34,387 bases of DNA, from positions 1 to 34,387 of the forward strand of contig JAIXTS010000310.1 in assembly GCA_027483805.1 (NCBI GenBank). Direction: 5' to 3'. The stretch is from Azospirillum sp. (GTDB lineage: Bacteria; Pseudomonadota; Alphaproteobacteria; Azospirillales; Azospirillaceae). Positions 1 to 34,387 of this stretch are shown here, piece after piece. Below the pieces are notes generated by a model, which made no database searches, was not told the origin of the DNA, and saw only the letters and a program-made list of their open reading frames with translations. Position 1 is the stretch's first letter, and each line of letters begins with the position of its first letter. The position numbers were made by a program, and so were the translations under genes.

Positions 1-302
1 GCGCCATTGTTGATCTTGTCGGCATAGACACCCAACCCGTACTTGGCCCCGTGCTGTTCCACCATGTTCAGCCAGGTTCCCTCCGTGAACTGGAACAGGC
101 CGGTGGCGCTGCTGGTCGAGGCTTTCACATCGGTTCGATAGCCGCTTTCAACCCCTGCCTTATCCATCAGATAGGCAAAATCGACCCCCGTCGCCGCGCT
201 CGCCTGCTGTACGGCGCGCACGACATGGGCCGGCGCGTTGCGCGCATTGCCCTGGGTTTCAGCGACGTTGCCCTGACTGAGGAGGTTGAGGTTGGTATTC
301 AC
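1..302 (-). CDS. Lytic transglycosylase SLT-domain protein (N-terminal part, runs off window)
   Basis: Reading the minus strand from 302 gives an open frame that continues past the window edge. After about 20 non-conserved residues comes the start of a goose-lysozyme/Slt-type domain: the stretch DKAGVESGYR carries the Glu of the ES motif that is catalytic in lytic transglycosylases, followed by SSATGLFQFTEGTW, the usual GLFQ signature. The family cleaves peptidoglycan glycan strands in the periplasm. I chose the GTG at 302 because a GGAG lies 7 nt upstream; no ATG occurs in frame before the upstream stop near 425. No obvious signal peptide is seen at this start, so either export is unusual or the start is wrong. 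It is divergent from the acyl-CoA dehydrogenase. Confidence 0.8.
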   Translation of the reverse strand, partial: MNTNLNLLSQGNVAETQGNARNAPAHVVRAVQQASAATGVDFAYLMDKAGVESGYRTDVKASTSSATGLFQFTEGTWLNMVEQHGAKYGLGVYADKINNG

Positions 303-397
303 GGGACGGCTCCACGGGTACGGGTGACGCCAGAACCTTAAGCAATCGCCGTGCCAAGTGCTGCACCCCGCAAAGCCTGATGACAGCGTGCTGACTT

Positions 398-411
398 TTA
401 CGTTAACGTAA
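398..411. promoter_or_regulatory. Perfect 14-bp palindrome, candidate operator
   Basis: TTACGTTAACGTAA is exactly self-complementary. It lies in the divergent intergenic region, about 140 bp before the acyl-CoA dehydrogenase start and about 95 bp before the transglycosylase start. TTACG...CGTAA half-sites resemble those I recall for MerR-family LiuR-type regulators of acyl-CoA and branched-chain catabolism; that link is from memory and inferred. Confidence 0.45.
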
Positions 412-550
412 GATGCTATGGCTTAGTTCCGATATGCGACCATCCTCCCGGCGGGGCTTGCCGGGCGTGTGGGTTCGCGCAATCTTTCCATGATGGACAG
501 GGCGAGCGCTGGAACCCGCCCTGACAATGAAGCCGGGAGGACAAGGCTAA

Positions 551-2347
551 ATGACCGCTTACAATGCACCCATCCAGGATATGCGCTTCACGCTGAACCA
601 TGTGGTTGGCCTGCCCCAGGTGGCGGCGCTTCCCGGTTACGATGCGGTGACGCCCGATCTGGTGGATCAGGTCCTGGATGAGGCAGGCAAGCTGGCGCGG
701 GACGTGCTGGCGCCGCTGAACTGGGTGGGCGACCAGAATGGCGCCAAGCTGGAGAATGGCGTGGTCACCACGGCCCCCGGCTTCCGCGACGCCTACTGGA
801 AATATGCCGAGGGTGGCTGGAACGCCGTCCCGTTCGATCCGGATTTCGGCGGCCAGGGTCTGCCCTGGACCCTGGCCCTGCCGATCCAGGAAATGTGGAC
901 ATCGGCCAACATGTCCTTCTCGCTCTGCCCCATGCTGAACCAGGGGGCGGTGGAACTGTTGCAGGCCCACGGGTCGGAACAGCAGAAGAAACTGTATCTG
1001 GAAAAGCTGATCAGCGGTGAATGGACCGGCACCATGAACCTGACGGAGCCGCAGGCCGGTTCCGACGTGGGCGCCGTCCGCACCAAGGCTGTCCCGAACG
1101 AGGACGGCACTTGGCTGATCACTGGGCAGAAAATCTTCATCACCTTTGGTGAGCATGACTTCACCGATAACATCATCCACCTGGTGTTGGCGCGCACGCC
1201 CACGGCCCCGGCCGGCGTGAAGGGCATCAGCCTGTTTGTTGTGCCCAAATTCATGGTGAACGAGGATGGCAGCCTGGGACAGCGCAACGATCTGCGCTGC
1301 GCGGGTCTGGAGCACAAGATGGGCATCCATGCCAGCCCGACCGCCGTCATGGCCTATGGCGACAATGGTGGTGCCGTCGGCTTCATGGTCGGTGAGGAGA
1401 ATCGCGGCATCGAATACATGTTCACCATGATGAACAATGCCCGCCTGGGTGTCGGTCTTCAGGGTATGGCGATCGCCGAACGCGCCTATCAGCAAGCCGT
1501 TGACTATGCCAAGGGCCGTGTGCAGAGCCGCGCCCTGACCGGCAAGGACCCGAGCCCGGTCGCCATCATCAAGCATCCGGACGTGCGCCGCATGCTGATG
1601 ACCATGAAGTCGCAGATCGAGGCGGCACGCGCCCTGGTCTATCTGACGGCGTCAGCTTTGGATAACGCCCACAAGAACCCCGACACGGACGCCGCCAAGG
1701 CCGCCAACGCCCTGAACGACCTGCTGACCCCGATCACCAAGGCCTGGTGCACCGACCTGGGGGTGGAGATTGCCAGCCTGGGCGTGCAGATTCATGGCGG
1801 CATGGGCTTCATCGAGGAGACAGGGGCGGCCCAGCATTACCGCGACGCCCGTATTGCCCCCATTTATGAAGGCACCAACGGCATCCAGGCCAATGACCTG
1901 GTCTTCCGCAAGGTGCTGCGCGATGGTGGTGAGGCGGCTGCGTCCCTGATCGCGGAGATGCGGGCCACGGCCACGGCCATCGCCACCCAGCCGGGCGACG
2001 ACATGGCGACCATGGGGGCCAACCTGTCCGACGCCATCGACGCCGTGGAAACGGCGACAAAATGGGTGCTGGACACCGGCAAGGCCGACCTGACGGCCCT
2101 GGCCTCGGGCGCCGTCAATTACCTGCGCATGTTCGGCGTTACCATCGGTGGATATCTGACGGCCAAGGCCATGATCGCCGCCAACACCCTGCTGCGTGAA
2201 CCGGGGGCGGATGCCCGCTTTCTGGATGGCAAGATCGTCACCGGCCGCTTCTATGCCGACCAGATCCTGCCGCAGGCCCGTGGCCTGCTGACGGTCGTGA
2301 CCGAGGGTCATCGCGCGGTGATGGGCCTGTCGGACGACCAGTTCTAA
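551..2347 (+). CDS. Acyl-CoA dehydrogenase, long (DmdC-like) type
   Basis: A 598-residue FAD enzyme that oxidises acyl-CoA at the alpha-beta position, in the cytoplasm. The length exceeds the usual 380-400 residues because of an extra C-terminal domain, as in the subgroup that includes 3-methylmercaptopropionyl-CoA dehydrogenases (DmdC). Visible landmarks are an N-terminal helical domain, the FAD/substrate strand motif MNLTEPQAGSDVG (about residue 160), GMGFIEETGAAQHYRD, and YEGTNGIQ, where Glu440 is the expected catalytic base as in medium-chain acyl-CoA dehydrogenase. GGGAGG precedes the ATG by 10 nt. It is transcribed alone and is followed by a hairpin at 2392-2418. The substrate cannot be fixed from sequence; the DmdC-like label describes architecture only and there is no DMSP gene nearby. 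Confidence 0.93.
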   Translation: MTAYNAPIQDMRFTLNHVVGLPQVAALPGYDAVTPDLVDQVLDEAGKLARDVLAPLNWVGDQNGAKLENGVVTTAPGFRDAYWKYAEGGWNAVPFDPDFGGQGLPWTLALPIQEMWTSANMSFSLCPMLNQGAVELLQAHGSEQQKKLYLEKLISGEWTGTMNLTEPQAGSDVGAVRTKAVPNEDGTWLITGQKIFITFGEHDFTDNIIHLVLARTPTAPAGVKGISLFVVPKFMVNEDGSLGQRNDLRCAGLEHKMGIHASPTAVMAYGDNGGAVGFMVGEENRGIEYMFTMMNNARLGVGLQGMAIAERAYQQAVDYAKGRVQSRALTGKDPSPVAIIKHPDVRRMLMTMKSQIEAARALVYLTASALDNAHKNPDTDAAKAANALNDLLTPITKAWCTDLGVEIASLGVQIHGGMGFIEETGAAQHYRDARIAPIYEGTNGIQANDLVFRKVLRDGGEAAASLIAEMRATATAIATQPGDDMATMGANLSDAIDAVETATKWVLDTGKADLTALASGAVNYLRMFGVTIGGYLTAKAMIAANTLLREPGADARFLDGKIVTGRFYADQILPQARGLLTVVTEGHRAVMGLSDDQF

Positions 2348-2391
2348 AACGGCTGTAGGCCGACTGGAAGCATGAGTATCTGAGACGTGCC

Positions 2392-2418
2392 GGCGGGTGG
2401 TGGATAACGCCACCCGCC
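2392..2418 (+). terminator. Hairpin after acyl-CoA dehydrogenase
   Basis: GGCGGGTGG and CCACCCGCC form perfect 9-bp arms around a 9-nt loop, 44 nt after the stop. No T-run follows, so it is either an atypical terminator or an mRNA 3'-end stabiliser. Confidence 0.5.
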
Positions 2419-2531
2419 CCACAAGACGAAGGACATAGGCCCATCGTCTGCGCCTATAGACATTGCGGCGATGGACTTTACGGGCGCTTGGATTCCACAC
2501 TGCCTTCCAGACAGAGGGCGGGAGGAACCCC

Positions 2532-2735
2532 ATGAGCGACATATCGACCAACGAACTGCGCCTGCTGGCCGCCAAGATTGCGACATCCTATGTGCAGGCA
2601 AATCCGGTAGCGTCGGACCATCTGACAGGCATCATCCGCGTGGCCTACCAGGGTTTGCGGCACTGCATCACCCCGCCGCCGGCGCCGGCCGTTACTGCCA
2701 GGAACCGCCGCCGCGGACGCGCGACCTCTGCCTGA
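2532..2735 (+). CDS. Short MucR-like protein lacking the zinc finger
   Basis: A 67-residue protein. I chose the ATG at 2532 because GGGAGGA sits 7 nt upstream; a longer frame from 2463 has no such site. Residues 8-45 (LRLLAAKIATSYVQANPVAS and what follows) look like the N-terminal helical segment of MucR/Ros regulators, where an I-V-x-A-Y-V-x-N-N-P motif is typical and supports oligomerisation. The C2H2 zinc finger that follows in full MucR proteins (about 140 residues) is missing; instead a Pro-rich linker leads to a basic tail, RNRRRGRATSA. It could be a natural mini-protein that modulates full MucR, or a remnant. It ends 6 nt from the convergent sigma factor gene. The family call is moderately sure, the function unknown. 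Confidence 0.55.
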   Translation: MSDISTNELRLLAAKIATSYVQANPVASDHLTGIIRVAYQGLRHCITPPPAPAVTARNRRRGRATSA

Positions 2736-2741
2736 TCATGG

Positions 2742-3275
2742 TCAGGCGCGGGCTTCCGTTTCCCCGTCCATCAGGCGGCGAAGGGTGCCGCGGGCGCGCG
2801 ACAGGCGGGATTTCACCGTGCCGATCGAGATATTGGCGTCGCGTGCCGCCTGTTCATAGCTGACGCCGTGCAGGGCCACCATGACCACCATGTCCCGCTG
2901 ATCGGACGGCAGCCGCGCCATGGCCCGGCGCAGATCGCGCACCTGCATGCGGCCCATCTGCCGGGCCGGCGACCCGCCCAGTTCCGCGCCATCGCAATCA
3001 TCCAGTGCCACATGCTGCCGGTTCCGGCGCAACCCGTTAATGTGCAGGTTGCGCAGCATGGTAGAAAGCCATGCCCGCAGGTTCGTCCCCTCCTGCCACA
3101 GGTGAAGACGGGTCAGGGCGCGTTCCATACATTCCTGGGCCAGATCGTCAGCCAGGGTGCCATCGCGACATAGGCCCAGCGCATAGCGGCGCAGATATTC
3201 ACGCTCGTCTGCCACCAGACGGGCAAGGTCGGGGCGGGCAGAAGCAGTGATGATGTTATGCTGGCTGATGGCCAT
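2742..3275 (-). CDS. ECF-type RNA polymerase sigma factor
   Basis: A 177-residue sigma-70 family protein of the extracytoplasmic-function size class, with only regions 2 and 4. Region 2 covers about residues 20-85, with LADDLAQECMERAL and GTNLRAWLSTMLRN, which bind core enzyme and the -10. Region 4 covers about 112-170, with LPSDQRDMVVMVALHG and the helix-turn-helix SYEQAARDANISIGTVKSRL. The start at 3275 is preferred over upstream in-frame codons because AGGAG lies 6 nt before that ATG. Region 2 resembles the alphaproteobacterial ECF groups near EcfG, but no PhyR, NepR or other anti-sigma gene is adjacent, so its control must be encoded elsewhere or be transcriptional. Confidence 0.9.
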   Translation of the reverse strand: MAISQHNIITASARPDLARLVADEREYLRRYALGLCRDGTLADDLAQECMERALTRLHLWQEGTNLRAWLSTMLRNLHINGLRRNRQHVALDDCDGAELGGSPARQMGRMQVRDLRRAMARLPSDQRDMVVMVALHGVSYEQAARDANISIGTVKSRLSRARGTLRRLMDGETEARA

Positions 3276-3714
3276 ATTCATCTCCTTCGTCCAACGGCGA
3301 ACCGCAAGATCATTGTGGCCATTGACCGAATATCGAAACATATCCGATCTTTTATTGGCACAAACCAAGTCAGGGCTGATATGTCGTCGAGCAGCTCTCC
3401 AGCCGTGATTTAAGGATTTTTTACCCCTACCGTGTCATGATTGTGGCAGGCGCTGGCTAATACCCGTTCTCTTTAGTTCGACCCGCAGGTCATAGGCCTT
3501 CTGCCGCATCTGCGTCCGACCATTGGAAAGCCGGGTCGGATGCGCTATATCCACCGGACAGGTGGAACGTGGCGGGCACCCACGCGACCGGCATGGGCCT
3601 AACCCTCCGGTTGGGTGGCGGTTGTGGGGGTTAAGGCTTAGTGTCGGCTGAAGAAGCGGCAAGGCCGGCCACCGGCGTCATCGACCCTGCCGCGCGCCCG
3701 TCCAAGGACACGTC
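3276..3714. other. 439-bp intergenic region between sigma factor and glycosyltransferase operon
   Basis: This must hold divergent promoters for the ECF gene and the glycosyltransferase pair. The sigma-proximal part (about 3300-3420) is markedly A+T richer than the surroundings. A small hairpin, CCACC-GGACA-GGTGG, is at 3551-3565, and CCTAACCC pairs with GGGTTAAGG (one bulge) across about 3598-3635. No convincing small gene was found: the one long minus-strand frame (3435-3662) shows no recognisable protein and no ribosome site that I could support. Confidence 0.5.
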
Positions 3715-4800
3715 ATGTCGTCTCCCCCCTACGAACCCACCAAGCACCCCACGCCGCTTCGTCCGTTGAACGAGGCAACGGTGCTGTCCGTTGTGCTGCC
3801 CATGCATAATGAGGGGGAGAATATCGACGCCCTGTTCGCGCGGCTTCAACCCGTGCTGGAACGTCTGGGCGTGCCTTATGAGGTAGTCTGCGTCGATGAC
3901 GGTTCGCGAGACGACACCTGGACGCGCCTGCTGGCCGCCCATACAGTCAATCCACGTATCCGGCTGGTGCGGTTCAGCCGTAATTTCGGTAAGGAAATGG
4001 CCATGACGGCAGGGCTGCGCCATGCAGTCGGCCGCGCGGTAGTCCTGATGGACAGTGACCTGCAGCATCCGCCGGAAGTCATTGAGGAGTTCTATGCCCA
4101 TTGGCAGGCCGGCGCCCAAGTCGTATTCGGCGTGCGCCGCAGCCGCGATACCGACCCGCCCCTCCGCCGTTTCCTGACACGCCGCTTCTACAAGCTGCTG
4201 GACACGATGTCGGAGGTCCCGTTACCACGGGATGCCGGTGATTTCCGTCTGATGGATCGTGCCGTCGTCGATGCGCTGAACCTGATGGGCGAACGCACAC
4301 GGTTCATGAAGGGGCTTTATAGCTGGGTGGGCTTCCGGCAGGTGGCGGTGCCGTTCGAAACGGCGCCACGCCATGCGGGAACAACCACATTCAGCACCTG
4401 GAAGCTGTTGCGCTTCGCCATGGATGGCATCGTTTCCTTCTCCACCCTGCCCTTGCGTGTCTGGTCCTGGCTGGGTCTGGCCGTGGCGGCTGTCGCCGTG
4501 CTGTATGGGGCCGTGATCCTGCTGAAGACGATGATGTTCGGCATTGACGTGCCGGGCTATGCCTCGCTGATGGTGGCAACCCTGTTCCTGGGCGGTGTAC
4601 AGCTGATCTGCCTGGGCGTGTTGGGCGATTATCTTGGCCGTGTCTTTACGGAAGTGAAAGGCCGGCCGCTTTATCTTGTCGCCGACAGTATCGGTTTTGC
4701 GGCCAGCGCGGGCGCGGAGGAAAGCCGTCCCGACCACCGGCATGCCCCTGCCCCGCTGCCCGCCGCGCTGCCAGACCGGCGCAGCAGCGGCACGAACTGA
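3715..4800 (+). CDS. GtrB-like polyprenyl-phosphate glycosyltransferase (GT2)
   Basis: A 361-residue membrane-attached GT2 enzyme of the dolichyl-phosphate-mannose synthase/GtrB type, expected to move a sugar from a nucleotide sugar to undecaprenyl phosphate on the cytoplasmic face. The fold signature VVLPMHNEGENI (residues 26-37), CVDDGSRDDT (59-68) and the DSD metal site followed by LQHPPE (113-120) are all present. Two membrane helices lie near residues 250-270 and 283-305, and the sequence ends in a soluble Pro/Arg-rich tail. AAGGA is 6 nt before the ATG. The next gene begins 8 nt after the stop and encodes a GT-C enzyme, so the pair probably makes and uses a lipid-linked sugar to decorate an envelope glycan. 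Confidence 0.9.
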   Translation: MSSPPYEPTKHPTPLRPLNEATVLSVVLPMHNEGENIDALFARLQPVLERLGVPYEVVCVDDGSRDDTWTRLLAAHTVNPRIRLVRFSRNFGKEMAMTAGLRHAVGRAVVLMDSDLQHPPEVIEEFYAHWQAGAQVVFGVRRSRDTDPPLRRFLTRRFYKLLDTMSEVPLPRDAGDFRLMDRAVVDALNLMGERTRFMKGLYSWVGFRQVAVPFETAPRHAGTTTFSTWKLLRFAMDGIVSFSTLPLRVWSWLGLAVAAVAVLYGAVILLKTMMFGIDVPGYASLMVATLFLGGVQLICLGVLGDYLGRVFTEVKGRPLYLVADSIGFAASAGAEESRPDHRHAPAPLPAALPDRRSSGTN

Positions 4801-4808
4801 CCGGCGTC

Positions 4809-6422
4809 ATGGGTCAGCCTGCGAAAGAAGCCGCAGCAACTTCCTTCTGGGACGGTGTGGCGCAGATGGCACTGGCCGCCGGCCTGCTGTTCGTGGCCTT
4901 CACCTTCAAGAATTACGGCATCACCTGGGACGAACCGCTGCATCTGGAGAATGGATGGCGGGCCTTGGACTGGTATCTCTCGCTGGGCGAGGACCAGCGG
5001 GTGCTGGGGTTCCAGAACCTTTACCTCTATGGGGCGCTTTACGACACGCTGACGGCGGCGGCAGGGGCAATGCTGCCGTTCGACGCCTACGAAACCCGGC
5101 GCCTGATTGGCGGGCTGGTCGGTGTCGCGGGGTTGGCCGCCGTGCGGGCACAGGCACGCCTGCTGGCCGGGCCGCGGGCGGGTGCGCTGGCGGTGATCCT
5201 GCTGCTGCTGACGCCGGAATGGATGGGGCAGGCCTTCGCCAATCCCAAGGATGTGCCCTTTGCCACCGCCGCCGCCTGGATGGGGCTGCTGCAGATCCGC
5301 CTGATCCGGGACCTGCCCCGCCAGAAATGGACCAGTCTGGCGGGGTTCGGGCTGGCCTTCGGGGCGGCGCTGGGCATCCGGGTCGGTGGCGTGGTGCTGA
5401 TCGGCCCGCTGGGTATCGGCTGCCTGTACTGGCTGGGCCTGCATCTGCGCCGAACCCCTGTTGCACCGGCGCTGTTTGATGGTTTTGTGGCGGCGGCGCG
5501 GCTGGTCCCGGCCTTTATCCTGGCCTGGCTGATCATGCTGGCCTGCTGGCCCTGGGCACAGTTGGACCCGATTGCCCGCCCGCTGGAGGCCTTGGCCGGT
5601 TTCTCGCATTTCCCGCTCTCCTTCAGCTTCCCGTTCGCCGGACAGACCCTGGTCACCACCGACCTGCCCTGGTGGTATGTGCCGGTGGCCCTGGGTGTGA
5701 AACTGCCAGAGGTAACGCTGCTGGGTCTGGCGATCGTAACGGTCCTGGCCATCCGCGCCGTGATGCGGGCGCCGCTGTCACTGCTGCCGGAACGGGTCGC
5801 ACTGGCCGCCGCCATCTTGCTGCCCCCCCTGATCGTGATTGTCACAGGTGCGGTTCTTTATGACGGTATCCGCCATCTGCTGTTCCTGCTGCCGCCGCTG
5901 ACGGTGGCCGCCGGCATCGGGCTGGACCGGCTGGCAACCTGGATGGACGGGCGGGCGGTGCGGGACCGGCTGCCGCAGGCGACAGGGCTGGCTGCCGCGC
6001 TGCTGTGCCTGTGGGCCGGCTGGCAGGTGCTGACGATGGCCCGCCTGCACCCCTATGAGGCCATCTGGTACAATGCCCTGGCCGGCGGTGTGCGTGGAGC
6101 CGAGGGACGGTTCGAACTGGATTACTGGGGCAGCCCCCTGTCGGAAGCGGCCGACATGCTGCGCAACCGCATCGTGGCGCAGGAGGGCGGCAGCGCCATC
6201 GCCCGGCCCTACCGCGTGCGCATCTGCGGACCGCATGACAGCGCCCTGCATTTCCTGCCCCCGACATGGAAAGCGCCGGCGGACGGCCAGGGCGAGGCCG
6301 ATTTCTACATCGCCTTCACGCGCAGCAGTTGCGGCCCCGCCCCCGCTGGCCGGGAGATCGTCAGGGTCGAACGGATGGGTGTGACCTTGGCCTATGCGCT
6401 GGACCTGCGCGGCACGGATTGA
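4809..6422 (+). CDS. Multi-pass GT-C glycosyltransferase (PMT/ArnT-like)
   Basis: A 537-residue polytopic protein with about ten hydrophobic segments between residues 18 and 415 and a soluble C-terminal domain. After the first membrane helix comes ITWDEPLHLENG, whose Asp41-Glu42 pair matches the catalytic acidic DE/DD motif in the first outer loop of GT-C enzymes that use polyprenyl-phosphate sugars. A second conserved-looking loop, AFANPKDVPFA, follows the fourth helix. Such enzymes transfer the sugar to lipid A, O-antigen or protein in the periplasm. It is translated directly after the GtrB-like gene (8-nt gap, no strong ribosome site, so probably coupled). A GtrA-type flippase, common in such trios, is absent. 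The acceptor is unknown. Confidence 0.8.
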   Translation: MGQPAKEAAATSFWDGVAQMALAAGLLFVAFTFKNYGITWDEPLHLENGWRALDWYLSLGEDQRVLGFQNLYLYGALYDTLTAAAGAMLPFDAYETRRLIGGLVGVAGLAAVRAQARLLAGPRAGALAVILLLLTPEWMGQAFANPKDVPFATAAAWMGLLQIRLIRDLPRQKWTSLAGFGLAFGAALGIRVGGVVLIGPLGIGCLYWLGLHLRRTPVAPALFDGFVAAARLVPAFILAWLIMLACWPWAQLDPIARPLEALAGFSHFPLSFSFPFAGQTLVTTDLPWWYVPVALGVKLPEVTLLGLAIVTVLAIRAVMRAPLSLLPERVALAAAILLPPLIVIVTGAVLYDGIRHLLFLLPPLTVAAGIGLDRLATWMDGRAVRDRLPQATGLAAALLCLWAGWQVLTMARLHPYEAIWYNALAGGVRGAEGRFELDYWGSPLSEAADMLRNRIVAQEGGSAIARPYRVRICGPHDSALHFLPPTWKAPADGQGEADFYIAFTRSSCGPAPAGREIVRVERMGVTLAYALDLRGTD

Positions 6423-6424
6423 TA

Positions 6425-6460
6425 CCAAGCCGCCTCCAGGTTGACTTTTGGGCGGCTTGG
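6425..6460 (+). terminator. Hairpin after glycosyltransferase operon
   Basis: CCAAGCCGCC and GGCGGCTTGG form perfect 10-bp arms around a 16-nt loop, 2 nt after the stop codon of the GT-C gene. No T-run follows. Confidence 0.55.
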
Positions 6461-6461
6461 A

Positions 6462-6519
6462 GGCCGGGGACTGCCGGCCCGCGCCCCGTGGCGCGCAAGA
6501 CAAGGGTGCGGATGCGCCT
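6462..6519 (-). repeat. Structured intergenic repeat, copy 1
   Basis: Read on the minus strand this begins GGCGCATCCGCACCCTTG and ends with a hairpin whose loop holds CAGTC. It aligns with copies at 9264, 12237 and 14971. The central stem is CGCGCC/GGCGCG (6480-6485 with 6490-6495). The last stem is GGCCGG/CCGGCC (6462-6467 with 6474-6479). Confidence 0.6.
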
Positions 6520-6536
6520 GCCCCGCGCTTGACGGA

Positions 6537-6571
6537 CGCCTTCAGACTGACCATCGGTCAGTGTGAAGGCG
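6537..6571. terminator. Long triloop hairpin between convergent genes
   Basis: Sixteen-base arms with a single mismatch enclose the triloop ATC; the inner part reads ACTGACC-ATC-GGTCAGT. It lies between the 3' ends of the GT-C gene and the ATP12 gene, 87 nt from the latter. It has no T-run on either strand. The near-perfect symmetry suits a bidirectional terminator or a REP-like element. A TetR-type operator is a less likely alternative, since no gene starts here. Confidence 0.55.
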
Positions 6572-6657
6572 GATGGGTATTGTGCGGGTTTGTAGTGCGA
6601 TCGGTCCAGCCATGCCACAATACAGCCCGACCCGCGCCCGGCAGGGCAATTGCTGCG

Positions 6658-7353
6658 TCAGCGCAGCAAATCCAGGAACCAGACGGTGTGGGCCAGATCA
6701 GCACGCTGGATGGCGCGGCGGTCGGCCGCTTCCCAGTCCTCGCCCCATTTCTCGATCTGGAAAGTCTCGTCCAACTGCGCCAGATCGAAGGCCTGCTCCG
6801 CCGTAAGGTGGCGGTCGACCAGCGCCAGGGACACCAGCAGCGAGCCTGTGATGCCGATGGTATTCTGCAGCGCCGTCAGGTGCCATTCATCCAACTGGTC
6901 CACCGCCGCGCGCAGGGCCTTCAGGGCGCCCGCCGGCTGCGGCTTATGGAGGATGCCGCTGGTGACCAGCAGATGCGCGTCATGGCGACGCGCCGCCCAG
7001 TCCAGCAGCGGATTCCACAAGGTCGCCTGACGCTGCACCAACTCATCGGGCTCGTCTGCCCGATAGCAGACCAGTTCGCTTTCACCATACACGGCGGATG
7101 CCTCGGCTACCGCGTCCAGGCGGCCGCGGACACCGTCGATGCTGGTGCTGGCCAGCTGGGTCAGCGGCATTGTGGCGGGCTTAACCTCTTCCCCTTGCGC
7201 GGCCCATTCGGCGGCCATGGCCTCGGCCAGCGCACGGGTGGGCACGACAAGCGGCAGTTTGGCCGGGGTGCGCACCGGTTTGCCGTCCAGCGTCAGGGTG
7301 AAGCCCCCGTCGGCCGCCACCGTTTCAACCTGCTTGTAAAAACGCTTCATCAT
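6658..7353 (-). CDS. ATP12-family F1-ATPase assembly chaperone
   Basis: A 231-residue homologue of the mitochondrial and alphaproteobacterial ATP12 chaperone, which in mitochondria helps assemble the alpha subunit into the F1 sector of ATP synthase. The N-terminus FYKQVE...LDGKPVRTPAKLPLVVPT and the segment ELVCYRADEPDELVQRQ...WNPLLDWA are typical of the family, as is the C-terminal TAEQAFDLAQLDETFQIEKWG. The gene starts 1 nt after the stop of the HAD phosphatase gene (two tandem ATGs at 7353 and 7350), so the two are co-transcribed and probably translationally coupled. ATP12 is largely restricted to alphaproteobacteria and eukaryotes, which supports the taxonomic placement. Confidence 0.92.
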   Translation of the reverse strand: MMKRFYKQVETVAADGGFTLTLDGKPVRTPAKLPLVVPTRALAEAMAAEWAAQGEEVKPATMPLTQLASTSIDGVRGRLDAVAEASAVYGESELVCYRADEPDELVQRQATLWNPLLDWAARRHDAHLLVTSGILHKPQPAGALKALRAAVDQLDEWHLTALQNTIGITGSLLVSLALVDRHLTAEQAFDLAQLDETFQIEKWGEDWEAADRRAIQRADLAHTVWFLDLLR

Positions 7354-7354
7354 C

Positions 7355-8026
7355 TTATTCCCTGACCAACAGGCCCGTCACGGCATCCGGGAGAGCCGCA
7401 TATTCATGCACCAGCAGGTCGGCACCGGCCGCCAGAAGTTCACCCCCATCATGATAGCCCCAGGCGACACCGATGGAGCGAACGCGCGCATTGCGGGCCA
7501 TCAGAATATCGAAACTGGTATCACCGATCACCACGGTGCCGGCGGCATCCGCGCCGCTTTCGGCCAGGGCCGCAAACACCATATCGGGGTTGGGCTTGCC
7601 GGCGACCCGGTCGCTGGTCTGCAACGTTATGAAACGGTGGGCAAGGCCATGATGCGCCAGGGTGGCATCCAGGCCGCGCCGGCTTTTCCCCGTGGCAATG
7701 CCCAGCAGGAACCCCGCCGCTTCCAGCGCATCCAGCGCTGCTACAGCCCCGTCGAACAGCGGCTCCGGATGGGTGCCCGCCAGACGGTTGCGGTAGAAGG
7801 CGGCCTTGTAGGCCTCCGAAATCGCCTCATGCCGATCGGCTGTCAGGGCGGGGGCCAGGCGCGCCACGGCGTCGACCAGCGGCAGCCCTACCACGCGCCG
7901 GACATCGCGGGCCGGCGGCGGCACCAGCCCCTGGGCCAGGAACCCCGCCTCCATGGCGGCTACGATCGCATGCTGGCTGTCCACCAGCGTGCCGTCGCAA
8001 TCAAAGAGAGCAAGCTTCAACGACAT
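7355..8026 (-). CDS. HAD-superfamily hydrolase (phosphoglycolate phosphatase-like)
   Basis: A 223-residue HAD subfamily IA phosphatase. Motif I is LFDCDGTLVDS with the nucleophile Asp9 and Asp11. A helical cap follows (about residues 18-85). Motif II is IATGKS (about 115), motif III the conserved Lys in RVAGKPNPDM, and motif IV is VIGDTSFDILMARNA, giving Mg2+ ligands. The substrate is probably a small phosphorylated metabolite such as 2-phosphoglycolate, but the family is promiscuous. It precedes ATP12 by 1 nt. In many alphaproteobacteria rluC lies directly upstream; here a plus-strand BMP gene intervenes. Confidence 0.9.
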   Translation of the reverse strand: MSLKLALFDCDGTLVDSQHAIVAAMEAGFLAQGLVPPPARDVRRVVGLPLVDAVARLAPALTADRHEAISEAYKAAFYRNRLAGTHPEPLFDGAVAALDALEAAGFLLGIATGKSRRGLDATLAHHGLAHRFITLQTSDRVAGKPNPDMVFAALAESGADAAGTVVIGDTSFDILMARNARVRSIGVAWGYHDGGELLAAGADLLVHEYAALPDAVTGLLVRE

Positions 8027-8217
8027 CTATCCGTATGCACCCGCCGATTTCATCCTGCCTGTGCTACTCCGTGACGACGCAGGTGTCGATAGACAGCAGG
8101 GCATGCGGCTCATGCCGGCCGGTCGCGGGGTGCGGAAGGCGCCCGACGCTGCTAACGAACAATCAACGGTTTATGTTTAGCTTTCGGCCAGAATGTCTCC
8201 AGGATACATACGTTAGA

Positions 8218-9225
8218 ATGCGTTTTGTACGGTTCATCATTTTGTTGGCTTGCTGTTTTCTGGCCTCGCCCGCCCGGGCTGGCGCCGATTACGGGGTCAT
8301 TTACAGCGGGCAGAAGGATGACCGGGTGTTCAATTCGATGGTGGTGGCCGCCATCGCCCGGTTCGAAACAGAGAACCAGGTCAATTTTCGCCATCGGGTC
8401 ATCGTGACCCAGCAGGACAGCGCCGACGCCATTCGCGCCTTTGTCGAACGAGGCATCACCACGCTGGTCCTGGTCGGTTTTATCCATGAAAAGGCGGTAC
8501 GGGATCTGGCCCCCCTTTATCCGCATGCCCGCTTCACCCTTATCGACGGCAATGTGACGGGGCCTAATGTGCGGGCCATTCGTTTCCGGGAGCAGGAGGC
8601 CGGGTTCCTCGCGGGCATGGCAGCCGCGTTTGCCAGTCGCAGCGGACGGGTGGCCTTTATCGGGGCTGTTGCCACGCCACCGGTACAGCGCTTCGGCTGC
8701 GGCTTTGTGCAGGGCGTAAACCAAGCACGACCGATATCAGTGATCACCCGATACATGACCAATGACATGGACGGGTTCCGCGACCGGCGTCTGGCCCGGA
8801 CCGTGGCGGCGGACATGCTGGCCCAGGGCGCGGATGTGCTGTTTCCCGCCGCCGGTCTGGCCAGCCGTGATGCCCTTCTGGCGGCGGCCCAGGCCGGAAA
8901 GCTGGGCATCGGGGTTGACAGCGATCAGGAGGATGTGGCCCCCGGCCATATCGTTACCACCGCCGTCAAGCGTATCGATGTGGCCGTCACCACCGCCGTG
9001 CGCGATCTGATCGATGGCACCTGGACGGCCGGCAATGCCGAGATGGGCATTGCCGAAGGCGGGGTCGATTGGGTCCGCACCGGCGCCGACCGTTTTCTCA
9101 CCACCCAACAGATCGCCACGATCGAGAGCACAAAGGCCAGGATCACCGCCGGCCGTCTGAAGGTGGTCGCACACGATCCTGTGTGCGACCGGCCGGAGGT
9201 CAAACCCTATGCCAGTCTCCCGTGA
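8218..9225 (+). CDS. BMP/PnrA-family periplasmic binding protein
   Basis: A 335-residue protein with an N-terminal signal (MRFVRFIILLACCFLASPARA, cleavage expected after ARA) followed by a basic-membrane-protein (Med/PnrA-like) fold: YGVIYSGQKDDRVFNSM at the start of lobe 1, then EQEAGFLAGMAAAFASRSGRVAFIGA and GIGVDSDQED. The family binds nucleosides for ABC importers; here no ATPase or permease gene is adjacent. The first Cys (residue 12) follows LLA and could be a lipobox, but that signal would be very short. I chose the ATG at 8218 because the signal peptide begins there; a longer frame from 8035 would bury it. The ribosome site is weak (AGGA, 13 nt away). The gene splits the usual rluC-HAD-ATP12 neighbourhood. 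Confidence 0.82.
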   Translation: MRFVRFIILLACCFLASPARAGADYGVIYSGQKDDRVFNSMVVAAIARFETENQVNFRHRVIVTQQDSADAIRAFVERGITTLVLVGFIHEKAVRDLAPLYPHARFTLIDGNVTGPNVRAIRFREQEAGFLAGMAAAFASRSGRVAFIGAVATPPVQRFGCGFVQGVNQARPISVITRYMTNDMDGFRDRRLARTVAADMLAQGADVLFPAAGLASRDALLAAAQAGKLGIGVDSDQEDVAPGHIVTTAVKRIDVAVTTAVRDLIDGTWTAGNAEMGIAEGGVDWVRTGADRFLTTQQIATIESTKARITAGRLKVVAHDPVCDRPEVKPYASLP

Positions 9226-9263
9226 TCCGGACCGATCAAGCGGTCAGATCGCTCGGCGAAGGA

Positions 9264-9320
9264 GGGGCGCATCCACGCCCTTGGCTACGCGGCACGTACC
9301 GCGCGGCGGCAGTCGGCGCC
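9264..9320 (+). repeat. Structured intergenic repeat, copy 2
   Basis: Begins GGGGCGCATCCACGCCC and ends GGCAGTCGGCGCC. Three successive hairpins can form: GGGCG/CGCCC (9265-9269 with 9276-9280), CGCGG/CCGCG (9288-9292 with 9299-9303), and GGCGGC/GGCGCC (9305-9310 with 9315-9320, one mismatch) with loop AGTC. The 31-nt palindrome follows immediately. Confidence 0.6.
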
Positions 9321-9351
9321 GTACCATCAGTCAAAAATCTTGGCCGATGGT
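9321..9351 (-). repeat. 31-nt palindromic element, copy A (3' of rluC)
   Basis: On the minus strand it starts 1 nt after the rluC stop and reads TACCATCGGCCAAG...CTGATGGTA, an imperfect stem-loop with a 3-nt loop. It matches the plus strand of the element at 30929-30959 at 28 of 31 positions. It is probably a terminator-like hairpin that is also a dispersed repeat. Confidence 0.65.
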
Positions 9352-9352
9352 A

Positions 9353-10384
9353 TCAGTCCAGAGCGGCGAACGGGTCTTCCTTCAGATTGGCGCTAAACCC
9401 GAAATAGTCCCAGGCTGACCGCATATGATCGGGCAGCGGGGCCGTCACATCGATGGAGCCGCCGCGCGGATGCGGGATGATGATGCGGCGTGCATGCAGA
9501 TGCAGCTGCCGCTTCATATCGGCCCCGTCGATGAAGGCCGCCTGCCCGGCATATTTGCCATCCCCCAGGATCGGCGTGCCGATGGCATCCATATGGACGC
9601 GCAATTGATGGGTGCGGCCCGTGCGCGGCCACAGGGCCACAAAGGCCGCCTTGCGGTGGGCATGTTCCAGAACAGTGTAATAGGATTGCGCGCGCTGGCC
9701 GTTGCGCTCATCGACCATCATGCGCTCACCGCCGGCCGCCATCTCCTTGCCGATCGACAGATCGATGCGGCCCTGATGCGGTTCCGGCACGCCCACCGTG
9801 ATCGCCCAATAGATCTTGCGGGCGTCCCGACCCCGGAAACTCTCCGCCAGACGCGTGGCGGCAAAGGCGTTGCGGGCCAGGACCAGACAGCCGCTGGTAT
9901 CTTTGTCCAGACGGTGGACCAGCTTGGGCCGGCCGGCCGCGTCGAATTTCAGCAGGTCCAGCATGGCGTCCAGATGCTTGGCCTGACCGGTACCGCCCTG
10001 GACGGCCATGCCCGCCGGCTTGTCCAGCACGATGACATCGGCGTCGCGATACAGCACACAGGCGCGCAGCGCCGCCACTTCCTTGTCGCTGAACAGCGGC
10101 TTGGCAGCCTTTACGGCCCCCTGCCCTTCCGCCGGCGCCGGGGCCGCGTCGGGAAGCGGCGGGATGCGGACCGACTGGCCGGCCATCAGACGGGTATTGG
10201 CGTCAGCGCGCTTGCCATCCACCCGCACCTGGCCGGTGCGCAGCAGCTTTTGCAGCACGCCATGGCCCACCTGCGGGTAATGCCGCTTGAACCAGCGGTC
10301 CAGGCGCACATCCCCCTCATCCTCGGCCACCAGTTTTGTCTCTACGATCTTTGCGGGACCGCGCGCTTCACCGGCATCGCTCAT
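9353..10384 (-). CDS. rluC: RluC/RluD-family 23S rRNA pseudouridine synthase
   Basis: A 343-residue two-domain enzyme that isomerises uridines in large-subunit rRNA. An S4 RNA-binding domain (about residues 20-75, VRLDRWFKRHYPQVGHGVLQ) precedes the catalytic domain, whose HRLDKDTSG motif contains the essential Asp; GRTHQLRVHM and ILGDGKYAG are further family blocks. I chose the ATG at 10384, which overlaps the crcB stop as ATGA, instead of the much longer upstream frame, because the upstream part is only the shadow of crcB. It is the last gene of a three-gene coupled operon and is followed at once by the 31-nt palindrome. RluC versus RluD specificity is not certain. Confidence 0.92.
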   Translation of the reverse strand: MSDAGEARGPAKIVETKLVAEDEGDVRLDRWFKRHYPQVGHGVLQKLLRTGQVRVDGKRADANTRLMAGQSVRIPPLPDAAPAPAEGQGAVKAAKPLFSDKEVAALRACVLYRDADVIVLDKPAGMAVQGGTGQAKHLDAMLDLLKFDAAGRPKLVHRLDKDTSGCLVLARNAFAATRLAESFRGRDARKIYWAITVGVPEPHQGRIDLSIGKEMAAGGERMMVDERNGQRAQSYYTVLEHAHRKAAFVALWPRTGRTHQLRVHMDAIGTPILGDGKYAGQAAFIDGADMKRQLHLHARRIIIPHPRGGSIDVTAPLPDHMRSAWDYFGFSANLKEDPFAALD

Positions 10385-10761
10385 GCCGTCACCATCCGTA
10401 CCAGATAAAGCCCGGCGAACAATCCGCCGATGCCGATAACCAAGGACGACAGCACATAGGCCGCCGCCAGACCCAGATCCCCCCGTTCCAGCATGGACAC
10501 CACATCCAGGGAAAAGCTGGAAAAGGTCGTGAACCCGCCCAGGATGCCCACCGTCAGAAAGGCGCGAACCTCCGCCGATGGCGACCAGGCCTGGGCCATC
10601 AGCCCGACCAGCACTCCCATGACGAAGGAACCGACGATATTCACCGTCAGCGTCGCCCAGGGAAAGCCCGCGCCGAACAGCCGACCGAACCACAGACCTG
10701 TCAGATACCGCGCCACGGAGCCGAACGCACCACCGATTGCGACATAGAACACCATCTTCAT
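10381..10761 (-). CDS. crcB: Fluoride channel CrcB/Fluc
   Basis: A 126-residue four-helix membrane protein that exports fluoride as a dual-topology dimer. Family marks are GGAFGSVARY (residues 10-19), the central Asn in TVNIVGSFVMG, and GILGGFTTFSSFS, which carries the Phe-box and the central Na+-binding region. It overlaps the upstream hypothetical gene and the downstream rluC by ATGA at both ends, so all three are translationally coupled. No fluoride riboswitch is evident, and as an internal gene it has no leader of its own. Confidence 0.95.
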   Translation of the reverse strand: MKMVFYVAIGGAFGSVARYLTGLWFGRLFGAGFPWATLTVNIVGSFVMGVLVGLMAQAWSPSAEVRAFLTVGILGGFTTFSSFSLDVVSMLERGDLGLAAAYVLSSLVIGIGGLFAGLYLVRMVTA

Positions 10762-11636
10762 GCGCCGACCCCGAATATCCAGCCCTCCCGCCGGGCAATG
10801 TCGGGCCTCAACCCGGCCGGATTCCAGGCCGATGGCTTGCCCGCCAGCCGCGACAGCCCGGCCGCCGTGATGATGGCATCCCCGATGTGATCGTCAAACT
10901 GTTCCGGCAGTGCCGGCGACAGGGTACAGTCGAAATGCGCCACCGCCACCTCCATGACCGACCGCCCGGTGATCTTGGCGACACCGCCCAGCGCCTGTTT
11001 GCGAAACAGGGTCGGGTAGATTTCCATCACCACGCTTTGCCCCGGCCCTGGCTGTTCGGCGGGCCATACCGCCAGCTTCTCGCCCGCCATGGCGCGCAGG
11101 CGTTTCAAGGTGCGCATGCCGGCAAGCGATGCCTTGCCCACCTGCTTGGCCGCCGCCGCCAGCTTGAACAGCGATACCGGCGTACCGGCTCCCGTCTCTG
11201 CCGCTACCAGTTCCACCCGCCGCCGCTTGGTGGATCCATCGCCCCAATGGGCCGGTGTGGGACCGTTGATCCAGAAACTGGGGAACAGGCGCGGGTCCTG
11301 CACGGCGGCACCAGCAAAATCATCCTCCCCGCCGGCGCTGGCCTGATCGATCAGGTCCCAAAGGGCGAACATGTCGGTGACATCCGGGACCCGCCCATCC
11401 AGATAGCCCACACCGTCGACCCAGGGCATGGCGAATCCGAAATCGAACCCCGCCAGGATGCGGCGGCCCGACGCGATCTCGGCGGCGATCCAGTCCGCCA
11501 CCGCCTGCCGGCGCCAATAGCGATCAGGTGGCCAGATCGGGCTGACATGGCCATCCTGGTCACAGGCGGCCACGGCCACGGCGCGGGCCGGCTGCGCCCC
11601 GGTCCAGTCGATGCCCACGAAAAGATCGAATTCCAT
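10758..11636 (-). CDS. Conserved hypothetical protein, DUF429-like RNase H fold
   Basis: A 292-residue protein beginning MEFDLFVGIDWTGA. The pattern of a hydrophobic strand ending in GIDW and then, after about 45 residues, ILAGFDFGFAMPW is what the RNase H-like/actin-like DUF429 proteins show; the Asp residues could bind a metal. The C-terminal part ends DHIGDAIITAAGLSRLA...EGWIFGV, also typical of DUF429 (an acidic residue in a final helix). The biochemical role is unknown. The start at 11636 follows a GGGGCGGGG tract; longer starts at 11669 or 11684 are possible. The 3' end overlaps crcB by ATGA. Confidence 0.65.
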   Translation of the reverse strand: MEFDLFVGIDWTGAQPARAVAVAACDQDGHVSPIWPPDRYWRRQAVADWIAAEIASGRRILAGFDFGFAMPWVDGVGYLDGRVPDVTDMFALWDLIDQASAGGEDDFAGAAVQDPRLFPSFWINGPTPAHWGDGSTKRRRVELVAAETGAGTPVSLFKLAAAAKQVGKASLAGMRTLKRLRAMAGEKLAVWPAEQPGPGQSVVMEIYPTLFRKQALGGVAKITGRSVMEVAVAHFDCTLSPALPEQFDDHIGDAIITAAGLSRLAGKPSAWNPAGLRPDIARREGWIFGVGA

Positions 11637-11704
11637 CCCCGCCCCGCATTGCCAACCATCCCGCCGCATCGCATCATCGCGCACGGATCAACAGGAGAGT
11701 ATCC

Positions 11705-12181
11705 ATGACCAGCATCTATGACTTCCGCGCCAAGACACTGGACGGCAAGGATGTGTCACTGGGCGACTGGCGCGGCAAGGTCATGCTGATCGTCAACACC
11801 GCCTCGAAATGCGGCTTCACCTATCAATACCAGGGGCTGGAGGCGCTGCACCGCGATTATGCGGCGCGCGGGCTTGTGGTCCTGGGCTTCCCCTGCAACC
11901 AGTTCGGCCATCAGGAACCGGGCGACGCGGCGGAAATCGCCAATTTCTGCTCACTCACCTATGACGTCACCTTCCCGATGTTCGCCAAGATCGACGTGAA
12001 TGGGGACAATGCCCATCCGCTCTATACATGGCTGAAGACACAGAAGCGCGGGATCCTGATCAGCCGCATCAAATGGAACTTCACCAAGTTCCTGGTGGAT
12101 CGGTCCGGCAAGGTGGTCGCCCGCTTCGGCCCGACCACAAAGCCCGATGCGCTGCGGGCTGCGATTGAGGGATTGCTTTAA
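11705..12181 (+). CDS. Glutathione peroxidase-family (thioredoxin-dependent type) peroxidase
   Basis: A 158-residue thiol peroxidase that reduces hydrogen and lipid peroxides in the cytoplasm. The active-site block NTASKCGFTYQYQGLE contains the peroxidatic Cys36; GFPCNQFGHQEPG holds the conserved Gln of the catalytic tetrad and WNFTKFLVD the Trp and Asn. An additional Cys82 in EIANFCSLTYDVTFP sits where thioredoxin-dependent members carry the resolving Cys, so thioredoxin is the more likely reductant. AGGAG lies just before the ATG. It is divergent from the DUF429-like operon and ends 8 nt before a perfect 16-bp hairpin. Confidence 0.93.
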   Translation: MTSIYDFRAKTLDGKDVSLGDWRGKVMLIVNTASKCGFTYQYQGLEALHRDYAARGLVVLGFPCNQFGHQEPGDAAEIANFCSLTYDVTFPMFAKIDVNGDNAHPLYTWLKTQKRGILISRIKWNFTKFLVDRSGKVVARFGPTTKPDALRAAIEGLL

Positions 12182-12189
12182 CACCAGCA

Positions 12190-12224
12190 GCACGAAATCC
12201 TGAGCGATGCTCAGGATTTCGTGC
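12190..12224 (+). terminator. Perfect 16-bp triloop hairpin after the peroxidase gene
   Basis: GCACGAAATCCTGAGC and its exact complement enclose the triloop GAT, 8 nt after the stop. No T-run follows. It belongs to the same long-stem, 3-nt-loop class as 6537-6571 and sits next to structured repeat copy 3. Confidence 0.7.
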
Positions 12225-12236
12225 CCTTCAGTCGCC

Positions 12237-12300
12237 GGGCGGCCGCATCTGCGCCCTTTGGGCTGTTCGCACCCCTTGGCGGGGGCAGGCAGTCGGCGGT
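12237..12300 (+). repeat. Structured intergenic repeat, copy 3
   Basis: Contains GGCCGCATCTGCGCCCTT and ends GGCAGTCGGCGG. Stems: GGGCG/CGCCC (12237-12241 with 12252-12256) and CCCC/GGGG (12272-12275 with 12281-12284). The final stem around CAGTC is weakened compared with the other copies. It lies between the peroxidase hairpin and the 3' end of the convergent exported-protein gene. Confidence 0.55.
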
Positions 12301-12302
12301 GT

Positions 12303-13070
12303 TCAATTCGGAACGGCCATCCGCCTGGTCAACGCCGCCGCCACGTCATCCCAGCCCTGGTGGATCGCCGACACGTGAAGAAAGGGACCAATCAGGCCAT
12401 AGTTAACCAACGGATCCGTATGGAATAGCGGAGCGCCCGCATTGACCAGGGCAAGGATCATTTCCCGTTGGCCCCGGGCGTCAGCAAGCAGCAATCTTGC
12501 AGCGCCATCATCATTATTCATGGGCCCGTTGCGGCGAACATGATCGGCGACCATGCCGGGATTCCCATGGGTCCAGCGGTGGGTAGAGGCCGCCTGATCA
12601 ATCATTCTCATCAGGTCTCTGACCGCGGGCGGCATGCCATGGCGCTCACCATCATCATCCAGGACACTCTTGTACCGGAGCCCAACCCGGATCGTCAGGC
12701 GATTGATATCCTGATCGGTGACCATGCCGGGCGGCGGGCGCTGATAGACGTCCCCAAGTTCGAAAAAATTCACCCGGTCAAACGCGGCCAGGAGCTGAAC
12801 CACATTTACCTGTGGGATACGACTTTCATGGCGACCCGGGAACATGACCGCAAACATCAGAACGTCAGAACCCAACAGGGCCTTATCGCCGCCGTGCGCC
12901 GTGCCGGTATCAAACACGACGCGGCCATCACCATGGATTGTAATGGTGTAGCGCGGCCCGCCCCAGCCTTGATGCATACGCTGCAGCTTTATCTCAATAT
13001 CATCGGACGTGGCCGCGCCGGCGGGCGTGATCCAGAAGAGCAGCAGCAGGAACAGTATCACCTTCTGCAA
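12303..13070 (-). CDS. Exported protein with DUF6438-like domain
   Basis: A 255-residue protein with a clear Sec signal (MQKVILFLLLLFWITPAGA, cleavage near residue 19). Residues 25-115 look like DUF6438: IEIKLQRMHQGWGGPRYTIT, a short GDGRVVF strand, then LLAAFDRVNFFELGDVY. The remainder (about 150-255) contains LLLADARGQREMILALVNAG...VSAIHQGWDDVAAAL, helical pairs resembling degenerate ankyrin repeats, a pairing I recall for this domain. Probably periplasmic; function unknown. It lies just downstream of the dGTPase gene on the same strand, but the 75-nt gap holds a hairpin that may separate their transcription. Confidence 0.7.
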   Translation of the reverse strand: MQKVILFLLLLFWITPAGAATSDDIEIKLQRMHQGWGGPRYTITIHGDGRVVFDTGTAHGGDKALLGSDVLMFAVMFPGRHESRIPQVNVVQLLAAFDRVNFFELGDVYQRPPPGMVTDQDINRLTIRVGLRYKSVLDDDGERHGMPPAVRDLMRMIDQAASTHRWTHGNPGMVADHVRRNGPMNNDDGAARLLLADARGQREMILALVNAGAPLFHTDPLVNYGLIGPFLHVSAIHQGWDDVAAALTRRMAVPN

Positions 13071-13117
13071 GACCGCCTCCCCCCATCCGACCCAACAGCT
13101 GTCTGGATAGCGGGGAA

Positions 13118-13149
13118 GTGAGGCAAAATCAGGACAAGCGGTGCCTCAC
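13118..13149 (-). terminator. Hairpin at the 3' end of the dGTPase gene
   Basis: On the minus strand GTGAGGCA and TGCCTCAC pair with 8-bp arms across a 16-nt loop; the 5' arm overlaps the stop codon of the dGTPase gene. The stem can extend through flanking GGGG/CCCC with an internal bulge. Confidence 0.4.
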
Positions 13150-14468
13150 CCCGCGATCAACTGCGCCTGCCTTATCGCAAATCGGTCGGTCATGCCGGCG
13201 ACATAGTCCATCAGGGCCCGCGTCCAGCCGGCCCGGTCATAGGGGACCTGCCGAATACCCGGCACGGTTTCCAGCAGCGAGGCGAATCGGCGGGACAGAT
13301 CAGCCCCCGGCCCCGCCTTTTCCCGTGCCAGCAGCGCCTCGCCATAGGCGTCCAGCAGGGTGGTCACGGTGCGGGCGGCGATGATGTCGGTCTCGCAGCG
13401 CTGCTGCCCGCGATAGATCTGGGTATAGGAGATGTCGGAAATATCCTTCAGCGCGTCCGTCCGCTCGATCATCTTCAGCAGCGGCCCCACCGGCTTGCCC
13501 TCCATGATGTCGGGCAGCTTGTCCAGGAAGGCCGCCGCCGCGTCGGTGACCAGCCGGTCGATGGCGCGGGCACGCAGATAGATCAGGCGGCGATCCTCAT
13601 CCTCGATTCCTTCATATTCCGCCCGATCCCAGTCGATCAGCGGTTCCAGCAGTTCCTCTGCCTCCACAAAGGACAGCATGCGCATCTTCACCGCATCCTC
13701 GATATCGACGACGGAGTAACAGGCATCATCCGCCGCCTCCACCAGATAGGCCAGCGGATGCCGGCACCAGGCGTCGCGGCCCGTGGGCACCAGACCCAGT
13801 TCGCCCGCCACCTCGGCCATCAGTTCCGTCTCGCTGCCCAGGAAGCCGTATTTGCGCTTATGCGGCCGTTCCTCCCCTGCGAAGGCGGGGGCCGACCAGG
13901 GATACTTGCCATAGGTGCCCAGCGTGGCCGCCGTCAGTTGCAGTCCGCCCTGCGCGCGCCAGCCCTGAAGGCGGGTCAGCACGCGGAAGCCCTGGGCATT
14001 GCCCTCAAAATTCGACAGTTCGGCCGCCTGCTGCCCATCCACGCCGGACAGGATGTCGCGGCCCAGCGCCGTACCAGCGAACCAGTCGGAAATCACATCC
14101 TCGCCCGTATGGGCAAAGCAGGGCGTGCCCAGATCATGGGCCAGGGCGCCGGCCGCCACCACATCGCCGATATCGGCGGCACTGGCCGGCACGGCATCCT
14201 GTCCGTAGCGCCGGATGATCTCCGCCCCCGCCCAGCTGCCCAGCGACCGGCCGACGCGGGCCGCCTCCATCGAATGGGTCAGGCGGGATCGCACATAATC
14301 CGAACCGCCGATGCCATGCACCTGCTGCTTGTCCGACAGGCGCCGGAAGCTGGTGGAAAAGGTGATCCGGTCGATATCGATCTCATAGGCACTGCGATAA
14401 GGCAGTTCCGGGGCCAATCCGTCCTTCGCCAGACGCTTGCGGGACAAGAGGGACTGCCAACGCATCAT
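13146..14468 (-). CDS. dgt: Deoxyguanosinetriphosphate triphosphohydrolase (dGTPase-like HD protein)
   Basis: A 440-residue HD-domain phosphohydrolase that splits dNTPs (dGTP in the type enzyme) into nucleoside and tripolyphosphate. Metal-binding residues are visible: His65 in RSRLTHSMEAARVGRS, the HD pair His111-Asp112 in GALAHDLGTPCFAHTGE, and a downstream Asp in YLVEAADDACYSVVDIEDA. N-terminal RSAYEIDIDRITFSTSFRRLSDKQQV is family-typical. The ATG at 14468 is preferred to the upstream start at 14492 because GGAG lies 8 nt before it. It is divergent from erpA. Substrate preference among dNTPs cannot be told. Confidence 0.93.
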   Translation of the reverse strand: MMRWQSLLSRKRLAKDGLAPELPYRSAYEIDIDRITFSTSFRRLSDKQQVHGIGGSDYVRSRLTHSMEAARVGRSLGSWAGAEIIRRYGQDAVPASAADIGDVVAAGALAHDLGTPCFAHTGEDVISDWFAGTALGRDILSGVDGQQAAELSNFEGNAQGFRVLTRLQGWRAQGGLQLTAATLGTYGKYPWSAPAFAGEERPHKRKYGFLGSETELMAEVAGELGLVPTGRDAWCRHPLAYLVEAADDACYSVVDIEDAVKMRMLSFVEAEELLEPLIDWDRAEYEGIEDEDRRLIYLRARAIDRLVTDAAAAFLDKLPDIMEGKPVGPLLKMIERTDALKDISDISYTQIYRGQQRCETDIIAARTVTTLLDAYGEALLAREKAGPGADLSRRFASLLETVPGIRQVPYDRAGWTRALMDYVAGMTDRFAIRQAQLIAG

Positions 14469-14500
14469 CGCGGTATCTCCAGCGCATGCCATGCCCGCCT

Positions 14501-14529
14501 TTGACGGACACGCCTTCGCCGCTTACATA
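14501..14529 (+). promoter_or_regulatory. Sigma-70-like promoter for erpA
   Basis: TTGACG (14501-14506), a 17-nt spacer, then TACATA (14524-14529), placed 45 nt before the erpA ATG. The -35 is a near-consensus match and the -10 is fair. Confidence 0.55.
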
Positions 14530-14540
14530 GGGTGTAAGCG
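14520..14540. promoter_or_regulatory. Inverted repeat overlapping the erpA -10
   Basis: CGCTTACA and TGTAAGCG are exact complements separated by TAGGG. The left arm contains the proposed -10, so a dimeric repressor bound here would block erpA transcription and might also affect the divergent dGTPase gene. The regulator is unknown. Confidence 0.55.
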
Positions 14541-14573
14541 TTTGTCCAGTCGTTAGCAGACAGGAAGCAATCA

Positions 14574-14954
14574 ATGACCATCACATCGGCCCATACAGGC
14601 GACACCGCCACCCCGCCGCCCGCAGCCAGGGCCATGACCCTGTCCGACAGTGCCGCCCGCCGCATCGCGAAGCTGGCGGCCCTTGAAGGCAATCCCGACC
14701 AGATGTTGCGCCTGACGGTGTCGGGTGGCGGCTGCTCCGGCTTTCAGTACGGGTTCTCCTTCGACACGGTCACCAATGACGATGATCATGTCTTCGCCAA
14801 GGATACGGCGAAGCTGGTCGTGGACGATGTCTCCCTCGACCTGCTGGCAGGCGCCGAGCTGGATTTCGCGGAAGACCTGATGGGCAGCTATTTCAAGGTC
14901 GTTAACCCCAATGCCGCCTCCTCCTGCGGCTGCGGTACGTCGTTTTCGGTTTAG
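14574..14954 (+). CDS. erpA: A-type iron-sulfur cluster insertion protein ErpA
   Basis: A 126-residue A-type carrier that delivers Fe-S clusters to apo-proteins. The three ligand cysteines are Cys54 in SGGGCSGFQYGF and Cys118/Cys120 in SSCGCGTSF, in the family's CXnCXC arrangement. The first 20 residues are poorly conserved and the recognisable domain begins MTLSDSAARRI, so a start at residue 21 is conceivable; the ATG at 14574 is kept because AGGAAG lies 6 nt upstream. No isc/suf genes are adjacent; erpA beside dgt and xth is a common alphaproteobacterial arrangement. An inverted repeat overlaps its -10. Confidence 0.94.
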   Translation: MTITSAHTGDTATPPPAARAMTLSDSAARRIAKLAALEGNPDQMLRLTVSGGGCSGFQYGFSFDTVTNDDDHVFAKDTAKLVVDDVSLDLLAGAELDFAEDLMGSYFKVVNPNAASSCGCGTSFSV

Positions 14955-14970
14955 TCCCCCAGGCGCCGGG

Positions 14971-15028
14971 CGCCGCCATCCGGCGGCTTGGCTCACGCCG
15001 CATGTGCGGCGGGCCGCCAGTCGGCGGC
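14971..15028 (+). repeat. Structured intergenic repeat, copy 4
   Basis: The best-formed copy, with three perfect hairpins in a row: GCCGCC/GGCGGC with loop ATCC (14972-14977, 14982-14987), CGCCGC/GCGGCG with loop ATGT (14996-15001, 15006-15011), and GCCGCC/GGCGGC with loop AGTC (15013-15018, 15023-15028). It lies between erpA and xthA. Confidence 0.65.
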
Positions 15029-15032
15029 ATTC

Positions 15033-15054
15033 GCCGGGCATCAACCTGCCCGGC
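15033..15054 (+). terminator. Hairpin between erpA and xthA
   Basis: GCCGGGCA and TGCCCGGC form perfect 8-bp arms around TCAACC, directly after repeat copy 4 and 27 nt before the xthA start. No T-run follows. Confidence 0.45.
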
Positions 15055-15080
15055 AGCTCAACGGATAAGGCAGCATCATC

Positions 15081-15863
15081 GTGAAGATCGCCACCTGGAA
15101 CGTGAATTCCGCCAAGGCCCGCCTGCCCAACATCACGGAATGGCTGAATGAGGCGGGACCCGATGTGGTGCTGTTCCAGGAGATCAAGTGCGAGACCGCT
15201 TCCTTTCCGGCATCAGCATTCGAGGAGCTCGGCTATCACGTCCATGCCGTGGGCCAGAAGGCCTATAATGGTGTCGCCATCCTGTCGAAGATGCCGGTGA
15301 CCGACATCATCACCCGCCTGCCGGGTGAGCCGGAGGATGAGCAGGCCCGCTATGTCGAGGGCACGGTGAATGGCGTGCGCATCGCCAGCCTCTATCTGCC
15401 GAACGGCAATCCGGCCGGCAATGGCGACAGCGAGAAATATCTCTACAAGCTGCGCTGGATGGAACGGCTGCGTCTGCGCGCACGGGCGCTGCTGGACAGC
15501 GGCCAGAAGGTGGTGCTGGGCGGCGACTATAACGTCATCCCGGCGGCCGAAGATGTGTATGACCCGGTCGGATGGCGCGAGGATGCGCTGTTCCGGCAGG
15601 AGACAAGACTGAAATTTCAGGAAATCCTGGCCCTGGGCTATACGGAGGCGTTCCGCGCCCTGCATCCGGGGCGGGTTCCGGCCTACAGTTTCTGGGATTA
15701 TCAGGCGGGTGCCTGGCCCCGGAACAATGGCCTGCGCATCGACCATTTCCTGCTGTCACCCCAGGCTGCGGATCGGATTGTCGCCTGTGAGATCGACAAG
15801 GGGCCGCGGGGCAACGAAAAGGCGTCGGACCATACGCCCGTGATCCTGACGCTGGACCTGTGA
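15081..15863 (+). CDS. xthA: Exodeoxyribonuclease III / AP endonuclease
   Basis: A 260-residue member of the exonuclease-endonuclease-phosphatase fold that cleaves DNA at abasic sites in base excision repair. Catalytic landmarks: ATWNVNSAKARL (Asn7), QEIKC with metal-binding Glu34, YNGVAILSK, LGGDYNVIP with Asp149/Asn151, LRIDHFLLS, and the terminal SDHTPV with Asp250-His251. Translation starts at a GTG; AAGG is 10 nt upstream and the next residues KIATWNVNS are exactly the usual N-terminus. It is followed 40 nt later by the lipoprotein peptidase gene on the same strand. Confidence 0.95.
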   Translation: MKIATWNVNSAKARLPNITEWLNEAGPDVVLFQEIKCETASFPASAFEELGYHVHAVGQKAYNGVAILSKMPVTDIITRLPGEPEDEQARYVEGTVNGVRIASLYLPNGNPAGNGDSEKYLYKLRWMERLRLRARALLDSGQKVVLGGDYNVIPAAEDVYDPVGWREDALFRQETRLKFQEILALGYTEAFRALHPGRVPAYSFWDYQAGAWPRNNGLRIDHFLLSPQAADRIVACEIDKGPRGNEKASDHTPVILTLDL

Positions 15864-15903
15864 ACGCCCGGTCCGACTGTTCTGCCAGACGGAGATATCC
15901 GCA

Positions 15904-16998
15904 ATGAAACGATCGGACCGCCCTGTTCGACTTGCCATCCTGCTGCTGGCCGGGCTGGGCCTGTCAGCCTGTGCCACACCGCCGGCGGCGACAAGGGCGG
16001 AAGCCCCCGCGCGGCCCGCCTGGGCGCTGGTCATCCATGGCGGGGCCGGGGTGATGGACCGGGAAACCATGGGGCCGGAGACCGAGGCTTCCTACCGCGC
16101 CGCCATGCAGGCCGCCCTGGCACGGGGCCGGGCGGTTCTGGACACGGGCGGTACCTCCCTGGATGCCGTCATCGCCGTTGTCCGCGGGCTGGAGGATGAT
16201 CCGCAGTTCAATGCCGGCAAGGGTGCGGTTTTCACCGCCGATGGCCGCAATGAACTGGACGCCGCCATCATGGATGGCGCCACCCTGAAGGCCGGGGCCG
16301 TCGCCGGTATCACGGGCACCAAGAACCCCATCACGCTGGCCCGTGCGGTGATGGAGAAATCGCCCCATGTCATGCTGATCGGCGCCGGTGCGGAAAAGTT
16401 CGGGCAACAGGCAGGGGTGGAGCAGGCCGATGCCGCCTGGTTCTTCACCGAACGGCGGTGGCAGTCGCTGAAAAAGACATTGAAGGAAAAGGGCCTGCCC
16501 GTCCCGGCGCGCCCGGCGGGCGTCGGCCCGGAACCGGTGCCGCTGGCCGCCGCCGACATGCCGTTCGAGGATCGCAAATACGGCACCGTCGGGGTGGTGG
16601 CACTGGACAATGCCGGCCATGTCGCGGCTGGCACGTCCACCGGCGGCACCACGGCCAAGCTGTGGGGCCGGGTGGGCGACGTGCCCATCATAGGGGCCGG
16701 CACCTATGCCAATGACAAATCCTGTGCCGTGTCGGCGACCGGTACGGGCGAATATTTCATCCGCCTGGGCGTGGCACGGGCCATCTGTGATCTGGTCGAG
16801 CTGAAGGGCATGTCGCTGCAACAGGCTGCGGACGAAGTCATCCAGGCGCGGCTCACGGCGCTGGGCGGCGATGGCGGCATTGTGGCCGTCACCCCCGATG
16901 GTCAGGTGGCCTGGTCGTTCAATACATCGGGCATGTACCGCGCCCGGCAGGTGGCTGGTGGCGAACCGCTGGTGGGCATTTTTAAGGGCGAACCCTGA
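15904..16998 (+). CDS. Isoaspartyl peptidase/L-asparaginase (plant type), predicted lipoprotein
   Basis: A 364-residue N-terminal-nucleophile hydrolase precursor. ALVIHGGAGVM opens the fold; the self-cleavage site is DRKYGTVGVVALD, freeing Thr228 as nucleophile, and GTSTGGTTAKLWGRVGDVPIIGAGTYA plus TGTGEYFIR build the substrate pocket. The family hydrolyses beta-aspartyl dipeptides and asparagine. Unlike cytoplasmic IaaA, this one has a lipoprotein signal: basic residues, a hydrophobic run, then LSAC with Cys23, and the next residues (ATPPAAT) lack Asp at +2, so outer-membrane anchoring is expected. GGAG is upstream of the ATG. It converges on eipB with a 9-nt gap. Confidence 0.92.
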   Translation: MKRSDRPVRLAILLLAGLGLSACATPPAATRAEAPARPAWALVIHGGAGVMDRETMGPETEASYRAAMQAALARGRAVLDTGGTSLDAVIAVVRGLEDDPQFNAGKGAVFTADGRNELDAAIMDGATLKAGAVAGITGTKNPITLARAVMEKSPHVMLIGAGAEKFGQQAGVEQADAAWFFTERRWQSLKKTLKEKGLPVPARPAGVGPEPVPLAAADMPFEDRKYGTVGVVALDNAGHVAAGTSTGGTTAKLWGRVGDVPIIGAGTYANDKSCAVSATGTGEYFIRLGVARAICDLVELKGMSLQQAADEVIQARLTALGGDGGIVAVTPDGQVAWSFNTSGMYRARQVAGGEPLVGIFKGEP

Positions 16999-17007
16999 AC
17001 CGGGCGA

Positions 17008-17853
17008 TCAGCAGGGCGGCTTGGCAGCCCTTTCCAGCGTCTCCAGTTCCATGGAGACGCGGAAATCGCCATAATCGACCAGCATGGAGCGGACGACGCC
17101 ATTTTCCTGCAGGACCATGTTGGTCTCATAATCCGGCAGCGGCTCACCCGGATTGATGGGGAAAAAGGCCAGCGACACCTGCCATGCCTTGGCGGCCAGC
17201 AGATCGGCATCCTTCACTTTCATGGCAGCGGGCGACCGCAGTTTGCCGACGATGGTGTTCACCGGGCTGGCGCCTTCCGCCTCCGCCCCGTCGAAGACCG
17301 GCACGGAAAACAGGTTCTCCTGCGATCCCGCCTGTTTCAGCACGCGCAGCGTATGAGCCGTGGGGAACATGGTGCCAGCCTTCAGCGGCATGGTCCGCGT
17401 TTCCGGTTTGTCATAGCGGACATTGCCGCCGCCCTTGCCGTCGATCGTGGCCCCGCCGGACAGTTCCTCATCCACCTCCCCATTCACCAGCTTTCGCACA
17501 TTGAAACGATAGGCCGAACCGTCCTTCGCCTCCCATGTCGCATAGTTGGTCACCAGATTCATGTCCTCCCCCTCGGCATAGGAGAAGCGGACCTGGAAAC
17601 GCTGGTCGATTGTCCAGCCGTCACAGGCATCGCTCCAGGAGAAGGACATCTGCCCGCTGACATCGGTGATGCCGCTTTGCAGCCGGGCGTGATCCAGCGT
17701 CAGCCGGTAGGTGGCCTTGTGCGGCGCGATATCAATCCCGGCCCTGTCCTGGGCCGGCAGCGTGCTGGCACCAACCAGCAGCAGGGCCAGGGAAAAGGCG
17801 GTGATGCTGCGGGCGGAACGGCGGGGAGACGTCGAAGCGGTCACGGTGGGCAC
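17008..17853 (-). CDS. eipB: EipB-family (DUF1849) periplasmic envelope-integrity protein
   Basis: About 281 residues with a Sec signal (SITAFSLALLLVGASTLPA) and a beta-rich spiral domain. Brucella EipB is of similar length (about 280) and has a conserved disulfide joining an N-terminal-half Cys to one near the C-terminus; here Cys77 in SWSDACDGWTIDQRF and the very last residue, Cys281, match that layout. Other family strings are HKATYRLTLD and FPTAHTLRVL. The role known in Brucella is maintenance of envelope integrity. The start is uncertain: I use the GTG at 17853, which gives a normal signal peptide; a GTG at 17844 is equally possible and a much longer upstream frame is probably not translated. 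Confidence 0.85.
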   Translation of the reverse strand: MPTVTASTSPRRSARSITAFSLALLLVGASTLPAQDRAGIDIAPHKATYRLTLDHARLQSGITDVSGQMSFSWSDACDGWTIDQRFQVRFSYAEGEDMNLVTNYATWEAKDGSAYRFNVRKLVNGEVDEELSGGATIDGKGGGNVRYDKPETRTMPLKAGTMFPTAHTLRVLKQAGSQENLFSVPVFDGAEAEGASPVNTIVGKLRSPAAMKVKDADLLAAKAWQVSLAFFPINPGEPLPDYETNMVLQENGVVRSMLVDYGDFRVSMELETLERAAKPPC

Positions 17854-18113
17854 AGGCCTGGATCGTGGCAAAGAAGCCCTATCTTGCGCCCCGGGACGCC
17901 GCACCGCAACGGCCATTCGTGCCATACGATGGCATGCTTTGCCGCTGGGCAGCAAATGCCGTGGGCGATCTGCACAACCCGGCAAGAACTGCCGCCCAGC
18001 ACCGGCCCCGACTGGCGGGAATAAATTCAAGCCATTGATTTATAACGATTTCACGCATGGCACAGCCATTGCTGCTCACGGCGCGGAGCAACAGCCCGTT
18101 TGGGGAGCCGACC

Positions 18114-18884
18114 ATGAGCCCGTTCGATACCGTCCCGACCCGTCCGACGACGATGTCCAGGGGCATGGACCGCGCCCTGTCCTTCCCCACGCCGCCATCC
18201 GCGTCCCACGGGTCGGTGAACAATCTGCAATCGCTGGCGCGCAGTGTTACCAGCGGCCTGGGCGGCGCTGTCTCGCCCGATCTGGGCCCCGTTTCGATGA
18301 ATGCGGATACCTATGTGTTTCTGCTGCAGGACACAATCATGCGCCTGCGTGAAGCGGAGGCGAAGATCGTGGAGCAGAAGGAACGAATCGAACATCTGGA
18401 AACCTTGTCCATGACGGACGAGTTGACGGCCCTGCTGAACCGTCGCGGCTTTGTCGAGGCGTTCCGGCGTGAACTGGCCTCTGCCCGGCGCACGGGCATG
18501 GGGGGCGTGCTGGTCATCATCGATCTGGACGGGTTCAAGGAGATCAATGACACGTATGGTCATCTGTGCGGCGACTGGTATCTGCGTCAGGCGGCCCGCA
18601 CCCTGAAGGAGAATGTGCGCGCCCACGACATCGTCGCCCGGTTCGGCGGTGATGAATTCGCCGTGCTGCTGACCCACACCGATCAGGCCCAGGGTCTGGC
18701 CCGTGCCGACGCATTGTCGAGCCGGTTCAATGCCGCCACCTGCCCGTGGCAGATGCGCAGCCTGCCTTTGCGCGGCAGCTTCGGAACCCATCCGTTCGCC
18801 GGTGGAGATCAGGAAGAGGACGTGATCCGCCGCGCCGACGCCGGCATGTACCGGGTGAAGCGTCTGCTCAAAGCCGGACGCTGA
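18114..18884 (+). CDS. Diguanylate cyclase (GGDEF domain)
   Basis: A 256-residue soluble protein that makes cyclic di-GMP. Residues 1-60 are low-complexity and Ser/Pro/Thr-rich; 63-100 form a likely coiled coil (LQDTIMRLREAEAKIVEQKE) leading straight into the GGDEF domain with SMTDELTALLNRRGF. The active-site motif RFGGDEFAV is intact (GGDEF 178-182) and the inhibitory I-site RAHD lies five residues before it (169-172), so product feedback is expected. No PAS, GAF or receiver domain is present; dimerisation through the coiled coil may set activity. I prefer the ATG at 18114 (GGGGAG 8 nt upstream) over one at 18057. Confidence 0.93.
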   Translation: MSPFDTVPTRPTTMSRGMDRALSFPTPPSASHGSVNNLQSLARSVTSGLGGAVSPDLGPVSMNADTYVFLLQDTIMRLREAEAKIVEQKERIEHLETLSMTDELTALLNRRGFVEAFRRELASARRTGMGGVLVIIDLDGFKEINDTYGHLCGDWYLRQAARTLKENVRAHDIVARFGGDEFAVLLTHTDQAQGLARADALSSRFNAATCPWQMRSLPLRGSFGTHPFAGGDQEEDVIRRADAGMYRVKRLLKAGR

Positions 18885-18976
18885 AGACAGGTTCTTGGGA
18901 TCTGGCGCAGATCGGGCCAGACTGGCATTACCAATAGAGCCCTTTTATCCTGGACACCGGCCCCGTTGGTTGGCCC

Positions 18977-18995
18977 ATATTGGCCTTACCAATAT
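18977..18995. promoter_or_regulatory. Inverted-repeat operator candidate upstream of uxuA
   Basis: ATATTGG and CCAATAT flank CCTTA. A related single copy, GGCATTACCAATA, occurs 58 bp upstream at 18924-18936 and matches GGCCTTACCAATA (18982-18994) at 12 of 13 positions. TTGG...CCAA half-sites resemble those of GntR-type UxuR/ExuR regulators of hexuronate genes, so control of uxuA is a reasonable inference. Confidence 0.5.
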
Positions 18996-19085
18996 CCTTG
19001 ATTTTGCCAACATAGATGATAGTCACTGGTTATGGATGCCATGCCCGGCAAAGCTGGAACAGGGCCGTTACTGAGGACCGCCGAT

Positions 19086-20261
19086 ATGTTGATGACCCAA
19101 ACGATGCGCTGGTTCGGTCCGTCGGACCCGGTGCGCCTTGCCGATATAAGGCAGGCAGGGGCCACCGGCATCGTGACCGCCCTGCACGAGGTGCCCAACG
19201 GCATCGTCTGGACCCTTGACGCGATCCGCACCCGCAAGCGGATGATCGAAGAGGCCGGCCTGTCCTGGGAGGTGGTCGAAAGCGTACCGGTGCATGAGAG
19301 CATCAAACGCGCCGACGCCGACTGTCCGTCGCTGATCGAGGCCTATCGCCAGACGCTGCGCAACCTGGGGGCCTGCGGCATCCGGGTGGTGACCTACAAT
19401 TTCATGCCGCTCTTGGACTGGACCCGAACCGATCTGGCCTTTGCCCTGCCGGACGGCGCGCTGGCGCTGCGGTTCGATTGGGAGGCGGTTGCCGCCTATG
19501 ACCAGTTCATCCTGAAACGGCCAGGGGCGGAACGGGATTACGCACCGGAGGTCCGGGCGCGGGCGCGGGTGCTTTATGACGGGCTGTCGGCCGCTGGTCG
19601 CCATAGGCTGGAACGCACCATCATCGCGGGCCTGCCGGGCAGCGAGGAAAGCTTCACCTCAGCGCAGTTCCTGACGGCCATCGACAGCTACAGTGATATC
19701 AGCGCCGACACGCTGCGCCGCAACCATATAAGCTTTCTGGAGGCTGTGTGCCCCGCTGCGGAGGAGGCCGGGGTGCAGCTGGTGGTGCATCCCGACGACC
19801 CGCCCTTCCCCCTTTTCGGTCTGCCCCGTGTGGTCAGCACGGAGGCGGATGTAACCGACCTGTTCCGCCGGGTGCCCAGTGTCGCCAACGGTCTGTGCTT
19901 CTGCGCCGGGTCGTTTGGGGCGCGGGCCGATAACGACCTTTCCGGCATGGTGCGCCGGCTGGGGGATCGCATCGGCTTTGTGCATCTGCGCTCCGTCCAG
20001 CGCGAGGCGGATGGCATTTCCTTCCATGAGGCGGCGCATCTGGAGGGCGATGCCGGCATGGAAGCCATTGTTGCCGCCCTGTGCGATGTCGCGGATGCAC
20101 AGAGGCGCAGCATCCCCATGCGGCCCGACCATGGCCACCAGATGCTGGACGATCTGAAAAAGGTCACCAATCCCGGCTATTCGCTGCTGGGCCGCATGCG
20201 CGGGCTGGCGGAATTGCGGGGGCTGGAGCGCGGCATCCGGTTTGCCCGCCAGAAGGGCTGA
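19086..20261 (+). CDS. uxuA: D-mannonate dehydratase
   Basis: A 391-residue TIM-barrel enzyme that dehydrates D-mannonate to 2-keto-3-deoxygluconate in hexuronate catabolism. It follows E. coli UxuA (394 residues) closely: MRWFGPSDPVRLADIRQAGA, VVESVPVHESIK, VTYNFMPLLDWTRTDL, VHPDDPPFPLFGLPRVVST and the C-terminal MRPDHGHQMLDDLKK, with the metal-binding His/Cys/Asp residues of the family in these blocks. The start at 19086 has GAGGA 8 nt upstream; an upstream ATG at 19032 lacks this. No uxuB, uxaC or kdg genes are near, so the rest of the pathway is elsewhere. It converges with the cupin gene (9-nt gap). Confidence 0.93.
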   Translation: MLMTQTMRWFGPSDPVRLADIRQAGATGIVTALHEVPNGIVWTLDAIRTRKRMIEEAGLSWEVVESVPVHESIKRADADCPSLIEAYRQTLRNLGACGIRVVTYNFMPLLDWTRTDLAFALPDGALALRFDWEAVAAYDQFILKRPGAERDYAPEVRARARVLYDGLSAAGRHRLERTIIAGLPGSEESFTSAQFLTAIDSYSDISADTLRRNHISFLEAVCPAAEEAGVQLVVHPDDPPFPLFGLPRVVSTEADVTDLFRRVPSVANGLCFCAGSFGARADNDLSGMVRRLGDRIGFVHLRSVQREADGISFHEAAHLEGDAGMEAIVAALCDVADAQRRSIPMRPDHGHQMLDDLKKVTNPGYSLLGRMRGLAELRGLERGIRFARQKG

Positions 20262-20270
20262 CAACGGGGA

Positions 20271-20753
20271 TCAAGGGTGGATTTCGGGCAAGACCCGGCC
20301 GCCCGCCATCACCGGCGTCGCTTCGATCAGGATGAAGGCGATGCGGCAGACCCGGTCGGCGGACGGGTTGCGCCACAGATGATTGGTGGCGCGCTGTACG
20401 ACGATATCGCCGGCGGACAGGGCCGTCACCGACCCGCCATCCAGCTCCAGTTCCAGGTCGCCCGACAGGATGATGCCGTAATCGATGGACCAGGACCGGT
20501 GCAACGGGGAGGCCCGACCCGGCAGCATATCGACGATCCGGATCACCGATCCGCCCTGCAGGGTCTTGCCTGCGGACAACATGCCATCCGTTCCACCATT
20601 CAGGTCGGCCGGCACCGTCGGTGTGGCCCAGACCAGTTGGAAGGCGGCGTCACCACTGTCGATCAGTTGGGGCGTCAGCGTGTCGATGGCACGGATGACG
20701 GACAGGCCCTGATCATCATGATCGGTGACGATGCGGCGGAAGGACGGGGTCAT
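20271..20753 (-). CDS. Cupin-domain protein
   Basis: A 160-residue single-domain cupin. The metal-motif region reads GRASPLHRSWSIDYGIILSGDLELELDGG (about 80-108): motif 1 is degenerate, with one His and no obvious second His, while the G-(X)5-P-like motif 2 is ALSAGDIVVQRATNHLWRNP with a His. It may bind a small ligand rather than act as a metalloenzyme. The ATG overlaps the stop of the MFS transporter as ATGA, so it is translated with that gene and probably acts on or senses the transported compound. Function not assigned. Confidence 0.8.
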   Translation of the reverse strand: MTPSFRRIVTDHDDQGLSVIRAIDTLTPQLIDSGDAAFQLVWATPTVPADLNGGTDGMLSAGKTLQGGSVIRIVDMLPGRASPLHRSWSIDYGIILSGDLELELDGGSVTALSAGDIVVQRATNHLWRNPSADRVCRIAFILIEATPVMAGGRVLPEIHP

Positions 20754-21919
20754 GCGGGGCTCCAGCGGGCACGGAACAGCAGAAGAAGCGCCAGCAGCCC
20801 CACCAGCAGGGAGCCGGCCGCGATGATGGGAAAGGCATCGATGGTCGCACCGGTCGCGGCCGCCAGGGCCGGCACCACCAGGGCGGACAGGAACTGTCCG
20901 ATGGCGAAGCTGGACTGCCAGATCCCCATGCCCCGGCCCCGCACGTCAAAGGTCAGCGCAGACATGGCCCAGGTCAGCAGTGTGGGCAGCAGCAGGCCCG
21001 CCGCCACCTGCCCGATAAAGGCCGCCGCAATGAACCAGGACGCGTCAGGGGCATGGGCCATGGCGAGGAAGGCCGCCGCCATCAGGGCGAATTCCAGACC
21101 CAGCAGCAAGCGGATATCGCGCCTGGCCACTGTCCAGAACATCAGGCTGCCCAGAGGCGTGCCGATACTGGCCAGGGCCGAAAACAGGCCGATGCGCGCC
21201 GGGTCGGTGACGCCAAAATCGGGCAGGACCGTGCTGACATTGATCTGGATCGTGTAGAACAGGATGGCGGCCAGGATGGTGGTGACCGAGGTCAGCAGCA
21301 CATGGCGGCCCGGCAGGCCGGACCAACCTGGCACCTGCCGCTCCACCCGTGCCGGTTCACGCACCAGCACCAAAACCGCCAGCGCCATGGGCCAGGCAAG
21401 ACCATAGATCAGAAACGGCGCCTGCCATCCCTGCCGCCCCAGCAGGCCGCCCAGCGCCAGGAACAGCAGGGCGGAGACCGACGCCACCGCCGTCTGTGAC
21501 GACAGCCAGCGTTCCCGGGCCTTACCGGTGAACAGGTCGCCGATCAGGGTGGTGCTGAGCGTCATGATCAGCGCCTCGCAGATCCCGACCAGCACCCGGC
21601 TGGCCAGAATCTGGTAAATGTCCGAGAGTAGCATCGGTGCCATGCCGGCCAGCCCATAGACCAGCATGGACCCGATCAGCAGGCGCTTGCGCCCCAGCCG
21701 ATCACCCAGCAAGCCCGCCACGGGGGAGAACAGCGCGATGCACAGGCCCGGCAGGGTCAGCAGCACCGGCACCAGGAACGCCACCCCCGGCACATCGGCA
21801 AAGGCCTGCATCATCTGCGGCGCCACCGGCACCAGCAGCAGGATGCCCATCACGGCAGAGGTGGCGGGCAACAGCAGCGCCAACCCCTGGGCAAAACCCG
21901 CCTTCACACCCTGTTCCAT
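20750..21919 (-). CDS. MFS transporter
   Basis: A 389-residue twelve-helix major facilitator, N-terminus cytoplasmic. The loop 2-3 signature is GLLGDRLGRKRLLIGS (about residues 70-85), and a proton-coupled antiporter-like helix 4-5 follows (ILASRVLVGICEALIMTLST). The closest broad type is the drug/aromatic-acid exporter and importer set; direction is not decidable. It lies 12 nt downstream of the TonB receptor gene and overlaps the cupin gene, so receptor, inner-membrane carrier and cupin look like one uptake operon, with the compound crossing the outer membrane by TonB and the inner membrane by this carrier. Confidence 0.88.
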   Translation of the reverse strand: MEQGVKAGFAQGLALLLPATSAVMGILLLVPVAPQMMQAFADVPGVAFLVPVLLTLPGLCIALFSPVAGLLGDRLGRKRLLIGSMLVYGLAGMAPMLLSDIYQILASRVLVGICEALIMTLSTTLIGDLFTGKARERWLSSQTAVASVSALLFLALGGLLGRQGWQAPFLIYGLAWPMALAVLVLVREPARVERQVPGWSGLPGRHVLLTSVTTILAAILFYTIQINVSTVLPDFGVTDPARIGLFSALASIGTPLGSLMFWTVARRDIRLLLGLEFALMAAAFLAMAHAPDASWFIAAAFIGQVAAGLLLPTLLTWAMSALTFDVRGRGMGIWQSSFAIGQFLSALVVPALAAATGATIDAFPIIAAGSLLVGLLALLLLFRARWSPA

Positions 21920-21931
21920 GATCTTCCCCGA

Positions 21932-24175
21932 TCAGAAGCTGACCGAACCGCGCAGCCCGTAGGTACGGGGCGGACGCAGGCCGTTATAGACGACGTTCAG
22001 GATGGGTCGGGTGATGGAGGTGGAATAGACCTCTTCATCCGTCAGGTTGTTGACATAGCCCGTAACCGACCAGCCTTTCCCCGGCGCTTCCAGCGTCGCC
22101 CAAGCATCCGCCGTCATGTACCCGTCCTGATACTGTTCGGGCCGGTAATCAATGGACAGGAACCGCCCGCTTTCGATGCGGCTGCGCGCGCCCAGGATCA
22201 GGTCCAGATCAGCCGAGAGTTCAAACGTGTGGCTGTAGCTGAGGTTCAACGACCATTTCGGCGCATTCACCGCCGACTTGCCGGAGCAATCAACCGTGAA
22301 CAACCGGGCGGGTGCAGCCACCGGCAGGGAACTGTTGGGCGTCACCCGACAGCCGCTGGGCAAAGGCGCGCCACCCGCCGAGATGGCCGTGTATACAAAG
22401 CTCTTATACTTGGTGTCCATATATTGAAGGTTGATGCCGAATTCGTCATTCCGGGTGGCCAGAAACTGCGCCTCCACCTCCATGCCGTACATGCGGGCCT
22501 GACCGACATTGGCCGTCACCGCCGCTTGGCCATAGACGCCCGGCCGGACCTCGACCGGGCCGATATAGCCGATCTGCTGGTCCTTATAGTCCCACCAGAA
22601 CGCCTCGGCATTCAGTTGCAAACGGTTATCCAGGAAGCGGTTCTTCGATCCGATCGTATAGGCTGTCAGTTCTTCGGGATCGAAGCTGTTCGCAACGACC
22701 GCCGGATAGAAGCCGCCAGCCTTGAAGCCCGTAGCGACATTGGCATAGAGCAGGGATTGCGGCCCGGCATCAAACTCAATGCCGCCCTTCCACGTAACGC
22801 TGCTGAAATCCTCGTCGCCGGTGGCAATCAGAAACGCCGGATTGGGGTTGGCAGCACTGCTCTGACGGACAGGTGTCGTCTGCTGCTTGTTTTCATGCGT
22901 GTAGCGAACACCGGCCACCAGGCGCAGGGCCGGGGCCAGATCGTAGGTGCCCTGCCCGAAGACCGCCTTGCTGACCGTTTCCTGATTAGGCCGGAACGTC
23001 GTGGTAGACAGGCCACCCTGGAAGAAATTGTTGAAGGCATTCACCTCGTCGCGGAACCAGAAGCCGCCGACGACATAGCGGAACGGATTATCCTCGGCCG
23101 ACGCAAAGCGGACCTCGACAGAGCTCTGCTTCGACACTTCCTGGATCGTACCCTGGAAGCCCACGCTATAGAATACGAAGTCCGGACGGCTGTCGCGATA
23201 GGCGGGCAGAACCGTCAGGGTACCGGCGTCGAACTGATAATCCAGCGTCGCCGTCACGCCCCAGAAGGTGCTGTCGTTGAAGCCGTCATTTCTGGGCGGC
23301 ACCACCAGCCCGGAATTGATCAAGGCCGGGAACCGCAGGCGCAGTTCGGCAATGCTCGCCGCCTCCGACCCGCCGATCCGGTCCTTCACCGCCGGCGCTG
23401 TAGGGGTTAGCGACCCCGGCACCAGAACACCACCCGTACCCTTTCCGCCCTGATGGAAGTAATCGCCCGATACCAGCAGGCTCAGCTGGTCGTTCGGTTC
23501 CCACAGCAGCGAGGCGCGGGCGGCCTGGCCTTCCTCGTCATCATAGCCATCGGACATGTAACCATCACGATCCACCACCTGCCCGGCCACACGCAGAGCC
23601 AGCGTGTCGCTGACCGCAGCATTGATCATGCCTGTGGCCTTGCGCAGGTTGTAGTTCCCGATCTCCAGCCCCGCCTCACCCGCCATGCCGCTGCTGTCGG
23701 GTCGGTTGGGGATGACATTAACGGCGCCGCCGGTGGCATTGCGGCCATACAGCGTGCCCTGCGGGCCCTTCAGCACCTCCACCCGCTGGAGATCGAAAAA
23801 GGTGCCGACAGGGGCTGTGGGCCGACCGATATAGACGCCGCCATAATTGAAGGCGATGGCATTCTCGGAAAAGGAATTGGGGCCCAGCGTACCCACACCG
23901 CGCAGATAGAAACCGGTGTTGGACCCGCCGCCCGGCTGTACCACCAGCGCTGGCACCAGCTTGGTCAGCCCTGCCGTATCGGTGACACCGGCCGTGACCA
24001 GATCATCGGCGGACACAGCGGAGACGGCCACAGCCACCTTCTGCAGGTTCTCCGACCGACGCTGGGCAGTGACGACAATTTCCTCCAACACGCCCGTGTC
24101 GGTGGCTTGTGCCTGGACCGGATGGACCGCGATGGCGGTCAGGACGGCCGTGGACAACAGCAGGGTGGCACGCAT
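21932..24175 (-). CDS. TonB-dependent outer-membrane receptor
   Basis: A 747-residue receptor: Sec signal MRATLLLSTAVLTAIAVHPVQA, TonB box EEIVVTA (residues 31-37), plug domain with GFYLRGVGTLG and VEVLKGPQGTLYGRNATGGAVNVI, then a 22-strand barrel ending in an aromatic residue (RTYGLRGSVSF), as outer-membrane proteins require. This subgroup, abundant in sphingomonads and caulobacters, often takes up aromatics, sugars or plant compounds rather than siderophores; that is inference. The start at 24175 has GGAGGA 7 nt upstream. It is the first gene of a TonB-MFS-cupin transcription unit and lies next to a LysR gene. Confidence 0.93.
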   Translation of the reverse strand: MRATLLLSTAVLTAIAVHPVQAQATDTGVLEEIVVTAQRRSENLQKVAVAVSAVSADDLVTAGVTDTAGLTKLVPALVVQPGGGSNTGFYLRGVGTLGPNSFSENAIAFNYGGVYIGRPTAPVGTFFDLQRVEVLKGPQGTLYGRNATGGAVNVIPNRPDSSGMAGEAGLEIGNYNLRKATGMINAAVSDTLALRVAGQVVDRDGYMSDGYDDEEGQAARASLLWEPNDQLSLLVSGDYFHQGGKGTGGVLVPGSLTPTAPAVKDRIGGSEAASIAELRLRFPALINSGLVVPPRNDGFNDSTFWGVTATLDYQFDAGTLTVLPAYRDSRPDFVFYSVGFQGTIQEVSKQSSVEVRFASAEDNPFRYVVGGFWFRDEVNAFNNFFQGGLSTTTFRPNQETVSKAVFGQGTYDLAPALRLVAGVRYTHENKQQTTPVRQSSAANPNPAFLIATGDEDFSSVTWKGGIEFDAGPQSLLYANVATGFKAGGFYPAVVANSFDPEELTAYTIGSKNRFLDNRLQLNAEAFWWDYKDQQIGYIGPVEVRPGVYGQAAVTANVGQARMYGMEVEAQFLATRNDEFGINLQYMDTKYKSFVYTAISAGGAPLPSGCRVTPNSSLPVAAPARLFTVDCSGKSAVNAPKWSLNLSYSHTFELSADLDLILGARSRIESGRFLSIDYRPEQYQDGYMTADAWATLEAPGKGWSVTGYVNNLTDEEVYSTSITRPILNVVYNGLRPPRTYGLRGSVSF

Positions 24176-24478
24176 TCTGGCTTCCTCCATGGTTCATCGC
24201 CCATCGCCCGGACAAGGCGACGGCGTTTCCGGACGTGGCGCCGGATTTGGGATCGGGCCGAAAGAGGGCGGCTGGGGTGGGTGATGCCTGTCTGGGCGGT
24301 GCTGCCCGGCGCAGTGATGAAGGCGGAACCCTGCCGCCAATGGCCGCGCGTCGCGACCCCCTCCCCAACCGCCGACCTTCTGGCCGGTCTGATGTTTTTC
24401 GGTAAAGGAACCATATCAGCGGCGAATACATCGGCGAAATCGTATTTTCCGATCCAACCTATCGCCTATACCAATGGT
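24176..24478. other. Promoter region of the TonB receptor operon
   Basis: A 303-bp gap between the LysR gene's 3' end and the receptor start. The half nearest the LysR gene (24395-24478) is A+T richer and contains ATCGG at 24430 and CCGAT at 24449 as an inverted pair with 14 nt between them; similar ATCGG/CCGAT pairs lie before the LysR/epimerase genes and the aromatic operon. The rest, near the receptor start, shows no gene or strong structure. Confidence 0.4.
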
Positions 24479-25393
24479 TCAGTCAGCATCCTGTTCAGCG
24501 GCGCAGCGGCGCATCAGGCTGCGAAACCAGACCAGGGCCGGGTCGCGCTGAAAATGCCGGTGCCACTGCACCATCTCCGTCAGCACCGGAAACTCGATGG
24601 GCAGCGGCAGGATGCGCAGAGGCAGCCGCTGCACATAAAGCCGCGCCAGCCTTTCATGCATGGTGGCCAGAAGGTCGGTGCCGATCAGCATGTTGGGCAC
24701 GGTGGTGAAGTCGGCCACGAACAATTCGGCATTGCGGCTATAGCCGAACCGATCCAGGAACCATTGGTCGAAGCTGGGGGCCCGTTTCATGCCGAACCGG
24801 ACCAGCACATGGCCCATCGCCATATACTGGTCGAAGCTGATCGTGTCCCCCACACGGCCGTTCCCCTCCCAGGTGACGACGACATGGGTATCGGTGAACA
24901 GTCTTTCTTTGGGATGGTCGGGATGGGTGAAATTGTCGGGGGTGACCAGGAAATCCACCTGCCCCCGCGACAGTCGCTCCAGCACCAGATCATCCATGCC
25001 GTCTATTTCCACCTTGATGCCGGGCGCCAGCCGCCGCGCCTCGCGGATCACGCGGGCCAATAGCACCTCCGTCACATAATCCGATGCATGCATGCGGATG
25101 GTTCGGGTGGCACTGGCGGGATCGAAGCTGGGCTTGGTTTCAAGGGTGGCCTGGATCTGCATCAGGATATCGCGGATCGGCTCCGCCAGGCTTTCGGCCA
25201 AGGGGGTGGGCACCATCGACCGGCCGATCTGGGCCAGGATGTCGTCATCGAAAAACTCGCGCAGCCTGGCCAGATTGCCGCTGACGGCAGATTGGCTGAG
25301 GTTCAGGCGGTTGGCCGCACGCGACACGCTGCGTTCCTCCAACAGTACATCCAGCACCACCAGCAGGTTCAGGTCCAGTTTCTGGAACCGCAT
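24479..25393 (-). CDS. LysR-family transcriptional regulator
   Basis: A 304-residue LTTR. The N-terminal winged helix-turn-helix reads LLEERSVSRAANRLNLSQSA (residues 17-36), followed by a linker helix and a periplasmic-binding-protein-like effector domain. The N-terminus MRFQKLDLNLLVVLDVLL is the NodD/NahR/LinR subtype that typically answers to aromatic or flavonoid-like effectors. GGGAGGA precedes the ATG. It is divergent from the epimerase gene (108-bp shared region with ATCGG-TCAGG-CCGAT) and flanked by the receptor and aromatic operons, so it is the obvious candidate regulator for this region. Confidence 0.92.
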   Translation of the reverse strand: MRFQKLDLNLLVVLDVLLEERSVSRAANRLNLSQSAVSGNLARLREFFDDDILAQIGRSMVPTPLAESLAEPIRDILMQIQATLETKPSFDPASATRTIRMHASDYVTEVLLARVIREARRLAPGIKVEIDGMDDLVLERLSRGQVDFLVTPDNFTHPDHPKERLFTDTHVVVTWEGNGRVGDTISFDQYMAMGHVLVRFGMKRAPSFDQWFLDRFGYSRNAELFVADFTTVPNMLIGTDLLATMHERLARLYVQRLPLRILPLPIEFPVLTEMVQWHRHFQRDPALVWFRSLMRRCAAEQDAD

Positions 25394-25410
25394 TGTTCAT
25401 CCTCCCATCC

Positions 25411-25425
25411 ATCGGTCAGGCCGAT
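25411..25425. promoter_or_regulatory. Inverted repeat in the LysR/epimerase divergent promoter
   Basis: ATCGG and CCGAT separated by TCAGG lie 18-32 bp upstream of the LysR start. The position suits autorepression by the LysR protein. Related half-sites occur before the receptor operon (24430-24453) and the aromatic operon (30848-30864). Confidence 0.35.
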
Positions 25426-25501
25426 AGTTTCGTTCAGTAAATACGACTTCGATGATGGACGTACAGCCCCTATCGTGGCGCTGCTCCCGAAAGGAACCGC
25501 C

Positions 25502-26419
25502 ATGCATATCCTGATCACGGGCGCCGATGGTTTTGTCGGCCGTGCGCTTGTCCGCCGTCTGCTGTCTGGTACCGAAACGGCCTTCACCCGCCTGACCCTG
25601 GTGGATCAGCGGTTCGGGGACCTGCCGGATGATCCGCGGCTCTGTCCGGTCACCGGTAATATTGCTGACAGTGCCCTGTGGGCCGACGCGTTGGCGGTTC
25701 CCGCCGACCTCGTCCTTCATCTGGCCAGCGTGCCCGGCGGGCTGGCGGAACGGGAGTTTGATCTGGGGCTGGCGGTGAACCTGCACGGCACCCTGGGCCT
25801 GCTGGACGCGCTGCGGCGGCAGGGCAGGCCGGCCAAATATGTCTTTGCCAGCAGCGTCGCCGTCTATGGTGACCCGATGCCGGACATGGTCGATGATACC
25901 ACGCCGCCCCGCCCCACCCTGTCCTATGGCGCACAGAAGCTGGCGGCAGAGGTGATGGTGACTGATTACAGCCGGCGCGGCTTCATCGACGGGTGCAGCC
26001 TGCGCCTGCCCGGCATCGTGGCGCGCCCACCGGCCCCGTCCGGCCTGATATCAGCTTTTATGAGCGCGGTGATGTGGGCGGCCGTGGAGGGGCGCCCTGT
26101 AACGCTGCCCGTCGGGCCCGACGCCGTCTGCTGGTGGATGTCGGTGGCATCTGCTGTGGATGCGCTGCTGCATGCCGCCCGCCTGCCGGGCCAGGGACAG
26201 GTCTGGCTGCCGCCCGTGCTGCGGCTGACCATCGGTGAACTGGTGGAGGCCCTGGCCCTCCGGTTTGGGCCGGTGGCCGTGACCTATGCCCCCGACCCCG
26301 CAGTGGAGGCACGGTTTGGCCGCCAGCCGCCATTGCAGGCGGAACGGGCGCTGATGGCAGGATTCCGCGATGACGGCACCATTGACCGGCTGATCGACCG
26401 GTCGCTGGGTCAGTCCTGA
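25502..26419 (+). CDS. NAD-dependent epimerase/dehydratase-family protein (extended SDR)
   Basis: A 305-residue extended short-chain dehydrogenase. The Rossmann motif ITGADGFVG (residues 5-13) binds NAD(P); the catalytic residues are the Ser in ASSVAVYGD and the YxxxK in SYGAQKLAAE. It resembles the sugar-acid dehydrogenases of the DenD (D-erythronate dehydrogenase) group more than nucleotide-sugar epimerases, based on LITGADGFVGRALV and RLPGIVARP; this is a recollection-level comparison. AAGGAA is 6 nt before the ATG. It is divergent from LysR and its last 10 nt overlap the 3' end of the convergent cyclase gene. Its substrate and its link to the aromatic operon are unknown. Confidence 0.85.
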   Translation: MHILITGADGFVGRALVRRLLSGTETAFTRLTLVDQRFGDLPDDPRLCPVTGNIADSALWADALAVPADLVLHLASVPGGLAEREFDLGLAVNLHGTLGLLDALRRQGRPAKYVFASSVAVYGDPMPDMVDDTTPPRPTLSYGAQKLAAEVMVTDYSRRGFIDGCSLRLPGIVARPPAPSGLISAFMSAVMWAAVEGRPVTLPVGPDAVCWWMSVASAVDALLHAARLPGQGQVWLPPVLRLTIGELVEALALRFGPVAVTYAPDPAVEARFGRQPPLQAERALMAGFRDDGTIDRLIDRSLGQS

Positions 26420-27183
26420 AGGATGGCGACAGCACGGGTCCAGCCGGCCGATGCCGCCCGCACCTTGACGGGGAAACAGGCTACGGTGAAGCCCGTGGCG
26501 GGCAGCGTCTCCAGGTTGGTCAGCTTTTCCATGTGGCAATAGCCCACATCCTTGCCGACATAGTGCCCTTCCCAGATCAGGGACGCGTCACCCGTCTCCT
26601 TGAACTTCGCGGCGGTGAAGGGGAACGGCGCGTCCCAACTCCAGCCATCGATGCCGGTGACACGCACACCGCGTTCCACCAGATACAGCGTCGCCTCCCG
26701 CCCCATGCCACAGCCCTTGGCCAGGAACTGCGGCGTGCCATAGGCCGCAGCGGCGGCGGTATTGACCAGCACGATATCCAGCGGCCGCAGCGTGTGGCCG
26801 ATACGGGCCAACTCTGCCTCCACCTCTGCCGCCGTGACGACATGACCGTCGGGAAGGTGGCGGAAGTCCAGCTTCACACCAGGGCGAAAACACCAATCCA
26901 GCGGCACCTCGTCAATGGTGATGGCGCGTTTGCCGCCATCCATCGTGGAATGATAATGCCAGGGCGCGTCCATATGGGTGCCGTTATGGGTGGAAATCTC
27001 CACCCATTCCGCTGCCGGCCCCTCGCCATCGGGCAGTTGCTCGGCCTTCAGACCGGGGAACATCTGGCAATATTCCGCCGCCCCCTCGGCATGGCTGGCA
27101 TAACGGATCTTGGGCCGCATGAAGGGCGGGTCGGCGGGCACGTCATTTTCCAGATGCACCGACAGATCGATGATGCGCGGCAT
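26410..27183 (-). CDS. Cyclase-family metal-dependent hydrolase (PF04199)
   Basis: A 257-residue member of the family that includes bacterial kynurenine formamidase and isatin hydrolase. The metal-binding signature HxGTHxDxPxH is intact: His66, His70, Asp72 and His76 within STHNGTHMDAPWHYH. The N-terminal IDLSVHLENDVPADPP is also typical. Members open amide or lactone rings or act on formylated anilines. It is the last gene of the five-gene operon, 5 nt after the ferredoxin gene, and may hydrolyse a cyclic or acyl intermediate of the ring-cleavage pathway. The exact reaction is not predictable. Confidence 0.88.
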   Translation of the reverse strand: MPRIIDLSVHLENDVPADPPFMRPKIRYASHAEGAAEYCQMFPGLKAEQLPDGEGPAAEWVEISTHNGTHMDAPWHYHSTMDGGKRAITIDEVPLDWCFRPGVKLDFRHLPDGHVVTAAEVEAELARIGHTLRPLDIVLVNTAAAAAYGTPQFLAKGCGMGREATLYLVERGVRVTGIDGWSWDAPFPFTAAKFKETGDASLIWEGHYVGKDVGYCHMEKLTNLETLPATGFTVACFPVKVRAASAGWTRAVAILQD

Positions 27184-27188
27184 GGCGC

Positions 27189-27482
27189 TTACTCCGGCTG
27201 GATGATGTCAACGCGCAGCCCGCAAACGGGCCGCATCTGGCAGGCAAGGCGGATGGCGGGGTCGGTGATGGCAAGCTGCCGGCGCAGATGCGCCTCATCT
27301 GGCCCCATCGGGCCGGAATCGCCTTCCAGAATCCGCACACGGCAGGTGCCACAAATACAGCAACCGCCGCATAGGGCCGTGATCATTCCACGGTCCCTTG
27401 CGGCGATGGCCTGATACAGGGACTGGCCAGGCGTGACGTCAACCGTCACGTCCCCGCCCGCCCCATGCAGCGTTACACTCAC
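27189..27482 (-). CDS. [2Fe-2S] ferredoxin
   Basis: A 97-residue ferredoxin. Cluster ligands are Cys38, Cys44 and Cys47 (ALCGGCCICGTCRV, spacing CX5CX2C) and Cys81 in RLACQM, an arrangement nearer to adrenodoxin/Isc-type than plant-type ferredoxins; extra Cys41 and Cys42 lie in the loop. Its ATG overlaps the stop of the hydrolase gene as ATGA. No reductase or Rieske oxygenase is in the operon, and flavin monooxygenases of this kind take electrons from NAD(P)H directly. A likely role is to re-reduce the oxidised iron of the neighbouring extradiol dioxygenase, as XylT does for catechol 2,3-dioxygenase; this is inference. Confidence 0.88.
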   Translation of the reverse strand: MSVTLHGAGGDVTVDVTPGQSLYQAIAARDRGMITALCGGCCICGTCRVRILEGDSGPMGPDEAHLRRQLAITDPAIRLACQMRPVCGLRVDIIQPE

Positions 27483-28642
27483 GCCGTCCGCCCGCCCAAG
27501 GTCTCGGCGAACCAGTCGGCGATATAGTCGCGGCCGAACGACATATTGTCGGCCCCGACATGTTCGACCCCGCCCTCGCGGTCGGTGAAGATTTTCAACT
27601 CGCGCCGGGGTGAATTCACCAACTGTTCATAGGTCTGGTGGGCGTAATCGACAGAAATCTGTCGGTCCTTCGCCCCATGGGTGACCAGGAACGGCACCTT
27701 GATCCGGTCCAGCACCCCGTTCAGGTGCATGCCTTCTGCCTTGGCGAAGAAATCATCCATGTCCTTGGCGCCAAAAACCCAGCGCACATGGCCCCAGTAA
27801 TGGGGAACCGGGTTCTCCCCTTCCCGCCTCAGGCGCTTCTGCTGCACTTCCCGCCAATCATGGTTGGCGCCCCAGACGGCACCGCTGGCAAAACGCGGCT
27901 CAAACGCTACCGCACGCGGGGTGAAGTATCCGCCCAGGGAAATGCCGACCATGCCGATCTTCTCGGCGATCACATCGGGCCGCGCGGCCAGATAGTCGAA
28001 GGCCGGGGTCGCCCAGCGTTCGGTTTCAGGCGTGACATACAGATTGTTGGCACGCAGGGCCTCACCCGTACCCGGCTGGTCGATGCACAGCGTGGAGATG
28101 CCGCGCCGCGCCAGCGCATGGGGCAGCCAGGACCAGAACAGCAGTTCCTTGCAACTGTCCAGACCGTTCACATAAAGCACGCAAGGGGCCGGACCCTCCA
28201 CCCCGTCGGCGCGGGTGAACAGACCGGGGATGAAGCTGTCGCCGAACGGTATTTCAACGCGGGTGCAGTTCTCGCGTGACAGCGCGGTGCCCCGGCGGAA
28301 GGCATCCTGGCCTTTGCGGAAGGTCTCTTCCCGGCCCGGATGGCCATGGCCCTGCATGCGCTCGGCCGTGATGTAGTAGAGCGAGGCGCGTTGCAGCTTG
28401 GCCCCGGCAGAAAGGGCCCGACCGTGTGCCTCATCCTCTGCCGCCAGCCCCACCAGCTTGTCGGCCATGGCGACCCATTGTGCCAGGAAGGCACCGGTGC
28501 CGGCATCCTCCCCCCGCGCCGCGGCCTCCAGAAGCGGGCGGCACATATCCTCGATCTCACCAACCCGGCCGCCACTTTCGATGGCGATATTGACGGACAG
28601 GTTCCAGATGTAATTATTGGGGAAATACTGAAACAGCGCCAT
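27479..28642 (-). CDS. Alpha/beta hydrolase, 2,6-dihydropseudooxynicotine hydrolase-like
   Basis: A 387-residue hydrolase with an N-terminal helical domain of about 130 residues (FPNNYIWNLSVNIAIESGG...) ahead of the alpha/beta core. The triad is visible: Ser235 in GMVGISLGGYF, Asp326 in THGAKDRQIS and His361 in GGVEHVG. This architecture fits the C-C bond-cleaving 2,6-dihydropseudooxynicotine hydrolase group and related FrsA-like proteins. Directly after an extradiol dioxygenase gene (3-nt gap), the natural reading is hydrolysis of the ring-cleavage product, a 1,3-diketone type C-C cleavage, although classical meta-cleavage hydrolases (MhpC/BphD) are smaller and lack the N-terminal domain. 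Confidence 0.87.
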   Translation of the reverse strand: MALFQYFPNNYIWNLSVNIAIESGGRVGEIEDMCRPLLEAAARGEDAGTGAFLAQWVAMADKLVGLAAEDEAHGRALSAGAKLQRASLYYITAERMQGHGHPGREETFRKGQDAFRRGTALSRENCTRVEIPFGDSFIPGLFTRADGVEGPAPCVLYVNGLDSCKELLFWSWLPHALARRGISTLCIDQPGTGEALRANNLYVTPETERWATPAFDYLAARPDVIAEKIGMVGISLGGYFTPRAVAFEPRFASGAVWGANHDWREVQQKRLRREGENPVPHYWGHVRWVFGAKDMDDFFAKAEGMHLNGVLDRIKVPFLVTHGAKDRQISVDYAHQTYEQLVNSPRRELKIFTDREGGVEHVGADNMSFGRDYIADWFAETLGGRTA

Positions 28643-28645
28643 GGT

Positions 28646-29548
28646 TCAGACCCCCACCGCCTGGAACAGGCCGGCATCGGGGGCGGGGTGCGGCATGGTC
28701 TGCGGCCCGCCGCTGCCGGCCCCCCACTGATCCATGGTTTCCGCCGTCGGCTTGTGCACAGTGGCGACCCAGGTGGCCTCATCCACCTTTTCCAGCTCCG
28801 CCGTATATTCCACGGCAAAGCCCGCCGGCGTGGTGAAATAGCTGAACGTATTGTTGCCCGCCGTGTGGCGGCCAGGGCCCCAGCGCAACTCCACCTCCGC
28901 CTTTTTCAGCTTGCCCACGCCGCGCATCATCGCGTCCATGTCCGGCATGTCATAGGCGACATGGTTCAGGCAGGGCGGGCCCGGCAGGAAGGCCACCCGG
29001 TGGTGCCATTCATTGCAGCGCAGGAAACACATAAAATCGCCCAGCCAGTCCGACACGCGGAAGCCCAGCACATTCACAAAGAAATCCACGGCCCCTTTGT
29101 GATCGGGGGAATGCATGACGATATGGCTGATCTTTTCCGGCAGCGCCTCCCTGGCCAGAACAGGGCGCGACGGCCCGCGTTCCACCCCGGCGGAAATTTC
29201 AAAGGTCAGGCCATCCTTGCCGAAGAAGCGGAAACCGTAGCCACCGCCTAACGATGTCAATGCCGTGGGGGCGAAGATCACACGGGAGCCGGCGGCCACC
29301 ACCTTGTCATGCAGGGCGTCCACGTCGGCATTGCTGTCGGCGGCCAGGGCGATGACATCCACCCGGTTTACCGCCGATGCGCGCAGACGAACCACATACA
29401 ACTCAGGCGCGCCCTCAGCCGCGAAATAGACCATGCCATCCTTGGCCGCCACTTCGCGCAGGCCCCACTTGTCGCGGTAGAAGGCGCGTTCGGCTTCCAG
29501 ATCGGTCACGCCATAGCCGACATAGCGGATATCGGTCACACGGGTCAT
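28646..29548 (-). CDS. Type I extradiol ring-cleavage dioxygenase (VOC superfamily)
   Basis: A 300-residue, two-domain enzyme like 2,3-dihydroxybiphenyl 1,2-dioxygenase. The C-terminal domain has all three Fe(II) ligands: His142 (ISHIVMHSPD), His196 (LNHVAYD) and Glu247 (FAVEYTAEL), spaced as His146/His210/Glu260 in BphC. The GRHTAGNNTFSYF block supplies the second-sphere His228, and Tyr248 is also conserved. It therefore cleaves a catechol-type ring next to the hydroxyls with O2. It is the second gene of the operon, between the monooxygenase that would make the catechol and the hydrolase that would split the product. The ring substituents are unknown. Confidence 0.92.
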   Translation of the reverse strand: MTRVTDIRYVGYGVTDLEAERAFYRDKWGLREVAAKDGMVYFAAEGAPELYVVRLRASAVNRVDVIALAADSNADVDALHDKVVAAGSRVIFAPTALTSLGGGYGFRFFGKDGLTFEISAGVERGPSRPVLAREALPEKISHIVMHSPDHKGAVDFFVNVLGFRVSDWLGDFMCFLRCNEWHHRVAFLPGPPCLNHVAYDMPDMDAMMRGVGKLKKAEVELRWGPGRHTAGNNTFSYFTTPAGFAVEYTAELEKVDEATWVATVHKPTAETMDQWGAGSGGPQTMPHPAPDAGLFQAVGV

Positions 29549-29569
29549 CTTGGGGTCACTCCCTAACGA

Positions 29570-30685
29570 TCAAAGTGGTTGGGCCAGGGCGGCCATGGTC
29601 TGATTCATCAGGCGGGGATGTTCGTCGCTATGCACGCCGCTCAGTTCGATCTCACCCAACCGGACAGAATTGTTCACCACCATGGCAGCGCGGTCATAGC
29701 GGCGGGCCATGAAGGCGCTGAAGGCGGCACCCAGGCTGTCGGCACCCGCCAGCACATCGCCCAGCACCACCGCATCCTCCATCGCCATGCCGGCACCCGA
29801 CGCCAGATGCGGGGTGGTGGCATGCGCCGCGTCACCGATCAGCAGGCCGCGCTGCCTATGCCAGGGACCGGGCAGCAGCAGCACTTCCAGCGGCCGGAAA
29901 TTCACCACCGACCGGTCACTGATCTGATCGCGGACAAAGCCGATGGAGCCGCCAAACCCCGCCAGCCGCTCGCGCAGCAGGCCAGGCAGGTCGGCGTCGG
30001 CATGCCGGGTATTGGGGGCGATGGCCTCCAATGCGAACAGATACATCTGGTCGGGCGAACAGGGGTTCACCCCGGCCTTGATGGGCGCGCCCAGGAACAT
30101 TTCCACACCCATCACCCCCTCAGGTCGGGGGGCGGTGGTGCGCCAGCAGGCCTGCCCTGTGAAACGCGGCTTGGGCGCTTCGGGGAACAACAGGCTGCGC
30201 GTGCGGGAATGGATGCCATCGGCCCCGATCACCAGATCGTAACGGCCGGTGCGCCCATCGCTGAACGTCACCTCGGCCCCATCCGCATCCTCGGCATAGG
30301 TCTCGATGGTCACGCCCAGGCGGATATCGGCGGCGGCGGCGCGGGTACGGCTGGCCAGAATCTCATGCAGCACGGGGCGCATGATGCCGCCGCCCGACGG
30401 TAGATCGGCCGCCAGGGGCGGTATCGCCACCTCTCCGATCGGGTGACCGGTGGGGGTGAACAGCCGCGTGCTGGCGGCGCAATAGCCGTGCTGGCGGAAA
30501 TCATCCAGGATGCCCAGCCGCTGGAACGCCCGCAGCGTCGGGCCGGTGATGGAAATGCCGGCGCCATAGACGCGCCAGGACGGGTCCTGGTCGATAACAT
30601 CGACCGCCACACCCAGGCGCGACAGCACCAAGGTTGCCGACATGCCGGCGATACCGCCGCCGACGACAAGCGCAGTACGGATCAA
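29570..30685 (-). CDS. FAD-dependent aromatic monooxygenase (group A)
   Basis: About 371 residues. The N-terminal dinucleotide fold VVGGGIAGMSA (GGGIAG at 9-14) binds FAD; YDLVIGADGIHSRTR is the DG motif contacting FAD and NAD(P)H, and GLLIGDAAHATTPHLASGAGMAMEDAVVLGDVL the GD motif binding the FAD ribose. The nearest known types are single-component hydroxylases such as salicylate or 2,6-dihydroxypyridine hydroxylase. I propose the TTG at 30685: the strong site GGGAGGAG lies 9 nt before it and translation then begins right at the fold. An in-frame GTG at 30709 is the alternative but has no such site. First gene of the five-gene operon. Confidence 0.88.
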   Translation of the reverse strand: MIRTALVVGGGIAGMSATLVLSRLGVAVDVIDQDPSWRVYGAGISITGPTLRAFQRLGILDDFRQHGYCAASTRLFTPTGHPIGEVAIPPLAADLPSGGGIMRPVLHEILASRTRAAAADIRLGVTIETYAEDADGAEVTFSDGRTGRYDLVIGADGIHSRTRSLLFPEAPKPRFTGQACWRTTAPRPEGVMGVEMFLGAPIKAGVNPCSPDQMYLFALEAIAPNTRHADADLPGLLRERLAGFGGSIGFVRDQISDRSVVNFRPLEVLLLPGPWHRQRGLLIGDAAHATTPHLASGAGMAMEDAVVLGDVLAGADSLGAAFSAFMARRYDRAAMVVNNSVRLGEIELSGVHSDEHPRLMNQTMAALAQPL

Positions 30686-30928
30686 GGGCACATGCTCCTC
30701 CCAGGCCACACGCCCAAGGGACGGCAGCCGGATAGCCCGCCAGTGGCGACGGGTCGTTATCGTGGATTGGTGGGGAGGCGCCCGCCGTCGCGGACCTCCA
30801 TGCCAACAACCATAAGCCGACCAAACAAATCACCAAAGCCGTTTATACCGATACAAAGCATCGGCGCGGGCGATACATCAGAGCTGGTTACGGTTGACCG
30901 GAAAAAGCTCCGAGGGCGACTGTTGCCG
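30686..30928. promoter_or_regulatory. Promoter region of the aromatic operon
   Basis: About 240 bp upstream of the monooxygenase. On the minus strand TTGGTG and TATGGT with a 16-nt spacer (near 30805-30835) could be a promoter. Upstream of it, CCGAT (30848-30852) and ATCGG (30860-30864) form an inverted pair 7 nt apart, a plausible activator site for a LysR protein. Nothing coding is seen. Confidence 0.35.
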
Positions 30929-30959
30929 TACCATCGGCCAAAATTTTTGGCTGGTGGTA
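30929..30959 (-). repeat. 31-nt palindromic element, copy B (3' of the fumarylacetoacetase-family gene)
   Basis: Plus strand TACCATCGGCCAAAA...GGCTGGTGGTA. The arms pair over 14 bp with two G-T wobbles and a 3-nt loop, 6 nt after the stop of the minus-strand hydrolase gene. It matches copy A (minus strand of 9321-9351) at 28 of 31 positions. A central A/T run gives a short U-tract inside the stem rather than after it. Confidence 0.7.
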
Positions 30960-30965
30960 TGAAGG

Positions 30966-31937
30966 TCAGGCCTTCACGACCTGCTGATCCAGGGCGCCGA
31001 AGACACTTTGCCCGTCCTTCAGCACCTCCATCCGGACCCGGTCACCGAATGTCAGGAAACCGGTGCGGGCCGCCCCTTCATCCAGAATCTCAATCCCCCG
31101 CCGTTCAGCGATGCAGCTGGACCCGACCTCGCGGTAACTCTCGTTCGACACCGTGCCCGATCCGATGATGGTGCCGGCGCACAGGTCGCGGGTGCGGGCG
31201 GCATGGGCGATCAGCTGCCCGAAGCAGAAACCCATGGCCCCGCCATGGGCCGCCCCGAAACGCGCCCCGTTCCAATCGACCAGCAGGTTCAGATGGATGC
31301 GGCCATCGGCCCAGGCATCGCCCAGCTCATCCGGCGTCACCGCCACCGGGGCGGCTGAACAGGCGGGTTTGGCCTGGACCCAACCGAAGCCGGTGGCCAT
31401 CTCCGCCCGGCCGGTAACGCGCAGGGACCAATCATTGATCAGCAGGATCAGGCGGACATGGTCGCGCGCGGCGCGCGCATCGGTGCCCAGGGGGACATCG
31501 CCGGTAATCACCGCAAATTCCCCCTCAAAATCGATGCCGTCCACTTCAGAGGGGAAGGGAACCGGGGCTGTGGGGGCGATGAAACGGTGCGACATGCCCT
31601 GATACATCAGGGGCTTGTCGGTCTGGGGGTTCGTGATGCCGAAGACCTTGGCCATCAGTTCGCCATGGGCGTGAAAGGCCGATCCATCCAGCCATTGCCA
31701 GGCCCGCGGCAGCGGGGCCAGCGCCTGGGACGCATCGAAGGCGAAACTGTCCGCCGCCGTCCCGGCATTGAGCGCGTCCGACAGGGCCGACAGGGCCGGC
31801 ATCAGGGCCGCCCAGTCATCCAGCGCCTGTTGCATCGTCTCCGCGATGCCGGTGGTCAGCACGGCACGGGTCAGGTCGCGGGAGACAAGGGCCAGCCGCC
31901 CGTCGCGGCCACCAAGATCAAGGCTAGCGAATTTCAT
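30966..31937 (-). CDS. Fumarylacetoacetate hydrolase-family protein
   Basis: A 323-residue FAH-fold enzyme. Metal ligands fit the motif: Glu residues in GIDFEGEFAVITG and the Asp in LLINDWSLR, with SGTVSNESYREVGSSCIAERR carrying the usual GSGTV block. Such enzymes cleave 1,3-diketo acids (fumarylacetoacetate, acylpyruvates) or decarboxylate/hydrate meta-cleavage products. I chose the ATG at 31937 because MKFASLDLGGRDGRLALVSRDL is the family's usual N-terminus; the frame extends 29 codons further without similarity. It lies between metY and the aromatic operon on the same strand and would complete ring-fission product breakdown by releasing pyruvate or fumarate-like units; the pathway position is inferred. 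Confidence 0.88.
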   Translation of the reverse strand: MKFASLDLGGRDGRLALVSRDLTRAVLTTGIAETMQQALDDWAALMPALSALSDALNAGTAADSFAFDASQALAPLPRAWQWLDGSAFHAHGELMAKVFGITNPQTDKPLMYQGMSHRFIAPTAPVPFPSEVDGIDFEGEFAVITGDVPLGTDARAARDHVRLILLINDWSLRVTGRAEMATGFGWVQAKPACSAAPVAVTPDELGDAWADGRIHLNLLVDWNGARFGAAHGGAMGFCFGQLIAHAARTRDLCAGTIIGSGTVSNESYREVGSSCIAERRGIEILDEGAARTGFLTFGDRVRMEVLKDGQSVFGALDQQVVKA

Positions 31938-32069
31938 GTCCATCCCATCCATCTGACCAATCATTGCGGCCAGATAGACATGGGACTGTCCATCCCTGAA
32001 GTCGGGATTACCGAAGGAACCCATCGGCGGCAGCGATAGGTCCCTTCGGCATCGCAGGATGAGCTGATA

Positions 32070-33359
32070 TCAGGCCAGCGCCTGTTCCAGATCGGCGATG
32101 ATGTCGGCCACGCTTTCCAGACCCACCGACAGGCGGATCACATCGGGGCCGGCCCCCGCCACTGCCTGCGCCTCGGGTGAGAGCTGACGGTGGGTGGTGC
32201 TGGACGGGTGAATGATCAGCGACCGCGTGTCGCCAATATTGGCCAGATGGCTGAACAGCTTGACACTTTCCACCAGCTTCACGCCGGCTTCATACCCACC
32301 CTTCAGGCCAAAGGTGAAAACGGCACCCGCACCCTTGGGCAGGTAGCGGTCGGCCAGCGCACGATAGGGGCTGTTGGGCAGGCCGGCATAGTTCACCCAG
32401 GCCACGGCCGGATGGGTGGACAGATATTCCGCCACCGTCAGCGCGTTGGCGCAGTGGCGTTCCATGCGCAGGGCCAGGGTTTCGGTGCCCAGGATGCCCA
32501 TGAAGGCATTCAGCGGCGCCATGGACGGACCCAGGTCGCGCAGACCGATGGCATGGCCATGCACGGTAAAGGCCGCCGGCCCGAAGGTTTCAAAGAATCG
32601 CATGCCGTGATAGCCGGGCTCCGGTTCCGTCAGGGCCGGGAACTTGCCCCCGCGCGACCAGTCGAATGTGCCGCTATCCACCACCACACCGCCGACCGAG
32701 GTGCCGTTGCCGGTCAGGAACTTGGTCGTGGAATGCACCACCAGCGTGGCACCATGTTCGATGGGCCGGCAGAGATAGGGCGTGGCTAGCGTATTGTCCA
32801 CGATCAGGGGGATACCAGCCTCCTCCGCGACCGCCGCGATGGCGGCGATATCGCTGACGATGCCGCCGGGATTGGCCAGGCTTTCGATGAAGATGGCCTT
32901 GGTCCGCGGTGTGATGGCGCGGCGGAAATCTTCGACATTGTCGCCGTCGACAAAATTGCATTTCCAACCGAACGCGCGGGGGAAACTGTTGGCGAACTGG
33001 TTCAGCGACCCGCCATACAGCTTGCGCGAGGCGACAAAATCATCCCCCGGTGACAGAAGCGGGAACAGGGCCATCATCTGGGCCGAATGGCCCGACGCGG
33101 TGCAGGTGGCCCCTGCCCCGCCCTCCAGATCGGCGATGCGGCCTTCCAGCACCGACACGGTCGGGTTGGTCAGGCGGGAATAGATGAACTCCACTTTCTG
33201 CAGGTTGAACAGGGCCGCCGCATCCTCCGCATCGTCAAAGACGAAGGAACTGGTCTGATAGATCGGCGTGGCGCGCGCGCCGGTGGTCGGATCGGGGGCG
33301 GCGCCGGCATGGATGGCCCGGGTCTCAAAACCCAGGGCGGGCGCGGTCTTGTCGGTCAT
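32070..33359 (-). CDS. metY: O-acetylhomoserine sulfhydrylase
   Basis: A 429-residue PLP enzyme of the Cys/Met metabolism family that makes homocysteine from O-acetylhomoserine and sulfide. FETRAIHAGAAPDPTTGARATPIYQTSSF opens the protein; YSRLTNPTVSVLE, the PLP-stacking region ASGHSAQMMAL, and the Schiff-base Lys213 in VVHSTTKFLTGNG follow. The ~430-residue length and LANIGDTRSLIIHPSSTTHRQL favour MetY over the shorter MetB/MetC/MetZ. AGGAAG precedes the ATG by 8 nt and is partly covered by a long-range stem (33371-33377 with 33440-33446). It is not an obvious part of the aromatic pathway. Confidence 0.94.
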   Translation of the reverse strand: MTDKTAPALGFETRAIHAGAAPDPTTGARATPIYQTSSFVFDDAEDAAALFNLQKVEFIYSRLTNPTVSVLEGRIADLEGGAGATCTASGHSAQMMALFPLLSPGDDFVASRKLYGGSLNQFANSFPRAFGWKCNFVDGDNVEDFRRAITPRTKAIFIESLANPGGIVSDIAAIAAVAEEAGIPLIVDNTLATPYLCRPIEHGATLVVHSTTKFLTGNGTSVGGVVVDSGTFDWSRGGKFPALTEPEPGYHGMRFFETFGPAAFTVHGHAIGLRDLGPSMAPLNAFMGILGTETLALRMERHCANALTVAEYLSTHPAVAWVNYAGLPNSPYRALADRYLPKGAGAVFTFGLKGGYEAGVKLVESVKLFSHLANIGDTRSLIIHPSSTTHRQLSPEAQAVAGAGPDVIRLSVGLESVADIIADLEQALA

Positions 33360-33370
33360 GATGTCACTTC

Positions 33371-33446
33371 CTGCGCTGGTGTTTCCTTGATCGGATGGCG
33401 GCCGGTTGCTCCGGCTTCGGGCGTCCAGGCGGAACGATAAGCGCAG
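33371..33446 (-). promoter_or_regulatory. Structured leader of metY
   Basis: On the minus strand CTGCGCT (33446-33440) pairs with AGCGCAG (33377-33371), enclosing 62 nt that contain a perfect hairpin GCCGG-AGCAA-CCGGC. The closing stem's 3' strand overlaps the first bases of the AGGAAG ribosome site. Segments CTTATC and GCAACC recall S-box (SAM-I) wording, but the P1 pairing is not that of SAM-I, so no known riboswitch class is claimed. Confidence 0.35.
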
Positions 33447-33476
33447 CCAAGGCAGGCCGACAATGACCCTAATGTC

Positions 33477-34376
33477 TCAGGCCCGGTTGCGCGGACGGGC
33501 CGGCAAGGTCATGGCCACCACCGCCACGACCACGCAGACCAGCCCGGCCAGCGCCGTGGATGTCAGGCTTTCCCCCAGGAACAGCAGGCCCAGCCCCACC
33601 CCTATGGGTACGCGCAGATAGGCCTGGGCCGTGGTGCCGATGGACCCCAGCGTCTGCATCAGCCGGAAATAGATGGTAAACGCGATGGCGGTGGAGAAGA
33701 TGGACAGGCACAGCAAGGCTGCGATGGACGGCATGGACGGGCTGAGGGTCCAGGGCCGGTCCACCAGCAGGCTGAAGGGCAGCAGCAGCACGGCCCCGCA
33801 GAGCATCGACCCCGCCGCCGGCTGCATCGGATGCAGACCCTTGAAAGTCTTCCCATAGATAGCGGCACCGGCATAGGAGATGGTGGCCGCCACGATGGCG
33901 AACTGCGCCAGAAGCTGATCACCCAGCCCGTTCAGCGCCTCCATCCCGATGATCAGGCAGATGCCCACCATGCCGGCCACCACCCCGAACAGCTTGCGCC
34001 AGGTCACCGGTTCATGCCGGGTGATCAGCGCCGTCAGCAGGAAGGTAAAGATCGGTGTGGTGGAATTCAGGATGGCCGTCAGCCCGGCATCCAGGGATTG
34101 TTCACCCCAGGCAACAAGAGTGAAGGGCACGGCCGAATTCATCACGGCCTGGAACATGAACTGGCGCCAGACCCTGGGATCACGCGGCAGGGCGATGCCA
34201 CGCCAGCGCATGACAACCAGCAGGATGGCCCCGGCGATCAGCGTGCGGACGGCAATCAATGTCACAGGCGGGATGGTTTCGACCCCGATCTTGATGAAGG
34301 TATAGGAAGAGCCCCACAGCGTGGCCAGCAGCAGCAGGAGCAGCAGCTCCCTGATCATCAACGGTCTGTCGCCCAT
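33477..34376 (-). CDS. EamA/DMT-superfamily transporter
   Basis: A 299-residue, ten-helix drug/metabolite transporter made of two EamA repeats. Repeat 1 opens with LLLATLWGSSYTFIKIGVETIPP, the classical WGSxxxxxK pattern, and repeat 2 begins near FAIVAATISYAGAAIYGKTFKG. Its last helices end with a basic tail (PARPRNRA). Such proteins commonly export amino acids or metabolites, and proximity to metY hints at a sulfur amino acid, which is inference only. The start is near the window edge: an ATG at 34376 directly follows a GTG at 34379, and an ATG at 34355 is a further option. Confidence 0.87.
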   Translation of the reverse strand: MGDRPLMIRELLLLLLLATLWGSSYTFIKIGVETIPPVTLIAVRTLIAGAILLVVMRWRGIALPRDPRVWRQFMFQAVMNSAVPFTLVAWGEQSLDAGLTAILNSTTPIFTFLLTALITRHEPVTWRKLFGVVAGMVGICLIIGMEALNGLGDQLLAQFAIVAATISYAGAAIYGKTFKGLHPMQPAAGSMLCGAVLLLPFSLLVDRPWTLSPSMPSIAALLCLSIFSTAIAFTIYFRLMQTLGSIGTTAQAYLRVPIGVGLGLLFLGESLTSTALAGLVCVVVAVVAMTLPARPRNRA

Positions 34377-34387
34377 CACCCGGTCCA

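Follow-up and report, generated by a model that had tools for sequence, protein, structure and literature searches.

Four repeats in an Azospirillum sp. contig (GCA_027483805.1, JAIXTS010000310.1, positions 1 to 34,387, hereafter the window) belong, with a probability that we put at roughly 0.8, to a non-autonomous transposable element (MITE) that is built of five hairpins and is moved and retained as proposed below. We assign the element to the MITEs because it has inverted ends, TNA target duplications and an empty site in related genomes. It is a well-defined and testable example of a DNA parasite in which structure is kept in preference to sequence.

Copies and architecture of the element

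The four repeats lie where the preliminary description had placed them (6462-6519 on the minus strand, 9264-9320, 12237-12300 and 14971-15028). The stems quoted there (CGCGCC/GGCGCG, CGCGG/CCGCG, CCCC/GGGG and CGCCGC/GCGGCG) are correct, and open reading frames together with gene calls put all four copies at gene 3' ends. The reported size of about 60 bp applies to the core, the whole element being larger. The loop AGTC of the last hairpin, described for copies 1, 2 and 4, is also present in copy 3, where the stem of this hairpin is poor. The elements of the window are as follows.

6423..6579, minus strand: copy 1, complete element of 157 bp with TACC...GGTA ends, found by its core in a model search and by its ends
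6461..6524, minus strand: core of copy 1 with hairpins H1, H2 and H3
6425..6460, minus strand: hairpin B of copy 1 (3' end of the element)
6538..6570, minus strand: hairpin A of copy 1 (5' end of the element)
9260..9352, plus strand: copy 2, core (9260-9322) and hairpin B (9322-9352)
12182..12302, plus strand: copy 3, hairpin A (12189-12224) and core (12236-12302)
14955..15030, plus strand: copy 4, CCCTCA-like leader and core, without hairpin A
about 30915..30959, plus strand: truncated copy seen by eye, with an H3 remnant and hairpin B ending in GGTA, followed by TGA

The truncated copy comes in addition to the four first described. In copies 1 to 3, one end of the element lies exactly on a stop codon. 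Copy 1 adjoins the TGA with which a gene ends (6420-6422), and its two flanks carry no exact duplication. The right-end GGTA of copy 2 abuts the stop codon (9353-9355) of a minus-strand gene, its left end being unrecognisable, and copy 3 starts with CACC (by eye, TACC with one change) directly 3' of a TAA (12179-12181) and has an unrecognisable right end. Copy 4 has an Fe-S biosynthesis gene on one side and an exo/endonuclease gene on the other, and is missing from this gap in six of ten congeners.

As the preliminary description had suggested, the genome was searched with a model of the four copies, which returned at least 146 matches at E≤0.01, the four included (146 among the 150 matches listed); the repeats thus exceed chance. 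Intact copies measure mostly 144-172 bp and have five hairpins, namely H1, H2 and H3 in the core and the end hairpins A and B. Their terminal inverted repeats (TACC...GGTA) agree at 5-12 of 12 bases in 32 copies from the genus and at 6-13 of 14 bases in the duplication-flanked units listed. The end finders required TACC and GGTA, so independent evidence comes from the duplication and the empty site and not from these bases. Both ends were found in only 20 of 151 copies of this genome, which means either that truncation or decay has affected many copies or that the core is also able to spread alone.

Target duplications, insertion sites and distribution

An exact 3-bp TNA duplication flanks 15 of the 32 two-ended copies in the genus, against 3.45 expected from shuffled flanks, and flank matches of 1, 2 and 4 bp stay at or under the shuffled expectation. 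The other 17 copies have no exact duplication, in some cases probably because the ends were assigned to a neighbouring hairpin. Outside the genus, loci were located with a core model or a core pattern in which neither ends nor duplications play a part, and eight of nine two-ended copies there have the exact TNA duplication. A natural empty site was also found: a 158-bp element in G005 occupies a site that is uninterrupted in the congeners G010 and G004. The element is therefore present or absent at the same locus between congeners. At the locus of copy 3, inspection by eye revealed a 211-bp gap with no visible core in G004 and G005 and a different neighbour in G006, G008 and G010.

A scan of 385 alphaproteobacterial genomes detected the pattern in 30 (the reversed control in none), and its spread over the class is patchy and includes many families, with the same loop and linker frame around different stems. 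Phage records gave no match to the element and plasmid records gave few, and no such element was seen by eye in Sinorhizobium L366. A full-text literature search found no published account of it; papers beyond the reach of that search might describe one.

Copies lie mainly between convergent (56) or co-directional (65) genes and rarely between divergent ones (7). Both orientations occur between co-directional genes, 24 sense and 41 antisense. Element ends frequently fall exactly on stop codons: in G000, 13 of 48 right ends are at stop-codon offset 0 versus 12 over 80 other offsets, and 6 of 56 left ends versus 28 over 80 other offsets, any other single offset holding at most two ends. This frequency is what random choice among extragenic TNA sites would give: even use of such sites in the gap predicts 10.5 of 30 cases on stop codons, and 11 were observed. 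Special targeting of stop codons is thus unneeded.

We propose that a DDE-type transposase acting in trans would cut at the TACC ends and insert the element into TNA, a target that includes TAA and TGA as well as TTA and TCA from the opposite strand. Insertion at a stop codon would be harmless because the duplication rebuilds the stop, and intragenic insertions would be purged, so that copies would accumulate at gene 3' ends; this would give a simple reason for their location. Members of the IS427 and IS1031 groups of the IS5 family and PIF/Harbinger elements generate short 2-3 bp target duplications of T-A or TNA type and are not known to have TACC ends. A PF13340 (IS5-type) transposase was considered as partner and is disfavoured: no more than 6 of the 13 carriers searched have one, and no TACC ends were seen at the 15 loci inspected. 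No autonomous element was found in the DNA examined: of the units up to 3 kb long, which had been chosen for their equal TNA flanks, those above 357 bp all matched at fewer than 8 of 14 end bases; the list also contained five shorter units, of 99-125 bp.

Paired stems and the explanations for them

The preliminary description had pointed to stems whose pairing is kept while their sequence changes, and this was confirmed far beyond shuffled expectation. In alignment A3, 96.8% of cells were paired and 358 double-change cells were counted versus 125.9 in shuffles, none of 500 shuffles being as high; a slid-structure control reached at most 50. Because A3 is model-fitted and leans towards structure, it was cross-checked by swapping arms between copies at fixed positions, for which the 232 copies supplied 155 distinct cores with a length of 63 or 64. 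Arms from the same copy were perfectly paired in 105 (H1), 120 (H2) and 99 (H3) of these cores, and arms swapped between copies in 19.6, 32.1 and 32.1 on average. MAFFT with RNAalifold (141/149 cores) recovered only H1 and an H2 fragment, a shortfall that we attributed to gap placement, and pair counts were therefore made on A3. Further copies and covariation, the two points on which the preliminary description had staked its reading, are thus both present.

Part of the paired change is the swapping of whole stems between copies; compensation point by point within a locus is not the only source. Orthologous loci whose flanks match differ by whole stems, and H1-H2 combinations are mosaic, with 23 of 168 four-combination squares filled. 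Both observations, together with the lack of preference for wobble pairs, suit a purely mechanical origin of the paired changes, in which one arm templates the other (quasi-palindrome correction) or copies convert each other and structure is not selected at all. We regard this explanation as unlikely, as loops and linkers stay constant while stems drift, in other families too (the linker being partly fixed by the search pattern), and uncorrected mismatches persist in many copies. Mechanical processes may account for the way in which stems change, but leave the preservation of the frame unexplained. In a few cases the paired change at an orthologous locus is one point pair, and local selection on structure could also have caused it.

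These point-compensated pairs would also fit an RNA element conserved at the 3' ends of mRNAs, kept by selection on the transcript fold for stability, termination or protein binding, as would the strong covariation, the 3'-end location and a TTTT that 27 of 146 copies carry between hairpin A and the leader, where shuffles gave 15.5. The RNA element put forward in the preliminary description is nevertheless not supported, and we judge it improbable. In helices with at most two mismatches among the 155 distinct cores, there were 27 G.U, 43 A.C and 57 other mismatches, so that G.U is tolerated no better than A.C on the element strand. Moreover, copies occur in both orientations and are present or absent at the same locus. 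The weak excesses of A.C over G.U and of antisense over sense copies would be compatible with a function of the complementary strand. Rfam gave no match to the window at gathering score and none that was credible for eight loci, the best (E 0.026) being a microRNA family at 29.1 bits for a gathering score of 72. Strong covariation among repeat copies alone should not be taken as evidence for a functional RNA.

The REP-like mobile hairpin that had also been suggested stands as far as resemblance and mobility are concerned, and fails as a class assignment. High copy number, extragenic position, palindromic structure and proximity to gene 3' ends all fit REPs of the RAYT (TnpA-REP, HuH) type, which move as single-stranded hairpins. 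That origin is very improbable here: inverted ends and TNA duplications count against it and are not expected from RAYT-type movement. Among the 32 of 42 known carriers tested, only nine have Y1_Tnp (PF01797), one of 11 in the genus, which leaves 23 without RAYT; the genome studied here also lacks it. A REP is described in the accessible part of PMC3733652 as a single palindrome of 20-40 bp, a size that a five-hairpin unit of mostly 144-172 bp does not match.

For the MITE, we propose that the inner hairpins would be selected as folded DNA (or short-lived RNA) during mobilisation and not at each resident site. Such selection would yield founding copies with perfect stems and residents that decay without favouring G.U, and recombination would re-shuffle stems between copies. 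More specifically, and here we are tentative to the point of doubt, the inner part might be recognised by shape throughout the class: its fixed loops and linkers with exchangeable stems would be read as folded single-stranded DNA by the transposase or an accessory protein, the ends would be of the double-strand type (inverted repeat, TNA duplication) and stems would be exchanged as modules. Should the partner enzyme be found, it would reveal whether folded DNA in the interior can be a requirement for a DDE-type element.

Relation to known repeats

The element is a variant within the known MITE kind, and its TNA/TACC five-hairpin form is set apart from the systems compared here largely by descriptions. 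According to the portions of PMC2229807 and PMC10969869 that were available, bacterial MITEs such as Correia/NEMIS, ERIC and RUP are likewise non-coding, shorter than 200 bp and bounded by terminal inverted repeats, with target duplication, many copies and stable folds. Most of them form a stem-loop by end-to-end pairing and they are typically AT-rich. In contrast, the element described here is GC-rich, combines a TNA duplication with TACC ends, folds into five separate hairpins of which the three inner ones have fixed loops and exchangeable stems, and is found in many alphaproteobacterial families with no partner transposase found.

Two further groups resemble it in parts. CGTC-tagged REPs are, in the part of PMC3733652 available, palindromic, mostly alphaproteobacterial and variable in stems and loops, with no dedicated transposase known; they consist of single stems of 8-9 bp with an unpaired CGTC (also TGTC or CCTC) and a CCA-like tail, mostly as head-to-head dimers. 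By this description they differ from a five-hairpin unit with inverted ends and target duplications. Br-REP1 of Bradyrhizobium has three palindromes in alphaproteobacterial 3'-UTRs, the central one at about 200 sites, and has a different sequence (consensus CCGGAATCTCGAGATTCCGG); the sections of PMC5082802 at hand mention neither ends nor a target duplication nor empty sites for it.

CIR repeats, known from Caulobacter, Brucella and other Alphaproteobacteria, are also intergenic, about 110 bp long, with independent arms, a linker and TA at the ends, and they have a GANTC site at a loop (PMC2229807, as far as its available part goes). Set against this description, the element differs from CIR in that GANTC does not define it, although the two may share an origin. 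Only 26 of 232 copies in the genus contain any GANTC, and outside the genus it was found in 19 of 42 copies compared with 212 of 745 control windows.

A high-copy repeat and its anatomy

The four intergenic repeats of the preliminary description were found where it had placed them and with the stems it had quoted, and a covariance model built from them recovered many further copies in the window's own genome (G000; 543 contigs totalling 5.19 Mb). At least 146 matches, the four window copies among them, reached E≤0.01 out of the best 150 candidates, and this copy count is a lower bound. Copy 2 used as a plain DNA query gave 43 matches. The repeat is therefore a high-copy family, represented in the window as follows.

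6423-6579, minus strand: copy 1, complete element of 157 bp (core repeat at 6462-6519)
9264-9320: copy 2
12237-12300: copy 3
14971-15028: copy 4
30915-30959: fifth copy, truncated to an H3 remnant and hairpin B

The core starts with the consensus CCCTCA-NN-CGCCGGGCG, followed by hairpin H1 (loop ATCC), CTTGGCT, hairpin H2 and hairpin H3 (loop AGTC or GGTC). Intact copies carry a hairpin A 5' and a hairpin B 3' of this core and end in TACC...GGTA. Units flanked by a target duplication were mostly 144-172 bp long, with five shorter ones of 99-125 bp among them. One or both ends were not recognisable in copies 2-4, and the fifth fragment explains the direct/inverted repeat pair that it forms with 9318-9353. 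Two copies in genome G249 (L173, L206) have an H3 loop longer by roughly 17 bases while keeping H1, H2 and both ends, as judged by eye. The hairpin B loop reads GAGTC, a GANTC site, in several copies outside the genus (here Niveispirillum); GANTC occurred in 19 of 42 copies outside the genus and in 212 of 745 control windows.

Insertion, spread and class assignment

A 158-bp element in congener G005 has TTA on each side, and the same site is uninterrupted in G004 and G010, with one adjacent base differing. Both candidate ends were found in 32 of the 227 copies with enough flank, and 15 of these 32 had identical 3-bp flanks, against an expectation of 3.45 when flanks were shuffled. In locating left ends, TACC after TNA was given preference, but no flank match was demanded. 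Matches of 1, 2 or 4 bp were at or below the shuffled value. Outside the genus, the 3-bp match held for eight of nine two-ended copies, a single genome contributing three of them. At the copy 4 locus (an Fe-S biosynthesis gene, then an exo/endonuclease gene), inspection by eye showed a copy common to G004 and G005, a degraded one in G006, one in opposite orientation in G003, and none in G001, G002 and G007 to G010. The copy 2 locus has a core-less gap of 24 bp in G004, G005 and G010 and of 106 bp in G008, and in G006 a different copy follows, in opposite orientation, the gene upstream of copy 1. Its ends, its duplications and the empty site make the element a MITE. Unusual in this MITE are its five-hairpin build, class-wide frame and exchangeable stems.

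Covariance model R1 (E≤0.001) matched 16 of 40 genomes (G000 and relatives), including all 11 of the genus, and model R2 (E≤1e-4) matched 18 of 289 genomes of the class when the best 18 candidates per genome were scored. The pattern CCTCANNCGCCGGGCGN{10,18}TTGGCT occurred in 30 of 385 class genomes (24 of 276 genera), with as many as 135 occurrences in a single genome, and its reversed control gave 0. Carriers outside the genus that bear a name include assemblies of Neoroseomonas, Roseomonas, Phaeospirillum, Porphyrobacter and Sphingomonadales and one uncultured alphaproteobacterium (six stretches). The repeat was also present in two plasmid records of Niveispirillum cyanobacteriorum TH16 and in an Azospirillum ramasamyi plasmid, where by eye TGA stands on each side and the 3' end is GATA. 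On a Methylobacterium bullatum plasmid (L367, NZ_LR743510.1), an element around the match at 2501-2559 shares, again by eye, the TACC ends and has a TGA duplication, but its core is unrelated, so the ends may mark a wider MITE group. Close tandems, about 55-115 bp apart (G186:C34:278566/278653; G326:C5:26506/26621/26735; G191:C35:281884/281974/282028), are a hint that copies were amplified locally or that one site was used repeatedly.

Duplications of the TNA kind are reminiscent of IS5-type and PIF/Harbinger elements. PF13340 transposases were present in 6 of 13 carriers searched, and none of the 15 PF13340 loci examined had TACC ends. The Y1 transposase RAYT (PF01797) is ruled out as a general helper by its lack in 23 of 32 carriers tested, taken from 42 known carriers.

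Genomic placement and stop codons

Using our own ORF scorer, we placed 149 G000 copies: 56 lay between convergent genes, 24 (sense) and 41 (antisense) between co-directional genes and 7 between divergent ones, with 19 at edges of the examined DNA and 2 overlapping a gene call. All gaps of at least 60 bp in the same DNA, which was chosen around copies, were 55 convergent, 115 co-directional and 37 divergent. In G000, 13 of the 48 right ends and 6 of the 56 left ends of elements fell exactly on a stop codon (ORFs of at least 100 codons), any other offset having at most 2 ends; gene calls gave 12 of 48 and 5 of 58. Smaller sets showed a weak signal in the same direction, from other Niveispirillum (right 3/14, left 1/10) and from outside the genus (right 2/12, left 2/13), the last value being matched by another single offset. 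In the window, copies 1, 2 and 3 each have an end at a stop, that of copy 3 reading CACC by eye. Among 30 right-ended copies with TNA between two genes, 11 were placed at the stop versus 10.5 expected from even TNA use in the empty gap; the stop-codon habit is therefore a consequence of the TNA target and the loss of intragenic insertions.

Stem covariation and exchange between copies

The paired stem changes noted earlier among four copies proved to exceed chance across the family. In the model-fitted alignment A3 (110 distinct rows), 96.8% of cells were paired and 358 had changed on both sides. Shuffling gave 125.9, with none of 500 shuffles reaching 358, and at most 50 were obtained when partners were slid. 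For 155 distinct cores, each 63 or 64 bases long and compared without a fitted alignment, perfect pairing within the same copy was seen in 105 (H1), 120 (H2) and 99 (H3), versus means of 19.6, 32.1 and 32.1 with arms swapped between copies. Without guidance, MAFFT/RNAalifold run on 141 cores returned just H1 and a fragment of H2.

One-sided wobble changes were found in only 14 cells of A3, and mismatches did not favour G.U (27, versus 43 A.C and 57 others in the 155 cores; 25 versus 32 A.C on A3). This is as predicted by decay of perfect founders rather than by selection on a transcript. The A.C excess equals G.U on the other strand, and the commoner antisense placement (41 versus 24 sense in G000) points the same way; the two biases, both weak, would together be consistent with the complementary strand having a weak function as RNA.

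Among 232 copies (151 from G000, other genomes represented by retrieved copies only), 27 cross-genome pairs had both flanks alike, several at the same locus. The 22 of these pairs listed included one with a different H1 stem at the same locus (G004_L315, G010_L301) and one differing in H1 and H2 (G010_L286, G004_L312), for which re-insertion is possible because the adjoining sequence differs too. They also included single paired changes (H3 at the copy 4 locus; L280 versus C75; L292 versus C253) and some single-arm breaks. The copy at 524 of L326 differed between G005 and G004 in its H2 stem, with changed H1 and H3 loops. H1 and H2 stem types are linked (mutual information 0.59 versus 0.16 shuffled), but their combinations are mosaic, with 23 of 168 squares complete. 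Our reading of these stem patterns is that copies have recombined with one another, in addition to the diversity already present among founders.
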